This document shows positions 1 to 64,000 of a stretch of DNA of 64,000 nt, piece after piece. The notes beneath the pieces were generated by a model, which worked only from the letters and a program-made list of their open reading frames with translations, was not told where the DNA came from and made no database searches. Positions within the stretch are counted from its first letter, which is position 1. Every line of letters starts with the position of its first letter. Location of the stretch: NCBI RefSeq assembly GCF_014898075.1, contig NZ_CP062976.1:1488001-1552000 (forward strand), read 5' to 3'. A program made the translations under genes and the position numbers. This stretch comes from Neisseria yangbaofengii (GTDB lineage: Bacteria; Pseudomonadota; Gammaproteobacteria; Burkholderiales; Neisseriaceae).

Positions 1-302
1 TGGCGGGCGCTGAACGGCATGAGACGGGGAAATGGGGTTTGTATATGATTCACAACAAGTGTATCCGTATATGTGTTTGTTATGGGCTAAGAAATTCTTG
101 TAATTTAATTGGTTGGCAGCCTGTTAATGTTCGCAGCATATCATCATATTTAACATTTCTCATCATTTCTCAGATAAAAGGTATCGATAAGCTACCAAAA
201 GTACACATTTTTTTATACTGTCAGCGAAGTGATTATTTATTTACAGTCAGAACCAACAAATAACCATTTATCGAGTGATAATGCAGTACAAATCATACAA
301 AA
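1..302. other. unassigned left-edge region
   Basis: I see no convincing gene here. The first ~45 bases are GC-richer and may be the end of a gene lying to the left, but no family is recognisable. The remainder is AT-rich. An open frame at 39-263 has no recognisable domain and an odd composition, so it was not accepted. Confidence 0.4.
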
Positions 303-329
303 CAAGAGGCCGTCTGAAACGGCCTCTTG
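303..329 (-). terminator. DUS hairpin after suhB
   Basis: An 11-bp inverted repeat (303-313 and 319-329) surrounds a five-base loop and contains one AG-DUS. It lies just after the suhB stop codon on the minus strand and is the likely terminator. Confidence 0.7.
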
Positions 330-342
330 CAATCAACCTAAC

Positions 343-1128
343 TTATTGATGTGCAGCGATAATCTGCAACATTTGCGCCAACACTTTCGGATTACCGGCC
401 ACCACGTCACCGGTTTCCAACCAGTTCTCGTTGCCCTTCATGTCGGTCACAATGCCGCCTGCTTCTTGCACAATCAATGCACCGGCAGCAATATCCCAAG
501 GCTTCAAGTTAAATTCAAAGAAACCGTCCAAACGGCCGCAAGCCACGGCGCACAAATCCAATGCAGCTGCACCTTCACGACGACCGCCTGCGGTTTTCGA
601 CAAGAAATCTTTCAAAATAACCAAGTATTTGTCCATCACGCCCTGATCAACCACCGGAAAACCTGTACCAATCAAGCAACGGTTTAACTCGATGCGGCCG
701 GAAACACGGATACGGCGGTCATTCAGCAATGCGCCTTTGCCGCGCGATGCCATATACAAATCATTGCGCTCGGGTGCGTAAACCAAAGCTTCTTGCAACA
801 CACCTTTGTGCAGCAGCGCCATAGAAATCGCATATTGGGGATGACCGTGCAGGAAATTAGTAGTACCGTCCAAAGGATCGATAATCCATTCGTATTCGGC
901 ATTGTCTTTACCGTGAGAACCGGTTTCTTCGCAGGTAATTTTGTGATGCGGGTAGGCTTCTTTGAGCGCTTCCACCAGAATCATTTCCGATTCACGATCA
1001 ACATTGGAAACAAAATCGTTGAAGGCTTTGCTGTCGATTTTGACAGTATCCAGATTGCCGCCGGCACGGGTCATCATCTGGCCGGCACGACGGGCGGCTT
1101 TAAAGGCAGTATTTAAAATCGGATTCAT
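343..1128 (-). CDS. suhB: inositol-1-monophosphatase family protein SuhB
   Basis: Predicted cytoplasmic Mg2+-dependent phosphatase of 261 aa, the usual length for the family. The metal-binding signatures are visible: the acidic pair in CEETG (about residues 66-70), the core motif IIDPLDGTTN (about 82-91) and, near the C-terminus, PWDIAAGALIVQEAGG. SuhB proteins hydrolyse inositol phosphates and in E. coli also associate with rRNA antitermination complexes; only the phosphatase family follows from the sequence here. The ATG at 1126-1128 is preferred over an upstream in-frame start at 1203 because family similarity begins at MNPIL. The gene is divergent from trmJ. Confidence 0.92.
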   Translation of the reverse strand: MNPILNTAFKAARRAGQMMTRAGGNLDTVKIDSKAFNDFVSNVDRESEMILVEALKEAYPHHKITCEETGSHGKDNAEYEWIIDPLDGTTNFLHGHPQYAISMALLHKGVLQEALVYAPERNDLYMASRGKGALLNDRRIRVSGRIELNRCLIGTGFPVVDQGVMDKYLVILKDFLSKTAGGRREGAAALDLCAVACGRLDGFFEFNLKPWDIAAGALIVQEAGGIVTDMKGNENWLETGDVVAGNPKVLAQMLQIIAAHQ

Positions 1129-1234
1129 GGGTTTCTTTCTAAATAAGGTACAATACCGCCTGACGCGTAGCAACCGCACACGCACCAAGCGCAACGTTTT
1201 CACGTTTCCAATGTTGTTAAAGAACGTTTCATAT

Positions 1235-1271
1235 TTTCAGACGGCCTATTTTTGATAAAGGCCGTCTGAAA
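1235..1271. repeat. inverted DUS pair between divergent genes
   Basis: Two AG-DUS copies lie head to head around a short AT-rich loop. Both flanking genes are transcribed away from this site, so it is not obviously a terminator for either. It more likely serves DNA uptake. Confidence 0.7.
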
Positions 1272-1323
1272 GAAATGGAAGTATGCTGCATTATAACCGA
1301 TTAGCTTTGAAACCGAAACAAAC

Positions 1324-2130
1324 ATGATTGCCAAACCCGCCCTGCCCGACTATTTAAACCACATCCACATCATTCTCACACGCACCAGCCATCCGGCCAA
1401 CATCGGTTCGGCCGCACGCGCAATGAAAACCATGGGTTTGCACAAGCTCACCATTGTCGCGCCCAACCTGATGGCCACGCCGATGACGGAACATCCGCCC
1501 GTCTTCGATCCGCAAAATCCGCAAAATTTTCAGTTACCGGAAGAAAGCTTCACACTGGCGTCAGGTGCGGCGGATGTATTGGCCAATGCCAAAATTGCCG
1601 CCACTTTGGACGAAGCCCTGGCCGATACCACCATCAGTTGCGCGCTCACCAGCCGCCGCCGCGAAATTACCGCACCGCTGCAAACTCCACGTCAGTTGGT
1701 ACCCGAATTATTGCAAGCCGCGGCCGACGGCGAAGAAGTAGCCTTGGTATTCGGCAACGAAACCTTCGGCCTGTCGATTGAAGAAGTGCAAGCCTGCAAC
1801 CGCTTGATGACTATCAACGGCAATCCTGATTATTTCTCACTGAATCTTGCCCAAGCCGTACAAGTAGTGTGTTACGAAATTTTCAGCCAAACCGATGTTC
1901 CGATGACGCATTTGCAGCAAGAAGACCATGCCGCCACTCACGAGCAAATCAAAGGCATGGTGTCGCACATGGAATCATTAATGCATGATGTGGACTTTTT
2001 CAAACGCCGCAACAGCGCACGCCTGATGCGCCGCATGCAAAGCCTGTTCGGCCGTGCCAACACACAAACAGAAGACATCGATATTTTGCGTGGCTTTTTC
2101 AATACCTTAAAACAACATTTAAAAGATTAA
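1324..2130 (+). CDS. trmJ: tRNA (cytidine/uridine-2'-O-)-methyltransferase TrmJ-like
   Basis: SPOUT-class (TrmH/SpoU family) RNA 2'-O-methyltransferase of 268 aa. TrmJ enzymes methylate the ribose at tRNA position 32 using S-adenosylmethionine. Visible motifs are the RNA-contact segment NIGSAARAMKTMGL near residue 25, the cofactor-knot motif ALVFGNETFGLS in the middle, and YFSLNLAQAVQVVCYEI, which completes the trefoil knot. The C-terminal helical extension fits TrmJ better than the shorter TrmL. The start follows an AT-rich promoter region, and a DUS hairpin follows the stop. Confidence 0.9.
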   Translation: MIAKPALPDYLNHIHIILTRTSHPANIGSAARAMKTMGLHKLTIVAPNLMATPMTEHPPVFDPQNPQNFQLPEESFTLASGAADVLANAKIAATLDEALADTTISCALTSRRREITAPLQTPRQLVPELLQAAADGEEVALVFGNETFGLSIEEVQACNRLMTINGNPDYFSLNLAQAVQVVCYEIFSQTDVPMTHLQQEDHAATHEQIKGMVSHMESLMHDVDFFKRRNSARLMRRMQSLFGRANTQTEDIDILRGFFNTLKQHLKD

Positions 2131-2132
2131 TT

Positions 2133-2164
2133 TTTTCAGACGGCCTGATTGAGGCTGTCTGAAA
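2133..2164 (+). terminator. DUS hairpin after trmJ
   Basis: A T-run and DUS complement are followed five bases later by a slightly degenerate DUS (AGGCTGTCTGAA), forming a hairpin. It ends only 12 bases before the next start codon. Confidence 0.6.
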
Positions 2165-2176
2165 CCCAAAGATGCT

Positions 2177-3031
2177 ATGAATTACGCCCTTGATGCCTTA
2201 TGGTGGCAACTCACCGGCCGTCCTGTACGCGAGTTGGCAACCTTACTCACCGCCCCGCCCCTGTGGCACAGCGGCGCAGAGTTACCGGTGCGCGAATTGC
2301 TGGGCGAACACGGTTTCCGCTACCTGCTTTCGCTCGACCGAAATCCACAGCCACTTACCGATTATCTGGCGCGACACGCCCCGTTTGGCCGCCGTTTGGG
2401 TTTATACGCCGAGCATTTGCTGGCATTTTGGTTCAGCCATGCGCCACATGCCGAATTATTGGCGCAAAACCTGCAAGTGATTTCGAACGGCCTTACCATC
2501 GGCGCGGCGGATTTTATCGCCAAGCTCAACGGAAAGGCTTATCATATTGAATTAACGTGTAAATATTACGGCAGCGCAAGTGGGAAATTTGATGATTTAT
2601 GCGGTTTAAACCGGCAAGACCGCTTGGCCGGCAAAGCCAACAAATTACCGCAGCAACTGATGCTGCTGAAATTTTCAGACGGCCTCAAAACCTTGCAGCA
2701 ACACCAATTGCCCGGCGATTTACAGCCGGCTTCAATCGTACGCGGCATCGGCTTTTTTACCGAAGGCTTCGCTGATTTTCAAGCACCGATGAATCCTTAT
2801 TCTTGGCGCGGTGTGTATCTGACCGATTGGAGCGAATACGATTTCAGCCGCACCGATATCCGCTATTGCCTGCTTGACCGCACAGCCTGTCTCGCGCCTG
2901 CCCGAGTGACCGAAGCGGAAACCTTGAATGCCCAAGCCGTCCGCCAAATCGACAGCGGTTTAGTCGCCGTACTCGAGCTTCGCCCCGACGGCTATTGGCA
3001 CGAAATATTGCGCATCATGAAAGGGGTGTAA
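2177..3031 (+). CDS. DUF1853 family protein
   Basis: A 284-aa cytoplasmic protein with no signal peptide or membrane segment. It resembles DUF1853 proteins, whose biochemical role is unknown: an LWWQLTGRPVRELA-type N-terminus, the RLGLYAEHLLAFWF segment, and a central basic/acidic segment ending in KYYG. The IGAADFI...YHIELTCKYYG stretch looks like a PD-(D/E)XK-type nuclease core (acidic residue followed by E-x-K-like spacing), but that is my inference. One DUS lies inside the coding sequence near 2671. It follows trmJ closely. Confidence 0.75.
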   Translation: MNYALDALWWQLTGRPVRELATLLTAPPLWHSGAELPVRELLGEHGFRYLLSLDRNPQPLTDYLARHAPFGRRLGLYAEHLLAFWFSHAPHAELLAQNLQVISNGLTIGAADFIAKLNGKAYHIELTCKYYGSASGKFDDLCGLNRQDRLAGKANKLPQQLMLLKFSDGLKTLQQHQLPGDLQPASIVRGIGFFTEGFADFQAPMNPYSWRGVYLTDWSEYDFSRTDIRYCLLDRTACLAPARVTEAETLNAQAVRQIDSGLVAVLELRPDGYWHEILRIMKGV

Positions 3032-3136
3032 CCCGCCCAATCCGCTGCCTGGCTTATTTTTCAGGCGGCATCGTCTTCAAGCCATCTGAAAATCCCGTAT
3101 AATCGGCCTATTCTATGATTTAAAGCAAACCTATCC

Positions 3137-4393
3137 ATGACACCGATTCAACTCGAACACACCGCCGCGTTACTGGCCGACATGCTGACTTTCAAACAGC
3201 CTGCCGATGCCGTTTTGTCTGCCTACTTCCGCGAACACAAAAAACTCGGCCGCCAAGACCGCCACGAAATTGCCGAAACCGCCTTCGCCGCCTTGCGCCA
3301 TTATCAAAAAATTGCCGCCGTGTTGCGCCGCCCACATGCACAGCCGCGCAAAGCCGCATTGGCGGCATTGGTGCTTGGCCGCAGCGTTAACATCGGCAAA
3401 ATCCAAGATTTACTCAATGAAGAAGAAACCGGGTTTCTCAGTCATCTGAAAGCACGCAAAGCCGAGTTTTCAGACGGCCTGCATACCGCCGCCGAATTAC
3501 CGGAGTGGCTGATTGCGCAATTGCAAACCCATTACAGCAACAAAGAAATTCTCGCTTTCGGCCGCAGCATCAACCACCCTGCGCCACTGGATTTGCGCGT
3601 AAACACCTTGAAAAACAAGCGCGGCAAAGTCTTGGCCGCCTTGCAAGCCGAAGAGCCGGATGCCGAAGCCACGCCGTTTTCACCGTGGGGCATCCGTTTG
3701 AAGAACAAAATCGCCTTGAACAAACACGAATTATTCCTTGACGGATCGGTTGAAGTGCAAGACGAAGGCAGCCAATTGCTGGCTTTACTGGTCGGCGCCA
3801 AACGCGGTGAAATCGTTGTCGATTTTTGTGCCGGCGCAGGCGGTAAAACCTTGGCGATTGGGGCGCAAATGGCGAACAAAGGCCGCATCTATGCCTTCGA
3901 CATCGCCGAAAAACGCTTGGCCAACCTCAAGCCACGCATGACCCGCGCCGGCCTGACCAACATCAATCCCGAGCGCATCAGTAGCGAACGCGACAGCCGC
4001 ATCGCCCGTCTCACCGGCAAAGCCGACCGCGTATTGGTCGATGCGCCTTGTTCGGGCTTGGGCACGCTGCGCCGCAACCCCGATTTGAAATACCGCCAAT
4101 CGCCGGAAACCGTGTCCAACCTGTTGGAACAGCAACACAGCATCCTCACGGCCGCCGCCAAACTGGTGAAACCGAAAGGCCGCCTGGTGTATGCCACTTG
4201 CAGTATTTTGCCGGAAGAAAACGAGCATCAGGTCAAGCATTTCTTGGCTGAAAACCCGGAGTTTGAATTGCTCGACAGCAGCGAATTGCTCGCCGCCGCC
4301 AAAGTGGATTTAAACACCGGCAAATACCTGCGCATGGATTCTGCGGTTCACCATACCGACGGTTTCTTTGCAGCGGTTTTGCAGCGGAAATAA
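3137..4393 (+). CDS. RsmB/NOP family RNA cytosine-C5 methyltransferase
   Basis: A 418-aa SAM-dependent m5C methyltransferase of the NOL1/NOP2/Sun family. The Rossmann motif I reads VDFCAGAGGKTLAIG. The two conserved cysteine motifs are DAPCSGLGTLRRNPDLK (motif IV) and YATCSILPEENE (motif VI); the motif VI cysteine is the usual nucleophile. An N-terminal helical region of about 110 residues resembles the NusB-like domain of RsmB. The 16S rRNA is the likely substrate, but Neisseria genomes can encode more than one member, so no gene symbol is given. DUS hairpin after the stop. Confidence 0.85.
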   Translation: MTPIQLEHTAALLADMLTFKQPADAVLSAYFREHKKLGRQDRHEIAETAFAALRHYQKIAAVLRRPHAQPRKAALAALVLGRSVNIGKIQDLLNEEETGFLSHLKARKAEFSDGLHTAAELPEWLIAQLQTHYSNKEILAFGRSINHPAPLDLRVNTLKNKRGKVLAALQAEEPDAEATPFSPWGIRLKNKIALNKHELFLDGSVEVQDEGSQLLALLVGAKRGEIVVDFCAGAGGKTLAIGAQMANKGRIYAFDIAEKRLANLKPRMTRAGLTNINPERISSERDSRIARLTGKADRVLVDAPCSGLGTLRRNPDLKYRQSPETVSNLLEQQHSILTAAAKLVKPKGRLVYATCSILPEENEHQVKHFLAENPEFELLDSSELLAAAKVDLNTGKYLRMDSAVHHTDGFFAAVLQRK

Positions 4394-4397
4394 CAAT

Positions 4398-4437
4398 AGG
4401 CCGTCTGAAAATACAAGCTTTGTTTTTCAGACGGCCT
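4398..4437 (+). terminator. DUS hairpin
   Basis: A head-to-head AG-DUS pair with about an 11-base loop follows the methyltransferase stop codon and ends in a short T-run. Confidence 0.75.
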
Positions 4438-4568
4438 TTGCTTGAATTTCATCTTTTACGCCTTATTTACTTACCGTTGCGGCAAAAGAGTCATTTTAAA
4501 TTCCCGCAACTTGCGTATAATGATGGCGTTCAAACCGAATCACTCCGATTGTTTTAAAGGAATCACAC

Positions 4569-4877
4569 ATGAGCATTCATGATCAAATCAAAGAAGTTGT
4601 CACCACCCACCGTGTTGTCTTGTTTATGAAAGGCACCAAACAATTTCCACAATGCGGCTTTTCATCACGCGCCGTGCAAATTTTGAACGCGGTTAACTGC
4701 ACCGATTATGTAACGGTTAACGTGTTGGAAAACGACGAAGTACGCCAAGGCATTAAAGAATACAGCGACTGGCCGACCATTCCGCAACTGTATGTTAACG
4801 GTGAATTTGTCGGCGGCTCCGATATCATGATGGAAATGTTCGAAGCCGGCGAATTAGAAGAAGCACTAAAAGCCTAA
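4569..4877 (+). CDS. grxD: monothiol glutaredoxin GrxD
   Basis: A 102-aa Grx4-type monothiol glutaredoxin. The active-site motif CGFS lies at about residues 29-32 within [16 protein letters not shown]. The glutathione-binding segment [19 protein letters not shown] follows. Proteins of this class bind [2Fe-2S] clusters with glutathione and act in Fe-S cluster delivery rather than as classical disulfide reductases. AAAGGA precedes the ATG, and a TATAAT box lies upstream at 4516-4521. A DUS terminator follows. Confidence 0.95.
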
Positions 4878-4885
4878 TTGTTGGC

Positions 4886-4919
4886 AAAGGCCGTCTGAAA
4901 CCCTGTTCAGACGGCCTTT
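4886..4919 (+). terminator. DUS hairpin after grxD
   Basis: A 14-bp perfect inverted repeat built from two AG-DUS copies, with a six-base loop and a T-run. Confidence 0.8.
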
Positions 4920-4936
4920 TGCATGGTTTACACAGT

Positions 4937-4964
4937 TTGCGCGACACCTAAAAAAAAGTATAAT
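4937..4964 (+). promoter_or_regulatory. candidate sigma-70 promoter of upp
   Basis: TTGCGC (4937-4942), a 16-bp spacer and a perfect TATAAT (4959-4964) lie about 33 bases before the upp start codon. Confidence 0.55.
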
Positions 4965-4996
4965 AAGCCAACTTTACCAGACATCGAGTAGAAGCA

Positions 4997-5623
4997 ATGA
5001 ATGTGACCGTCATCGACCATCCCTTGGTCAAACACAAATTAACCCTGATGCGCGAAGCAGAATGCAGCACCTATAAATTCCGCACACTCGCCACCGAACT
5101 TGCCCGCCTGATGGCCTACGAAGCCAGCCGCGATTTCGCCATGGAAAAATACATCATCGACGGCTGGTGCGGCCGTATCGAAGGCGACCGCATCAAAGGC
5201 AAAACCTTGACCGTGGTGCCGATTTTGCGTGCCGGTTTGGGCATGTTGGACGGCGTGTTGGATTTGATTCCCACCGCCAAAATCAGCGTAGTCGGCCTGC
5301 AACGCAACGAAGAAACCTTAAAACCGGTTTCCTATTTTGAAAAATTCGTCGACAGCATGGACGAGCGCCCCGCCTTGATTATCGACCCCATGTTGGCCAC
5401 CGGCGGATCGATGGTCGCCACCATTGATTTGCTGAAAGCCAAAGGCTGCAAAAACATCAAAGCCTTGGTATTGGTCGCCGCCCCCGAAGGCGTGAAAACC
5501 GTCAATGATGCGCACCCTGATGTCACCATCTACACCGCCGCTCTCGACAGTCATCTGAACGAAGACGGCTACATCATCCCCGGCTTGGGTGATGCCGGCG
5601 ATAAGATTTTCGGTACGCGATGA
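4997..5623 (+). CDS. upp: uracil phosphoribosyltransferase
   Basis: A 208-aa enzyme, the usual length, that salvages uracil by joining it to PRPP to give UMP. The PRPP-binding loop is clear in [12 protein letters not shown] (about residues 130-141). Conserved N-terminal features include the [12 protein letters not shown] segment. The C-terminal uracil-binding region ends [13 protein letters not shown], as in the family. The gene stands alone between two DUS hairpins with its own promoter. Confidence 0.97.
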
Positions 5624-5630
5624 TTCAAAT

Positions 5631-5673
5631 AAACAGGCCGTCTGAAAGCTGATGTTTTTCAGACGGCCTGTTT
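5631..5673 (+). terminator. DUS hairpin after upp
   Basis: A 17-bp inverted repeat extends beyond the DUS core on both sides (AAACAGG.../...CCTGTTT). Confidence 0.8.
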
Positions 5674-5707
5674 CCCATTTCTTTACTACATCAAATTAAG
5701 GAACATC

Positions 5708-6025
5708 ATGAGCTTTCAAGACAATCTGGCTGCCATGCCTGCAATCGACCACTTAAGCGGCCTAGACGTTAATAACGGGCAAGGCGAAACCATTCACCAT
5801 ATTCCTGCCGCACCGGGCAAGCTCGGTTCATTAAAACTCTATCATGCGCTGGCACAAGAATTCGATAACCAATTAAATGCCAACGCAGCCGAACGCGGTT
5901 TGGCATTGTTTGCCGAGCACGTGGCCGATGCCGAAGCCAATCCGGGCAAGCACCCTAACATTGATTTGCTGTTTGAAGTGAAAGCCGGAAACTTGGTTTA
6001 TCAATTGAAACCGTTACAAGCTTAA
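5708..6025 (+). CDS. DUF2322-like small protein
   Basis: A 105-aa soluble protein without signal peptide or membrane segments. It matches my recollection of DUF2322 proteins from beta- and gammaproteobacteria (IDHLSGLDV...IHHIPAAPGKLGSLK near the N-terminus and ADAEANPGKHPNIDLL near the C-terminus). The function is unknown. AAGGA lies eight bases before the ATG. It is flanked by DUS hairpins, so it is probably monocistronic. Confidence 0.75.
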   Translation: MSFQDNLAAMPAIDHLSGLDVNNGQGETIHHIPAAPGKLGSLKLYHALAQEFDNQLNANAAERGLALFAEHVADAEANPGKHPNIDLLFEVKAGNLVYQLKPLQA

Positions 6026-6033
6026 TTGAAGAT

Positions 6034-6070
6034 AAAAATGCCGCCTGAAATTGATTTCAGACGGCATTTT
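6034..6070 (+). terminator. hairpin with an AT-DUS
   Basis: The inverted repeat pairs a degenerate DUS (ATGCCGCCTGAA) with the complement of an AT-dialect DUS (6056-6067). It ends in a T-run. Confidence 0.7.
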
Positions 6071-6108
6071 GCTACCCCATAACAAAATCGTTTACATTAT
6101 TTTAAATA

Positions 6109-6123
6109 TGTTATACCATAACT
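6109..6123 (+). promoter_or_regulatory. candidate Zur operator
   Basis: TGTTATACCATAACT is a near-perfect palindrome 44 bases upstream of the DUF4198 start codon. It matches 14 of 15 positions of the reported meningococcal Zur element TGTTATDNHATAACA, differing only in the last base. The regulated gene encodes a histidine-rich secreted protein, which fits zinc control. This is inference from motif similarity. Confidence 0.6.
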
Positions 6124-6166
6124 CATCAATTTTAATTGACCCACCTACTTTTAGAAAACAGCCATC

Positions 6167-6970
6167 ATGAAAAAATCTATTTTACTGATTACTTCCGCAT
6201 TGTTTCTGTCTACCGCCGCACACGCCCACCGTGTATGGGTTGAGACCGCACACACCCACGGCGGCGAATACCTGACTGCCGAATTGGGCTACGGCGAATT
6301 TCCAGAATTAGAGCCAATTGCCAAAGACCGGCTTAACATTTTCAAACCATTGCAACTGGTTACCGAAAAAGGCAAAGAAAATCTGATTCAAAAAGGCCAA
6401 TTCAACTACCAATACCGCAGCAACCGCCCGGTTAAAGACGGCAGCTATTTGGTGATTGCCGAATACCAGCCGACTTTCTGGTCGAAAAACGCCGCCGGTT
6501 GGAAGCGCACCAACAAAACCGAAATGACTGATGCCACCTATTGCGAAGAAAGCCGCATGTACGGCAAAAACATCGTCAACGTTGGCCATGAAAGCGCAGA
6601 CACCGCCGTCATCACCAAACAAGTCGGCCAAAACTTAGAAATCGTACCGCTCGACAACCCGGCCAACATTCACGTTGGCGAGCGCTTCAAAGTGCGCGTG
6701 TTATACCGTGGCGAGCCATTGGCCAACCATCCGGTAACCGCAACCTTCGACGGCTTTGACAACAGCGACCGCAGCAAAACCCACAAAGTAGAAGCGCAAG
6801 CATTTTATGACGTGACCAACGACAAAGGCGAAGTGGACATTATCCCGTTGCGCCAAGGTTTCTGGAAAGTTAATGTTGAGCACAAAACCGACTTCCGCGA
6901 CCAAAAAGTTTGCGAAAAAGAGTCCAACTACACCACGCTTACTTTCCAAATCGGTCATACGCACCACTGA
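6167..6970 (+). CDS. periplasmic DUF4198 protein, probable metal-uptake accessory
   Basis: A 267-aa exported protein. A clear Sec signal peptide (MKKSILLITSALFLSTAAHA) is cut after AHA. The mature protein begins HRVWVETAHTHGG and ends IGHTHH, so both ends carry histidine clusters suited to zinc, nickel or cobalt. DUF4198 proteins resemble the NikM/CbiK-like periplasmic component of metal uptake systems. A Zur-like palindrome upstream suggests induction under zinc limitation. No transporter gene is adjacent; a 107-bp Correia-type repeat and a DUS hairpin follow. Confidence 0.82.
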   Translation: MKKSILLITSALFLSTAAHAHRVWVETAHTHGGEYLTAELGYGEFPELEPIAKDRLNIFKPLQLVTEKGKENLIQKGQFNYQYRSNRPVKDGSYLVIAEYQPTFWSKNAAGWKRTNKTEMTDATYCEESRMYGKNIVNVGHESADTAVITKQVGQNLEIVPLDNPANIHVGERFKVRVLYRGEPLANHPVTATFDGFDNSDRSKTHKVEAQAFYDVTNDKGEVDIIPLRQGFWKVNVEHKTDFRDQKVCEKESNYTTLTFQIGHTHH

Positions 6971-6974
6971 TTTA

Positions 6975-7081
6975 TATAGTGGATTCACTTTTAAAACAGG
7001 ACAAGGCGGTGAGCCGAAGACAGTATAGATAATACGGCTAGGCGAACCAACGCCCTACTATTTTAAAGTGGATTCACTATA
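6975..7081. mobile_element. Correia repeat enclosed element (107 bp)
   Basis: The element has terminal inverted repeats beginning TATAGTGGATTCAC and ending GTGGATTCACTATA. Its internal part includes ACAAGGCGG and is typical of the short neisserial CREE family. Its length is exactly 107 bp, a standard size for the short form. It lies directly downstream of the DUF4198 gene, where it could affect 3' mRNA processing. CREEs are non-autonomous elements that insert at TA. Confidence 0.85.
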
Positions 7082-7125
7082 CATCTATAAATTGCTGAAA
7101 CAAACGACAATACATTGCAAACGTC

Positions 7126-7155
7126 AAAGGCCGTCTGAACATTCAGACGGCCTTT
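7126..7155. terminator. bidirectional DUS hairpin
   Basis: An AG-DUS pair with a two-base loop sits between convergent genes (DUF4198 on plus, pseudouridine synthase on minus). Confidence 0.75.
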
Positions 7156-7167
7156 TATCATAAGCAC

Positions 7168-7728
7168 TCAAGGCTGATGCGGCGCAAACCGCCATTCTCC
7201 TAAGGCCAAATCCAGTTCAAAAATGTTCAAGTGCCCAATAGCCACCCGCACCAAACGCAAACAAGGATAACCAAGCTTCGCCGTCATCCGCCGTACTTGG
7301 CGGTTCTTACCTTCGGCAATTTTAATTTCCAGCCAAAAATCCGGCACCGTTTTACGCATCCGAACCGGTGGTTGACGCAGCCACAGTTTATCCGCCTCTT
7401 CCCCTGCCAACACGCGCACCTTAGCCGGACGCGTCACAAAATCACCCAAATCCACACCACGATGCAACAAATCCAGTTTCGCCTCATCGGGCACACCCTC
7501 CACCTGCACCCAATAGGTTTTTTCCTGCTTAAACTTCGGATCTGCAATCCGTGCCTGCAAACGCCCGTTATTCGTCAGCAACAACAAACCTTCACTATCC
7601 GTATCCAAACGCCCTGCCGGATAAAAGCCCGGTTGCTCGACATAATCTTTCAAGCATTGGTGCTTTTCATGCGGCGAAAACTGGCAAATCACGCCATAAG
7701 GTTTGTTTAAAACAATCAAATCATTCAT
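7168..7728 (-). CDS. rluE: RluE-like 23S rRNA pseudouridine synthase
   Basis: A 186-aa RsuA/RluB/E/F-family pseudouridine synthase. The catalytic aspartate lies in GRLDTDSEGLLLLTNNG (about residues 40-56). The start LIVLNKPYGVICQFSP lacks the S4 RNA-binding domain of RsuA/RluB, which points to the short RluE type. NRQVRRMTAKLGYPCLRLVR is the conserved C-terminal motif. E. coli RluE modifies U2457 of 23S rRNA; the exact target here is inferred. Confidence 0.85.
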   Translation of the reverse strand: MNDLIVLNKPYGVICQFSPHEKHQCLKDYVEQPGFYPAGRLDTDSEGLLLLTNNGRLQARIADPKFKQEKTYWVQVEGVPDEAKLDLLHRGVDLGDFVTRPAKVRVLAGEEADKLWLRQPPVRMRKTVPDFWLEIKIAEGKNRQVRRMTAKLGYPCLRLVRVAIGHLNIFELDLALGEWRFAPHQP

Positions 7729-7869
7729 TCAGACGGCCTCAGTCTTGATATGGGTATTCGAGTCGCAGCTGCAAGCAAATCCAACATGTTTACGCCAATC
7801 ATCATATCAAATAACACGACAAATCTGCAAATATAGTCAATCCCCCAAATATAAATTACAATCTCCCCC

Positions 7870-8178
7870 ATGACCTATTCAACAGACTTTCGCCAACTCG
7901 CCTTAGCCAAACTCGCCCAAGGCCTCTCCATCCGTCAAGTAGCCAAAGAGCTCGGCATCGGCAGCGATACCGTGTTCAAATGGAAAAAGAATCCCATTCC
8001 CAAAGGCTATCCCAAAGACAGAAAACCCCTCAAAATTACCAAAGAAGCACTGCTTAGAGACGTCGAACAATACCCCGATGCCTATTGCTACGAACGGGCA
8101 CAACGGCTCAACTGCTCGACCAACGGCATTCACCAGGCATTGAAAAGATACGGAATCAGCCGAAAAAAAGACCAATAA
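7870..8178 (+). CDS. IS630-family transposase, N-terminal frame (OrfA)
   Basis: A 102-aa helix-turn-helix part of an IS630-type transposase. DFRQLALAKLAQGLSIRQVAKELGIGSDTVFKWKK is the DNA-binding region, followed by the linker ending YGISRKK. The frame runs into TAA just after an A7 tract (8163-8169). The catalytic part follows in another frame. Compared with the related copy at 16322, this copy has one base fewer before the junction, so a simple -1 slip would not reach the catalytic frame. Confidence 0.8.
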   Translation: MTYSTDFRQLALAKLAQGLSIRQVAKELGIGSDTVFKWKKNPIPKGYPKDRKPLKITKEALLRDVEQYPDAYCYERAQRLNCSTNGIHQALKRYGISRKKDQ

Positions 8179-8692
8179 ACACCCCAAAGCAGATGTTCGG
8201 CTCAGAAAACGCTTTATCAGACTCAGACACCGTTTCCAACTGAAAGAACGTCCGATTGTTTGGTTGGACGAAAGCGGATTCAGAGCTTCCGTCCACCGTC
8301 CTTACGGTTATGCCCCAAAAGGCAGACGGTGTATTGATACCCATGACTGGCAGGGACGTAATCAGACTAATGCCATCGGTGCGCTGTATGATAATCAACT
8401 GTTTGCGGTCGGTTTGTTTGACTGTTCCATCAACAGCAGGATATTCGACACTTGGATCGAACAGTTACTGATCCCGCAACTGCCGCCCGAGAGTGTGGTG
8501 GTGATGGACAATGCGGCGTTTCATAAGGGTAAGGCAGAAGCCTTGCTGAAGGAAAAGGGGCATAGCGTCCTATGGATGCCGCCTTACAGCCCCGGCCTGA
8601 ATCCCATCGAAAAGAAATGGGCTTGGTTAAAGGCGAGACGGAGAAAACTTGGGGGGGTGTCTGTGGATGAGTTGTTTAGGAGTGTTATTTAA
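8168..8692 (+). pseudogene. IS630-family transposase, catalytic frame (OrfB)
   Basis: This frame opens at the A7 tract and runs 175 codons. It carries the DDE core: LDESGF, then VVMDNAAFHKGKAE, then PYSPGLNPIEKKWAWLK, whose glutamate is the third catalytic residue. It has no good start of its own; a TTG at 8264 is possible but would lose the first aspartate region. It needs a +1 (or -2) shift from OrfA, so this copy is probably inactive unless transcripts slip by the right number of bases. Confidence 0.7.
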
Positions 8693-8715
8693 ATTCATGA
8701 GATTGACTATAACAA

Positions 8716-8750
8716 AACAAAACCCGCTGATAAATCAGTGGGTTTTGTTT
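8716..8750. terminator. hairpin after IS630 copy 1
   Basis: A 15-bp imperfect stem (8717-8731 with 8734-8748) with flanking A and T runs, active in principle in both directions. It may have belonged to a gene lost when the IS inserted. Confidence 0.6.
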
Positions 8751-8969
8751 ATTCTTGGCAGAGTAAGAGCCGCCATTAATTAATCCAAACATCACTTAAT
8801 TGATGATAGAATAAATTAAATAATATCCAATATGATAATGAAGTATTAATTCAATCCTCTCTAAAACAAATCTTTCAATTCACGGCATACCAAATGGCAT
8901 ACCGATTAGGAAGTATACTATGGCAATCATCGCGGATTTATCAGTATTGCCGAAACAGATACCCTGACA

Positions 8970-9188
8970 GGATAGCCACGGCACACGGTTTTTATTCCGG
9001 CCTTCCGAGATTGGTGTAGTGAACACGGTTATGCACGAGATTTGGCTGAACGTGCTTTGGCTCATGCTGTTGCTAATCAAGTTGAAGCAGCCTACCATCG
9101 CACGGATTTGCCGGAACAACGCAAACCGATGATGCAAGCATGGGCTGATTTTGTTATGGGTGAAACACAGCAGCCTGAAACAACATAA
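8970..9188 (+). pseudogene. tyrosine recombinase (phage/island integrase) C-terminal remnant
   Basis: Translation shows a typical integrase C-terminus: TAHGF, then after a one-base insertion near 8999, AFRDWCSEHG followed by LAERALAHAV, then AYHRTDLPEQRKPMMQAWADF and a stop at 9186. The HxxR region reads HGFYS instead of HGFRS, so the catalytic arginine is lost, and the N-terminal domains are missing. The catalytic tyrosine in AYHRTD is kept. It marks a decayed genomic island next to the tps locus. Confidence 0.8.
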
Positions 9189-9194
9189 TGCATA

Positions 9195-9232
9195 AAACAA
9201 AAGCTACCGCATAAGGCCGGTAGCTTTTGTTT
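9195..9232. terminator. strong bidirectional hairpin
   Basis: A 15-bp perfect inverted repeat (9195-9209 with 9218-9232) flanked by A and T runs lies between the integrase remnant and the tpsB remnant. Confidence 0.75.
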
Positions 9233-9265
9233 ATCTGTGTTTACATATCATTTACTTCAATTTCA

Positions 9266-11082
9266 TCAAAGCGAATAACTTACCTGAATCCCCGTTGCCC
9301 ATTTCTTCGTTTGAAAATAGTCAGGTTTTTTCACCGCACGACTGGCGGATAAATCGTAAGACAACTGTCCGCCTGCTTTCACTTGTCTCCGTACACCAAG
9401 CGCAGCACCTGCCAAAGTTTGTCCCAATAAGTACTGGACAGAAGGGCCTGAAACGTGCCCGACATCGGCTCCGAGATACAGTTGTTGTCCTTGTCTGAAA
9501 TTCCAACTCAAATCGTTACGCCAATACCAGCCGCGTTCCGCCGACAGGCTCAGTTCCCCGTCAAAACCGCGTACGGTATAGCGCCCGCCGATGGCTAATT
9601 TGTCTTGGGAAGTTAAAGGCGTTTTGTTCCATTGTGTGTGGAGATTGGTATCGTAGGCAAAGTTTTGTCTGCCGATATGGAACGGTACGTTTAAATCGGC
9701 ACCGGCAGTCCAAATCTTCATGCGGGAAGTACCTTCGCCAAAGGCTTCTTCGGGCACCGGAAGTGAATCTCTCATACCGGTACCCCGTTTGTAGGCGATT
9801 TTAAAATTGGCGGTGCTGTTGCCAAGGTATTCTTTATGCGACAACTCGGCTGCCCAACCTGCATTCTTACGGTGTTGTACGGTGATTTCGGCATCATCGA
9901 TATAGCTTTGTGTTTCCCGTGTCCACAATTTGGCGCCGAAATAGGTTTTACGGTGGGCGTCACGATGCAGCAGACGGTTAAAACCAAAATCGGCGTTGCT
10001 GCTTTTACCGTTATAATCATAGGCTTCGCTTAACCCGGCCACTGCCTGATAGTAACGGTAGCCGCTGTGGTTGAATGCCCATGTCCATTTGCCGAAGGGA
10101 ACGGAATAGTGACGGCATAATTATAAGTCCCTCCCTTTTTCAGACGGCCTGTAGTGTCGGCTTTATCGGAAACATTGCCGATGGAACGGCCGTAGTTGGC
10201 ATAAAACAAATCGCTTAAGCCAAAGGGATTGTCTGCAGAAAAGGTTACATTGCCTTAATATTTGCCTGTCTCTTTGCTGCCTGAATTATCTATTCCGACA
10301 TTCAAACGATAAGGCAGCAGTTTTTGCCGCCATTTAACCGATACGGCGCTTTGATTCGGTACACCTGCAACAGGGACGATTTGAATATCGGCTTCGGCGG
10401 TGGGAATGCGTTTTAAATTCTCCAAACCCTGCTCTAAATCACGTAGGTTTAAAATACCGTCCGAACGCATGGGAAACTCGTTCTGAAATGCGGCAATCCG
10501 CTCTGCATGAGTATGCCCGCTGTCGGATAAATCGATTTCAATGTTTTTCAGGTAGCCGGGAAAAACAGTCAGTGTCAGCTTACCGCTGTTTAAATCTTGC
10601 GGTGCCGCCAAAATGCGGGTGGTAGTATAGCCCCGTCCAATCATCACATTTTGAGCAGCAGTCATGATTTGATTGATGTCTCCGGCATTTAAACACTTGC
10701 CCGCCTGAAAATGGGTTTGAGCCAGTGCCCGTTTTAAGGCAGATTGAAATAAACGGTGATGCTCGCCGGTTAAAACCACATCTTGAATGGTGAAACAGTT
10801 CAGGCTGCCGCCTGACGTATCGGCTGTACTGCTGGTGTTGATACCTTCCTGCAGCAAAGCGGATTCATCAGTACCCGAACCGTTATATAAGCGCACATCG
10901 CTTTTCGGTTGCAGTTGTTCCCGTTGCTGTTCTTGTCGTTGACGTTGCAGTATATCTTGCTGCCGATAAAAGCCCTCCTGGTCGGGGGTAGCAGACAATG
11001 TGGCAGGAGCAACCATCCCTGCCGATAACAGCAGCAAAGGCAAGCATCGGATTTTGGCGTTGTATGGCTGATGAGATTTCAT
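9266..11082 (-). pseudogene. tpsB: TpsB (ShlB/FhaC-type) outer-membrane transporter, disrupted
   Basis: A two-partner-secretion transporter broken by two lesions. The N-terminal part (11082-10258) has a signal peptide, a Gln/Arg-rich linker, and a POTRA domain with FTIQDVVLTGEH and GYTTTRILAAPQDL. A TAA at 10255-10257 interrupts it just after SGSKETGKY, probably CAA to TAA. A one-base loss near 10110 shifts frame. The rest of the beta barrel follows to 9266, including the VRGF/D region (GRYTVRGFDGELS) and a final aromatic-rich strand ending in QVSYSL. Without repair it cannot export TpsA. Confidence 0.85.
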
Positions 11083-11140
11083 GAATCGTCTCGGAAATAA
11101 ATAACATAATCAACGGGTTTTGAATATCGGTAAAACACTA

Positions 11141-11602
11141 TCAAGTTTTAAATGTCAAAATCCGCAATCCCTTATCCGCCCCTTTGTGATATAAGGAGCG
11201 TAATATCGTATCGGGAAATAACCGGCGTACGGCAGAACGCATTTGATGACTGTGCCCCAAAGGTGCGAACCATTGGATGATCCAAATATTATCTCCGCAG
11301 TTCCAATCACTGTTATCACGTAAATAACGGTCGGATTGTAAATAGTGCGCTTCCGCCACTTTATCCAAATATGCCCAAGAGATGTAGCCAATTGGCTGCG
11401 CACCCTTGCAAAACAAAGCAAATTGCCCATTTTTAAGCACTGGCAGCACATACGCCATCATCTCGGCAATATCGACCTGACGATGAACAGGTGATTGATA
11501 CCACAGCCATGTGATGGCTCCCAATACTTCACTTTCGTTCCATACTTTATCAGGGAAAAGTTTGGGGGAGATGATGTTTAAAGTGGGTGTTGGATTGGGC
11601 AT
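11141..11602 (-). CDS. tpsC: TpsC / HlyC-type toxin-activating lysine acyltransferase
   Basis: A 153-aa intact member of the RTX toxin-activating acyltransferase family (HlyC-like), which moves an acyl group from acyl-ACP to lysines of a toxin. The catalytic histidine is in LWYQSPVHR (about residue 40). The conserved aspartate is in DWNCGDNIWIIQWFAP (about residue 98). In Neisseria such genes sit beside tpsB/tpsA loci and are called tpsC. It ends 58 bases before tpsB on the same strand, so the two likely formed an operon. It remains intact while both neighbours are broken. Confidence 0.82.
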   Translation of the reverse strand: MPNPTPTLNIISPKLFPDKVWNESEVLGAITWLWYQSPVHRQVDIAEMMAYVLPVLKNGQFALFCKGAQPIGYISWAYLDKVAEAHYLQSDRYLRDNSDWNCGDNIWIIQWFAPLGHSHQMRSAVRRLFPDTILRSLYHKGADKGLRILTFKT

Positions 11603-11739
11603 TTTGGTTACAGTTAAAGGTGTAATGAGTCGGGCTTGTGTCTGTCTGATTACCGCCCCGATTAGGTGGACAATGAGTTGCCCACCCTACGCTTGCTGAT
11701 GGCACACACGCTACACCCTGAATAGAATATTGATACAGG
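11603..11739. repeat. intergenic region with imperfect hairpin
   Basis: It contains an imperfect inverted repeat, GGTGGACAATGAGTTGCCCACC reduced to its arms GGTGGACAA (from about 11665) and TTGCCCACC, which resembles repeats I recall near tps cassettes. No gene seen. Confidence 0.35.
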
Positions 11740-12192
11740 CTACGGCTTGCTGTTTTTTAATCGAACCCGCTCTTCCCATATTTCTTTGGGTACATGATAA
11801 ATATTCTCGGCTTCATCAGCAGTTAAGTCACTAATTCCTTTCATAAATAAATTTGGCCAACTATCACTTTCAGAAATATACGCAAATTTTATATTAAATT
11901 TTCCAGAATCTAGTAAAGATACATGACAATGTGTCCATTGCTCTTTTCCCTTAAATGGAGGGATGGCTCTAACAGCTTCCAACAAAGCCAATATATCGGC
12001 AGCCACCTCTGGAGTTTCTCCAAAGCCAAACCATTTAGTTTTGCCATCAATAATAAAATCAATTGTATATCCTGAGCTTTCATTAAATAATTGTGCATAA
12101 TAATTTATACAAGAAGCTTCTTTTGGAAAAAACTTCCATATTATCCTTGCAATTTTTGCATAAATTTCTTCAATATTTTTATCCATTTTCAT
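11740..12192 (-). CDS. YezG/DUF600-like immunity protein
   Basis: A 150-aa soluble acidic protein that begins DKNIEEIYAKIARIIWKFFP and has a CHVSLLDSGKFNIKFAY strand region, the layout of the YezG (DUF600) immunity family. Its ATG overlaps the stop of the upstream toxin end (ATGA), so the two are translationally coupled. The upstream gene encodes a DNA/RNA non-specific endonuclease toxin end, so this is most likely its cognate immunity protein. The GC content is much lower than in the core genes around it, indicating transfer. Function inferred from context and weak family resemblance. Confidence 0.72.
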   Translation of the reverse strand: MKMDKNIEEIYAKIARIIWKFFPKEASCINYYAQLFNESSGYTIDFIIDGKTKWFGFGETPEVAADILALLEAVRAIPPFKGKEQWTHCHVSLLDSGKFNIKFAYISESDSWPNLFMKGISDLTADEAENIYHVPKEIWEERVRLKNSKP

Positions 12193-14178
12193 TTTCCTGT
12201 TGGTGTATTTTTTAGAACCCTATTAATTTCTCTGCCACCATTTTCTGAAAAATTAATTACAAAACTATCGGGTCTCTTGCTATTACCTGAGTAAATAGGT
12301 TTAATATTGACCTGCACCCTTCCTCCAGCCTCCAACGTTTTCTTCCATTGTTGCTCCAGTTTATACCAATCACCACTAGCACCATTCAATTTCGCATCCA
12401 TCGGCACCAAATTGATGCCTTCGCCTGGGCCGCCGAACATCGACTATCAGATGGCCGCCGCAATCACTATCTTTACGGCATGAACCGCCCGAAGTGCGTC
12501 GCTGGTAGGTATTCCTGTCCCAAGGGTCTATTTTCAAATCGGCAGTTACTTCTTTTACCCGCTTCTGTGCATCAGTGGCATATTGGAAACCGTTATCAAA
12601 GCGGTAAACGCTATTTGCATTGAGCTTGTTGGCCAATTGGTTCCATTGTTTTATCCGGCCACGCTGAAGCTCTACAACTGCCTGTTCGGCTTTTTTACCT
12701 GCCAAAGTAAGTTTGTTCGACTTATATAAGCTTGCTGCTTCCTCAAACAGTCTTTTTGCCAGGCCATAACCTTTGGCTGTAGCCCGTTCGACAGGTATTA
12801 TAGATGCAATTGCTAAAGCTTTTCCGCTTAAATCGGTAGCTTCGTAGTAATCCGAACCGGCACCGTAAGGGGTAATTAAGAGCTTGGCGGCTTCGTTTAA
12901 AATAGCCAACTGTTGCCGTTCAGCTTCTCTTAAAGCTTTATCCCACTCGGGATCCCGATTGCGCAATTCGGCTTCCCTTATGGCTTCAATACGCAGCTCT
13001 TCAACCGTATTGTTTTCCACCGCCGTCTGCGCAGCCTGTCCGCCGGCTACCCAGTCCGATTCCGAACCGCCTGCAACCGCACCGACAGTCACTCCGCCCA
13101 GGCTCAGAATGCCCGACACGGTTTTTTTCTGCTCCGCCGTCAGTTTGCTGCCGTCTTTTTCTCCGTAGAGATAGTTGCCGATTAACGGTGCGGCCGCTTC
13201 GGCACTGCCGGCACTGATGGTTCCGGCCAGGGCGTTGTTGCCTCCCGCCGCAGCAGTCGCCGCGCCCAATACCGTATGGGCGAGGATGTGGGCGGTTTCC
13301 TGTTTAGCGGTAAGTTTGCCGTCTGAATTCTGTTTCGCCAGTTCTTTGAAGTGTTGTCCGATTTGATAGGATACGGCCGGGCTTGCCGCTGCGGCGGCAA
13401 TGCCTGCTGTGCTTTGGGTGGGCGCACTTAAGCCTGCGGCGATGCTGTTGAGCAGCACTTTGCCTTTCTGCCAGTTACCTGCTTTTTGCCGGTACTCGGT
13501 TTCGCTGATAAGGCCTTTTTCTTTCTGCTCTTTCAGCGTATCCAGTTTTTGGTTGATTTCGCCGGTGGCCGACTGCACATTTTTGCTGAATTCCTGACTG
13601 ACCTTCCGCTGCAAATCAATCTCGCTCTGCACTCGCTCTTTGTCAAACGCATTGTTCAGACGGCCTGAGTTTTGTTCGGCGGTTTCGGTGCGGGTGGCGG
13701 TGTAAACGGCTTCGGCCGCTTCGCCCGTCGGGTCGTTGCCGATGACGATGTTGCGGGTGCCGATGCCGCTGCGGGTTATGCTGCTTTGATGGTTGCTGTC
13801 GCTGCCGTAGCCTATTGACGAACCGGCTCCGTTTTTATCGGCTACGGTTGTTAAGCGGCTTTCTTGGGGATGGTTTTGTGCGCCTTGTCCTAATGTGTCT
13901 CCGCCTACGGTGACACTGGCGCCTATGCCGAAACTTCCGCCTTCGTAACGGCTGCGGTTTTCAATGTCGCCGTGGCTGATTGAGGCCGTCTGAAAGCGGT
14001 TTTTGCCTTCGCTTTCGGCTTTTTCGGTGGCGGTAATTAGGCCGCCTTTTAAGTCGGTATGGTTTTTGACGTTGACTTAGAAGCCGTCGTCACCGGCAAA
14101 GATGCCGCTTTGTTCGCTGATACTGCGGTGGTCGGCGTTGGTTTTGCTTCGGCTGTAGTCGCCACCAGTAGAAGTAGC
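12189..14178 (-). pseudogene. tpsA: TpsA/CdiA 3' remnant with VENN motif and DNA/RNA non-specific endonuclease toxin
   Basis: This is the C-terminal part of a haemagglutinin-repeat TpsA/CdiA protein. The first part has the repeat fragment RSISEQSGIFAGDDGF followed by TAA (14077-14079). A long open stretch then runs to a pretoxin region with AVENN (the VENN motif). The toxin end shows SDCGGHLI and, after a frameshift near 12440, FGGPGEGINLVPMDAKLNG, the signature of DNA/RNA non-specific nucleases. The frameshift (two bases short) separates the catalytic histidine segment from the rest, so the toxin is dead. The last ORF ends at 12189, overlapping the immunity gene. Confidence 0.82.
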
Positions 14179-14195
14179 TTAATAGTTTTATATAT

Positions 14196-14723
14196 TTAAT
14201 ACAAATATTTAAATTTTAAGTTTTCTGATACAATATAATCATGATCACCTTGATCTATATAACCAGTGACTTCTTTTATTTCTATAGTATCCACATTGCC
14301 GTGCATTACAGGCAAAGACCCATAGATAATAAATTTATTTTCCAATGTTTTTTTATGGATCAATATATCATCTTCCATAAGTAATTCGGCGTAATTTTTC
14401 ATTTCTGTTTGAAATCTAAATAATATTTTTCCTTCATAAATCTTGGCGTACATAGGGGCATTTATGCTCAAGCTTTTGTAAAAATAAACAATAGAAATAC
14501 ATTGTTCATTTATGCAATAATGGGCTATTTTTTGTTGGTCAATATATCGACAATATATGTAATACATACTGAAAAACATTAATATCAGTAACACAAAAAT
14601 CATTTTGAGAATATATGTTTTTTGATAATGTATAGCATGATATATACCGTATGTCACAAGAAATATAGGAAGAAGTGTCAGTAACAATAATGCAAAAATT
14701 GTCCAATTATCAACGAATACCAT
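14196..14723 (-). CDS. membrane protein, probable immunity partner of upstream toxin
   Basis: A 175-aa AT-rich gene with two N-terminal membrane segments (about residues 8-30 and 38-58) and a C-terminal domain predicted outside the membrane. I do not recognise a family. Its start overlaps the end of the toxin-like ORF at 14710-15294 by 14 bases, the arrangement typical of toxin-immunity pairs. It is therefore inferred to protect against that toxin. Confidence 0.55.
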   Translation of the reverse strand: MVFVDNWTIFALLLLTLLPIFLVTYGIYHAIHYQKTYILKMIFVLLILMFFSMYYIYCRYIDQQKIAHYCINEQCISIVYFYKSLSINAPMYAKIYEGKILFRFQTEMKNYAELLMEDDILIHKKTLENKFIIYGSLPVMHGNVDTIEIKEVTGYIDQGDHDYIVSENLKFKYLY

Positions 14724-15345
14724 TAAATATATCTCCGATACTTGGTATATTATTAGGAATGATATTGTTCATATTATTCTTTATCCACAGCCTGTGTAGT
14801 CCTAAATTGTAACCATATTTGCTTTTATGGTATTGATACGACAATTCACCATACATAGGCGGAGGCCCGTAAGTCTTACCAGTTACTCTATTATTTATTA
14901 CTGCGGATATTCCACCTTTCTGCAATGCTCCACTGGCTTTTTGAAAGTCATCAAAAGATTTTCCATTAACGGCAGCATTCATGCCTGCCAAGATATTACC
15001 AGCGTCTCTTAATGTAATGTATTTACCTTGAAATAAAAATCCATGGTATGAACCAGCACCAGGATAATTATTTTTTATATCGTATTCCCCACCTGAACGA
15101 CTTTTCCAACCAACAGTAATATCCGGTTGCCCCCATGCTTTATCATTAAGACGATAAATATATGGTTCTATATTTTCTCCCAAATGGATAATGCCGAAAG
15201 ATTTTCCCGATTCAGGACTGGTAAATGAATCCTGCCACATTATCTGACCAACAACGTTTTTAGGTGAATTAAGTAATTTATTAAAATCTGTCAAATTAGG
15301 ACAATTATCTCCTGCAATGGGAGAACAACCATAATTATATTGATA
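14710..15345 (-). pseudogene. polymorphic toxin C-terminal domain (type 44-like), 5' end cut by IS630
   Basis: The frame reads through to the IS630 end at 15346 without a stop, so the usable 194-aa ORF (TTG at 15294) is only the 3' end of a larger toxin gene. The domain includes ITVGWKSRSGGEYDIKNN, LRDAGNILAGMNAAVNG and a C-terminal tail. This resembles polymorphic toxin type 44 (a GGxxD-K motif and an AGN segment), but the assignment is tentative. The delivery portion lies missing beyond the IS. The 3' end overlaps a membrane-protein gene likely to be its immunity gene. Confidence 0.55.
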
Positions 15346-15350
15346 TATAG

Positions 15351-15893
15351 TTAATTAAAATAAAAACTACTCATTAATGCGGCCATAAAATTGCCTATTT
15401 CAGGCAGCACTTTTCGTAGATGCTTTTTAATGTTCGCCCATGCTTTTTCAATCGGATTAAGCTCTGGCGAATAAGGTGCAAGAGCTAAGATTTTATGCCC
15501 CTCTTTTTCTGAAATCTCTGCTAAAACAGACATCCGATGAAAGCGAGCATTATCCATCACAATAACAGATTGTTCAGTTAATTCAGGCAGCAATACGCCT
15601 TCAAACCATGCTTCAAATAAACGACTATCCATCGTGCCTGAATAAATCATGGGTGCAATTAGATTACTTTGGTCTTTGATTTGAGCTGCAACCAGTGATG
15701 TGCGCTGGTATCGTTTACCACTGATTTGCGCTTTAACTGGAAGCCCTTTTGGTGAATAGGCATAAGGACGGTAGTAAAAAGTATCAAATCCTGTTTCATC
15801 AAGGAAAACAAATTGATAATCAGCATATTGATTTAATGCTTGTTGATAAGTGGCTACCTGTTCTGGTTTTTGTTCTTTGTAGCTCGTGGTCTT
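15351..15893 (-). CDS. IS630-family transposase OrfB (DDE catalytic part), reached by -1 shift
   Basis: The frame entered by a -1 slip on A7 is open for 181 codons to TAA at 15351. It contains the DDE residues in FLDETGF, VIVMDNARFHRMS and PYSPELNPIEKAWANIK. No inactivating lesion was seen, so this copy could be functional through programmed -1 frameshifting or transcript slippage. The stop lies inside the terminal inverted repeat. Only the last 100 residues follow an ATG (15650). Confidence 0.78.
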   Translation of the reverse strand, partial: KTTSYKEQKPEQVATYQQALNQYADYQFVFLDETGFDTFYYRPYAYSPKGLPVKAQISGKRYQRTSLVAAQIKDQSNLIAPMIYSGTMDSRLFEAWFEGVLLPELTEQSVIVMDNARFHRMSVLAEISEKEGHKILALAPYSPELNPIEKAWANIKKHLRKVLPEIGNFMAALMSSFYFN

Positions 15894-16204
15894 TTTTTAC
15901 GCGTAATACCCAATACTTTGAACAAATAACAAATATTAGCCGGCGTACACCCAAAATGAGCTGCAATTTCATGCTGGTATGCATCAGGGTGTTCTTTAAC
16001 ATATTCTATGAGCAGTTTTTTATTGACTTTGGTTGCATTGCCACCTTTGACTTGATGTTCAAATGAACCAGTTTGCTCATAGCGTTTTCTCCAACTTCGA
16101 AATGTTTTTGGGTCAATTTGGTATGCTTTGCAAACTTCGCTGGCATTTTTGCATGCCTGATAGTATTGGTATGCTTTTTCTCGTAGTTCTATTGAGTATG
16201 ACAT
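15854..16204 (-). CDS. IS630-family transposase OrfA (HTH part)
   Basis: A 116-aa frame with a helix-turn-helix (YSIELREKAYQYYQACKNAS...KTFRSWRKRYE) and a second DNA-binding segment (HPDAYQHEIAAHFGCTPANI). It continues past the slippery A7 in its own frame and stops at TAG. The -1 frame joined there carries the catalytic domain, so OrfA alone may act as a regulator. Confidence 0.8.
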   Translation of the reverse strand: MSYSIELREKAYQYYQACKNASEVCKAYQIDPKTFRSWRKRYEQTGSFEHQVKGGNATKVNKKLLIEYVKEHPDAYQHEIAAHFGCTPANICYLFKVLGITRKKRPRATKNKNQNR

Positions 16205-16321
16205 TTTGGACTCTAAATATTCAGTGTTGATTTGGGAATTCTTATTTTAATATACTATAATCAACTGATATATTGTTTTTAATATATAGCAAATAAACCT
16301 ATTCTTCGATACAATTCCACC

Positions 16322-16672
16322 ATGGCCTATTCAGAAGACTTCAAACAACTCGTACTCAAAAAACTCCGTCAAGGATGGACGATTCGCAGAGCCGCAAAAG
16401 AATTCGGCATTGCCATCTCCACCATCACGCTTTGGAAACGCCCTCCGGCTCCTCAAACCCCTCCGAAGCAACGGAAAACCCGCAAAATCAGCGCCCAAGC
16501 ACTGCTCGAAGATGTTGAGCGTTATCCCGATGCCTATTGCTATGAAAGAGCGCAACGCTTTGGCTGTTCCCATACTGCCATACACAAAGCATTAAAGCGA
16601 TACAACATCAGCTACAAAAAAAGACCAACCGCCACCCGAAAGCCAACAGAGGGCTCAGAAAAAACTTCCTGA
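16322..16672 (+). CDS. IS630-family transposase OrfA, copy 2
   Basis: A 116-aa frame with the helix-turn-helix segment DFKQLVLKKLRQGWTIRRAAKEFGIAISTITLWKR and the linker YPDAYCYERAQRFGCSHTAIHKALKRY. It passes through A7 and stops at TGA (16670-16672). A -1 slip on A7 leads into the catalytic frame, the arrangement expected for programmed frameshifting. Confidence 0.82.
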   Translation: MAYSEDFKQLVLKKLRQGWTIRRAAKEFGIAISTITLWKRPPAPQTPPKQRKTRKISAQALLEDVERYPDAYCYERAQRFGCSHTAIHKALKRYNISYKKRPTATRKPTEGSEKTS

Positions 16673-17151
16673 AGTTACTGCACCGCTACATCCGCCGTAA
16701 CCGTCCGGTTGTTTATTTAGACGAGAGCGGATTCAGAACATCCTGTTACCGGCCTTACGCTTATGCGCCAAAAAGCCGGCGCTGTTATGCGCTCCATGAT
16801 TGGCAGGGACATCATCAGACCAATGCTATTGGGGCGTTATTTCACGGCAAACTGTTTGCCGTCGGGTTGTTTGATTGCAGTATTGACCGCCGAATATTTG
16901 ACGCTTGGGTGGAGCGGATTTTGATTCCGGAGCTACCGCAAAACAGTGTGGTGGTGATGGATAATGCGACGTTTCATAAGGGGAGTGCTTTAACACTTCT
17001 GAAGGAGAAAGGCCATACTGTGTTATGGCTTCCGCCCTATAGCCCTGATCTGAATCAGATAGAGAAAAAGTGGGCTTGGATTAGAGGTGTTAGGAATCGG
17101 CTGCGAATTACGGATGTGGATTGGCTGTTTCAGGTGTGCATCGGTAAATAA
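16621..17151 (+). CDS. IS630-family transposase OrfB, copy 2, reached by -1 shift
   Basis: A 177-codon open frame from the A7 junction to TAA at 17149. It contains YLDESGF, VVVMDNATFHKGS and PYSPDLNQIEKKWAWI, so all three DDE residues are present. No internal start is well placed; an ATT/TTG-rich stretch precedes the only ATG-like start at 16867 (inside the domain), so translation by frameshift is the best explanation. It seems intact. Confidence 0.78.
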   Translation, partial: KTNRHPKANRGLRKNFLKLLHRYIRRNRPVVYLDESGFRTSCYRPYAYAPKSRRCYALHDWQGHHQTNAIGALFHGKLFAVGLFDCSIDRRIFDAWVERILIPELPQNSVVVMDNATFHKGSALTLLKEKGHTVLWLPPYSPDLNQIEKKWAWIRGVRNRLRITDVDWLFQVCIGK

Positions 17152-17170
17152 GTTTATTTGCTATAGATTA

Positions 17171-17200
17171 AAAGGCCGTCTGAAATTTTCAGACGGCCTT
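17171..17200 (-). terminator. DUS hairpin after mpl
   Basis: An AG-DUS pair with a short loop lies between the IS630 end and the mpl stop codon. Confidence 0.8.
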
Positions 17201-17205
17201 ATTTA

Positions 17206-18582
17206 TTATTTCAAAGCTTCAAGCAGTTTATCGTGAATCCCTCCAAAGCCGCCATTGCTCATCACCAAAATCTGATCGCCGCCTTGTGCCTCTTTTACAA
17301 TCTCAGCAACAAAAGCATCAAAGTCTTGACCGACGTGCAGTTTGTCGCCCAATGGTGCCAATGCTTCTGCAACATCCCAATCCACGCCGCCGGCATAGCA
17401 GAAGACTCGGTCGGCTTCACGCAGGCTTTCGGGCAGCGCGGCTTTCATGGTGCCGAGCTTCATGGTGTTGGAGCGTGGCTCGAGCACGGCCAAGATACGG
17501 GCTTTGCCGACTTTTTGGCGCAACCCGGACACCGTGGTGGCCATCGCGGTCGGATGGTGGGCGAAATCGTCGTAAACGGTTACGCCGTTGACCGTGCCTT
17601 TGATTTCCATGCGGCGCTTCACGTTTTGGAATTGGCCTAAGGCTTCGCAGGCTGTCTGAACATCCACGCCGGCATGGCGTGCCGCAGCAATAACCGCCAA
17701 TGCGTTCATGCGGTTATGCTCGCCCAATAATGCCCATGCGACATGGCCGGCTTTTTCGCCTTTAAAGAATACGTCAAAACCGCCCTGCCCGTCTGCTTCG
17801 CCGATTTGCCAACCTGCTTGGTTGCCAAAGAGTTCAACCGGTGTCCAGCAGCCTTTATCTAAGGTTTCATGAATGCTTTCTTCGCGGCCGTTGGCAATAA
17901 TCAGGCCGTCTGAAGGCACGGTTCGCACCAAGTGGTGAAACTGGGTTTGAATCGCGCCTAAATCGGCAAAAATATCGGCGTGGTCAAATTCGAGATTGTT
18001 CAAAATTGCCGTGCGCGGGCGGTAATGCACGAATTTGCTGCGTTTATCGAAAAATGCGGTGTCGTATTCATCGGCTTCAATCACGAAAAACGGTGATTTA
18101 CTGTTTGGGTTTTGGCGCGTGGCTTGCGGCAAACGCGCCGATACGCTGAAATTCAGGGGCACGCCGCCAATCAAGAAGCCCGGTGCCAAACCCGCATATT
18201 CCAATACCCAAGCCAGCATGGATGCAGTGGTGGTTTTGCCATGCGTACCGGCCACGCCCAATACCCAATGATGGAACAATACGTTTTCCGCCAGCCATTG
18301 CGGACCGGAAATATACGGCAAACCACGGTTTAACACGGCTTCCACCACGTCCGTGCCGCGCTTGGCGACATTGCCAATCACATACACATCGGCTTGAAAC
18401 TCATCCAATTGCGCGGCATCGAAACCTTCGTGCACGGCAATGCCCAAGGCTTCAAGCTGGGTGCTCATCGGGGGGTACATTTTGGCATCGCAGCCGCTGA
18501 CTTTAAAACCCGCTTCTTTGGCAATGGCTGCCACGCCGCCCATAAAAGTGCCGCCGATTCCGATAATGTGAATGTGTTTCAT
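17206..18582 (-). CDS. mpl: UDP-N-acetylmuramate:L-alanyl-gamma-D-glutamyl-meso-diaminopimelate ligase
   Basis: A 458-aa Mur-ligase family enzyme that recycles the murein tripeptide by joining it to UDP-MurNAc in the cytoplasm. The N-terminal Rossmann segment is MKHIHIIGIGGTFMGGVA, and the ATP-binding loop is GVAGTHGKTTTASM. YDDFAHHPTA is the conserved Mur-ligase motif. The ATG at 18580-18582 is chosen over an in-frame start at 18855 because family similarity starts at MKHIHIIG and the upstream part would overlap the adhC promoter. Divergent from adhC. Confidence 0.93.
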   Translation of the reverse strand: MKHIHIIGIGGTFMGGVAAIAKEAGFKVSGCDAKMYPPMSTQLEALGIAVHEGFDAAQLDEFQADVYVIGNVAKRGTDVVEAVLNRGLPYISGPQWLAENVLFHHWVLGVAGTHGKTTTASMLAWVLEYAGLAPGFLIGGVPLNFSVSARLPQATRQNPNSKSPFFVIEADEYDTAFFDKRSKFVHYRPRTAILNNLEFDHADIFADLGAIQTQFHHLVRTVPSDGLIIANGREESIHETLDKGCWTPVELFGNQAGWQIGEADGQGGFDVFFKGEKAGHVAWALLGEHNRMNALAVIAAARHAGVDVQTACEALGQFQNVKRRMEIKGTVNGVTVYDDFAHHPTAMATTVSGLRQKVGKARILAVLEPRSNTMKLGTMKAALPESLREADRVFCYAGGVDWDVAEALAPLGDKLHVGQDFDAFVAEIVKEAQGGDQILVMSNGGFGGIHDKLLEALK

Positions 18583-18658
18583 GATGCAAGTATCTTGTTC
18601 AAAAACGCATATTATAGCCGAAATCGTATTAAAAGGCCGTCTGAAAATATGAGAAGCG

Positions 18659-18689
18659 TTTATATGGGTTATTTTATATGGGTTATAAT
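18659..18689 (+). promoter_or_regulatory. adhC promoter with tandem 14-bp duplication
   Basis: TTTATATGGGTTAT occurs twice in direct succession (18659-18672 and 18673-18686). The second copy runs into a perfect TATAAT (18684-18689), about 33 bases before the adhC start codon. No good -35 element or 19-bp MerR-type spacer was seen. Confidence 0.6.
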
Positions 18690-18700
18690 GTCGGGCATAA

Positions 18701-19840
<1,140 letters not shown>

Positions 19841-19867
19841 TCAATCGTGTAATGTAAAGAAAAAAAC

Positions 19868-19905
19868 AGGCCGTCTGAACGCAAATCGTTGCTTTCGGAC
19901 GGCCT
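19868..19905. terminator. degenerate DUS hairpin
   Basis: An AG-DUS faces a copy with one change (TTCGGACGGCCT) between convergent genes. Confidence 0.65.
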
Positions 19906-19927
19906 TTGCTATGATTGGTTTCAGCAT

Positions 19928-20299
19928 TCACGGCCACAGCCAAGCCCACACGTTGCGGCCTTCGCCTTGCAATAACACCAGCGTGCGGCAGGCCGAAGCA
20001 GTATTCATGCACTCTAACCCTACGCCGCGTGATGCAGCTTCTGCGATAATTTTCGGATGGATAAATTCTTGCTTTGCCCCTGTGCCGATAATAATCACTT
20101 CTGGCAAGGCTTCGTCTGAGGCCGTCTGAAAAAAATCGCTAATACGTAATTCATAAGGCATTTTGTCTGCCATTAAAGTAATGGCATCTGATTTTAAAAC
20201 AATCGGTTGGGCCCATATCTCTCCGCCTGCCTCAATCGCGCCGCGGCGGTATGCGGTGACGGCAGCGGCAGCTTTTACAGTATTTTCTTCAATCAACAT
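19928..20299 (-). CDS. Mth938-like (DUF498) domain protein
   Basis: A 123-aa soluble protein of the Mth938/DUF498 family, whose fold is known but whose reaction is not. The conserved segments are ITLMADKMPYELRISDF and PEVIIIGTGAKQEFIHP, followed by GVGLECMNTASACRTLVLLQGEGR. Its N-terminus includes AYRRGAIEAGGE. It is convergent with adhC and carries one internal DUS near 20122. Confidence 0.82.
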   Translation of the reverse strand: MLIEENTVKAAAAVTAYRRGAIEAGGEIWAQPIVLKSDAITLMADKMPYELRISDFFQTASDEALPEVIIIGTGAKQEFIHPKIIAEAASRGVGLECMNTASACRTLVLLQGEGRNVWAWLWP

Positions 20300-20583
20300 A
20301 ATGTTGTTATCCTTATATTTTTAGCCGTTTTTGTTAAACTTTTTGCCGTTATTCCATACAAATGTTTTAAGCCGGCGTTCAGACGGCATGATTTCGCTCT
20401 TCAAAATCAGCCGTGACATCATTTTATTCTGTACCGGAGCTTCTTTAAAAAAGGTGCAAAAACAGGCAATTTCGGGTAGGATTAGCAAATTTGACGTCCG
20501 CACCGCGCCTGCTTTCATTCAAGGCTGCATTCTGTGTGCGACAGTTTACGCTATTGGAAATTTCGGCTCAACAAGGAGACACA
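20300..20583. other. hom upstream region
   Basis: A 284-bp region between divergent genes. It holds an isolated AT-DUS complement at about 20380 and, next to the hom start, a good AAGGAGA ribosome-binding site. No clear riboswitch, leader peptide or gene was seen. Confidence 0.4.
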
Positions 20584-21891
20584 ATGAAGCCAGTGAATAT
20601 CGGTCTGTTAGGCTTAGGTACGGTAGGCGGCGGCACCGCAACCGTTTTGCAGGAAAACGCCGCGGAAATCAGCCGCCGTTTGGGTCGTGACGTGAATATT
20701 TCAGCCGTATGCGACAGAAGCGCCGAAAAAGCAGCCGAAATTGCGCCGAATGCGGCTTTTGTGCAAGATCCTTTTGAATTGGTACAACGCGCCGACGTGG
20801 ATGTGGTCGTCGAATTGTTCGGCGGCACCGGTATTGCCAAAGATGCCGTGTTGAAAGCACTTGAAAACGGCAAACACGTTGTGACCGCCAATAAAAAACT
20901 GCTGGCCGAATACGGCAACGAAATTTTCCCGTTGGCCGAGTCAAAAAACGTGATGGTGCAATTTGAAGCGGCAGTAGCCGGCGGCATCCCGATTATTAAA
21001 ACCTTACGCGAAGGCTTGGCCGCCAACAACATCAAATCCATTGCAGGCATCATCAACGGCACCAGCAACTTTATTTTGAGCGAAATGCGCGAAAAAGGCA
21101 GCGCGTTTGCCGACGTATTGAAAGAAGCGCAAGCCTTAGGCTATGCCGAAGCCGACCCGACTTTCGACATCGAAGGCCACGATGCCGGCCACAAAATCAC
21201 CATTATGAGCGCATTGGCGTTCGGCACTCCGGTTGATTTCAGCGGCTGCTATTTGGAAGGAATCAGCAAACTCGACAGCCGCGACATCAAATATGCGGAA
21301 GAATTGGGCTACCGCATCAAATTATTGGGCATCACCCGTAAAACCGACAAAGGCATCGAATTGCGCGTTCACCCTACCCTGATTCCGGAAAGCCGCCTGT
21401 TGGCCAACGTTAATGGGGTAATGAATGCCGTGCGCGTAAATGCCGATATGGTGGGTGAAACCCTATACTACGGGGCAGGCGCAGGTGCATTGCCGACTGC
21501 CAGCGCAGTGGTTGCCGACATCGTCGATATCTGCCGTATGATTGGTGCCGATGCCGCCAACCGCGTACCGCATTTGGCCTTCCAACCTGAAGGCGTGAAA
21601 GCGCAAAACATTCTGCCGATGGACGAAATCACCAGCAGCTACTACCTGCGCGTGCAAGCCAAAGACGAGCCGGGCACATTAGGTAAAATCGCCAACCTAC
21701 TGGCCGGGCAAGGCGTATCCATCGAAGCCTTGATTCAAAAAGGCGTGTTCAACAAAACCACCGCTGAAATTGTGATTCTCACCCACAGCACGGTTGAAAA
21801 AAACATCAAATCGGCCATCGCCGCCATAGAGCAATTGGATTGCGTGGAAACGCCGATTACCATGATTCGCATGGAAAGTCTGCATGGTTGA
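20584..21891 (+). CDS. hom: homoserine dehydrogenase
   Basis: A 435-aa enzyme that reduces aspartate semialdehyde to homoserine for threonine and methionine synthesis. The NAD(P) loop GLLGLGTVGGGT is at the N-terminus. The catalytic region includes VAGGIPIIKTLREGLAANNI and the conserved GYAEADPTFDIEGHDAGHKI. A C-terminal ACT domain (YYLRVQAKDEPGTLGKIA) suggests feedback control by threonine. The ATG at 20584 follows AAGGAGA and is preferred over the longer frame from 20491. Confidence 0.95.
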   Translation: MKPVNIGLLGLGTVGGGTATVLQENAAEISRRLGRDVNISAVCDRSAEKAAEIAPNAAFVQDPFELVQRADVDVVVELFGGTGIAKDAVLKALENGKHVVTANKKLLAEYGNEIFPLAESKNVMVQFEAAVAGGIPIIKTLREGLAANNIKSIAGIINGTSNFILSEMREKGSAFADVLKEAQALGYAEADPTFDIEGHDAGHKITIMSALAFGTPVDFSGCYLEGISKLDSRDIKYAEELGYRIKLLGITRKTDKGIELRVHPTLIPESRLLANVNGVMNAVRVNADMVGETLYYGAGAGALPTASAVVADIVDICRMIGADAANRVPHLAFQPEGVKAQNILPMDEITSSYYLRVQAKDEPGTLGKIANLLAGQGVSIEALIQKGVFNKTTAEIVILTHSTVEKNIKSAIAAIEQLDCVETPITMIRMESLHG

Positions 21892-22312
21892 GCAATCGTT
21901 AACCCCCGAAGAACAAGCGGCGAAAACCAAAAAAGCCAAAGCTAAAATCCTCACCATCCGCATTTGGGCATGGATTATCATGGCATTGCTGGTGAGCTTT
22001 TTCTTTTTGTCGCAATGCGCCTTGTCGAAGCCTAAAGCCAAACAAGCCATTATCGAATCGTGTGTAAAAAACATTCCGTTTGCCGACAAATGGCAGGCTG
22101 ATTTGAAAGCACGCGGCTTGGAAGGCAAAAGCGAGCAAGTCATCGGCGATTACTGCGTTTGCATGTGGGGCGAACCTTTAGAAAAGCTGAGTGAAAAGCA
22201 AATCCAATCGTTCAGCAAAATCAGCGCACAAGAACAGCTTGAGCTGCTCGGTGGCGCCGCTGCTTTTGAAGCCCGCGACCAGCAATGTATTGCCGGTTTG
22301 AAAGCCGAATAA
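21884..22312 (+). CDS. conserved hypothetical membrane-anchored protein
   Basis: A 142-aa protein with a charged N-terminus, one membrane segment (about residues 26-46) and an external helical domain with three cysteines (ESCVKN, DYCVCMW). No family was recognised. Its start overlaps the end of hom by eight bases, so it is probably co-translated with hom, although no functional link is evident. Confidence 0.65.
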   Translation: MVEQSLTPEEQAAKTKKAKAKILTIRIWAWIIMALLVSFFFLSQCALSKPKAKQAIIESCVKNIPFADKWQADLKARGLEGKSEQVIGDYCVCMWGEPLEKLSEKQIQSFSKISAQEQLELLGGAAAFEARDQQCIAGLKAE

Positions 22313-22328
22313 AAAGGCAAATATAAAC

Positions 22329-22364
22329 AAAGGCCGTCTGAATATTATCTTTCAGGCGGCCTTT
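22329..22364. terminator. DUS hairpin
   Basis: An AG-DUS faces a copy with one change (TTCAGGCGGCCT) between convergent genes. Confidence 0.7.
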
Positions 22365-22375
22365 ATTGTATGGTT

Positions 22376-23554
22376 TTAAACCGATTTATTCATAAAATCA
22401 TCGCGCTTAACCAACATATAAGCCAGCACCGCCGCCAGCAATGCCGTGCCAGCACCGACAAAACCAATGCCGCCCAAGCCCAATCCAACGGTAACATAAT
22501 GCCCCGACAGCGCACCGCCACCGATGCCCACGTTATACAGACCCGAATAAATCGAGGTGGCAACATCGGTGGCATCGGAAGCAAAATTCAACACTTTCGC
22601 AATCATCGACAGGCTGACTACGCTGATGGCAATGCCCCACACAAAACACAGCGCATAAACCGCCCATGCCGAGCCGGACAACGGCCACAGCAACGCCGTC
22701 ATCAACACTACCAAGGCTGCTGCGCCGATAAAGAATTGGCGCGGGAACGTGGCAAACCATTTGCCGAATACAAACGAAGCCACAAAACCGGCCGAACCAT
22801 ACAAGCCAAGCACAATCGTCACTTGTTCCGGTTTGAAGCCGCCGATTTGCAGCACAAACGGCTCGATGTAGCTATACGCGGTAAAATGTGCAGTGATGAT
22901 CAGAATGGTAAAGCCGTAGAGCAGCATCAGGTTTTTGCGTTTCACCAGCAACGGCAGGCTGCCCAATGAACCGGAATTCACGCTCGGCAGCAACGGCAGG
23001 TTTTTCGCCAACACCACCATCACCGCCGCCGCGCAAATACCAATCAGCAAGAAACTGGTTTGCCATGAATAAAACTGTCCAATCACGCGCCCCAACGGAA
23101 TGCCCATTACCATCGCCATCACCGTACCTGTGCTCAGCAAACCCAGCGCCTGCGTGCTTTTGCCTTGCGGCGCAACCCGCACCGCCAAAGACGCCGTAAT
23201 CGACCAAAACACCGCATGCGTCAAGGCAATACAGATCCGGCTGACCAACAACACGCCGAAATTCCAAGCAAAAAACGACAATACATGTCCGGTTACAAAT
23301 ACGGCGAACAAAATCAGCAAGAGCTTGCGGCGTTCAAAATTTTTCGTGGCCAGCATGAGCGGCAGCGACAGCAACGCCACAATCCACGCATACACCGTCA
23401 ACATAATGCCGACTTCGGTCGAAGCCATGCCGAAGGTTTGGCCGATATCGCTCAACAGCGCAATCGGAATAAATTCGGTGGTGTTGAAAATAAACGCCCC
23501 CACCGCCAAGGCCAACACACTCAGCCATTGTTTTTTCTCTTTTGCCGCCGGCAT
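22376..23554 (-). CDS. sotB: MFS sugar-efflux type transporter (SotB-like)
   Basis: A 392-aa major facilitator with about twelve membrane segments. Family markers of the SotB/YdeA drug/sugar exporters are FNTTEFIPIALLSDIGQTFGM near the N-terminus and the RRKLLLILF loop after segment 2. Members export arabinose, IPTG or drugs; the substrate here is unknown. The ATG at 23552-23554 has AAGGAAGAG upstream and is preferred to an in-frame TTG at 23575. Confidence 0.85.
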   Translation of the reverse strand: MPAAKEKKQWLSVLALAVGAFIFNTTEFIPIALLSDIGQTFGMASTEVGIMLTVYAWIVALLSLPLMLATKNFERRKLLLILFAVFVTGHVLSFFAWNFGVLLVSRICIALTHAVFWSITASLAVRVAPQGKSTQALGLLSTGTVMAMVMGIPLGRVIGQFYSWQTSFLLIGICAAAVMVVLAKNLPLLPSVNSGSLGSLPLLVKRKNLMLLYGFTILIITAHFTAYSYIEPFVLQIGGFKPEQVTIVLGLYGSAGFVASFVFGKWFATFPRQFFIGAAALVVLMTALLWPLSGSAWAVYALCFVWGIAISVVSLSMIAKVLNFASDATDVATSIYSGLYNVGIGGGALSGHYVTVGLGLGGIGFVGAGTALLAAVLAYMLVKRDDFMNKSV

Positions 23555-23653
23555 AATCTTACTCTTCCTTATCAAAATCAGGTGCGTATTCTACTCCGCC
23601 CAAGCCATAATTAAAACGATAACAATCGACTACATTTCATTTGATTTCAAATG

Positions 23654-23692
23654 TTTCAGACGGCCTCTAAGAATAAACAGGCCGTCTGAAAA
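23654..23692. repeat. inverted DUS pair upstream of copper promoter
   Basis: Two AG-DUS copies face each other and end five bases before the -35 element of the copZ-like gene. Confidence 0.7.
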
Positions 23693-23697
23693 AATAC

Positions 23698-23728
23698 TTG
23701 ACCCTTACCCTGTGTCAAGGTTTATATT
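23698..23728 (+). promoter_or_regulatory. MerR-family-type promoter (CueR/NmlR-like)
   Basis: TTGACC (23698-23703), a 19-bp spacer and TATATT (23723-23728). The spacer holds the inverted repeat CTTGAC/GTCAAG. A 19-bp spacer with dyad symmetry is the hallmark of promoters activated by DNA-distorting MerR regulators. Confidence 0.72.
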
Positions 23729-23763
23729 AAGAACATCCGACGAGTAAACGAAAGGAAGAAATC

Positions 23764-23973
23764 GTGGAAAGCATCACCTTAAACGTAGAAGGCATGACCT
23801 GCGGCGGTTGCGTGAAAAGCGTCACCCGCATTTTGGAAAACACCGACGGCGTTGCCAAGGCAGAAGTAAGTTTGGAAAACAAAAGTGCCGTGATTGAATT
23901 CGATGCCGCCAAAACCAATGTCGATGCCTTAATCGAAGCGATTGGAGACGGCGGCTTTGATGCTTCACGTTGA
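23764..23973 (+). CDS. copZ: heavy-metal-associated copper chaperone, CopZ-like
   Basis: A 69-aa single HMA domain with the metal-binding motif GMTCGGC (cysteines 13 and 16). Such proteins carry Cu(I) to P-type ATPases. The start is GTG at 23764, supported by AAAGGAAG seven bases upstream. It precedes copA and has a similar promoter, so the two are likely co-regulated by a copper- or thiol-sensing MerR protein that is not in the window. Confidence 0.85.
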   Translation: MESITLNVEGMTCGGCVKSVTRILENTDGVAKAEVSLENKSAVIEFDAAKTNVDALIEAIGDGGFDASR

Positions 23974-23984
23974 TCACACGCCCG

Positions 23985-24017
23985 AGGCCGTCTGAAAGCA
24001 GGATTTTCAGACGGCCT
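23985..24017 (+). terminator. DUS hairpin between copZ-like gene and copA
   Basis: An AG-DUS pair ends 17 bases before the copA -35 element, separating the two copper transcripts. Confidence 0.75.
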
Positions 24018-24033
24018 TTACCTTTGAGAATGC

Positions 24034-24064
24034 TTGACTTTACCCCGTTATCAAGGTTTAAGCT
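24034..24064 (+). promoter_or_regulatory. second MerR-family-type promoter, for copA
   Basis: TTGACT (24034-24039), a 19-bp spacer and TAAGCT (24059-24064), with the inverted repeat CTTGA/TCAAG in the spacer. It is the same architecture as the promoter at 23698. Confidence 0.7.
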
Positions 24065-24096
24065 TTCTTTACCTCTTCATTGACCGGGCAACGAAA

Positions 24097-26268
24097 ATGA
24101 AACAAAAAGTCCGTTTCCAAATTAAAGGCATGACCTGCCAAGCTTGCGCCTCACGCATTGAAAAAGTGTTGAACAAAAAAGACTTTATCGAAAGCGCAGG
24201 CGTAAATTTTGCCAGCGAAGAAGCGCAAGTCGTGTTTGACGACAGCCGCAGCTCAATAGCCGGCATCATCCGAATCATTGAAAAAACCGGTTTCGATGCA
24301 AAAGAAAAAACCGATGCGCTGACCAAAGCCGGCAGCGATGAACCGGTGCATATCGGTTGGCGTTTATGGCTGCTGCTGGCGATTAATGTACCGTTTCTCA
24401 TCGGCATGGCAGGCATGATGATTGGCCACCATGATTGGATGCTGCCTGTGATGTGGCAATTTGCCTTAGCCGGCATTGTGCAACTTTGGCTGGCGATTCC
24501 GTTTTACAAAAGCGCATGGGCTTCAATTAAAGGCGGTTTGGCCAATATGGACGTGCTGGTCACTATCGGCACGGTGTCGATTTATCTCTATTCGGTGTAT
24601 ATGATGTTCCACCACCGCGATATGGGACACGACGGCATGGCACATGTGTATTTTGAAGCAAGCGTGATGGTGATCGGCTTTGTGTCGTTGGGTAAATTCT
24701 TGGAACACCGCACCAAAAAATCCAGCCTCAACAGCTTATCGCTGATGCTCAAACTCACGCCGAGCAAAGTGAATGTGCAACGCGGCGGTAAATGGCAATC
24801 GCTGCCTTTAGATCAAGTGCAAACCGGCGATATGCTGCGTGCCAATCACGGCGAGCGCATTGCCGCTGACGGTGTGGTCGAAAGCGGCAATGGTTGGACA
24901 GACGAAAGCCACTTGACCGGCGAATCCAATCCCGAAATGAAACAACAAGGCAGCAAGGTTTTGGCCGGTGCGCTGGTAACCGACGGCAGCTTGATTTACC
25001 GTGCCACGCAATTGGGCAGCCATACTTTACTGGGAGACATGATGAACGCGCTTTCCGAAGCGCAAGGCAGTAAAGCGCCGATTTCGCGCATGGCGGATAA
25101 AGCGGCGGCGGTATTTGTGCCGGTAGTGACCGGCATTTCCCTACTCACGTTCGTGCTCACTTGGGGCATAAAAGGCGATTGGCAGGCAGGCTTGATGCAT
25201 GCGGTGGCAGTGTTGGTAATTGCCTGCCCATGTGCGTTGGGTCTGGCCACACCGGCAGCGATTATGGCCGGCATGGGCAAAGCGGTGAAACACGGTATTT
25301 GGTTTAAAGACGCGGCTTCGATGGAAGAATCGGCGCATGTCAACGCCGTGGTGCTCGACAAAACCGGCACGCTCACCAAAGGCCGTCCTCAAGTGGAGGC
25401 GGTTTACCTGGTGCCGGATAGTGGTTTTAGCGAAGACGGTTTGTTCCGCATCGCCGCTGCCGTCGAGCAAAACGCCACCCACCCGCTGGCCAACGCGATT
25501 GTGTCGGCCGCTTTGGCGCGCAATCTGGATCTACCGCCAACCAGTCAAGCACAAACGGCAGTCGGTGCCGGCATATCTGCGGAAATCAGCGGTTTGGGTT
25601 TGGTAAAAGTCGGCAAAACCGATTACGCCAATTTAACCTCCTTGCCGGCCGATTTAGACGGTGTATGGCCAATCGCCAGCTTGGTGGCCGTATCGGTTAA
25701 CGGCCGCCCCATCGGTGCATTCGCTTTGGCCGATGCCCTCAAAAACGACACCGCCGAAGCGATACGCCGTCTGAAAGCGCATGATATCGATGTGTATGTG
25801 ATGAGTGGCGACAATCAAAATACCGTCGAATATATCGCCACACAACTGGGCATTGAACACGCGTTCGGCAACATGAGCCCGCGCGATAAAGCAGCCGCGG
25901 TGCAAAAACTCAAAAACGAAGGCAAAGTTGTCGCCATGGTCGGCGACGGCATCAACGATGCCCCTGCTTTGGCAGCGGCTAATGTCAGCTTTGCCATGAA
26001 AGGCGGCGCCGATGTGGCAGAACACACCGCCTCGGCCACGCTGATGCAGCATTCGGTCAACCAATTGGTCGATGCCCTGCTTGTTTCCCGCGCCACTTTG
26101 AAAAACATCAAGCAAAACCTGTTCTTCGCCTTTTTCTACAATATCCTCGGCATCCCGCTGGCTGCTTTGGGCTTTCTCAGCCCGGTGATTGCCGGTGCGG
26201 CGATGGCGATGAGCTCGGTATCGGTATTAACCAATGCTTTACGTTTGAAACGCGTAAAAATTGAATGA
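24097..26268 (+). CDS. copA: copper-exporting P-type ATPase
   Basis: A 723-aa P1B-ATPase that exports Cu(I) across the inner membrane. Visible motifs are one N-terminal HMA domain with GMTCQAC, the phosphatase motif TGES, the membrane CPC motif (C377-P378-C379), the phosphorylated D421 in VVLDKTGTLTKG, the HP motif in NATHPLANAI and the hinge GDGINDAPAL. YN (FFYNILGIP) and MxxSS (MAMSSVSV) at the C-terminus are the signature of Cu+ specificity. The ATG at 24097 is preferred over the upstream frame from 24034, which overlaps the promoter. Regulation is likely by a MerR-family protein. Confidence 0.95.
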   Translation: MKQKVRFQIKGMTCQACASRIEKVLNKKDFIESAGVNFASEEAQVVFDDSRSSIAGIIRIIEKTGFDAKEKTDALTKAGSDEPVHIGWRLWLLLAINVPFLIGMAGMMIGHHDWMLPVMWQFALAGIVQLWLAIPFYKSAWASIKGGLANMDVLVTIGTVSIYLYSVYMMFHHRDMGHDGMAHVYFEASVMVIGFVSLGKFLEHRTKKSSLNSLSLMLKLTPSKVNVQRGGKWQSLPLDQVQTGDMLRANHGERIAADGVVESGNGWTDESHLTGESNPEMKQQGSKVLAGALVTDGSLIYRATQLGSHTLLGDMMNALSEAQGSKAPISRMADKAAAVFVPVVTGISLLTFVLTWGIKGDWQAGLMHAVAVLVIACPCALGLATPAAIMAGMGKAVKHGIWFKDAASMEESAHVNAVVLDKTGTLTKGRPQVEAVYLVPDSGFSEDGLFRIAAAVEQNATHPLANAIVSAALARNLDLPPTSQAQTAVGAGISAEISGLGLVKVGKTDYANLTSLPADLDGVWPIASLVAVSVNGRPIGAFALADALKNDTAEAIRRLKAHDIDVYVMSGDNQNTVEYIATQLGIEHAFGNMSPRDKAAAVQKLKNEGKVVAMVGDGINDAPALAAANVSFAMKGGADVAEHTASATLMQHSVNQLVDALLVSRATLKNIKQNLFFAFFYNILGIPLAALGFLSPVIAGAAMAMSSVSVLTNALRLKRVKIE

Positions 26269-26279
26269 TGCCGTTAGCT

Positions 26280-26320
26280 AAAAGCCGTGTAAAAGCTATC
26301 TGCTTTCACGCGGTTTTTTT
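26280..26320 (+). terminator. hairpin after copA
   Basis: An imperfect inverted repeat with arms AAAGCCGTG and CACGCGGTTT, followed by a T-run; not built from DUS. Confidence 0.6.
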
Positions 26321-26359
26321 CGTTTATAATCGCCTTTATTTTTTGACGGAAGCCCAACC

Positions 26360-26623
26360 ATGGAAATGATGGCAGCGATGAATATCTTTTTGATTGCATT
26401 GTTGATTTTTACCGTATTATTGGTATGGTCGCGCAATTGGAAACGCAAACAGGCTTATCTGGAACACATCAAAAGCAAACCGGATACATTTGAATGGATC
26501 AGCCAAAACCTAAGCGGTGTAGAAATCAAAGATTTGAAAGCTGTGGCCGACCGCTTCGGCCTACCTATGTTGCAAGCCAGACAATTGATTGATTTTTATC
26601 GTCAAAACCATCAGGCCAAATAA
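26360..26623 (+). CDS. conserved hypothetical single-span membrane protein
   Basis: An 87-aa protein with one N-terminal membrane segment (about residues 6-24), a basic stretch RNWKRKQAY and a C-terminal helical domain (LKAVADRFGLPMLQARQLIDF). No family was recognised. It has its own start after a short intergenic gap. Confidence 0.65.
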   Translation: MEMMAAMNIFLIALLIFTVLLVWSRNWKRKQAYLEHIKSKPDTFEWISQNLSGVEIKDLKAVADRFGLPMLQARQLIDFYRQNHQAK

Positions 26624-26660
26624 TCTTTACAGAACCCGGCCTGATGATTTGACCCATATT

Positions 26661-26712
26661 AAGGCCGTCTAAAATAATGAATATTATAATATTCATTATT
26701 TCAGACGGCCTT
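26661..26712. terminator. long near-perfect palindrome built on DUS
   Basis: A 52-bp inverted repeat has 25-bp arms with one mismatch and almost no loop. The arms are DUS-like at the tips and AT-rich inside (AATAATGAATATT). The left DUS is degenerate (AGGCCGTCTAAA). Confidence 0.75.
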
Positions 26713-26728
26713 AACAGCAGGGGGAAAC

Positions 26729-27295
26729 ATGACGGTTTATCTTATTGGCGACTCAATCCGACTGGGCTATCAAGCTGCGGTGCAAGCTGCCCTGCCTGAT
26801 ACGGCTATTCTCTCGCCGGTCGACAACTGCCGTTCATCACATGATGTATTGCAACATATCGAACAATGGACGCAAGGAGCACAGGCCGGAGATATTATCC
26901 ATCTCAACTGCGGTTTGCACGACATCCGCTACAATGCGGGCAGCACCAAACCCTTATCCGATATCCAAACCTATCAAACCAATCTTCGAAAAATTTTCAG
27001 CCGCTTGCAGCAAACCGGCGCGCAAATTATTTGGGCAAGCAGCACGCCTTTTCTGCAAAGCGTACACAATGTCACCAAATCATCGCGCCGCTATCTGAAA
27101 GACATTCAAGCCTATAATCAGGCCGCTCAAAACTTAGCGCATGAATTTGTTTTTCCCATCAATGATTTATATGCTTTGATGTTTGTACAGGACTTAACCG
27201 CACTGACCATCTGCGACGGGCTGCATTTCAATGAATCCGGCAATGAAATGTTAGGCAATACAGTGGCTGAATTGATTCGGAAAATTAGTTCATAA
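26729..27295 (+). CDS. SGNH/GDSL-family hydrolase
   Basis: A 188-aa protein of the SGNH hydrolase fold, probably an esterase or lipase. The catalytic serine is in LIGDSIRLGYQ. The third block reads NCGLHDI (a variant of GxND), and the catalytic Asp-His pair is in CDGLHFNESGN near the C-terminus. No signal peptide was seen, so it is likely cytoplasmic. Substrate unknown. Confidence 0.85.
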   Translation: MTVYLIGDSIRLGYQAAVQAALPDTAILSPVDNCRSSHDVLQHIEQWTQGAQAGDIIHLNCGLHDIRYNAGSTKPLSDIQTYQTNLRKIFSRLQQTGAQIIWASSTPFLQSVHNVTKSSRRYLKDIQAYNQAAQNLAHEFVFPINDLYALMFVQDLTALTICDGLHFNESGNEMLGNTVAELIRKISS

Positions 27296-27312
27296 ATTAA
27301 TTCATCAAAACA

Positions 27313-27345
27313 ATGCCGTCTGAAACCTAATGTTTCAGACGGCAC
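27313..27345. terminator. AT-DUS hairpin
   Basis: A pair of AT-DUS copies (ATGCCGTCTGAA) with 14-bp arms, the form usual in pathogenic Neisseria. A further single AG-DUS lies at about 27363. Confidence 0.75.
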
Positions 27346-27372
27346 TTTCTGCCCTATTCAATTTCAGACGGC

Positions 27373-28686
27373 CTAGCCGCGCATAACCGCTTCAATATCT
27401 GCCACGCTTTTCGGTGCCAAAGCAGTGTAATTTTCACAACCGTTTTCGGTCACTAATACATTGTCTTCAATGCGGATACCGATGTTATGGAAGGCTTCCG
27501 GAATGTCATCGGCTGCGGCAATATATAAGCCCGGTTCGATGGTGCTGCACATGCCCGGCTGCAGCAATAAAGGTTTACCGCCGTGCCAGCGTTTGCCGAC
27601 ATCGTGCACATCCAAGCCGACCCAGTGGCCTAAGCCGTGCATATAGAAACGTTGATAAGCTTGGGATTCAATGTTGCCGTCAACTGTACCTTGCAGTAAT
27701 TTTTGATCAATCAAGCCTTGCACCAAAATTTTCAGCACCGTCAGATGAATCTCGCCCCAATCGGCATTCGGTTTTACGGCGGCGATGGCGGCTTCATTGG
27801 CGGCCAATACGATTTCGTAAATGTCTTTTTGCGCCGCCGTAAATTTGCCGTTTACCGGAAAAGTGCGCGTGATGTCGCCCGCATAAAAGGCGTATTCCGC
27901 ACCTGCGTCAATCAGCAGCAAATCGCCGTCTTGCAACGTATCTTTGTTGTCGACATAGTGCAGGCAACACGCGTTTTTACCGCCCGCCACAATGCTGTTG
28001 TAAGACGGAAAGCGCGCACCGTGGTACATGAATTCGTGCAGAATTTCTGCTTCGATTTGCAGCTCATTCATTCCCGGACGCGTTTTCTGCATGGCACGGA
28101 TGTGCGCCAATGCGCTGATTTCACCCGCTTTCTTCAACAGCGCGGTTTCATATCCGTCTTTAATCAGACGCATACCGTCCAACACTGCCGCTAAATCGGC
28201 CAAATTTTCCGGCGCATAAGTATTGGTCTGAATGCGGCGGCCGGCACTTTGCTGCACGTTATGCCATTTGGCCATCACTTCTTTATCGTGTTTGGGATAC
28301 AAGCCCCACAAGGCATACAGGCTTTTTTTATTCAGCAGCACTTGCGTTAATTTCGCCGGCCATTCGCTGTCGGCATAGGCCTCATCAAAACCGAACACTT
28401 CTAAAGCTGCTTCAGGCCCGTAGCGGAAACCGTTCCAAATTTCGCTTAAAGCATCTTTTTCGCGGCAGAACAAAATGCTTTTTTGCATAGAGCCATCCAG
28501 TAGCAACACCGATTGCGGCTCGTCAAAACCGGTCAGGTAATGAAAATAGCTGTCTTGACGGAACGGGAATTCGGTATCGTTGCTGCGGCGCTGTTCCGGC
28601 GCGGCAAACAGAACCGCCACGCCTTCGCTGCCGATTTGTTGCAGCACGCGTTGGCGGCGTCGGATAAACGGGGTATTGTTCATCAT
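27373..28686 (-). CDS. pepP: Xaa-Pro aminopeptidase
   Basis: A 437-aa M24-family metallopeptidase (pita-bread fold) that removes N-terminal residues before proline. Metal ligands are visible: DAGAEYAFYAGDITRTFP (two aspartates), HGLGHWVGLDVHDVG (histidine), CSTIEPGLY and GIRIEDNVLV (glutamates). The N-terminal domain contains FRQDSYFHYLTGFDEPQSVL, usual for PepP. A DUS hairpin lies upstream at 28696-28733. Confidence 0.95.
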   Translation of the reverse strand: MMNNTPFIRRRQRVLQQIGSEGVAVLFAAPEQRRSNDTEFPFRQDSYFHYLTGFDEPQSVLLLDGSMQKSILFCREKDALSEIWNGFRYGPEAALEVFGFDEAYADSEWPAKLTQVLLNKKSLYALWGLYPKHDKEVMAKWHNVQQSAGRRIQTNTYAPENLADLAAVLDGMRLIKDGYETALLKKAGEISALAHIRAMQKTRPGMNELQIEAEILHEFMYHGARFPSYNSIVAGGKNACCLHYVDNKDTLQDGDLLLIDAGAEYAFYAGDITRTFPVNGKFTAAQKDIYEIVLAANEAAIAAVKPNADWGEIHLTVLKILVQGLIDQKLLQGTVDGNIESQAYQRFYMHGLGHWVGLDVHDVGKRWHGGKPLLLQPGMCSTIEPGLYIAAADDIPEAFHNIGIRIEDNVLVTENGCENYTALAPKSVADIEAVMRG

Positions 28687-28695
28687 GTTTCCTTA

Positions 28696-28733
28696 AGGCC
28701 GTCTGAAACTTGTCAAAGCCATTCAGACGGCCT
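28696..28733 (-). terminator. DUS hairpin
   Basis: An AG-DUS pair between the VanZ-like gene and pepP, both on the minus strand. Confidence 0.7.
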
Positions 28734-28764
28734 CACTATTATTGATACTGTTTACAAGCAAAGA

Positions 28765-29145
28765 TTAATCAGGCGATTTCAAACTTTTGGCTTGCTCGAT
28801 TTTTCGGGCAAACCATAAAGCTGACGCCGCTCCGCATACATCGGCCACCGCATCCCAAAATGAACCTTCGCGCGTTTGCGTGAACATCGCTTGCGCACAC
28901 TCGCTGGCAATCGCAAACACCAAGGCAGCAATCATCATGCCGCAATACGGAGTCAGGCGTTTATCGGTCATATATGCTTTGGCGAGCAACCAAAATTGTG
29001 CAAAAAACAAAGCGAAATGCGCCGCTTTATCGAAATTTGGAAACGGCGGCATGCCGCCTGTTGACTCACGCAACAGCAGTGAATAAATAGCTGCCGCAAA
29101 CCACAGCGCAGCCAATGCGGTAAACTTATTGCGCGGTAAGGTCAT
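28765..29145 (-). CDS. VanZ-like family membrane protein
   Basis: A 126-aa protein with about four membrane segments. Conserved VanZ-like features are the NFDKAAHFALFFAQFWLL segment and the SECAQAMFTQTREGSFWDAVADVCGA segment, with the EC-Q and D-x-D residues typical of this family. Function unknown; in other bacteria VanZ relates to teicoplanin resistance. The start ATG at 29143-29145 overlaps the end of the upstream gene by 20 bases. Confidence 0.8.
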   Translation of the reverse strand: MTLPRNKFTALAALWFAAAIYSLLLRESTGGMPPFPNFDKAAHFALFFAQFWLLAKAYMTDKRLTPYCGMMIAALVFAIASECAQAMFTQTREGSFWDAVADVCGAASALWFARKIEQAKSLKSPD

Positions 29146-29350
29146 TTTCACCCTCTTCGTCCAGCCATGTTTGGCAGATTTTGGCCAAGCGCACGAATTT
29201 ACCGCCACGCCCGTTTAACACATCACGCCATTGCGCCACTTCTTTACGGCTCGGGGACTCATCCAAGCTGCATTCGTATAACAAAAAATCAAGGGTCTCT
29301 TCGGCTGTGCCGACGCTTTCGGTTTCAATCAAATCAATCAATTCGCTCAT
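29126..29350 (-). CDS. conserved hypothetical small acidic protein
   Basis: A 74-aa acidic soluble protein starting MSELIDLIETESVGTAEE and containing a WRDVLNGRGGKFVRLAKI segment. I do not recognise a family. It sits between pth and the VanZ-like gene, overlapping the latter, so the genes are probably one transcript. Confidence 0.65.
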   Translation of the reverse strand: MSELIDLIETESVGTAEETLDFLLYECSLDESPSRKEVAQWRDVLNGRGGKFVRLAKICQTWLDEEGENDLTAQ

Positions 29351-29376
29351 GGTTTGGGCCGTCTGAAAATATAGGG

Positions 29377-29955
29377 TTACCGACTGTGTAAAAAACGCTG
29401 TGCTTCTTCAAACTCACCCGCATTCAGCAGCGGTATGCCTTTGATGGATTTATTAACCGAATCTTCAATCAACCGACGATGTTCCGCGCTTGGTTTGTTC
29501 AAAACATAAGCCGACACCAATGCCTTATCACCCGGATGACCGATGCCCAGACGCAGGCGGTAGAAATTCGGCGTGCCTAAGCGGGCCTGAATGTCTTTCA
29601 AGCCGTTGTGGCCGCCATTTCCGCCGCCAAGCTTGAATTTAATGCGGCCGCATTCAATGTCGAGCTCATCGTGTACTACCAGAATTTCTTCGGGCCTAAT
29701 CTTGTAAAACTGCGCCAATGCCGCCACCGCCAGACCGGAACGGTTCATAAACGTTATCGGCTTAATCAGCCAAACATCGCCTTCGGGGCGGCTGACACGT
29801 GCCACTTCTCCGAAGAATTTTTTCTCATCTTTAAACGTCGCTTTCCATTGCCACGCCAATTCATCGAGCAGCCAAAAGCCGACATTGTGGCGGGTTGCTT
29901 CATATTCTTTGCCCGGATTACCCAGACCGACAATCATTTTAATGAAGTTAGACAT
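29377..29955 (-). CDS. pth: peptidyl-tRNA hydrolase
   Basis: A 192-aa enzyme, the usual length, that cleaves peptidyl-tRNA released from ribosomes. The N-terminal motif IVGLGNPGKEYEATRHNVGFW includes the catalytic histidine (HN). The central part has the catalytic aspartate region LVVHDELDI and GGGNGGHNGLKDI. Strong family match. The gene follows a DUS hairpin. Confidence 0.97.
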   Translation of the reverse strand: MSNFIKMIVGLGNPGKEYEATRHNVGFWLLDELAWQWKATFKDEKKFFGEVARVSRPEGDVWLIKPITFMNRSGLAVAALAQFYKIRPEEILVVHDELDIECGRIKFKLGGGNGGHNGLKDIQARLGTPNFYRLRLGIGHPGDKALVSAYVLNKPSAEHRRLIEDSVNKSIKGIPLLNAGEFEEAQRFLHSR

Positions 29956-29985
29956 GATTTTCTCGTTGGTGTGCGGTTCTTACGA

Positions 29986-30019
29986 AGGCCGTCTGAAATT
30001 GAATGGTTCAGACGGCCTC
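29986..30019 (-). terminator. DUS hairpin between rnfH and pth
   Basis: An AG-DUS pair ending six bases before the rnfH stop codon on the minus strand. Confidence 0.7.
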
Positions 30020-30024
30020 AAACT

Positions 30025-30303
30025 TCAATCCTCCTGATTTTGCACGCGCCGTCTCCGTGCCTCTTTCGGGTCGATCAGCAAAGGGCGATACACTTCGATG
30101 CGGTCTTTATCGCGTAATACGGTATCGTCTTTGGCGATTTTACCGAAAATGCCGAGCTTGGCCGAATGCAAATCCAAATCAGGAAACTCTTTTTCCAAAC
30201 TGCTTTGCAATGCAGCCTGGCGGATGGTTGTACCTTCTGCTACTTGCATGGTTTTCAGCAATTGCTTATCCGGCAAGCCGTACACGATTTCGATGTTAAG
30301 CAT
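30025..30303 (-). CDS. rnfH: RnfH family ubiquitin-like protein
   Basis: A 92-aa protein of the RnfH (UPF0125) family with a beta-grasp fold. It begins [15 protein letters not shown], contains [27 protein letters not shown] and has a basic tail ([10 protein letters not shown]). RnfH usually follows ratA, as here; the ATG at 30301-30303 overlaps the end of ratA by eight bases. Function not well established. Confidence 0.88.
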
Positions 30304-30727
30304 AACGGCGGTCAGCCTCTTTGACAAATGCGTCCACCAAGGTGCCGGACAAATGATTGAACACCGGCGAAATCATCGCCGATAAAATCGTGCTGCTGAA
30401 TTCGTATTCCAACTTAAATTCAATTTGGCACATATCATCACCCAAATCAACAAACCGCCAGGTGCCGCACAAGGTTTTAAACGGCCCTTCCAGTAAATCC
30501 ATTTTGATTTCTTTACCGGAGATATTGTGGTTATACGTGGCAAACGACTGGCGCACGCCCATGTAATCCATAAACAGGCGCGCTTTCAATTCGGTATCGG
30601 CGCGCTCGATGATTTCGGTTTTGCTGTACCACGGCAGGAATTTCGGATAATCCTCCACACGGTCAACCAACTCAAACATCTGCTTGGCGCTGTGTAACAC
30701 CAACACGCTTTTTTCTACTGTTTTCAT
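30296..30727 (-). CDS. ratA: RatA family START-domain protein (Coq10-like)
   Basis: A 143-aa START/Bet v 1-fold protein. In E. coli RatA was described as a ribosome-association toxin; homologues of the Coq10 type bind ubiquinone, and the latter is likely the ancestral role. Conserved segments are [16 protein letters not shown] and [18 protein letters not shown]. The ATG at 30725-30727 is preferred over the upstream in-frame start at 30748. It forms a two-gene overlapping unit with rnfH. Confidence 0.88.
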
Positions 30728-30888
30728 GGCGGAATCAAACTTAAGCAAAAGCGTTATTATAAACGAATTTGCCGGGCTTTTCAGACGGCCTGAAGGAATA
30801 ATCTTCGGTATTTGCGTGCCTTTGAATTCATTTCCATTTTTGTATACATAAAAAACGACAGCGTTAACGCTGCCGTTTCATATGCTGA

Positions 30889-32883
30889 TTATGGCTTGTT
30901 CACGCCCGAATCATTATCGGAAGAATATTCGGGTTTCACATTCTGCACTTCGGTTTGCAGACCTTCAGGTGTAATCACCATTACTTGCTCCGGCTCGCCT
31001 TTTTCTTCTTCAGACTCGTCTTTACGCAGATTATGACTGTAATCTTTCGGCGGGCTAGGCTGCTTGCCCGCCATGATTTCCAAGACCTGATCGCGATCGA
31101 TGGTTTCCCAATCCATTAGTGCTTTACACATGGTTTCCATTTTATCTCGGTTTTCATCCAAGATTTTGTAGGCCACGGCATATTGTTCATCCAAGATGCG
31201 GCGGATTTCGGCATCTACGTCTTGCTGGGTTTTCTCGGAAATGTTTTGCGAACGTGTCACGCTGCGACCCAAGAACACTTCACCTTCATTTTCCGCGTAA
31301 ACCATTACGCCCATTTTGTCGCTCATGCCGTAACGGGTAACCATTTCGCGGGCAATCTGCGTAGCACGTTCAAAGTCGTTGGAAGCGCCGGTAGAAATAC
31401 GGCCGACAAAAATATCTTCGGCAATGCGTCCGCCAAACAAAATCGCGATTTGACTCAACATTTGGTCTTTATACATGCTGATGCGGTCGCGTTCCGGCAG
31501 CTGCCAAGTCAAGCCCAAAGCTCGGCCGCGCGGCATAATGGTTACCTTATGCACCGGATCAGTAAAGTCCAAGCTCTCGGCCACAATCGCATGGCCCGAT
31601 TCATGATAAGCAGTCGCACGTTTTTCATCTTCGTGCATCACCATCGAGCGGCGCTCAGGACCCATGTAGATTTTGTCTTTGGCATCTTCAAAATCGCTTT
31701 GATCGACTTTGATTTTATTGCGGCGGCCGGCAAACAAAGCAGCTTCGTTTACCAAGTTGGCCAAATCGGCACCGGAGAAACCCGGAGTACCACGCGCCAA
31801 TGAAGTCAAATCAACCGACTCATCCAAAGGCACTTTTTTGGCGTGCACTTTCAAAATCTGCTCGCGGCCACGGATATCCGGCAACGGCACCACCACTTGA
31901 CGGTCGAAACGCCCCGGGCGCTGCAAGGCAGGATCCAATACGTCCGGACGGTTGGTCGCGGCAATCACAATCACGGTTTGATTGCTTTCAAAACCATCCA
32001 TCTCAACCAGCAATTGGTTCAAAGTTTGTTCGCGTTCATCATTACCGCCGCCCAAACCGGCACCGCGTTGGCGGCCTACGGCATCAATCTCGTCGATAAA
32101 AATGATACAAGGCGAATTTTTCTTGGCCTGCTCAAACATATCGCGGACACGGCTGGCACCGACGCCGACGAACATTTCCACAAAATCGGAACCCGAAATA
32201 CTGAAAAACGGTACGCCCGCCTCACCGGCAATCGCTTTGGCCAGCAAGGTTTTGCCCGTGCCCGGACTACCGGCCAGCAAAATCCCGCGCGGCACGCGTC
32301 CGCCCAAGCTTTGATAACGGGTCGGCGCTTTCAGGTAATCAACGATTTCTTGGACTTCTTCTTTGGCTTCATCGCAGCCGGCCACATCAGCAAAGGTCAC
32401 TTTGTTGGCATCTTTATCCAACAATTTAGCACGGCTCTTACCGAATGAAAATGCGCCGCCTTTACCGCCGCCGCCACTTTGCATGCGCATGAAGTAGAAC
32501 CATGCACCAATCAACAGCAATACCGGCAACAGGCTGAAGAACAAGCTGCCGAGCATGCTCGGTTTTTCTTCAGGCGTCACTTTTACGCGGACATCTTTAT
32601 CCAATAAAGTCTGAATCAGCTTATCGTCAAGTGGTGCATTGGTGAAAAATGAAGTTTTGTCGGCGCGTTCGCCTTTAATCAGATAACCGCTCACTACCGA
32701 GCCTTCGATATTCACGCTGGTTATTTCATCATTGTTTACCTGTTGGATAAACTGCGAATATTCGATTTGTTGTTTATTTTCCTGCTTGTCATTAATGGCA
32801 TTGAACGCCGCCATCAAGCAGACACCCAACACCAACCAGACCAATACATGTTTAATGGTATTCCCCACTGAATCAGGCTCCAT
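30889..32883 (-). CDS. ftsH: ATP-dependent zinc metalloprotease FtsH
   Basis: A 664-aa membrane-anchored AAA+ protease that degrades misfolded membrane and regulatory proteins. It has two N-terminal membrane segments (about residues 10-28 and 108-126), Walker [10 protein letters not shown], Walker [10 protein letters not shown], the second region of homology [19 protein letters not shown] and the zinc site HESGH. The C-terminus is a charged tail. It lies directly downstream of rlmE on the same strand, the common order. No strong ribosome-binding site was seen before the ATG. Confidence 0.96.
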
Positions 32884-32933
32884 ATATAAAGGTAAACGAA
32901 AGAAACGATTTTAATGCACGCTGCCCATAATTG

Positions 32934-33554
32934 TCAGCGTTTATTTCTGCCCAATAAATAAATCTCACTGGAACGATTGCGGGAAGCCTCGGGCTTGCGT
33001 GTTTGCACCACGCCGAAAATTTCCCGCATGGCCGCCAAATACTCCTGACAGCCTGCGCCCTGAAATACTTTAACCAAAAAATTACCGCCTGTTTTCAAAT
33101 GGTTGGCAGCAAAATCCAAAGCCAGCTCACATAAATAAAAGCTCTTGGCTTGATCGGTCACGGCATTACCGGACATATTGGGTGCCATATCGCAAATTAC
33201 AAGGTCTAACGGGCGATTATCCAACAGCGACTCAAATTGTACTAATACATCGTCTTCACGAAAGTCACCCTGAATGAATGAGACGCCATCGATTTCATCC
33301 ATCGGCAAAATATCCAAAGCGAATACTTGGCCGTTTTTTCCGACCAATTTGGCTGCTACCTGAGACCAACTGCCCGGCGCACTGCCTAAGTCGGCCAAAA
33401 TCGTACCTGGCTTAATGAGCTTGTCTTTTTCATTGATTTCCAAAAGCTTATAAGCTGCGCGCGCACGATAACCGTCTTTTTGCGCCATGTGGACATAATG
33501 GTCGTTCACATGCTCGTTGAGCCACGCTTTGGAAGATTTGGAACGTACTGCCAT
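32934..33554 (-). CDS. rlmE: 23S rRNA (uridine(2552)-2'-O)-methyltransferase
   Basis: A 206-aa FtsJ/RrmJ-type methyltransferase of the ribosomal A loop. The SAM motif is ADLGSAPGSWSQVA, followed by DMAPNMSGN and GGNFLVKVFQG, giving the K-D-K-E catalytic set of the family. The N-terminal segment SSKAWLNEHVNDHYVHMAQKDGYRARAAYKL is typical. Lies upstream of ftsH and divergent from yhbY, as in many proteobacteria. Confidence 0.96.
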   Translation of the reverse strand: MAVRSKSSKAWLNEHVNDHYVHMAQKDGYRARAAYKLLEINEKDKLIKPGTILADLGSAPGSWSQVAAKLVGKNGQVFALDILPMDEIDGVSFIQGDFREDDVLVQFESLLDNRPLDLVICDMAPNMSGNAVTDQAKSFYLCELALDFAANHLKTGGNFLVKVFQGAGCQEYLAAMREIFGVVQTRKPEASRNRSSEIYLLGRNKR

Positions 33555-33667
33555 AGTGTATGAATGTGAAAATTGAATGACGCTATCTATTGTACGTTAT
33601 TTTCTCGCAGGCCGCCGTTAAATCGCGTACAATACCGGATTATTATTTTTATTTAAGCAATACAAAC

Positions 33668-33952
33668 ATGACGGACGATAAATTAAGCACCAAAGAAATT
33701 TTGGAACTCAAAGCCCGCGCACACCACCTGAATCCGGTGGTGATGATCGGCCAACACGGTTTGACGGAATCGGTTATCAAAGAAACTGATGCCGCACTCA
33801 CCGCCCACGAATTGATTAAAGTGCGCGTATTGGGCGACGACCGCCAAGAGCGCGTAGAAATCTGCAATGCATTGTGTGAAGCCGTGGATGCACAATTGGT
33901 GCAACATATTGGCAAATTATTGGTTTTATGGCGTAAAAACTTGGAAATGTAA
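33668..33952 (+). CDS. yhbY: YhbY family CRM-domain RNA-binding protein
   Basis: A 94-aa CRM-domain protein that binds pre-50S ribosomes. The motif VVMIGQHGLTESVIKE holds the GxxG RNA-binding loop, followed by ALTAHELIKVRV. The ATG at 33668 is used; the reading frame is open further upstream, but the family starts here. It is divergent from rlmE. Confidence 0.93.
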   Translation: MTDDKLSTKEILELKARAHHLNPVVMIGQHGLTESVIKETDAALTAHELIKVRVLGDDRQERVEICNALCEAVDAQLVQHIGKLLVLWRKNLEM

Positions 33953-33973
33953 ACCAATATAAGTAATTGCATC

Positions 33974-34011
33974 AAAAGGCCGTCTGAAAAATATTTTTCA
34001 GACGGCCTTTT
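33974..34011. terminator. DUS hairpin
   Basis: An AG-DUS pair with A and T runs between the convergent yhbY and DUF4149 genes. Confidence 0.8.
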
Positions 34012-34026
34012 GATTATATATGAGTT

Positions 34027-34470
34027 TTATTTCCATTCCAGAGCAGAAATCTGCCACACCAACAGCAGGGCTAAAATTGCGCAAATCATGTAAATCGAGC
34101 TGGAAATGCCGTGCCATATGCCGAATGAACCGCCGGTCAGGTTCAGCAGCCAATTGGTGGTTTGGGCTTTATGTGCTTCGATCACCGGCGTCACCAAAAA
34201 TTGATTGGCAGCCAAAGCGAGCCACAATACCGCAATCAATTTACCGTTTATCGATTGCACATTGCGCACCGCTGCCGCACGTTTACCTACAAAATACACC
34301 AGCAGCCAAATCACCAAACCAGTGTAAGACACCACGTCAAACAAGTCGCCCGCAATCGCACCGGCCTGCAATTTAGGCAGGCTTTTAAACAACACCGGCG
34401 CGGCGACATAGCCCGCCATCACTTGCATGCCCAGCCATATACCGGCTAAAGCGACAGCCAATTTATTCAT
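34027..34470 (-). CDS. DUF4149 family membrane protein
   Basis: A 147-aa protein with four predicted membrane segments. It matches DUF4149 in the N-terminal GIWLGMQVMAGYVAAPVLF motif and the C-terminal FGIWHGISSSIYMIC segment. Function unknown. It starts 16 bases after the greA stop on the same strand, so the genes are likely co-transcribed. Confidence 0.82.
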   Translation of the reverse strand: MNKLAVALAGIWLGMQVMAGYVAAPVLFKSLPKLQAGAIAGDLFDVVSYTGLVIWLLVYFVGKRAAAVRNVQSINGKLIAVLWLALAANQFLVTPVIEAHKAQTTNWLLNLTGGSFGIWHGISSSIYMICAILALLLVWQISALEWK

Positions 34471-34486
34471 GATGTAATCGGATGGG

Positions 34487-34963
34487 TTAAATATATTGTA
34501 CCGAAATAATATCGTATTCGCGTACACCGCCCGGTGCCTGCACTTCCGCCACATCACCTTCTTCTTTGCCGATTAAGGCACGGGCAATCGGCGAACCGAC
34601 GTAAATTTTGCGCTCTTTAATATCGGCTTCGTCTTCACCGACGATTTGGTAGGTGACTTGCTCTTCGGTTTCCAAGTCTTCCAAAGTCACAGTACTGCCG
34701 AACACGATTTTGCCTTCGGCATGGATTTCTGCCGGGTTGATAATGTGCGCCAAAGACAGTTTGTTTTCCAATTCGGAAATACGGCCTTCGATGAAACCTT
34801 GACGCTCTTTGGCGGCTTCGTATTCAGCGTTTTCCGACAAATCGCCGTGCGAACGCGCTTCGGCAATCGCTTCAATCACTTCCGGGCGGGCAACGCTTTT
34901 CAAGTGTTGCAATTCTTGTTTCAACAATTCTGCGCCGCGCACGGTCAATGGAATTTTTTGCAT
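34487..34963 (-). CDS. greA: transcription elongation factor GreA
   Basis: A 158-aa factor that rescues backtracked RNA polymerase by stimulating transcript cleavage. The N-terminal coiled coil carries the acidic tip ([18 protein letters not shown]), which enters the polymerase secondary channel. The C-terminal part contains the conserved [21 protein letters not shown] segment. The start follows GGAG. A leader with several hairpins lies upstream. Confidence 0.96.
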
Positions 34964-34976
34964 GGTATGTTCTCCG

Positions 34977-35078
34977 CAAAGCGTTTATACGCTTCTTCAC
35001 TGATGGTGTAGTGCCCACGGGTCGGATAGACCGCGGGCACAAAATAAAAATACAAGCCGCCTGTGTTCGGCGGCTTGT
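34977..35078 (-). promoter_or_regulatory. greA leader with three hairpins
   Basis: On the minus strand the leader has a 10-bp perfect stem (35052-35078) followed by a U-rich stretch, a second imperfect stem (35011-35040, arms GTGCCC/GGGCAC), and a small stem (34979-34994) just before the ribosome-binding site. The first hairpin looks like a terminator inside the greA leader, suggesting attenuation. Confidence 0.5.
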
Positions 35079-35177
35079 TCGTAAGAAATTCAATTACGTT
35101 ATTGTACCACCAAACCTGAAAACCGCAATCCTAAAAACGGATTTCATGGTTATTCGCGGCTTATCGGTCACACAAGC

Positions 35178-35227
35178 AACAGGCCGTCTGAAACACAATT
35201 GGATCAATATTTTTCAGACGGCCTGTT
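35178..35227 (-). terminator. DUS hairpin after ssb
   Basis: A 16-bp inverted repeat (AACAGG.../...CCTGTT) with an 18-base loop. Confidence 0.75.
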
Positions 35228-35239
35228 TATGTTTAATCA

Positions 35240-35791
35240 TTAGAATGGAATATCGTCATCAATATCGTCAACCGGGGCAGCCGGAGCGGTTGGTACGCGG
35301 CGAACAGGTGCGGCCGGCGGCGCGTTTGGTGCTTCTTGCTGATGAGCCGGAGCAGATTGGTAAGGTTGCTGCGGTGCCGATTGTTGGTAGCCGCCTTGCG
35401 AACCTTGATAACCACTTTGGTCATAGCCGCCGTCATCATAAGGTGTGCCGCCTGAATTATCGTTGCGGCCGCCGAGCATTTTCATTTCGCTGGCGATGAT
35501 GTCGTAAGCAGTGCGCTCGATGCCGTCTTTACCCTGGTATTTACGGCTTTGAATACGGCCTTCCAAATACACTTGGCCGCCTTTGCGCAGATATTGGCCG
35601 GCGATTTCGGCCAAACGGCGGTACATGGTGATGTTGTGCCACTCGGTACGCTCTTGGCGTTGGCCGTTGCGGTCGTTCCATGTTTCGCTGGTAGCCACGC
35701 TGAAGTTACACACCGCTTCGCCGTTGGGCATGTAACGGACTTCCGGATCTCGACCCAAGCGGCCGATAAGGATGACTTTATTCAATGACAT
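35240..35791 (-). CDS. ssb: single-stranded DNA-binding protein
   Basis: A 183-aa SSB with an N-terminal OB fold ([22 protein letters not shown]...[19 protein letters not shown]), a Gly/Gln/Pro-rich linker and the acidic tail DDDIPF that recruits partner proteins. It starts only one base after the stop of the upstream MFS gene, so it is probably in that transcript. The tail is unusually rich in QQ and SAP repeats but otherwise standard. Confidence 0.96.
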
Positions 35792-35792
35792 A

Positions 35793-37178
35793 TTAATCTC
35801 CTGAAATGATTTTTTCCGCCGCCGACGGGTCGAAACCTTTTTGCAACGCTTTAATATAAACGGTTTGTTTATCCTGACTGAACGTCACCGCTTCCACGCC
35901 GGATAATCCGGTCAGCACGCGGTAAAGCGCGTCGGTCCGCCCCTGCCATTGCGGTTGAACCGTATAAGCAATATTTTTCACCGGTTTAGGCGCCGGCGAA
36001 GTCCAAGCAATCAGCAGCCACACCAACATCAACGCGCTGCAGAAGGCAAACACACCGTTGAAACCGTAATACTGGAATAACACCCCACCAATCGTACCGC
36101 CGGCAAACAGGCCGATGGATTGCATGGTATTGTACACACCCATTGCCGTACCTTTCAAATCCGACGGTGCGATTTTCGACACCATCGACGGCAGGCTGGC
36201 TTCCAACACATTGAAACCGATAAAATAAATAGTCATAAACGCCGTGATGAGCCAAATCGAATTCAGACCGAACATCAAAGCAATTTGAGCCGAAGCAATG
36301 CACGCGATGCCGAAAATAAATACTTGTTTCAGCTTATTGCGCGTCTCACCGACAATAATCAGCGGCACCATCAATACCAAGCCGATGACGGTCGCCGGCA
36401 GATACACTTTCCAATGCTGTGTTTTCAGCAAGCCCAATGTTTCCATGGCAAACGGCAAGGTGGTAAACAGCGCCATTTGCGCCGCATGCAGCGCGAAAAT
36501 GCCGAAATCCAAGCTTAATAATTGGCGGTTTTTCAATACTTCCGCCATCTGGCCCGGCCGGGCTTGCGCGTCATCGTGCACGCGCGATTGCTCGGGATTC
36601 GGTGTCATCCATGCCACTACACTGATGCTGATCACTGTCAACACACCGGTCAGGGCAAACAAGCCCTGCACACCAATCCACGCCGCCATCATCGGCGCCA
36701 GCACCAAGCTCACGGAAAAGGTCAGGCCAATGCTCAAGCCTATCATCGCCATGGCACGGGTACGCACTTCATCGCGCGTCAAATCCGCCAATAAAGCCGT
36801 CACCGCCGCGCTCACTGCACCCGCACCCTGTAAAGCGCGCGCCACCACCAGCATGGTTAAAGAATCGGCCACTGCAGCCATAAAGCTACCGGCAGCAAAG
36901 ATAGTCAGGCCGATGTAAATCACTTTTTTGCGGCCAAACTTATCCGAAGCCATACCCATCGGCAATTGCAGCAATGCCTGAGTCAAGCCGTAGATACCCA
37001 TTGCCAAACCGATTAAGGTTTTGTTGTTTTCCGGGCCGGGCAAGGTTGCCGCATATAAAGCCAACACCGGCAACACCAAAAACATACCCATCATGCGCAG
37101 CGCATAGACACCCGAAAGCGTCATGCTGGCACGCCATTCGCACGGAAACATTTGTATGCGGTTATCTCTAGCCATCAT
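35793..37178 (-). CDS. YajR-like MFS transporter
   Basis: A 461-aa major facilitator with twelve predicted membrane segments. Motif A is [14 protein letters not shown] after segment 2. The C-terminal soluble part after about residue 390 ([18 protein letters not shown]) fits the ferredoxin-like YAM domain of YajR. Substrate unknown. Several start codons exist; the first ATG is used. It lies upstream of ssb with one base between. Confidence 0.8.
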
Positions 37179-37182
37179 TATT

Positions 37183-37219
37183 TTTCAGACGGCCTGATGA
37201 AGCATCAGGCCGTCTGAAA
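37183..37219. terminator. DUS hairpin with long stem
   Basis: A 17-bp perfect inverted repeat around a three-base loop, upstream of the MFS gene and downstream of the lytic transglycosylase on the minus strand. Confidence 0.75.
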
Positions 37220-37310
37220 CCTAAAAAGTCGTTAACGGAAAGATTATACAGGATTCAAATTTCTTTGCATTTGCTTTATCGCAGCCGCCTGATTTCATAT
37301 GCAAAATCCA

Positions 37311-37943
37311 TCAACCATACCATTGCCAACGGTTGCGCCATGCACCCAAAACGGTATTGGGGTATTTATCGCTGCCCAAGCTGCCGTTAAACCGCGCCAA
37401 GGCGCGCGCCAAATTGCCTTTTTCCACATTATTGTAGTGGCGCAAAATGGTGCAGCCGTAGCGCAGATTGGTGCGGATGTCGAAGAGATTGTGCGAAGGT
37501 TTGCCGATGTAGTTTTTCCAAAACGGCATCACTTGCATCAAACCGCGTGCCCCCACGCCGCTGATGGCATATTGGCGAAACGCGCTTTCCACTTCAATCA
37601 AGCCCAATACCACCTGCGGATCCAATCCGGCGCGGCTGGCTTCATAGTGAATATTGATGAGCAGACGGCGGCGTTCTGCGGCATCCGGGACAAATCCGGC
37701 CAAACGCGACGACATGGTTTGCAGCCAACGCTCGCCTTCCGCAGCACTGGCAAACACCAAACGCGCCGGATTAACATTATTAATCGAGCCGCGCATTACC
37801 GAAGCCACATCATCCGACAAAGTTTCTTCGCGTTGCGCACCGGCAACGGCCAAAGCGGGGCTAAAAAGCAACGTGCCGCCCGCAATCAGCAAGCGGCGGC
37901 GTAATAAAGAGGGGGCAACAGTCAGATGAGCAGTTTTTTCCAT
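37311..37943 (-). CDS. lytic transglycosylase, SLT family
   Basis: A 210-aa protein of the GH23 lytic transglycosylase type that cleaves the murein glycan with 1,6-anhydro product. The catalytic glutamate is in LGLIEVESAFRQYAISGVG, followed by ARGLMQVMPFW and ARALARFNGSLG. The N-terminus has a twin-arginine-like basic patch (RRRLLIAGGTLLF), so it may be exported by Tat or Sec. It is shorter than full Slt70. No assignment to a specific Neisseria Ltg protein is attempted. Confidence 0.85.
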   Translation of the reverse strand: MEKTAHLTVAPSLLRRRLLIAGGTLLFSPALAVAGAQREETLSDDVASVMRGSINNVNPARLVFASAAEGERWLQTMSSRLAGFVPDAAERRRLLINIHYEASRAGLDPQVVLGLIEVESAFRQYAISGVGARGLMQVMPFWKNYIGKPSHNLFDIRTNLRYGCTILRHYNNVEKGNLARALARFNGSLGSDKYPNTVLGAWRNRWQWYG

Positions 37944-38002
37944 AAGCTGAAAGCTAACGTATTGTGTTTACAGATATTATTAATATAGGGTTTATGCCTT
38001 TT

Positions 38003-38046
38003 AACAGGCCGTCCGAACACCGGGTTTATTTTTCAGACGGCCTGTT
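38003..38046. terminator. DUS hairpin, one variant copy
   Basis: A 15-bp inverted repeat; the left DUS is a one-base variant (AGGCCGTCCGAA). Lies between the divergent lytic transglycosylase gene and ppx. Confidence 0.6.
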
Positions 38047-38157
38047 ATTATATGAGTATCTTTGCACTGAATCAAAGGATATCTACATTAGGAGATGACA
38101 GCATTTTTTGCACCATGTAACATAACGCCTTCATTCCACACCCACCTATTCACTCCT

Positions 38158-39666
38158 ATGACAGCCCCCAGCTCAAATCTTCTTGCTTCTGTGGACTTAG
38201 GCTCCAACAGCTTCCGCCTGCAAATCTGCGAAAACAACAACGGCCAACTCAAAGTGATTGATTCTTTCAAACAGATGGTGCGCTTTGCCGCCGGTTTGGA
38301 CGAACAAAAAATACTAAGCGAAGAATCACAAGAGCGTGCCTTGGAATGCCTGGCCAAATTCGGCGAGCGTCTGCAAGGTTTTCCACCGGAACAAGTGCGC
38401 GTAGTGGCCACCAACACCTTCCGTGTGGCCAAAAACATCGCCCAATTCATCCCGAAAGCCGAAGCCGCTTTGGGCTTTCCGATTGAAGTGATTGCCGGTC
38501 GCGAAGAAGCGCGTTTGATTTACACCGGCGTAGTGCACACTCTGCCACCCAACGGCGACCGTATGTTGGTGATCGACATCGGCGGCGGCTCGACTGAATT
38601 CGTCATCGGTTCGGACTTAAAACCGACCAATACCGAAAGCCTGGCTCTAGGCTGCGTGACTTACAGCATGCGCTTTTTCCAAAATAAAATCACTGCCAAA
38701 GACTTCCAAGCCGCCATTTCCGCCGCGCGCAACGAAATCCAACGCATCAGCAAAATCATGAAGCGCACCGGCTGGGATTTTGCTGTCGGCACTTCAGGCT
38801 CGGCCAAATCCATCCGTGACGTGTTGGCTGCCGAATATCCGCAAGAATCCGACATCACTTACGAAGGTATGAAGAAGCTGGCCGGCCGCATCATCGATGC
38901 CGGTTCGGTAAAAAAAGCCAAATTCAACGATTTGAAACCTGAGCGCATCGAAGTATTCGCCGGCGGTTTGGCCGTGATGATGGCTGCCTTTGAAGAGCTG
39001 GAAATCAAAAAAATGATGGTCACCGAAGCAGCCTTGCGCGACGGTGTGTTCTATGATTTCATCGGCCGTAAATTAAACGCCGATATGCGCGACCAAACTA
39101 CAGCCGAATTCCAAAAACGCTACCATGTCAGCCCAAACCAAGCCAAGCGCGTATCGGAAACGGCGCAAGCCTTCATGGGAAATATGTGTTTGGCGCTGAA
39201 TGTACCGGTGCAGGATTTGGCCAATTGGAAGCAATTCCTGAGCTGGGCGGGTTTGCTGCATGAAATCGGCTTGGACATCGCCCACACCGGCTACCACAAA
39301 CATTCGGCGTATATTTTGGAATACGCCGATATGCCCGGCTTTTCGCGCAAAGAACAAATCATCTTGTCGCAATTGGTGCTCGGCCATCGCGGCGATTTGA
39401 AAAAAATGGTCGATATTGTCGGTGACGATCAAATGCTGTGGTACGCCATTTTGTCACTGCGCTTGGCCGCACTCTTCTGCCGCGCACGCTTGCCGTTGGA
39501 ATTGCCGGATCAACTGCAATTCCGCACCGGCGAAGACAAGCAAAGCGTCTTGCTGCGCATCAGCGAAGCTTGGCTCGACAAGCATCCTTTGGTTGCTTCG
39601 GCATTGGAATACGAAAGCCAGCAATGGAACAAAATCAATCAGCCTTTTGATGTGCAAACCTTGTAA
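38158..39666 (+). CDS. ppx: exopolyphosphatase Ppx/GppA family
   Basis: A 502-aa enzyme that degrades polyphosphate or pppGpp. The N-terminal ASKHA phosphate motif is SVDLGSNSFRLQ. The second one is VIDIGGGSTEFVIG, followed by FAVGTSGSAKSIRDV. The C-terminal half resembles an HD domain (LLHEIGLDIAHTGYHKHSAYI). The ATG at 38158 is preferred over an upstream frame from 38095. Confidence 0.94.
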   Translation: MTAPSSNLLASVDLGSNSFRLQICENNNGQLKVIDSFKQMVRFAAGLDEQKILSEESQERALECLAKFGERLQGFPPEQVRVVATNTFRVAKNIAQFIPKAEAALGFPIEVIAGREEARLIYTGVVHTLPPNGDRMLVIDIGGGSTEFVIGSDLKPTNTESLALGCVTYSMRFFQNKITAKDFQAAISAARNEIQRISKIMKRTGWDFAVGTSGSAKSIRDVLAAEYPQESDITYEGMKKLAGRIIDAGSVKKAKFNDLKPERIEVFAGGLAVMMAAFEELEIKKMMVTEAALRDGVFYDFIGRKLNADMRDQTTAEFQKRYHVSPNQAKRVSETAQAFMGNMCLALNVPVQDLANWKQFLSWAGLLHEIGLDIAHTGYHKHSAYILEYADMPGFSRKEQIILSQLVLGHRGDLKKMVDIVGDDQMLWYAILSLRLAALFCRARLPLELPDQLQFRTGEDKQSVLLRISEAWLDKHPLVASALEYESQQWNKINQPFDVQTL

Positions 39667-39727
39667 ATCAAATAAACAGGCCAAGACCTTTGTAAAATCC
39701 GGCTTAAAGCAAAATGCCATACGCGTC

Positions 39728-39821
39728 ATTCCCTCGTAGGCGGGAAGCAAAGGCGTTGGATTTTTGTAGTCTCTGTATGCTTCTGAAACCGATAAATCCC
39801 AATCCCCGCCTAAGCGGGAAT
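39728..39821. repeat. dRS3-like repeat pair flanking a short unique unit (NIMES type)
   Basis: Two dRS3-like 20-bp palindromes, ATTCCCTCGTAGGCGGGAAG (39728-39747) and ATCCCCGCCTAAGCGGGAAT (39802-39821), flank a 54-bp segment. This is the arrangement of neisserial intergenic mosaic elements. The copies deviate slightly from the consensus ATTCCC-N8-GGGAAT. Confidence 0.75.
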
Positions 39822-39866
39822 GACGGATTTTAGGTTTCTGCAAATTTTCAAGTTTTGAAAGAACGA

Positions 39867-39893
39867 AGGCCGTCTGAAACTCGGGCGGCCTCT
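39867..39893 (-). terminator. degenerate DUS hairpin
   Basis: An AG-DUS with a short, imperfect opposite arm (GGGCGGCCT) after the MarR-type gene. Confidence 0.5.
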
Positions 39894-39906
39894 TTCGCAT
39901 TTCCAA

Positions 39907-40341
39907 TCAAGAATGGCTTTTCTGCCATTTATTAAACGATTCCAATGCACGTTCGAGCAAGTTTTGCAATTGTGCCCATTCTTTATCGGATAAATCGGCA
40001 AACATGTCTTTTTCCAAATTGCGACCGATGGTTTCCGCCACCAACCAAGCTTCTCGACCGCGTTGACTCAAATGCAGGCATTGGCGGCGGTTGTCGCTTT
40101 CATCTGCCGTTCGGGTAATCAAACCACGCTGTTCCAACGCGGCCAGATTTTTCGACAACAGCGTTTTATCCAGCTCCAAATTTTCCAACAGCTCCGTCGG
40201 CGTGCTGCCGGGCATGTCGTGCAACAGACGCAATACGCGGAGCTCACGAATTTTCAAACCGACGGCATCGTGGTAATAAACATCAGCCGCTTTAATTGCC
40301 GCCGAACTGATCTGCACCAAACGGTAAGTCAGGTATGCCAT
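39907..40341 (-). CDS. MarR family transcriptional regulator
   Basis: A 144-aa winged-helix regulator of the MarR family. The DNA-binding part includes LRLLHDMPGSTPTELLENLELDKTLLSKNLAALEQRGLI and the wing DESDNRRQCLHLSQRG. The ATG at 40339-40341 is used because the family begins near it (MAYLTYRLVQ). The target and ligand are unknown; the aldo/keto reductase gene upstream on the same strand could be one target. Confidence 0.88.
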   Translation of the reverse strand: MAYLTYRLVQISSAAIKAADVYYHDAVGLKIRELRVLRLLHDMPGSTPTELLENLELDKTLLSKNLAALEQRGLITRTADESDNRRQCLHLSQRGREAWLVAETIGRNLEKDMFADLSDKEWAQLQNLLERALESFNKWQKSHS

Positions 40342-40437
40342 GATTTCTCCCTTTATGATGATTGTATTTATTTTCAGACGGCCTGCCATTTCATTTGGAA
40401 CTCAGCCGCAAGCTGTATCAGGTAATATTAATGTAAT

Positions 40438-40478
40438 CAAGGCCGTCTGAAAACCTGATTTGTTTTCAGACGGCCTTG
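40438..40478 (-). terminator. DUS hairpin after aldo/keto reductase
   Basis: A 17-bp perfect inverted repeat (CAAGGCC.../...GGCCTTG) with a seven-base loop. Confidence 0.8.
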
Positions 40479-40506
40479 TGATACCACTTAATGATTAAGG
40501 GCATGA

Positions 40507-41559
40507 TTAAGGGCAAGGATTGCTGATTTCGGCATGTACGCCGTTAATCGCGTTCAATACGTCTTCACTCAACACCACGTCAGCCGTAGCGATATTTTCG
40601 CGCAATTGTTCTATCGTGGTCGCACCGATGATGTTACTGCCGACAAATGCTTGCTGCGTCACAAACGCCAAAGACAATTGCGTCAGCGTCAAACCCGCTT
40701 CTTCAGCGATTTTGGCGTAACGCTCCACCGCTTCTTCCGCTTTCGGCTTGGTATAGCGTTGAAAACGTTCAAACAAAGCCAAGCGGCTGCCTTCCGGTTT
40801 TGCGCCGTGACGGTATTTGCCGGTCAACACGCCAAACGCCAGCGGTGAGTAAGCCAACAGCGGAATGTCTTCGCGCAAAGAAATTTCGCTCAAGCCCACT
40901 TCGTAGCTGCGGTTGAGCAGGTTATACGGATTTTGCACCGAAGCCACACGCGGCAAACCGGCGTTTTGCTCGTGTCGGTTGAGATAGCGCATCGTGCCCC
41001 ACGGCGTTTCGTTCGACAAGCCGAAGGCGCGGATTTTGCCCTGTTTCACCAATTCGCCCAAAGCATCGGTGATTTCTTCAATCGGCGTAAACGCTTCGTC
41101 ATCCGGCAAGTCGGTCACGCCCAATTTGCCGAAGAAATTCACTTTGCGCTCCGGCCAATGCAGTTGGTACAAATCCAGATAATCGGTGTTCAAGCGCTGC
41201 AAACTGGCATCGCAGGCTTCCAAAATTTGTGCGCGCGAAAAATCATTGCCGTTGCGGATATAGCTTTCCAAACGGTTGGCACCGGTCGGGCCGGCGATTT
41301 TACTGGCCAACACAAAATCATCGCGCTTGCCGCGCGCTTTAATCCATGAGCCGATATAACGCTCGGTGGCGGCATACGTTTCCTTACCCGGCGGCACGGG
41401 ATACATTTCCGCCGTATCAATGAAATTTACGCCGTTGGCCAAAGCGTAATCAAGCTGCTCATGGGCTTCTTGTTCTGTGTTCTGCTCGCCCCAGGTCATA
41501 GTACCCAAGCAGATTTTGCTCACTTCAATGCCGGTGCGGCCGAGTTTGCGCTGTTCCAT
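40507..41559 (-). CDS. tas: NADP(H)-dependent aldo/keto reductase (Tas-like)
   Basis: A 350-aa TIM-barrel oxidoreductase. The catalytic set is visible: aspartate and tyrosine in FIDTAEMYPVPPGKET, lysine in FVLASKIAGP and histidine in DLYQLHWPE. The C-terminal FVGSNIIGATTIEQLREN segment binds the cofactor. The length and the PVPPGKETY segment match E. coli Tas. Substrate unknown. Confidence 0.88.
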   Translation of the reverse strand: MEQRKLGRTGIEVSKICLGTMTWGEQNTEQEAHEQLDYALANGVNFIDTAEMYPVPPGKETYAATERYIGSWIKARGKRDDFVLASKIAGPTGANRLESYIRNGNDFSRAQILEACDASLQRLNTDYLDLYQLHWPERKVNFFGKLGVTDLPDDEAFTPIEEITDALGELVKQGKIRAFGLSNETPWGTMRYLNRHEQNAGLPRVASVQNPYNLLNRSYEVGLSEISLREDIPLLAYSPLAFGVLTGKYRHGAKPEGSRLALFERFQRYTKPKAEEAVERYAKIAEEAGLTLTQLSLAFVTQQAFVGSNIIGATTIEQLRENIATADVVLSEDVLNAINGVHAEISNPCP

Positions 41560-41775
41560 AAGAAGATTCCTTTCAGAATGTTTTCAGACGGCCTGATGAT
41601 TGAATTGTAGACCGTGATCTTTGCAAAGTCCCCATCTTTGGCACGTTTATTTGTTATGCACTGCTTGAAATTTCATCTATCTTCTTGATATTAATTAACT
41701 TTCCGTGACACTATAACTTCAAACCGCACTCAAATCCGGAGTTTTGCAAAAGCCTCCGGCCGTCTGAAAAATAAA

Positions 41776-42306
41776 TTAATAATTGCGGCGGCGGAAGAAA
41801 AACGCGCCGTCGCTGTCGGCTTCCAAAATATAGCGGCCGGTTTGCACAGCGGCATAGCCCGATTTATTTTCGGAATACGATTTCAAACCTGCATGGCCAA
41901 TCAGATAATCAGTCAGTTTGGCAGACTCTTCCGCCACGTTGTCCACCAGCTTGGCGAATAAGGTGTGGCAAATACCGTCTTTGCGCCAGCCGATGTTTTT
42001 ACCGCCATCGGTTTCCATACATTTGCCGCGAATCATCTCTAAATCGTTGCTGCGCGCGCCGATGAGCTCGACTTGATTGCCTTCGGCCATCCCGTCAATC
42101 GGATAAACCGCACTCGGTTTACCGTCAACCGTTCGGCCTGCTTGCGCTGCGCCCAATGCCAAACCGTTAACCGCGCGCTCATCAATATATTTCACTTTAA
42201 ACAAAGGCTTCGGCGGCACACCGGCTTGCGCTTCAGCCGGTTTATCAGACTGACCGCCGCAGGCCGCCAGCATCAGTGGCAATAACAGCATGGCATATTT
42301 CTGCAT
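41776..42306 (-). CDS. hypothetical lipoprotein
   Basis: A 176-aa protein with a lipoprotein signal peptide ending LAACGGQS (lipobox LAAC, cysteine about residue 16) and a Pro/Lys-rich linker. The mature part has two cysteines (RGKCMETD and DGICHTLF) that could form a disulfide. No family was recognised. A single DUS follows the stop. Confidence 0.72.
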   Translation of the reverse strand: MQKYAMLLLPLMLAACGGQSDKPAEAQAGVPPKPLFKVKYIDERAVNGLALGAAQAGRTVDGKPSAVYPIDGMAEGNQVELIGARSNDLEMIRGKCMETDGGKNIGWRKDGICHTLFAKLVDNVAEESAKLTDYLIGHAGLKSYSENKSGYAAVQTGRYILEADSDGAFFFRRRNY

Positions 42307-42399
42307 GATTTCTATCCTGACGATTCGGAATAATTCGGAAAATGTTATTATAGCTACCCTGTAATGGTTTTAACACCCACCACCCCCACGAAAAACCCC

Positions 42400-43023
42400 A
42401 TGATTTGGAACATCATTATCATCCACCTGCTCGGCATGATGAGCCCCGGCCCTGATTTCTTCTACATTGCCCGCACCGCCGCGTTACACGGCCGCAAAAA
42501 TGCCGTGTTTGCCGTATTGGGCATCGTCACCGGCGTGATGTTTTGGGCCGGTGCCACCATGCTCGGCTTGTCGCTGCTTTTGAAAACTTTTCCGATGTTC
42601 AACACCGTTTTGATGTGTTTGGGCGGCAGCTATTTGATGTATTTAGGCTGGAAAATGGTGAATGTGCGGCAAAATGCCGATTTCCGCCATGACCAAGCCG
42701 CTGCGGCTGCCTCGCCGGCCAGCCCGTTGAACGAAGCGAAAAAAGGCTTGCTGGTAAACCTTTCCAATCCCAAAATCGTGGTTTATTTCAGCAGCGTGAT
42801 GTCGGCAGTATTGGCAGACGTCACCGAAACCTGGAAAATCGCCGGCGTCTTACTGCTGCTTTGGGCGGAAACCATCATCTTCTTCACCGGCTTGGCGGTT
42901 TTGTTTTCCGGCCGGGCCGCCAAACGGTTTTACAGCTGCTACAGCCGCTATTTGGATAATTTTTCCGGTTTGCTTTTCCTGTGCTTCGGCGGCTATTTGA
43001 TTTATAAGGCTTTATTTTCGTAA
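42400..43023 (+). CDS. LysE/RhtB family amino-acid exporter
   Basis: A 207-aa protein with about six membrane segments. The LysE-family N-terminus is MMSPGPDFFYIARTAALHGRKNAVFA, and the loop NEAKKGLLVNLSNPKIVVYF is typical of the RhtB branch. Members export homoserine, threonine or other amino acids; the substrate is unknown. The ATG at 42400 is preferred over an upstream frame from 42364. Confidence 0.88.
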   Translation: MIWNIIIIHLLGMMSPGPDFFYIARTAALHGRKNAVFAVLGIVTGVMFWAGATMLGLSLLLKTFPMFNTVLMCLGGSYLMYLGWKMVNVRQNADFRHDQAAAAASPASPLNEAKKGLLVNLSNPKIVVYFSSVMSAVLADVTETWKIAGVLLLLWAETIIFFTGLAVLFSGRAAKRFYSCYSRYLDNFSGLLFLCFGGYLIYKALFS

Positions 43024-43035
43024 CCGATTCGACTG

Positions 43036-43066
43036 AGGCCGTCTGAAAGATTCAGACGGCCTTTTT
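43036..43066 (+). terminator. DUS hairpin after LysE gene
   Basis: An AG-DUS pair with a three-base loop and a T5 run. Confidence 0.8.
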
Positions 43067-43168
43067 ATCGTAAACGAATATGTAAAAATATGCTATAAAA
43101 CTTTGAATTTCCAAAGTTATTTGATACATTTAATTGGTTTGGCCACAACAACGATAAGGAGATGCGCA

Positions 43169-43582
43169 ATGATTTGGTTTATCTTGGCTGCCGCCCTGCT
43201 GATACTCGAGCTTTTCATCGGCACGATTTATCTGATGGTGGTGAGCGCCGCTTTGTTCGGAGCAGGCTTGATGGCGTGGTTGACTACCAACACCGTAGCC
43301 GCAATTTTAACCGCCGCCGTTTTATCCGCTTTGGGCACTTGGTGGGCGCACGGTTGGATACAAAAACACCGCAAACCGGATGAAATTGAAAACCTTGCCA
43401 ATGATCTCGATGTCGGCCAAACCGTGCAGATTTCACGCCATTTACACACCGATTATTACGAAGTCGTTTACCGCGGTACACATTGGCAGGCGCAGGCATT
43501 GAATGCGCCATCCGCCGCCACCTCGCAAACCGGCGTAATTACCGGCAAAAACGGCAATATTCTATTGATTCGCTTACATTAA
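43169..43582 (+). CDS. nfeD: NfeD family membrane protein
   Basis: A 137-aa short NfeD protein with two or three N-terminal membrane segments and a C-terminal OB fold (LDVGQTVQISRHLHTDYYEVVYRGTHWQAQ). NfeD proteins work with the SPFH protein encoded next, which starts 23 bases downstream. The ATG at 43169 follows AAGGAG. Confidence 0.87.
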   Translation: MIWFILAAALLILELFIGTIYLMVVSAALFGAGLMAWLTTNTVAAILTAAVLSALGTWWAHGWIQKHRKPDEIENLANDLDVGQTVQISRHLHTDYYEVVYRGTHWQAQALNAPSAATSQTGVITGKNGNILLIRLH

Positions 43583-43605
43583 CTCATTCACGTTAAGGAA
43601 AAAAC

Positions 43606-44571
43606 ATGGAAATTTTATACAGCTTTCCGATTCTGATTTTGGCAGCAGTGATTGTCTTCGGCTTTAAAGCCTTTGTGGTCGTGCCGCAGCAAGAAGCCTA
43701 TGTAGTCGAGCGTTTGGGGCGTTTTCACAAAGTGCTTAATCCTGGTTTGAGCATCCTGATTCCGTTTATCGACCGCGTAGCTTACAAACACACGCTGAAA
43801 GAAATTCCGCTCGATGTGCCAAGCCAAGTCTGCATCACGCGCGACAACACCCAGCTTACCGTCGACGGCATCATCTATTTCCAAGTGACCGACCCGACAT
43901 TGGCTTCATACGGCACCAGCAACTATATTATGGCCATCACCCAATTGGCTCAAACCACCCTGCGCTCAGTCATCGGCCGCATGGAATTGGATAAAACCTT
44001 TGAAGAACGCGACGAAATCAACAGCATCGTCGTGGCGTCGCTGGACGAAGCGGCCACTTCTTGGGGCGTAAAAGTTTTGCGTTACGAAATCAAAGACTTG
44101 GTTCCACCGCAAGAAATTCTGCGTTCTATGCAGGCACAAATCACCGCCGAGCGTGAAAAACGTGCCCGCATTGCCGAATCGGAAGGCCGAAAAATCGAGC
44201 AAATCAACTTGGCCAGCGGCCAGCGCGAGGCCGAAATCCAGCAGTCCGAAGGTGAAATGCAGGCGGCAATCAACGAATCACGCGGTCAAAAAGAAGCGCA
44301 AATCAACCGTGCCCAAGGTGAAGCCGAAGCCCTACGCTTGGTGGCCGAAGCCAACGCCGATGCCATCCGCGCCGTGGCCGCCGCTTTGCAACACCCGGGC
44401 GGCAATGAAGCGGTAAATTTGAAAGTGGCCGAACAATACGTCGAAGCCTTCGGTAAACTGGCTAAAGAAAACAATACTTTGATTATGCCGGCCAACGTTG
44501 CCGACATTGGCAGCTTGGTTTCCGCAGGCTTGAAGATTGTAGAAGGAAATAAAAATTCTGTATTAAAATAA
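43606..44571 (+). CDS. paraslipin-type SPFH/Band 7 protein
   Basis: A 321-aa stomatin-like protein with one N-terminal membrane segment and an SPFH domain (VPQQEAYVVERLGRFHKVLNPGL, then ITRDNTQLTVDGIIYFQVTD). A long coiled coil rich in Glu/Ala/Gln follows (about residues 180-260). The nfeD-SPFH pair forms membrane microdomain complexes in many bacteria (QmcA/YbbK-like). Downstream hairpins close the operon. Confidence 0.9.
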   Translation: MEILYSFPILILAAVIVFGFKAFVVVPQQEAYVVERLGRFHKVLNPGLSILIPFIDRVAYKHTLKEIPLDVPSQVCITRDNTQLTVDGIIYFQVTDPTLASYGTSNYIMAITQLAQTTLRSVIGRMELDKTFEERDEINSIVVASLDEAATSWGVKVLRYEIKDLVPPQEILRSMQAQITAEREKRARIAESEGRKIEQINLASGQREAEIQQSEGEMQAAINESRGQKEAQINRAQGEAEALRLVAEANADAIRAVAAALQHPGGNEAVNLKVAEQYVEAFGKLAKENNTLIMPANVADIGSLVSAGLKIVEGNKNSVLK

Positions 44572-44632
44572 GGCCGTCTGAAAATCAAAAGGCCGTCTGA
44601 AGCTGATTTTTCAGTTTCAGACGGCCTTTTAA
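44572..44632 (+). terminator. double DUS hairpin
   Basis: Two forward AG-DUS copies followed by one complement, giving two alternative stems and a T-run after the SPFH gene. Confidence 0.7.
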
Positions 44633-44652
44633 ATTAGACAATAAGGAAAACT

Positions 44653-45598
44653 ATGATTATCAAACATGCAGAAGGCAGAGACAAAGATCTTGCTGAATTA
44701 AATGAGCTCCTAACCTTACCGGATTTAAAATTTGATACACGCAAGCAAATTCAAAGGGAAATTCGTAACATTCAATCCGGTTTAAAAGGGGAACAAGAAG
44801 CTGCTTATCAAATTGATTTTCTCTTAAAAGACAAGAAAAATACTTGTATTATTCACGATTTGCGTTTAGAAATTGATGGATATGTCGCACAAATCGACCA
44901 TTTGATTTTAAATCGAATGATGGAAATCTATGTTTGTGAAAGTAAAAGATTCGGTGAAGGCCTCGCCATTAATGAACATGGTGAATTTTCTGCATTTTAT
45001 CAAGGTAAACCTTATGGGATTCCTTCTCCTATCGAGCAGAATAAACGCCATATAGCTGTTTTAAAAAAGCTTTTTGATAGCGATATATTAGATATGCCCG
45101 TGCGTTTGGGTATCAAAATGAAACCTAGATTGAGAAGCCTAATCTTGGTCGCTAATGTCAGCACAAATTCACCGTCCTAAAAACAAAAGAAACGTTGAAC
45201 ATCTCGATAGAATTATCAAAAATGAGCAATTACAAAAACGTCTTGATAACGATCTAGATCAAACTGGCCTACAAGATGTCATCGGTATCGCAAAAATTAT
45301 CTCTAGAGAAACATTGTACAATTTTGCCGAAAACCTTGCCGCACTGCATAATCCCTTGGCTGTAAACTGGAAGGCTCGATTTGGTATTCAAGATAATTTA
45401 AAACCAATAGAATCAGCCGCCCACGAACAAGTTGATGAGCACATTGAACAAGCGAGTCAAAAAACGCCATCCTTACATTTATTTTGTGCAGCTTGTAAAA
45501 AGAGAGTCAGCGAAACTGTTGCTCGGTATTGTTGGCATAACAAAACTCGTTTTGGTGGGAAAGTGTATTGCTTTAATTGCCAAAAGAACATCAAATAG
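44653..45598 (+). pseudogene. NERD nuclease-domain protein with zinc ribbon, frameshifted
   Basis: Two overlapping frames form one protein. The first (44653-45180) has the nuclease-related (NERD) domain: GLKGEQEAAYQIDFLL, HDLRLEIDGYVAQIDHLILN and YVCESKRFGEG, the Asp and Glu-x-Lys signature. The second (45155-45598) continues with a zinc ribbon, CAACKKRV and CFNCQK. A one-base insertion near 45154 separates them (GTCAGC where TCAGC is expected). The region is AT-rich. It may be a real lesion, phase-variable, or a sequence error. Confidence 0.75.
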
Positions 45599-45614
45599 TT
45601 AACAAATCTCCACC

Positions 45615-45652
45615 AAGGCCGTCTGAAATATTGCCTTCATTTCAGACGGCCT
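45615..45652 (-). terminator. DUS hairpin overlapping the stop of the next gene
   Basis: An AG-DUS pair with a nine-base loop. The right arm contains the stop codon of the minus-strand gene that ends at 45642. Confidence 0.7.
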
Positions 45653-46136
45653 CCAACAGCCATTGCGGCAATGCCGCCTTGCGTTTACACACTGTATTCA
45701 AACGCTGCTGCCCGTCTTTTTCAAATACCAAATCCACACCACTTTGCAGGCGTAAAATCACGTTGGCAGCATCTTCAATTTTGAAAAAATCAATGTGATG
45801 GCGGATTAATTGATTGAGCACAAAATTCAAATTCAGCTTTTCCGGCTGGCCAAATAGCCACGGATGGAGCAGAATCGAACGCCCGCCGTCTAAGCTGCCA
45901 AAAGGCAGATGCTCCAAGCGTATTTGGTTCAATATGCCGTCTGAAAAATGAAATTCAATGTTGCCGTAAAGCCAAATATTCAAGCCTTGTTTGACGATTA
46001 AGCCTTGAGATGTGCAATCGGGATCGGGAAACATCTGCAAAATCTGTTCGTCGCTTTGGCCGATTTCTATGTAATCAAAACGGCCGGTTTTCAAAAATTC
46101 GTGCATATTGACGGCAATGGGGAAATTGAATTTCAT
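45642..46136 (-). CDS. conserved hypothetical protein
   Basis: A 164-aa soluble protein beginning MKFNFPIAVNMHEFLKTG and containing FDYIEIGQSDEQILQMFPDPD. No family was recognised; the layout vaguely resembles small SMI1/KNR4-like or immunity proteins, but I would not assign it. A DUS complement encodes its last residues, and its TGA stop lies inside the DUS. The ATG at 46136 follows GGAG. Confidence 0.6.
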   Translation of the reverse strand: MKFNFPIAVNMHEFLKTGRFDYIEIGQSDEQILQMFPDPDCTSQGLIVKQGLNIWLYGNIEFHFSDGILNQIRLEHLPFGSLDGGRSILLHPWLFGQPEKLNLNFVLNQLIRHHIDFFKIEDAANVILRLQSGVDLVFEKDGQQRLNTVCKRKAALPQWLLEAV

Positions 46137-46222
46137 GCGCACTACTCCATCGATAAAACGTATGGTGCTTATCTTAAATAAGAATACGAATGAAATCCAT
46201 TATTATTTAAAAAAGAAATAAA

Positions 46223-46258
46223 AGGCCGTCTGAAAGATGATGCTCTTTCAGACGGCCT
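46223..46258 (-). terminator. DUS hairpin after clpB
   Basis: A 15-bp perfect inverted repeat with a six-base loop. Confidence 0.8.
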
Positions 46259-46270
46259 AATCAGCTAAGC

Positions 46271-48844
46271 TTATTCAAATGCCAAACGGTCGCCGTCGGC
46301 GGTTACGTTAATCACGCTCTCCGGTGCATAGCGGCCGGACAACAAGGCTTTGGCCAGCGGATTCTCAATCTCGGCTTGAATAGCACGTTTTAAAGGTCGT
46401 GCGCCATACACCGGATCGAAGCCTGCTTGCGCGATGATGTCCAACGCTGCATCAGACACGCGCAAATGCAAGTCTTGCGCTGCCAAGCGTTTTTCCAAAC
46501 CGCGTAACTGGATTTTGGCAATGCTGCGGATGTGCTCCTGCGCCAAGCCGTGGAACACGACCACTTCGTCAATGCGGTTAATCAGTTCGGGGCGGAAATG
46601 CTCTTTCACGTCTTCCATCACCACTTCTTTGAGTGCGTCGTAATCGGCGGTACCCATTTGCTGGATATGCTGGCTGCCGATGTTGGAAGTCATCACCACT
46701 ACGGTGTTTTTGAAATCCACTGTGCGGCCTTGTCCGTCGGTCAGGCGACCATCGTCCAACACTTGCAGCAAGATATTGAACACATCGGGGTGGGCTTTTT
46801 CTACTTCGTCGAGCAGAATCACGCTGTACGGTTTGCGACGTACTTGCTCGGTGAGGTAGCCGCCTTCTTCGTAGCCGACATAGCCCGGAGGCGCACCGAT
46901 TAAGCGGGCGATGCTGTGTTTTTCCATATATTCCGACATATCAATGCGGATTAAATGGTCTTCGTTGTCAAACAGGAAGCCTGCCAGCGTTTTGCACAAT
47001 TCGGTTTTGCCCACGCCGGTCGGACCTAAAAACAGGAAGCTGCCGTAAGGTTTGTCCGGGTCTGCCAAACCGCTGCGGCTGCGGCGGATGGCATCGGCAA
47101 CGGCACGCACGGCTTCGTCTTGGCCGACTACGCGCTGATGCAATACTTCTTCCATTTTCAGCAGTTTTTCACGTTCGCCTTCCATCATTTTCGCCACCGG
47201 AATGCCTGTCATACGGGACACGATTTCGGCCACTTCGTCTGCACCGACTTCGGTTCGGAACAGTGTGTTGGCTTTTTTGCCCTGCTGGCTGCTTTCCGCT
47301 GCCTGAAGCTGCGCACTCAGTTTCGGTAATTCGCCGTATTCCAGTTCGGACGCTTTGGCATAATCGCCGCTGCGTTTGGCCTGCTCGATTTTCACTTTCA
47401 AATCATCGATTTGTTTTTTAATATCCGCCGAACTGGAAGACGCTGCTTTTTCGGCTTTCCAGATTTCGTCCAAATCGGCATATTCTTTTTGCAGGGTATC
47501 GATTTCGCTGTCGATCAATTCCAAACGTTTTTTGCTGGCATCGTCGTTTTCTTTTTCGACGTGCATTTTTTCCATTTTCAGCTGGATGATGCGGCGGTCG
47601 AGTTTATCCATCTGTTCCGGTTTGGAATCCAGTTCCATCTTGATGCGGCTAGCGGCTTCATCAATCAAATCAATCGCTTTATCGGGCAAGAAACGGTCGG
47701 TAATGTAGCGGTCGCTCAATTCAGCAGCGGCAACGATGGCGGGGTCGGTAATGTCGATGCCGTGGTGGATTTCGTAGCGTTCCTGCAAGCCGCGCAAAAT
47801 GGCAACGGTGTCTTCCACACTCGGCTCGCCCACCAATACTTTTTGGAAACGGCGCTCCAGTGCGGCATCTTTTTCGATGTATTGGCGGTATTCGTCCAAA
47901 GTGGTGGCACCGATACAGTGCAGCTCGCCCCGTGCCAGTGCAGGTTTCAGCATATTGCCGGCATCCATTGCACCGTCGGTTTTGCCCGCACCAACCAAAG
48001 TGTGTATTTCATCGATGAAAATCAGCGTGTTGCCGTCGTCTTTTGCCAAATCGTTCAACACGGCTTTCAAGCGTTCTTCAAATTCACCACGGTATTTCGC
48101 ACCGGCAATCAATGCCGCCAAATCCAGCACCAACAAGCGTTTGTTGCGCAGGCTTTCCGGCACTTCGCCATTAACAATCCGTTGCGCCAAACCTTCCACA
48201 ATCGCCGTTTTGCCCACACCCGGTTCGCCAATCAATACCGGATTGTTTTTGGTGCGGCGTTGCAATACCTGAATTGCCCGACGGATTTCGTCATCACGCC
48301 CAATCACCGGGTCGAGTTTGCCGTCTCTGGCACGTTGGGTTAAATCCAAAGTATATTTTTTCAGTGCTTCACGTTGGTCTTCTGCATTGGCATTGTCCAC
48401 AGTCTGCCCTCCTCTGATGCTGTCAATCGCTGCATTGATATTCTGTTCGGTTGCGCCGGCCTCTTTCAACAATTTGCCGGCGGTATCGTTTTGCTGAACC
48501 AGTGCCAATAAAAACAATTCGCTGGCAATATACGCATCGCCGCGCTTCATTGCGGCTTTGTCCATCAGATTTAACACTGCCTGCAATTCACGGCTCGGCA
48601 AAATCTCACCGCCGTTGCCCGATACTTTCGGAAAACCGTTTAACAAGGCTTGTAATGCCGTCTTTACCTGCGCTACGTTCACACCGGCATGCGCCAGCAA
48701 AGCCGACGCACCGCTGTTTTGATCGTCTAATAATGCTTTTAAAACATGGCCCGCCTCCAAATAGCCGTTGTCTGCGGCCAAGGCCAAGCTTTGACCTTCC
48801 TGCAGCGCTTGTTGGAATTTTGCGGTAAGTTTATCGAATCTCAT
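46271..48844 (-). CDS. clpB: ATP-dependent disaggregase ClpB
   Basis: An 857-aa AAA+ chaperone that resolves protein aggregates with DnaK. It has two ATPase domains, with Walker A sequences GEPGVGKT (about 205) and GPTGVGKTE (about 605), and the coiled-coil M domain between them ([24 protein letters not shown] and flanks). The N-terminal domain begins [23 protein letters not shown]. It stands alone with a DUS hairpin after it. Confidence 0.97.
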
Positions 48845-48998
48845 CTTTTGCTTCCTTCTCGTGGAAATATTCTGTTAACCCATATATAAAGCCATCTGTG
48901 GATAACTCAATACCAAATTACTCAATTCTGAGAAATATTTATAGTTGATTGTTTTATATGATTTTTTATTATTGGCAACTTTTATCAGTTACAACGAA
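48845..48998. other. clpB upstream region
   Basis: AT-rich, no gene. A heat-shock promoter is expected on the minus strand, but I could not assign a sigma-32-type element with confidence. Confidence 0.35.
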
Positions 48999-49028
48999 AA
49001 GGCCGTCTGAAAACATTTCAGACGGCAT
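48999..49028 (-). terminator. mixed AG/AT-DUS hairpin
   Basis: An AG-DUS faces an AT-DUS complement (TTCAGACGGCAT) that abuts the stop of the small membrane gene. Confidence 0.7.
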
Positions 49029-49285
49029 CATTTGAAAAATCTGTTGAACAGGAAAACAAGAAAAATGGCTTCGATAAACATAAGTGAAAAATAAGTACCG
49101 TCAGGCCACGAAGGATATTTGTCCATGATTCGGAATATCATCTGCTGATGAAACATAAATAAAATCCAGCCTGAAAGCCAGAAAACCACTTTAGCCAATT
49201 TATTCTTTGCGCAATGGTTGGCATAGCCGAGACTAAGCATAAAAGCCGTCGCAAGAGTTGCCAAAAGAATCAGATCATTTTTCAT
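49028..49285 (-). CDS. small hydrophobic membrane protein
   Basis: An 85-aa protein with about three membrane segments (LILLATLATAFMLSLGYA; VVFWLSGWILFMFHQQMIF; YFSLMFIEAIFLVFLF). No family was recognised. It lies downstream of the bacteriocin-like locus on the same strand but is separated by a terminator, so a role as an additional immunity protein is only possible. Confidence 0.55.
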   Translation of the reverse strand: MKNDLILLATLATAFMLSLGYANHCAKNKLAKVVFWLSGWILFMFHQQMIFRIMDKYPSWPDGTYFSLMFIEAIFLVFLFNRFFK

Positions 49286-49404
49286 GTTTCAACCTGTATG
49301 AATTAACCCGCCGAATCAAAAACATCACAGAATAACCGTCGGGAAAAAGCTGTTGCCATTACCGCAAAATAGCATATCATTTCAATCGAAAATTTCTGAC
49401 AAAA

Positions 49405-49434
49405 ACACTGTCTGCAAAAATTTGCAGACAGTGT
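49405..49434 (-). terminator. strong hairpin terminator of bacteriocin-like locus
   Basis: ACACTGTCTGCAAA and TTTGCAGACAGTGT pair perfectly, followed on the minus strand by a T5 run. It is not built from DUS. It follows the repaired stop of the immunity-like gene by 17 bases. Confidence 0.8.
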
Positions 49435-49451
49435 TGTCAATACATATCCGG

Positions 49452-49659
49452 CTAATGATGGATGGTCGGAATCAAAGCCGAATAGCCGACAGCTATTGAC
49501 ACTGCTGTTTGTGCAGCAAATATCAATACCGGTTTTTTTGCTGATCCGTTTCACTACAATCCGGTAAAAGATACAGACACACAAACCCACTCCGCCCAAC
49601 GGCATAATTTGCAGCACGCTCAGGCGGATAGACAAGGCTTGATACAGCATATCTGACAT
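49452..49659 (-). pseudogene. small membrane protein, immunity-like, frameshifted at A7
   Basis: The gene starts 43 bases after the bacteriocin-like stop. Read as A6 rather than A7 at 49533-49539, it encodes 68 aa with two membrane segments and a stop at 49452, directly before the terminator. As written, the frame shifts and runs through the terminator to 49303 (118 aa), losing the second membrane segment. Small membrane proteins next to bacteriocin genes are commonly immunity proteins; that role is inferred. Confidence 0.62.
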
Positions 49660-49702
49660 GCTCTGCTTTCTACTAGTTTGACAAAGATGTATTTACTGCT
49701 CC

Positions 49703-49936
49703 TCAGACTACCCCAGCAGCAATCGCAGAAACTCCTGACGCAATACCTCTCACGGAGCTAAACAGACCACCAGCAGCTCCGCCAATCACAGCATTGCGAA
49801 ATCCATCCGGGCTTTTTCCATCACCGGCCAAATACCCATAACCGCCTGCATAGCCGCCCAATACAGCACCAAGTGCAAAAGGCACCTAACCGCCGCTTAC
49901 CCCTTCCAGTTCATTCTGATTCAGTTCTTTAATCAT
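49703..49936 (-). pseudogene. class II bacteriocin precursor with amber codon after double-glycine leader
   Basis: The ATG at 49934-49936 begins MIKELNQNELEGVSGG, a textbook double-glycine leader (EL, GG). The very next codon is TAG (49886-49888). The following 60 codons give a Gly/Ala-rich core (VPFALGAVLGGYAGGYGYLA...) ending AAGVV and TGA. Class II bacteriocins are cut after GG and exported by a peptidase-containing ABC transporter, so a stop exactly at the cut site removes the core. The core ORF alone could start at GTG 49885 without a leader. A GG leader, glycine-zipper core and immunity-like neighbour support the identification. Confidence 0.75.
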
Positions 49937-50262
49937 AATATTAACCTGATTGAAATAAAGTTTAAAACAACAAAAATTGCCAAACAAATAAAAATCACTT
50001 TCGCAATTCCTGACCGTAAGAGTTTTTCAATATGTGAAAATTTTGCACACAATTATTTTGTTTTGAAAAAAGGTATTTTTTTTATAAATAAAACCATAAC
50101 GGGTAAACAAATCTTAATTTTTTATCTGTCCGCGTATATTGCTGCCTATACCGCCCTTAACCGCAGCCATGTATAATTCTGCTCACAATCAATCTTATTT
50201 TTCAGACGGCATGTTTTTACCGCCGCCTTTGCTTTATTTATTCCGAAGAAAGTTTGTTTACC
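49937..50262. other. AT-rich intergenic region
   Basis: A 326-bp AT-rich region between the bacteriocin-like gene (minus) and trpS (plus). It holds a single AT-DUS complement near 50204 and a TATAAT at 50172. I see no gene and no further bacteriocin peptide. Confidence 0.4.
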
Positions 50263-51273
50263 ATGACCAAAAAACGTGTTCTCACCGGCGTAACCACCAC
50301 CGGCATTCCCCACTTGGGCAATTATGTGGGCGCCATCCGTCCGGCCATCCGCGCCGCTCAAGCCGATGATACCGAATCTTTCCTGTTTCTCGCCGATTAC
50401 CACGGCATCATCAAGTGCCACGATCCCGAAATGATTCACGAATCGACCCAAGCCGTGGCCGCCACTTGGCTTTCGTGCGGACTTGACCCCGATCGCACCA
50501 CGTTTTACCGCCAAAGCGACATTCCCGAAATCATGGAATTAAACTGGATTCTGACCTGCATTACCGCCAAAGGACTGATGAACCGTGCGCACGCCTATAA
50601 AGCCGCCGTACAGGCAAACTTGGAAAACGGTCAGGAAGACCAAGATTTCGGCGTGGAAATGGGTTTATACAGCTACCCGATTCTGATGACCGCCGATATT
50701 TTGATGTTTAAAGCCAACGAAGTGCCTGTCGGCCGCGACCAAATCCAACACGTCGAAATGGCACGGGATATTGCCGGCCGCTTCAACCACCGCTTCAAAG
50801 AACTGTTTGTTTTGCCTGAAGTCAAAATCGATGAAAACGTCGAACTCTTGGTCGGTTTGGACGGCAGAAAAATGTCCAAATCCTACGGCAACACCATTCC
50901 GCTGTGGGAAACCGACAAAAAAACCCAAAAATCGGTCAATAAAATCATCACCAATATGAAAGAACCCGGCGAGCCGAAACAGCCCGATGAAAGCCCGCTG
51001 TTTGAAATCTACAAAGCCTTTGCCACGCCGTCTGAAACCGCAGCATTCACCCAAATGCTGGCAGACGGTCTGGCATGGGGCGAAGCCAAAAAACTGCTGG
51101 CGGCAAAAATCAATGCCGAATTGGCCGAGCCGCGCGAACGCTACAACGAACTGACCGCCAATCCGGCGCAAATCGAAGACATTCTACAGGCCGGTGCCGC
51201 CAAAGCCCGCAAAGAAGCGCGCGTCCTGCTGGACGAAGTGCGCGATGCTGTGGGTATCCGTGCATTGAAATAA
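50263..51273 (+). CDS. trpS: tryptophanyl-tRNA synthetase
   Basis: A 336-aa class I synthetase that charges tRNA-Trp. The HIGH-type motif is [12 protein letters not shown], and the KMSKS loop is [10 protein letters not shown]. The domain between them includes [36 protein letters not shown]. The ATG at 50263 is preferred over an in-frame TTG at 50254. Confidence 0.96.
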
Positions 51274-51288
51274 AAGTTTGAACGTGGC

Positions 51289-51331
51289 AAAGGCCGTCTG
51301 AACAATCGATTTGATTTTCAGACGGCCTTTT
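51289..51331 (+). terminator. DUS hairpin after trpS
   Basis: A 14-bp DUS-based inverted repeat with a T-run. Confidence 0.8.
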
Positions 51332-51454
51332 AGCCACGAAAGCTTTTAAGGAATAAAAGTGCTGTTTCGCAACAATCCCTTATTTATGGCTACACAACAG
51401 CAAGATTTAATATTGCGAATGCAGCAACACATTCACAAACCTTCAGGCTGAAAA

Positions 51455-51463
51455 TGCTATAAT
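51455..51463 (+). promoter_or_regulatory. extended -10 promoter of ung
   Basis: TGCTATAAT, an extended -10 element, lies 32 bases before the ung ATG. No clear -35 is needed for this class. Confidence 0.55.
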
Positions 51464-51494
51464 CCGCGGTATTGACGTTTACAGGCAGACGATT

Positions 51495-52154
51495 ATGCAA
51501 ACTTGGCACGATGCCATCGGTGCGGAAAAAGAGCAGCCCTATTTCCAACACATTATCGAAGCGGTTAAGCAAGAGCGGCAATCGGGTCGGGTGATTTATC
51601 CGCCGGCGGCTGATGTGTTTAATGCGTTTAAGGCGACCGAATTTCATCAGGTGAAAGTGGTGATTTTGGGACAAGACCCGTATCACGGTGCGGGTCAGGC
51701 GCACGGCTTGTCGTTTTCGGTTCGGCCGGATATTCAGATTCCGCCTTCTTTGGCCAACATTTATAAGGAATTGTCCATCGACATCGAAGGCTTTCAAATT
51801 CCGCAACACGGCTATTTGCAGCATTGGGCAGAACAAGGTGTGTTGCTGCTCAATACCGTGTTGACCGTTCGCGCCGGACAGGCGCATTCGCACGCGCCTT
51901 TGGGTTGGGAACGGTTTACCGACCGCGTGATTGCCCGGCTTAATGAGCACCGCGAGCATATCGTGTTTATGCTGTGGGGCAGTCACGCCCAGAAAAAAGG
52001 GGCGTTTATCAACCGAAACCGTCATTTGGTGTTGACCGCGCCGCATCCCTCGCCGCTTTCTGCTTATCGCGGCTTTTTCGGTTGCCGCCATTTCTCGCAA
52101 GCCAATGCGTATTTAAAGGCGCAAGGCTTGGCGGAAATTGATTGGCAGGTTTAA
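51495..52154 (+). CDS. ung: uracil-DNA glycosylase
   Basis: A 219-aa family-1 uracil-DNA glycosylase that removes uracil from DNA. The catalytic water-activating loop is [22 protein letters not shown]. The leucine loop [17 protein letters not shown] is present near the C-terminus. Standard length. DUS hairpin after the stop. Confidence 0.97.
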
Positions 52155-52169
52155 TCTCAATATAAATAT

Positions 52170-52199
52170 AAAGGCCGTCTGAAGATTCAGACGGCCTTT
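52170..52199. terminator. DUS hairpin between ung and ilvA
   Basis: A 14-bp DUS-based inverted repeat with a two-base loop between convergent genes. Confidence 0.8.
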
Positions 52200-52212
52200 A
52201 TATTGTCTATAT

Positions 52213-53739
52213 TTACGCCAAGAATAATTGATAGGCTTGGTTATCCGTTTCGTCCTGATACACATAACCCAAGCTGTCTAAAAATTCATTAAACGCGGCT
52301 TCATCAGCAGGCGGCACATCAATACCGACCAAAATACGACCGTAATCCGCGCCGTGGTTACGGTAGTGGAACAAGGTAATATTCCAGCCGCCTTGCATGT
52401 GGTTCAGGAAGCGTGCCAATGCGCCCGGGCGTTCCGGAAATTCAAAGCTGACCAAGCGTTCGTTTTCCACTTTGTCAGTGCGGCCGCCAACCATATAGCG
52501 GATGTGGATTTTGGAAATTTCATCGTTGGTCAAATCTACATTCGGCAAACCGGCATCGTTGAGCTGCGCGTGAATGGTCGCCAAATCGCGTGAACCGGCG
52601 GTTTGCAGGCCGACGAACACATGGGCTTTGTTTTCATTGCCGTAGCGGTAGTTGAATTCGGTGATGTTGCGGTTGCCCAGCAAATCGATAAACTTGCGGA
52701 AGCTGCCCGGCTCTTCAGGAATGGTTACCCCGAAAATACCTTCGTTGCCCTCGCCCAATTCGCTGCGCTCGGAAACGTGGCGCAGACGGTGGAAATTCAT
52801 GTTGGCGCCGCTGGTAACAGCAATCAAAGTTTGGTTTTGCGCGCCGTTGCGGGCGATGTAGGCTTTCAAGCCGGCCAGGGCCAGCGCACCGGCAGGCTCC
52901 ATAATGCTGCGCGTGTCGTCAAAAATATCTTTAATCGCGCCGCAAATGGCATCGGTATCGACCGTAATCACGCCATCGAGCAATTCTTTGCACAAGCGGA
53001 AAGTTTCTTTACCCACCACTTTCACCGCCGTGCCGTCTGAAAACAGTCCGACATCTTTCAGCGGCACGATTTTGCCTTCTTCAATCGACTGCTTCATGCA
53101 GCAAGAATCATCGGTTTGCACACCGATAACTTTAATATCAGGGCGCACTTGTTTGATAAACGCCGCCACCCCGGCCGCCAAACCGCCGCCGCCAACCGGC
53201 ACAAACACGGCATCGATTTTATCCGCACGCTGGCGCACGATTTCCATACCCACCGTGCCTTGTCCGGCAATCACATCGGGATCGTCAAACGGCGCGATGT
53301 AGGTTAGGCCGTCTTTTTTCGCCAATTCCATCGCGTAATCGTAAGCATCGTTATACGACACGCCTTTCAACACCACTTCGCCACCGCGGTTTTTCACCGC
53401 ATCGATTTTGATTTGCGGCGTGGTTTCCGGCATCACGATGACCGCACGGCAGCCCAAACGGTGTGCCGACAATGCCACACCTTGCGCATGGTTGCCCGCC
53501 GAAGCCGCAATCACACCGCAGGCCAAGGTTTCTTTGGATAATTTGGCCATTTTGTTGTAGGCACCGCGAATCTTGAATGAAAACACCGGCTGCAAGTCTT
53601 CACGCTTAAGCAGGATATTATTGTTCAGACGGCCTGACAAACCACGGGCAGGCTCCAACGGGGTTTCCACCGCAACATCGTACACAGAAGCGGTTAAAAT
53701 ACGAATCAGATAATCGGAATAAAAAGAGCGGGTATTCAT
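52213..53739 (-). CDS. ilvA: biosynthetic L-threonine dehydratase
   Basis: A 508-aa PLP enzyme that deaminates threonine to 2-oxobutanoate, the first step to isoleucine. The PLP-binding region is VFSFKIRGAYNKM, the phosphate-binding loop is VGGGGLAAGVA, and the C-terminal half contains two ACT-like regulatory domains (GVTIPEEPGSFRKFIDLLG and SFEFPERPGALARFLNHM), which mediate isoleucine feedback. The catabolic form lacks these domains. Carries an internal DUS near 53625. Confidence 0.96.
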   Translation of the reverse strand: MNTRSFYSDYLIRILTASVYDVAVETPLEPARGLSGRLNNNILLKREDLQPVFSFKIRGAYNKMAKLSKETLACGVIAASAGNHAQGVALSAHRLGCRAVIVMPETTPQIKIDAVKNRGGEVVLKGVSYNDAYDYAMELAKKDGLTYIAPFDDPDVIAGQGTVGMEIVRQRADKIDAVFVPVGGGGLAAGVAAFIKQVRPDIKVIGVQTDDSCCMKQSIEEGKIVPLKDVGLFSDGTAVKVVGKETFRLCKELLDGVITVDTDAICGAIKDIFDDTRSIMEPAGALALAGLKAYIARNGAQNQTLIAVTSGANMNFHRLRHVSERSELGEGNEGIFGVTIPEEPGSFRKFIDLLGNRNITEFNYRYGNENKAHVFVGLQTAGSRDLATIHAQLNDAGLPNVDLTNDEISKIHIRYMVGGRTDKVENERLVSFEFPERPGALARFLNHMQGGWNITLFHYRNHGADYGRILVGIDVPPADEAAFNEFLDSLGYVYQDETDNQAYQLFLA

Positions 53740-54056
53740 GTTTTATCTATTATAATCAACTGTTTAAAAATAATTACGCCATCGCCGTCGGAATTTTCGC
53801 CAAACTTTGCGAACAAAACAGCGAAAAGGTAAAACCATACCCTTCAGGCCGTCCGAACGCAAGAAAAATCTTAGCAAATCAAGGCCGAATCGGTATAATG
53901 TGCGACTGTCCTTTAGCGGCCGTCTGAATAATCGGCTTTCTATCCTGCTGATTTTTAGCCGGTTGTTGCGATTCAACTTCATGCAACTGCACGGTTCAGT
54001 TTTTCAGACGGCCTTTTTTTACACATTACGCCAATCAATATTGATACGCCCGAGTT
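53740..54056. other. intergenic region with carboxypeptidase promoter
   Basis: It holds a candidate promoter, TTAGCA (53871-53876), a 17-bp spacer and TATAAT (53894-53899), and several degenerate DUS copies. Another AG-DUS complement lies at about 54003. I see no gene. Confidence 0.45.
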
Positions 54057-55523
54057 ATGAAAAAAACGCTCTTCAGCCTGACCTTGGCTGCCTTATTAAG
54101 CAGCCACACCTTGGCCGCGCCGCAACCTGCCGCCAATGCCGCATCCGCACCGGCCGAGCAGGCCGCTTCCGCCGCGCAACCGGAAATCTTGATGCCGAGC
54201 ATCAACAGCCCGACCACACTGCCGGAAATCGCGGCCACCGCCTTTATCGTGAAAGATTTATACAGCAATCAAATTTTGGCTTCCAACAATCTCGATACCA
54301 AAATCGAGCCGGCTTCATTAACCAAAATGATGACCGCCTACCTGACCTTCAAAGCCTTGGAAAACGGCACCTTAAAAGCCGATCAAATGCTGACCGTGTC
54401 CGACCAAGGCTGGAAAATCGAAGGCTCGCGCATGTTCCTCAACCCGAATGTGCCGGCCAGCGTCAGCGATTTGATTAAAGGCATGGTGATTCAATCCGGC
54501 AACGATGCCGCCATTACCTTGGCCGAAGCGATGGGCAACGGTTCGGTGGAAGAATTCGTCAAACAAATGAACAACGAAGCCAAGCTTTTGGGCATGAACA
54601 ACACCCATTTCAACAACCCGACCGGCCTGCCTTCAGACGGCCATGTTTCCACCGTCAACGACTTGGCTTTGCTGTCGGCCGCATTGATTAAAAACTTCCC
54701 GAAATACTATCCCGTATTCTCGATTAAATCGTTTAAATACAACAATATCGAGCAACCCAACCGCAACCTGTTGCTCTACCGCGACCCTAACGTTGATGGT
54801 TTGAAAACCGGCCATACCGAAAGCGCCGGCTACAATTTGGCGGCCTCCAGCAAACGCAACGGCCGCCGCATTGTGTCGGTTGTAGTCGGCACCGAATCCA
54901 TTGAAGCACGCGCAACCGAGAGCGGAAAACTGTTAAACTGGGCATTGCAAGCCTTTGATACACCGAAGCTTTACAACGCTAACGAAGCCATTTCGCAAGT
55001 AAAAGTGTATAAAGGCGCGGCCAACGCCGTCAACATCGGTTTTGTCGATGAAACCTACATCACCATTCCGCACGACACCGGCAGAAGCCTGAAACCGATT
55101 TTAGAAACCGTGCAGCCCGTATTGGCGCCGATTGAAAAAGGCCAAATCTTAGGCAAACTCAAGCTGATGAAAGACAACGAAGTCGTGGCCGAAAAAGATG
55201 TGGTCGCGCTCAACAGTGTTGCCGAAGGCAGCTGGTTCAGCCGCACATGGGACAGCATTGTCTTGTGGTTTAAAACCACATTCGGCGGCAGCGTAGCCGA
55301 TAAACCCGCTTCGTCTGACAAGCCCAAAACCGCACCCGCTCAAGCCAGCGAACCTGCCGCAACACCTGCATCACAAGCCGCTAGCCAAGCCGCATCAGCC
55401 GCAGAACCTGTTGCCGCTTCCGCAGCCGGCACCGACATGCCTGAAGCCGCTTCTGCTGCTTCCATGCCAAGCAACAACGCAGCCGGCGTTTCTGCTCCTG
55501 CCGCAGCATCTGCAACAAAATAA
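54057..55523 (+). CDS. dacA: D-alanyl-D-alanine carboxypeptidase (PBP5/6 type)
   Basis: A 488-aa low-molecular-weight penicillin-binding protein that trims the pentapeptide of murein. A Sec signal peptide (MKKTLFSLTLAALLSSHTLA) is followed by an Ala/Pro-rich linker. The active-site motifs are SLTK (in EPASLTKMMTAYL), SGN (in QSGNDAAITLAEA) and KTG (in DGLKTGHTESAGYNLAA). The C-terminal domain is followed by about 65 residues rich in Ala/Ser/Pro, unusual for PBP5 but common in neisserial surface proteins. An amphipathic anchor is not clearly visible. Gene symbol by similarity. Confidence 0.9.
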   Translation: MKKTLFSLTLAALLSSHTLAAPQPAANAASAPAEQAASAAQPEILMPSINSPTTLPEIAATAFIVKDLYSNQILASNNLDTKIEPASLTKMMTAYLTFKALENGTLKADQMLTVSDQGWKIEGSRMFLNPNVPASVSDLIKGMVIQSGNDAAITLAEAMGNGSVEEFVKQMNNEAKLLGMNNTHFNNPTGLPSDGHVSTVNDLALLSAALIKNFPKYYPVFSIKSFKYNNIEQPNRNLLLYRDPNVDGLKTGHTESAGYNLAASSKRNGRRIVSVVVGTESIEARATESGKLLNWALQAFDTPKLYNANEAISQVKVYKGAANAVNIGFVDETYITIPHDTGRSLKPILETVQPVLAPIEKGQILGKLKLMKDNEVVAEKDVVALNSVAEGSWFSRTWDSIVLWFKTTFGGSVADKPASSDKPKTAPAQASEPAATPASQAASQAASAAEPVAASAAGTDMPEAASAASMPSNNAAGVSAPAAASATK

Positions 55524-55544
55524 GTTTTAGATTTCGCCATGAAA

Positions 55545-55581
55545 CAAGGCCGTCTGAACAGATATGTTTCAGACGGCCTTG
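55545..55581 (+). terminator. DUS hairpin after carboxypeptidase gene
   Basis: A 16-bp inverted repeat (CAAGGCC.../...GGCCTTG). Confidence 0.8.
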
Positions 55582-55590
55582 TGTTGTAGA

Positions 55591-55719
55591 TGAATTCTTG
55601 AATCCAAACAATAGCGGTGTTGGGATACCCTCTTGTAGGTCGGATTCTTGAATCCGACAATTTTTCACATTGAACAAATATTTCCTCAAAGCAAACAAAT
55701 GTCGGATACAAGTATCCGA
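55591..55719. repeat. REP-like palindromes
   Basis: GTCGGATTCTTGAATCCGAC (55639-55658) is a perfect palindrome around TT. A second, TCGGATACAAGTATCCGA (55702-55719), is a related palindrome around AA. A partial copy (GAATTCTTGAATCC) lies at about 55591. They sit beside a RAYT remnant, the usual partner of REP sequences. Confidence 0.65.
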
Positions 55720-55724
55720 ACAGT

Positions 55725-56075
55725 TTAATCATCATAATCAAGCGCAAGCTCAACATTACCACCGCCCCAGTTCAACGGATAAATGCCTTGTTTTACACAA
55801 CGATGAAAAGTAGAAAATTCCCAATCAGCGGCTTGGGCGGCATAGCCATGCTTTACAGGATTAAAATGAACATAATCGAAATGTTGGGCAAAATCCAATT
55901 CATCTCGAATTAAATGCTCCCAAAAACGGTTTTGCCACAATTTGACATGATTCCCCACCAAATATTGACTTTGCCGTTTAATCTGCCGCCAACGCTCCGA
56001 AAAATTGACATCATTACAATTTTTACATAAATGATAACGTTTGATTTGCCGGGCTAATGGAAGTATCCTTCATTT
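55725..56075 (-). pseudogene. REP-associated tyrosine transposase (RAYT), 5'-truncated
   Basis: The last 78 codons (55725-55961) include NRFWEHLIRDELDFAQHFDYVHFNPVKHGYAAQ and PLNWGGGN, the typical RAYT C-terminus of the Y1/IS200-like transposase superfamily. The frame extends upstream without a stop to about 56075, reading SERWRQIKRQ. The HUH-type histidine motif and the catalytic tyrosine region expected further upstream are not visible. I judge this a fragment. Confidence 0.72.
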
Positions 56076-56226
56076 GTTAATAACATTGTTGAAACCTTGT
56101 TTAGTCGCATTATCCATTTTTCTGTAAACAGATTTTGGAATAAAACGGCTATCTTACAATTTACTTTTTTACCTCATAATTTGCAAATTTCTATCATAAC
56201 TTCAGAATCTTAATAAAAATTTGATT
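56076..56226. other. AT-rich spacer
   Basis: Between the RAYT remnant and uvrB. No gene or clear terminator seen. Confidence 0.4.
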
Positions 56227-58260
56227 TCACTCCGCCCCAAACAATAATCCTTCCTTAATCCCCCGAATCCTATCCCGCAACACTGCCGCTTCTTCAAACT
56301 GCAAATCTCTCGCCGCTTGCTGCATCTGTTTCTCCAGCTTGGCAATTTCTTTAATCGCGTCTTCTTCGGTGTGAATCTCACCAACTTTAACTTTGCCTTT
56401 GTTTTTCAGACGGCCTTTGCCTTTAGTATCGGCTTCTTCGTGGTACACGCCGTCAATGATGTCTTTAACCTGTTTTTTAATCTGCTGCGGTACGATGCCG
56501 TGTTCCGCGTTGAATTTAATCTGTTTTTCGCGGCGGCGTTCGGTTTCGTCTATGGCTGCTTTCATGGAGTCGGTGATTTTGTCGGCATACAGTATGGCGA
56601 CGCCGTTTACGTTGCGGGCGGCACGGCCTATGGTTTGAATCAGGCTGCGGTGGCTGCGCAGAAAGCCTTCTTTGTCGGCATCGAGAATGGCGACCAGCGA
56701 CACTTCGGGAATATCCAAGCCTTCGCGCAGCAGGTTGATGCCGACGAGTACGTCAAAGAGCCCGAGGCGTAAATCCCTAATGATTTCAACGCGTTCCACG
56801 GTGTCGATGTCGCTGTGCAGATAACGTACCTTGATGCCGAGTTCGCTGTAATAGTCGGTGAGTTGTTCCGCCATGCGTTTGGTTAGGGTGGTTACGAGGG
56901 TGCGTTCGCCTTTTCGGATGCGGTCGTTGATTTCGCTCATTAAGTCATCGACTTGGGTGGCGACGGGACGGATGACGATTTGCGGATCGACCAATCCTGT
57001 GGGGCGGACGACTTGTTCGACAACCTGCCCTGCGTGTTCTTCTTCGTATTTGGCCGGGGTGGCGGAAACGAAGATGGTTTGCGGCATGACTTTTTCAAAT
57101 TCGTGGAATTTGAGCGGGCGGTTGTCGCGGGCGGAAGGCAGACGGAAGCCGTAATCCACTAGGTTTTGTTTGCGGCTGGCATCACCTTTGTACATGCCGC
57201 CGATTTGGGTTACGGTAACGTGGCTTTCGTCGATGAACATGATGGCGTTGTCGGGCAGGTAGTCCATCAGGGTGGGCGGCGGTTCGCCTTCTTTTTTGCC
57301 GGAGAAGTGGCGGGAATAGTTTTCAATGCCTTTGCAGAAACCCATTTCGTAAAGCATTTCTAAGTCAAAACGGGTACGCTGTTCGATGCGTTGTTGTTCT
57401 ACGGGACGTTGTTCGCGGGCAAAAAATTCGATGCGTTCGCGCAATTCTGCTTTGATGCCTTCGCAGGCGCGCAAAACGGTGTCGCGCGGGGTAACGTAAT
57501 GGCTGGACGGGAAGACGGTGTAGCGTCCTACCCGTTGCAGATTGCCGCCTGTAAGCGGGTCGAACAAATCAAGGCGGTCGATCTCGTTGTCAAACAAACT
57601 GATGCGTAACGCGCTCTCCGAGCTTTCCGCCGGATACACGTCAATCACGTCGCCGCGCACGCGGAACGAGCCGCGTTTGAAATCCATTTCGCCGCGTTCG
57701 TACTGCATAGACACCAGCGTGGAAATGATGTCGCGCTGCTCAAGCGTATCGCCTTCTTTGACGGACAACACCATTTGTTTATATTCGGTCGGGTCGCCGA
57801 TACCGTAAATGGCGGACACGGTGGCGACGATAATCACGTCGTCGCGCGTCATCAGGTTTTTGGTGGCGGAAAGGCGCATTTGCTCGATGTGTTCGTTAAT
57901 CGCGCTGTCTTTTTCAATGAACAAATCGCGGCTGGGCACATAGGCTTCGGGCTGGTAATAATCATAGTAAGATACGAAATATTCCACCGCGTTTTCAGGG
58001 AAAAACTCGCGCATTTCGGCATAAAGCTGCGCCGCCAGCGTTTTGTTGTGCGCCATGATGATGGCGGGGCGGCCGCTTTGCGCAATCACATTGGCCATGG
58101 TGTAGGTTTTGCCCGAACCGGTTACGCCCAGCAACGTTTGGTAGGCAAGGCCGTCTGAAAGCCCCTCCAGCAAACCGGCAATTGCAGTCGGCTGGTCGCC
58201 TGCAGGCGGGAACGGCTGATGAAGTTTGAAAGGTGAATTGTCGTATTGGATGACTTGCAT
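56227..58260 (-). CDS. uvrB: excinuclease ABC subunit B
   Basis: A 677-aa helicase-like subunit of nucleotide-excision repair. Walker A is [14 protein letters not shown]. The beta-hairpin region contains [21 protein letters not shown]. Motif VI is [12 protein letters not shown]. The C-terminal UVR domain ([30 protein letters not shown]) binds UvrC. The ATG at 58258-58260 ([17 protein letters not shown]) is chosen over an upstream ATG at 58278 whose codons are formed by a DUS. Confidence 0.96.
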
Positions 58261-58278
58261 TTCAGACGGCCTTGTCAT

Positions 58279-58547
58279 AATTTCGAGAACGCATCATTAT
58301 AGCAAAAAGGCCGTCTGAATAATGCTTGGAATCAGAGATAAAACGCAACGGGTATTAATGGATTAACATAAAATTCCCCATATATTATAAATAGATAAAT
58401 GGTGAATTTTAAGATTTGGCGGTTTTAATGCTCCTTTTCATGATTTCAGCCTAGTTTTGCCAAAGCCTGAAAAATAACGTAAACCTGCTTTCCTAGTTTC
58501 CATTTACTTATCATGTGCTTCGATGCCCTCCCTGCCTCAGAAAGGAA
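58279..58547. other. uvrB-aqpZ intergenic region
   Basis: AT-rich, with an AG-DUS complement at the uvrB start and a single DUS near 58309. No gene seen. Confidence 0.4.
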
Positions 58548-59127
58548 ATGAAAAATATTTTGCTGAGTTTTTCGGCACATTCTGATTGGTGTTCGGCGGC
58601 TGTGTGGCAGCACGGTTTTGGCGGCAACTTATCCGAAACCGGGTATCGGTTTTGCCGGTGTATCTCCGGCATTCGGTCCGACTGTTTTGGCCACGACTTA
58701 TGCAGTCGGGCACATTTCAGGCTGCCACTTCAACCCTGCGGTATCTATGGGATTGTTTGTGGACGGTTGTCTCAACCCTAAAGATTTGCTGCTTACATCA
58801 TTAGCGAACACTCGCCGAACAGCTATGACATGATGGTTGCGTTGCTGATTGAAGTGGTATTGGCCGCATTCTTAATTATCATGGCTTAGGCCGACCGCCG
58901 CGCGCCTGCGGTTTCCCGCTAATCGCCATCGGTTTGGCTTTGCTCCTGATTCACTTAATCAGCATTCCGCTAACCAATACTTTAACCCTGCTCGTTCTAC
59001 CGGCGTGGCTTTGTTCCAACACGGTTGGGCTGTTGAGCAATTGCGGCTGTTCTGGATGGCACCGATTATCGGTGGCGGCATCAGTACGGCAATTTGCCGT
59101 TTCGTATTATCGAACGACAAAGAATAA
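58548..59127 (+). pseudogene. aqpZ: aquaporin Z, degraded
   Basis: Fragments of an aquaporin appear in different frames: a membrane start (YFAEFFGTF), then [35 protein letters not shown] with the first NPA motif, and further on [23 protein letters not shown] followed by a TAG. The C-terminal part with ARSTGVALFQHGW, WMAPIIGGGISTAI and a stop at 59125 completes it. Several frameshifts, a stop and a deletion of about 100 bp leave it non-functional. The last part resembles AqpZ strongly. Confidence 0.82.
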
Positions 59128-59160
59128 TTTTACAGGGACAATGCCCATAGTTATCACCCA

Positions 59161-59193
59161 TACAGCCGCATGAAAGTGCGGCTGTATTTTTTT
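59161..59193 (+). terminator. hairpin with T-run
   Basis: TACAGCCGCA pairs with TGCGGCTGTA (59161-59186), followed by a T7 run; a DUS complement follows it. Confidence 0.8.
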
Positions 59194-59246
59194 CAGACGG
59201 CCTATTACAATAGCGGCTGATATTCTCTGATAAACAGAAAGCAGAT

Positions 59247-59585
59247 ATGCAAACCTTACCTTTCCAAGCAAACATCGCCGAGCGTATGCTCATCGGCACT
59301 GAAAACGAAACCATCCACCCTGATGCGCAATTTATCGAAACGACCAACGGCTATTGGATTGCGTGGCACGATGGCATCGCCGCCCTTCTCGCACCGGATA
59401 CCCCGCCTGATATTCCGTGTTTCTGGGTAGAGGGCGCTGACAGCTTGACCGAACTGGCGGCCTTAGTCGAAAACGGCGAATTTGACGAAGTAGAAGAATT
59501 TGACGGCAACGACGACGCCTGGCACGAAGCGGTTGCCGGTTGCGGCAGCCATGACCACGAAGACCATTGCGGACACCGACACTGA
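59247..59585 (+). CDS. conserved hypothetical protein with Cys/His-rich tail
   Basis: A 112-aa acidic soluble protein. Its C-terminus CGSHDHEDHCGHRH holds two cysteines and six histidines, suited to metal binding. The start MQTLPFQANIAERMLIG is well placed after a run of A. No family was recognised. It is translationally coupled (TGATG) to the next gene. Confidence 0.65.
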   Translation: MQTLPFQANIAERMLIGTENETIHPDAQFIETTNGYWIAWHDGIAALLAPDTPPDIPCFWVEGADSLTELAALVENGEFDEVEEFDGNDDAWHEAVAGCGSHDHEDHCGHRH

Positions 59586-60007
59586 TGAAACCCAATACCT
59601 TGATTTTTCCGCTCATCGTATCGTTTACCTTGAGCGGTTGCGTGGTGGGCGCGGCTGCCGATTTAGCAGCCACCACTGTTTTGACCGCAGGCAAATTGGC
59701 GGTAAAGGGCACCGGTGCATTAATTAACGCCGCTATCCCCGATGGTGACGACGAAAAAAAAGAAAAGAAAAAATCACGCAAAGAAAAGCGGAAAGAAAAA
59801 GCTGCCGAGCAACCGACCTACAGCCGGCCGCAAAACAGTCCTTACCCTTATCAGCCGAATACGCCGGTTGTTTACCAAACAAACCATCCGGCACAAACCA
59901 CGCCACAGCCTCGCTACATCACCATTGATGAGTACGGCAATGCACACGAAACAACCGCACCTTATTCCATTCGGCGGCCAAGCTATATGATTGAGCAGGA
60001 ATATTAA
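59585..60007 (+). CDS. hypothetical lipoprotein
   Basis: A 140-aa protein with a lipoprotein signal ending SFTLSGCVVG (lipobox LSGC). The mature part has a hydrophobic glycine-containing segment (about 25-55), then a highly charged Lys/Glu stretch (KKEKKKSRKEKRKEKAA), and a Pro/Gln/Tyr-rich tail. Its ATG at 59585 shares one base with the upstream stop. No family was recognised. DUS hairpin follows. Confidence 0.65.
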   Translation: MKPNTLIFPLIVSFTLSGCVVGAAADLAATTVLTAGKLAVKGTGALINAAIPDGDDEKKEKKKSRKEKRKEKAAEQPTYSRPQNSPYPYQPNTPVVYQTNHPAQTTPQPRYITIDEYGNAHETTAPYSIRRPSYMIEQEY

Positions 60008-60020
60008 TCCGCCATGAGAC

Positions 60021-60052
60021 AGGCCGTCTGAAAGATTCAGACGGCCTTTTGA
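60021..60052 (+). terminator. DUS hairpin
   Basis: An AG-DUS pair with a three-base loop and a T-run. Confidence 0.75.
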
Positions 60053-60110
60053 TTTTATAGATAAATACGTTCCACATTTCACATATAAGATTTTAATAAA
60101 TATATAAAAA

Positions 60111-60140
60111 ATGCCGCCTGAAACCATTTTCAGACGGCCT
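60111..60140 (-). terminator. DUS hairpin after sodB, degenerate AT copy
   Basis: A degenerate AT-DUS (ATGCCGCCTGAA) faces an AG-DUS complement on the far side of the sodB stop codon. Confidence 0.7.
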
Positions 60141-60164
60141 TGCTTCATCATTGATACATCAGCA

Positions 60165-60746
60165 TTAAGCGGCAAAGCGTTTAGCCACTTCATCCCAATT
60201 CACGATTTCCCAGAAACCTTTCAGGTAGTTAGGACGGCTGTTGCGGTAGTCGATGTAGTAAGCATGTTCCCATACGTCACAAGTCAGTAACGGGGTATTT
60301 TCAGTAGTCAACGGAGTTGCTGCGTTAGAAGTCGATACCAAATCCAACTCGCCGGCAGGAGTTTTCACCAACCAAGCCCAGCCTGAACCGAAAGTACCTG
60401 CCGCGCAAGCATTGAATGCCTCTTGGAATGCTTCAAAGCCGCCCCATTTGGCATCAATGGCTGCAGCCAATTCGCCCGCAGGTTTTTGTTGGCCTTTAGG
60501 CGTAAAACCCAGCCAGTAGAAAGTGTGGTTCCAAGTTTGAGCTGCGTTGTTAAACACACCGCCTGAAGATTTTTTCACGACTTCTTCCAAAGGCATTTCT
60601 TCAAATTCAGTGCCTTTGATTTGGTTGTTCAGATTGGTGATGTAGGTTTGATGGTGTTTGCCGTAATGGTATTCCAACGTTTCTTTAGACAGATGTGGCT
60701 CCAGAGCGTCCAAAGCGTATGGCAATTCAGGCAGTTTGTGTTCCAT
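60165..60746 (-). CDS. sodB: superoxide dismutase, iron-type
   Basis: A 193-aa Fe/Mn superoxide dismutase with the metal ligands in [18 protein letters not shown] and [13 protein letters not shown]. The FGSGWAWLV segment and the tight length favour iron type; metal use is not certain from sequence. A 7-bp palindrome (CATTACC...GGTAATG, 60792-60813) upstream could be an operator. DUS hairpin follows the stop. Confidence 0.93.
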
Positions 60747-60791
60747 GTTGATACTCCTATTGATTGATATGAATTATCTTTTGGTTGTGCA

Positions 60792-60813
60792 CATTACCCT
60801 TGAAAAGGTAATG
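60792..60813 (-). promoter_or_regulatory. small palindrome upstream of sodB
   Basis: CATTACC and GGTAATG arms (7 bp) with an eight-base spacer, about 45 bases upstream of the sodB start. Regulator unknown; possibly an operator or a small hairpin. Confidence 0.35.
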
Positions 60814-60914
60814 CCCCTTATTCTACCTGTCTCGGCTTTAAAAAACCAATTAAACTTATACTGCGATATAATAGCAATCTCTTATTCAAAGCATTTTTGG
60901 GGGGATGAAACACC

Positions 60915-62321
60915 ATGAATGATTATCTTGACATGCCGTCTGAAGACCGTGAAGTCACGGCTTTGGCCTTGCCGCCGCATTCGATGGAAGCCGAGCAATC
61001 GGTTTTGGGCGGCCTGCTTTTGGAAAACGCAGCATGGGACAGAATCGCAGATATCGTCACCGGCGAAGACTTCTACCGCCACGAACACCGCCTGATTTTC
61101 CGCGCCATCGCCATGTTGGTGAACGAAAGTCGTCCGGCCGACGTGATTACCGTGCAGGAAGCCTTAGAGCGCAATGACGAACTCGAAGCAGCAGGTGGTT
61201 TCAATTACCTGATTACCCTCGCACAAAACACCCCTTCCGCCGCCAATATCCGCCGCTACGCCGAAATCGTGCGCGAACGCTCCATCATGCGCCAACTGGC
61301 CGAAGTCGGCACGGAAATCGCCCGCAGCGCCTACAATCCGCAAGGGCGCGATGCAGGGCAATTACTCGATGAAGCCGAAAACAAAGTGTTCCAAATCGCC
61401 GAAAGCACCGCAAAATCCAAACAAGGCTTTTTAAGCATGCCTGATGTGTTGGACGAAGTAGTCGCTAAAATCGACATGCTCTATTCGCGTGAAAACCCCG
61501 AAGAAGTCACCGGCATATCCACCGGCTTTATCGATTTGGACAAAAAAACTTCCGGCCTGCAACCGGGCGATTTGATTATCGTCGCCGGCCGCCCATCTAT
61601 GGGTAAAACCGCATTTTCCATCAATATCGCCGAACACGTTGCCGTTGAAGCACAATTACCCGTTGCCGTCTTCTCAATGGAAATGGGTGCCGCGCAATTG
61701 GTAATGCGCGTATTAAGCTCCGTCGGCCGCGTCGACCAGCAGGTTTTGAAAACCGGCAACCTGCAAGACCAACATTGGCTCAATTTCAACGAAGCCGTGA
61801 TTAAGCTTACCAACGCGCCGATGTATATTGACGAAACACCGGGGTTGACGGCGCTCGAACTGCGCGCCCGCGCCCGCCGCTTGGCCCGCCAGTTTAACGG
61901 CAAACTGGGCTTAATCGTGATCGACTACCTGCAATTGATGTCCGGCTCCGGCCGCTCCGACAACCGCGCGTCTGAATTGGGTGAAATCTCCCGCTCGCTC
62001 AAAGCCCTGGCAAAAGAATTACAAGTGCCGGTGATTGCGCTGTCACAGTTAAGCCGTACCGTTGAGCAACGTACCGACAAACGCCCGATGATGTCCGACT
62101 TGCGCGAATCCGGCGCCATCGAGCAGGATGCCGACCTGATTATGTTTATGTACCGTGACGAATACTACAATCCTGAATCACCGCTCAAAGGCTTGGCCGA
62201 ATGCATTATCGGCAAACACCGTAACGGCCCAACAGGGAAAGTCCACCTCACTTGGATGGGACAATTCACCAAGTTCGACAACGCTGCCTACATTCCCGAC
62301 TCCGCATTGATGGAAGATTGA
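60915..62321 (+). CDS. dnaB: replicative DNA helicase DnaB
   Basis: A 468-aa hexameric 5'-3' helicase of the replication fork. The N-terminal domain carries AEQSVLGGLLLEN. The RecA-like C-terminal domain has Walker A AGRPSMGKTAFSINIAEH, Walker B LIVIDYLQLM and the SELGEISRSLKALAKEL loop. A TATAAT (60867-60872) lies 42 bases upstream. In Neisseria dnaB precedes the pilH-X minor-pilin operon, as here. Confidence 0.97.
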   Translation: MNDYLDMPSEDREVTALALPPHSMEAEQSVLGGLLLENAAWDRIADIVTGEDFYRHEHRLIFRAIAMLVNESRPADVITVQEALERNDELEAAGGFNYLITLAQNTPSAANIRRYAEIVRERSIMRQLAEVGTEIARSAYNPQGRDAGQLLDEAENKVFQIAESTAKSKQGFLSMPDVLDEVVAKIDMLYSRENPEEVTGISTGFIDLDKKTSGLQPGDLIIVAGRPSMGKTAFSINIAEHVAVEAQLPVAVFSMEMGAAQLVMRVLSSVGRVDQQVLKTGNLQDQHWLNFNEAVIKLTNAPMYIDETPGLTALELRARARRLARQFNGKLGLIVIDYLQLMSGSGRSDNRASELGEISRSLKALAKELQVPVIALSQLSRTVEQRTDKRPMMSDLRESGAIEQDADLIMFMYRDEYYNPESPLKGLAECIIGKHRNGPTGKVHLTWMGQFTKFDNAAYIPDSALMED

Positions 62322-62481
62322 GACAGATTACCCCGACAAACTAAGCGTTTTTCATATTTTATTAGGCAATGCTTGGCAATATCGTTTAGAATGAAATACG
62401 CGTAACGCACATATAAACAAATATAAAACCAAGCACTACCCGCACATTACCGATAAACTTCCGCCAAACTTACCGATACTC

Positions 62482-63144
62482 ATGCACGCCAAACAACAAG
62501 GTTTTACCCTTATCGAACTGCTGGTCGTGATTGCCATCATCGCAATCATGGCCGTCATCGCCCTTCCCAACATGAGCCAATGGATCGCATCGCGACGCGT
62601 GGCCAGCAACGCGGAACAAATCGCCAATCTTCTGCGCTTTGCCCGCAGCGAAGCCGTTCGCCTGAATCTTCCGGTTTATATTTGTCCGGTTCAAATTAAA
62701 AAAGACGGTAAATCTAACGGTAGCTGTAACGCCAGTTTCAGCAACCAAGGTTTGATGGCTTTTGCCGATGCAGATAAAAACAAACAATATGAGCGCGCCA
62801 ACGATATTCAATTACGCGCCATCATCTTAAACAGCAAAAACAACGATCGCGTAACCCATAGCTATTATACCTACCCTTTTAGTGGCAGTAAAACCTCGGA
62901 CAACATCACCCGCTGGACTTTCCTACCCAACGGCAATTTTGTCCGTTGGAATAAATCGCCTTCTGCGACAGATAATTTCCCGACACCTAGCGGTTACACT
63001 CAAATTATCTTAACCGATTCCCGTGCAAGCAGCGATGATGACAAAAAAGCTCGCGCCGGTGTATTGTTTATCGATGGCAGCGGCCGTGTAGAAATCTGCG
63101 CAAAATCCGACTCGCGTGATATTTGCCAATATTCCGAAAAATAA
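62482..63144 (+). CDS. pilH: minor pilin PilH (FimT/GspH type)
   Basis: A 220-aa type IV pilin-like protein. The class III leader is MHAKQQG with cleavage before FTLIELLVVIAIIAIMAVI; the conserved glutamate at +5 is present. The domain after it has four cysteines and a GVLFIDGSGRVEIC segment typical of GspH/FimT. In Neisseria, pilH heads the pilHIJKX operon needed to prime pilus assembly. It begins 160 bases after dnaB. Confidence 0.88.
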   Translation: MHAKQQGFTLIELLVVIAIIAIMAVIALPNMSQWIASRRVASNAEQIANLLRFARSEAVRLNLPVYICPVQIKKDGKSNGSCNASFSNQGLMAFADADKNKQYERANDIQLRAIILNSKNNDRVTHSYYTYPFSGSKTSDNITRWTFLPNGNFVRWNKSPSATDNFPTPSGYTQIILTDSRASSDDDKKARAGVLFIDGSGRVEICAKSDSRDICQYSEK

Positions 63145-63148
63145 CAAT

Positions 63149-63778
63149 ATGAAAACAACGACATCACTCTTTTCTTTTCAGCAGCAAGGCCGTCTGAAAG
63201 CCACTCAACAAGGTATGACTTTGATTGAAGTCTTGATTTCCATGTTTGTACTGGCCATCGGCATTCTTGCCTTACTTTCTGTACAATTGCGTGCCGTCTC
63301 CAGTGTTCGAGAAGGGGAAACACAAACAATCGTTTCTCAAATTACGCAGAATTTAATTGAAGGTATGCTGATTAATCCGGTTTTATCGGCAGAGACTGAT
63401 AGCTCCGGTGCGGAAACCGGTCGAATGCTGAAATCTTATAGTCACTATCTTATTGATAACAGTCAAAATGTGAATGGATCATATAAAGATAATGGGCAAA
63501 TGACAAAGCAAGAGCTGGCAACTGCACAAATCGCTTCATTTTCAAATGCATTATCAACAGCCCTGCCTGATGCAAAATTTCATTTTGCCATTTGTAGAGA
63601 CAGTTCCGGCAGAGAGCCTACTTATGAAGGTTCATTCAATGCTCGTTGCAATAACTCAGGAGATACCATAGTTAAAGTATTATGGTTAATTGATGCCGAA
63701 GAAGAGCAAAACGGCAACGATTTAAAAAGCTCAGGAAATTTTATTGTTTATACTCATCAGTCACGCGTTACGGAATAA
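63149..63778 (+). CDS. pilI: minor pilin PilI (PilV/GspI type)
   Basis: A 209-aa minor pilin. The prepilin leader is long and charged and contains a DUS-encoded GRLKA; cleavage occurs before MTLIEVLISMFVLAIGILAL, which carries the usual glutamate. The ATG at 63149, four bases after the pilH stop, is preferred over the longer frame from 63116. It forms the minor-pilin complex with PilH, PilJ and PilK. Confidence 0.85.
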   Translation: MKTTTSLFSFQQQGRLKATQQGMTLIEVLISMFVLAIGILALLSVQLRAVSSVREGETQTIVSQITQNLIEGMLINPVLSAETDSSGAETGRMLKSYSHYLIDNSQNVNGSYKDNGQMTKQELATAQIASFSNALSTALPDAKFHFAICRDSSGREPTYEGSFNARCNNSGDTIVKVLWLIDAEEEQNGNDLKSSGNFIVYTHQSRVTE

Positions 63779-63780
63779 AA

Positions 63781-64000
63781 ATGAAAAATAAACGCTCTAC
63801 TTTTGCTCGCCCGCCCAAAATGCAAGGCTTCAGCCTGATTGAATTTTTGGTTGCCAGCGCCTTAAGCATGATTGTTTTAATGGCAGTCACTTCAACTTAT
63901 TTTACCGCCCGTAATCTCAATAATGCAGCAACTTCACGTTTAAGCGTCCAGCAGGATTTGCGCGGTGCCGCTACTTTGCTGAGCCGCGATGCACGTATGG
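63781..64000 (+). CDS. pilJ: minor pilin PilJ (PilW/GspJ type), cut by window edge
   Basis: Starts two bases after the pilI stop and runs off the window. It begins MKNKRSTFARPPKMQG and continues FSLIEFLVASALSMIVLMAV, a prepilin signal with glutamate at +5 as required. Third gene of the pilH-X operon by order and type. Only the first 73 residues are visible. Confidence 0.85.
   Translation, partial: MKNKRSTFARPPKMQGFSLIEFLVASALSMIVLMAVTSTYFTARNLNNAATSRLSVQQDLRGAATLLSRDARM

What the first reader, a model, noticed from the sequence alone, without database searches (positions are those of the whole stretch)
49703..49936. Double-glycine bacteriocin precursor whose core is cut off by an amber codon at the processing site
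The 16-residue leader MIKELNQNELEGVSGG is followed at once by TAG, and the same frame then encodes a 60-residue Gly/Ala-rich core. The stop sits precisely where the ABC-transporter peptidase would cleave. It could be a simple inactivating mutation, or the leader and core could be produced separately by stop read-through or by starting at the adjacent GTG. Placement at the exact junction is striking, and most annotation pipelines would miss the gene.
Basis: partly seen in the sequence, partly recalled or inferred. Interest (0 to 1): 0.78.

Follow-up and report, generated by a model that had tools for sequence, protein, structure and literature searches.

The report
Decayed Neisseria bacteriocin precursor gene
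The sequence holds a broken copy of a small bacteriocin-type gene that is intact in other Neisseria genomes, and the stop codon at the leader/core boundary looks like one of several ordinary decay mutations rather than a special way of making the peptide.

Summary
In detail: on the minus strand, leader MIKELNQNELEGVSGG (49936-49889) is followed at once by TAG (49888-49886), then by 60 open codons ending in TGA (49705-49703). The unusual readings are not supported; this is most likely a pseudogene. Six intact relatives were found in 83 genomes of the family, among them a paralogue in the same genome and, in Neisseria weixii, a copy at the same site upstream of trpS. All six have one and the same sense codon where the window has TAG. 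The window copy has more lesions: the TGA cuts off a C-terminus still recognisable in frame, and the downstream small hydrophobic ORF, a candidate immunity gene, changes frame at an A-run. None of the 62 tRNA matches in the genome has an amber anticodon. The exact placement has a mundane cause: in the six intact relatives the first core codon is the only core codon that one transition turns into a stop. Sister genes show reciprocal loss between this genome (amber) and N. weixii (ochre). What remains of interest is a scattered, fast-decaying family of orphan precursors.

The parts
49889..49936 (-). Intact double-glycine leader MIKELNQNELEGVSGG
   Evidence: aligned apart. The ribosome-binding stretch upstream looks weaker than in the intact relatives (by eye).
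49886..49888 (-). Premature TAG at the first core codon
   Evidence: the 6 intact relatives all have one and the same sense codon here
49706..49885 (-). Core remnant, 60 codons in the leader's frame, Gly/Ala-rich
   Evidence: 70% identical to relative L002/L017; pN/pS 0.29
49703..49705 (-). Second premature stop, TGA, 62nd codon of the core
   Evidence: relative L017 has 12 more residues from this place on, and the window frame beyond still resembles it
49676..49702 (-). Remnant of the core's C-terminus beyond the TGA (9 codons); next in-frame stop 49675-49673
   Evidence: GAVNTSLSN against GGVNTYLLNRN, by eye
49540..49659 (-). 5' part of the candidate immunity gene (small hydrophobic protein)
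   Evidence: 48% identity to the 69-aa ORF next to L017, E 3.5e-6; 21 of 42 identical
49455..49541 (-). 3' part of the same candidate immunity gene in another frame; an A7 run (49533-49539) lies at the change of frame
   Evidence: global-alignment score with the L017 ORF tail reached by 0 of 5000 shuffles; BLASTP gave no alignment of this piece
49028..49285 (-). 85-aa hydrophobic ORF, possibly part of the same islet; weak holin-like match below cut-off
   Evidence: Phage_holin_2, 17.7 bits against a cut-off of 32

Best explanation
A dead copy of an orphan double-glycine precursor gene and of its candidate immunity gene, in the clpB-trpS intergenic region of a Neisseria chromosome. Shown: homology to intact relatives, an intact relative at the same site in N. 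weixii, two in-frame stops in the precursor, a change of frame in the downstream small hydrophobic ORF, and intact C39-peptidase ABC transporters with HlyD-type partners elsewhere in the genome. Inferred: intact precursors of this kind are exported and cut after Gly-Gly in trans by those distant transporters and act as bacteriocin-like peptides, with immunity from the small hydrophobic protein; in the window copy ribosomes stop after the leader, so that only a 16-residue leader could be made and no exported core. The order of the lesions is not known.
For: 6 of 6 intact relatives have the same sense codon at the place of the TAG. Second nonsense codon. Frame change in the neighbour. At the trpS site, within 1.5 kb, 3 of 30 loci examined (45 of 46 genus genomes matched the trpS probe, 30 loci were held) carry the family at tblastn E <= 1e-5: the window copy, an intact one in N. 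weixii and an internally deleted remnant in G026. Another remnant in the own genome, L026. No anticodon CTA in 62 of 62 tRNA matches typed. TAG ends 4 of 53 non-overlapping window ORFs of at least 120 aa (ORFs not curated). Reciprocal loss in a sister family between this genome and N. weixii, with different stops. In 6 of 6 intact relatives the first core codon is the only core codon that a transition turns into a stop; it takes 5-8% of all nonsense routes without transition bias and 17-23% at a transition weight of 4.
Against: pN/pS of 0.29 shows that most of the divergence from L017 arose under constraint, so the decay is recent. The leader is untouched. Three of the four premature in-frame stops seen in cores of this family and its sister family lie within the first nine core codons (window +1, L009 +9, L114 +4; the fourth is window +62), where 6-32% of the core's nonsense routes lie; few cases, noticed after the fact. 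The intact N. weixii copy at the same site is not the closest in sequence (47% against 65% for L017 of G025), so strict orthology is not shown. Reads could not be inspected, and one genome per species was searched.
Confidence: 0.93

Rival explanations
1. Programmed amber read-through: a fraction of ribosomes decode the TAG and make the precursor, so that the peptide is rationed.
For: The core kept constraint for most of its history; a paralogue in the same genome, L009, also has a single in-frame TAG in an otherwise full-length frame.
Against: A stop at these places was found in no relative of either gene; a sister gene in N. weixii (L114) is broken by TAA instead; no amber-reading tRNA among 62, though near-cognate read-through is not excluded by that; a read-through product would still meet the TGA and the neighbour gene is broken too.
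Confidence: 0.02
2. Leader and core are made separately; the core starts at the GTG after the stop.
For: A GTG follows the TAG directly; restart near a stop is possible in bacteria (established knowledge).
Against: The second core codon is a Val codon in 6 of 6 intact relatives, so the GTG is no special feature; a core without leader would not be a substrate for a C39 transporter (established knowledge); the TGA truncates it.
Confidence: 0.02
3. Sequencing error in the assembly.
For: The frame change lies at a homopolymer, a common error site in long-read assemblies (established knowledge).
Against: Two separate nonsense codons and the frame change within about 480 bases; genome in one contig rated 100% complete; related remnants elsewhere.
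Confidence: 0.03

Closest known systems
Putative bacteriocin/pheromone double-glycine polypeptides of N. meningitidis 8013 (PMC2784325, passages seen)
   Same: Small Gly-rich polypeptides with a double-glycine leader, with a C39-peptidase transporter and an adaptor, in Neisseria
   Different: The window copy lies far from the transporters and is broken. Sequence relation to those peptides was not tested.
Naps of the gonococcal nap island (PMC11798529; abstract, the section on identification, and the discussion seen)
   Same: Neisseria GG-motif peptides with a candidate immunity protein and a holin-like membrane protein; homopolymer-length variation leaves napC off in most isolates
   Different: Mature Naps have 16-36 residues and are cationic; the window gene has a Gly/Ala-rich core of 60-70 codons broken by stop codons, not by a tract in the precursor. 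Sequence relation was not tested.
McbC/McbI of Moraxella catarrhalis (PMC2761928, passages seen)
   Same: GG-leader bacteriocin followed directly by a very short immunity gene
   Different: Intact, tested, next to its transporter genes; here precursor and candidate immunity gene are broken and far from transporters
Pfam PF10439 Bacteriocin_IIc and NCBIfam TIGR03949 (lactobin A/cerein 7B)
   Same: Leader and Gly-rich core of intact relatives match weakly
   Different: All members of the window's own family that were scored lie below the curated cut-offs; a member of the sister family, L114 of N. weixii, is above the PF10439 cut-off (27.8 bits)

Membership tests
   E 5.8e-27, columns 2-85 of 93, with 1 TAG and 1 TGA inside
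   6 of 6 intact relatives, 51-69 aa; the window has one of L017's kind, with a change of frame
Class II bacteriocins (PF10439, TIGR03949) | Score above the curated cut-off | tested here: not met
   PF10439: window 17.7 bits, own paralogue 17.1-17.4 bits, cut-off 27.1; TIGR03949: 20.6 and 17.5 bits for two intact relatives, cut-off 21.5; core piece alone: no bacteriocin family
Class II bacteriocins (PF10439, TIGR03949) | C39-peptidase ABC transporter available in the genome | tested here: met
   two intact transporters with HlyD-type partners, 0.73 and 0.77 Mb from the gene
Class II bacteriocins (PF10439, TIGR03949) | Antibacterial activity with cognate immunity | not testable with these tools
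   no activity data for any member of this family seen here
Programmed stop-codon read-through genes | Stop codon conserved among relatives | tested here: not met
   none of the 11 other places has a stop at this codon
Programmed stop-codon read-through genes | Dedicated tRNA that reads TAG | tested here: not met
   0 of 62 tRNA matches with anticodon CTA; near-cognate read-through is not excluded

The most novel reading that the evidence does not exclude
The stops are not plain decay: these orphan precursors are repeatedly silenced just after the leader while the leader stays intact, because the free leader peptide itself does something, for example occupying the C39 peptidase of the distant transporters, or because a silent core is kept as a recombination donor for other copies in a naturally transformable genus. 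Three of the four premature in-frame stops seen in cores of the two sister families lie in the first nine core codons.
Probability: 0.04. Interest if true: 0.55.

Novelty: new member of a known kind. Interest (0 to 1): 0.15.

Why it matters
Mainly as a caution: a stop at a functional boundary can look designed, yet here it falls on the core codon most prone to nonsense mutation. The family itself, orphan double-glycine precursors far from the transporters, found between core genes and lost repeatedly in different ways, is a small record of turnover of competition genes in Neisseria.

Tried and rejected
Family libraries on the core piece and the two downstream ORFs gave nothing above cut-off. 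A DNA search of 60 genomes (own included) matched only the own genome and G025, the latter in two places: the relative L002 and an unrelated GG-leader gene, L003. The scan of named genomes confirmed two loci, both in N. weixii. The 85-aa ORF at 49028-49285 was compared with a similar-looking ORF near L025 in G001: no relation shown (BLASTP E 0.32). The 3' piece of the candidate immunity gene gave no BLASTP alignment and needed a global alignment with shuffles. In one search weak tblastn hits (E 0.005 to 0.70, at most 46 residues) also appeared in seven further trpS loci; five of these lie on the trpS side away from the site and the two on the upstream side have E 0.68 and 0.70; they were set aside without inspecting the alignments. 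Two matches first listed with stops inside turned out not to be cases: L119 has its TAA at the end of an intact frame, and L140 is a chance match inside another gene. Several PF10439 matches lie in frames of 475-747 aa and are probably no bacteriocins. An amber-suppressor tRNA was looked for and not found. Literature listings only, papers not opened: premature stops in double-glycine bacteriocin genes, 3 papers; N. weixii, 3 papers; Neisseria class II bacteriocin and commensal, 15 of 42 listed. Script 28 stopped on an assertion after seven of its eight rows; the parts that did not run were done, except the eighth row's nonsense count, which was left out.

Full report
What is there. On the minus strand, 49936-49889 encodes MIKELNQNELEGVSGG, TAG follows at 49888-49886, and the same frame is open for 60 codons to a TGA at 49705-49703. 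The window is C1:1488001-1552000 of a 2.65-Mb genome in one contig. The neighbours clpB (46271-48844, minus) and trpS (from 50263, plus) are named from recall of their sequences, not from a search.

Relatives. A profile of two intact relatives searched 83 genomes of the family and matched 7, in 12 places. Six places are intact precursors: L015 (own genome; the gene also fetched as L013), L016 and L023 (N. weixii), L017 (also fetched as L002) and L022 (G025), and L018 (G001). The other six are the window copy; L025 (G001, frame ends after 61 codons and similarity goes on in another frame); L020 (G026, internal deletion); L026 (own genome, a precursor piece run into what looks like the tail of the candidate immunity gene); L021 (G022, only leader and first residues alike); and L019 (G106, another genus, different N-terminus). 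At the place of the TAG all six intact copies and L025, L021 and L019 have one and the same aromatic residue; the two remnants L020 and L026 have another residue, also sense. None of these 11 has a stop there.

More lesions. Beyond the TGA the window frame still resembles L017 for nine codons, so the TGA looks premature and the 60-residue core is not complete. Each of the six intact precursors is followed at once by a small hydrophobic ORF of 51-69 aa, a plausible immunity gene by position. The window has one of L017's kind: 21 of 42 residues identical at its start (E 3.5e-6). Past an A7 run the similarity continues in another frame (score reached by 0 of 5000 shuffles; BLASTP did not align this piece). 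N. weixii has an orphan ORF of the same kind about 1.2 kb from its intact copy at the trpS site, also split over two frames.

Site. Of 46 genus genomes 45 matched the trpS probe, and 30 loci with 1.5 kb upstream were held. Three of the 30 carry this family there at tblastn E <= 1e-5: the window (broken), N. weixii (intact) and G026 (deletion remnant). In G001 an intact copy lies directly upstream of an ORF that begins like the window's clpB. The N. weixii copy at the site is not the closest in sequence (47% against 65% for L017 of G025), so the site may have received different members.

Why the stop sits at the junction. In the six intact relatives the first core codon is the only core codon that a single transition turns into a stop, and there are two ways to do so. 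It accounts for 5-8% of all nonsense routes without transition bias and 17-23% with a transition weight of four. A stop exactly there needs no special cause.

Read-through. All 62 tRNA-family matches of the genome were typed; none has anticodon CTA. TAG ends 4 of 53 window ORFs of at least 120 aa, among them one of 437 aa. A paralogue in the same genome, L009, has a single amber at the ninth core codon; its closest N. weixii counterpart by sequence, L122, is intact. Conversely the intact own gene L011 corresponds by sequence (83%) to N. weixii L114, which has an ochre at the fourth core codon and a shifted end; synteny of these pairs was not tested. In the genus-wide PF10439 search 4 of 33 matches contain stops: two TAG, both in this genome, one TAA (L114) and one TGA, the last being a chance match in another gene. 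This is reciprocal, non-conserved loss, not a conserved amber.

How the intact members probably work (inference). Two C39-peptidase ABC transporters with full domain sets, each beside an HlyD-type adaptor, lie 0.73 and 0.77 Mb away, one downstream of seven GG-leader ORFs. The orphan precursors share that leader type, so export and cleavage in trans is the simplest reading. The family scores below the curated cut-offs of the class II bacteriocin models and no activity is known to me, so the word bacteriocin is by resemblance.

Timing. The core's pN/pS against L017 is 0.29; the other five window comparisons give 0.45-0.54, and the 15 intact pairs 0.10-0.54 (synonymous sites are near saturation in most pairs). 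The gene was under constraint for most of its history and died late.

What does not fit perfectly. Three of the four premature in-frame stops found in cores of the two sister families lie in the first nine core codons, where 6-32% of core nonsense routes lie. The number is small and the pattern was noticed after the fact; it is the basis of the novel case, which I rate at 4%.

Literature. Double-glycine peptides with C39 transporters in Neisseria are in print (PMC2784325, passages). The gonococcal Naps show that many alleles of such genes are off and that one such peptide can lyse red blood cells (PMC11798529; abstract, identification section and discussion). For that reason this report does not say which change would restore the frames.

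Noticed in passing
L009 1504-1755 (G000:C1:602951-603202 +): Another GG-leader paralogue with one in-frame TAG at the ninth core codon; the closest N. weixii counterpart, L122, is intact.
   Followed up: yes
L114 (G015:C1:621676-621900 -), N. weixii: Counterpart by sequence of the own intact gene L011, broken by a TAA at the fourth core codon and with a shifted end.
   Followed up: partly
L019 about 1381-1840 (G106, another genus of the family): A homologous WVANAVGG core preceded not by a GG leader but by what looks by eye like a Sec signal peptide region: the same core with another export route?
   Followed up: no
L026 (G000:C1:2445460-2445537 +): Second dead copy in the own genome: start of the core run into what resembles the tail of the candidate immunity protein.
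   Followed up: partly
L127 4089-9791 (G000:C1:2300088-2305790): Seven GG-leader ORFs upstream of an HlyD and C39-ABC transporter pair; one 63-aa peptide occurs twice with one residue changed, with a transposase-like ORF between.
   Followed up: partly
L003 (G025:C1:529521-532597): Five GG-leader ORFs in one 3-kb stretch of G025, three with a near-identical leader but different short cores.
   Followed up: no
L006 (G000:C1:382823-383191 +): C39 peptidase match in an open frame of 224 aa, without an ABC part, reminiscent of NapP of the nap island as described in PMC11798529.
   Followed up: no
window 49028-49285, minus strand: 85-aa hydrophobic ORF, holin-like below cut-off, between the broken islet and clpB.
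   Followed up: partly
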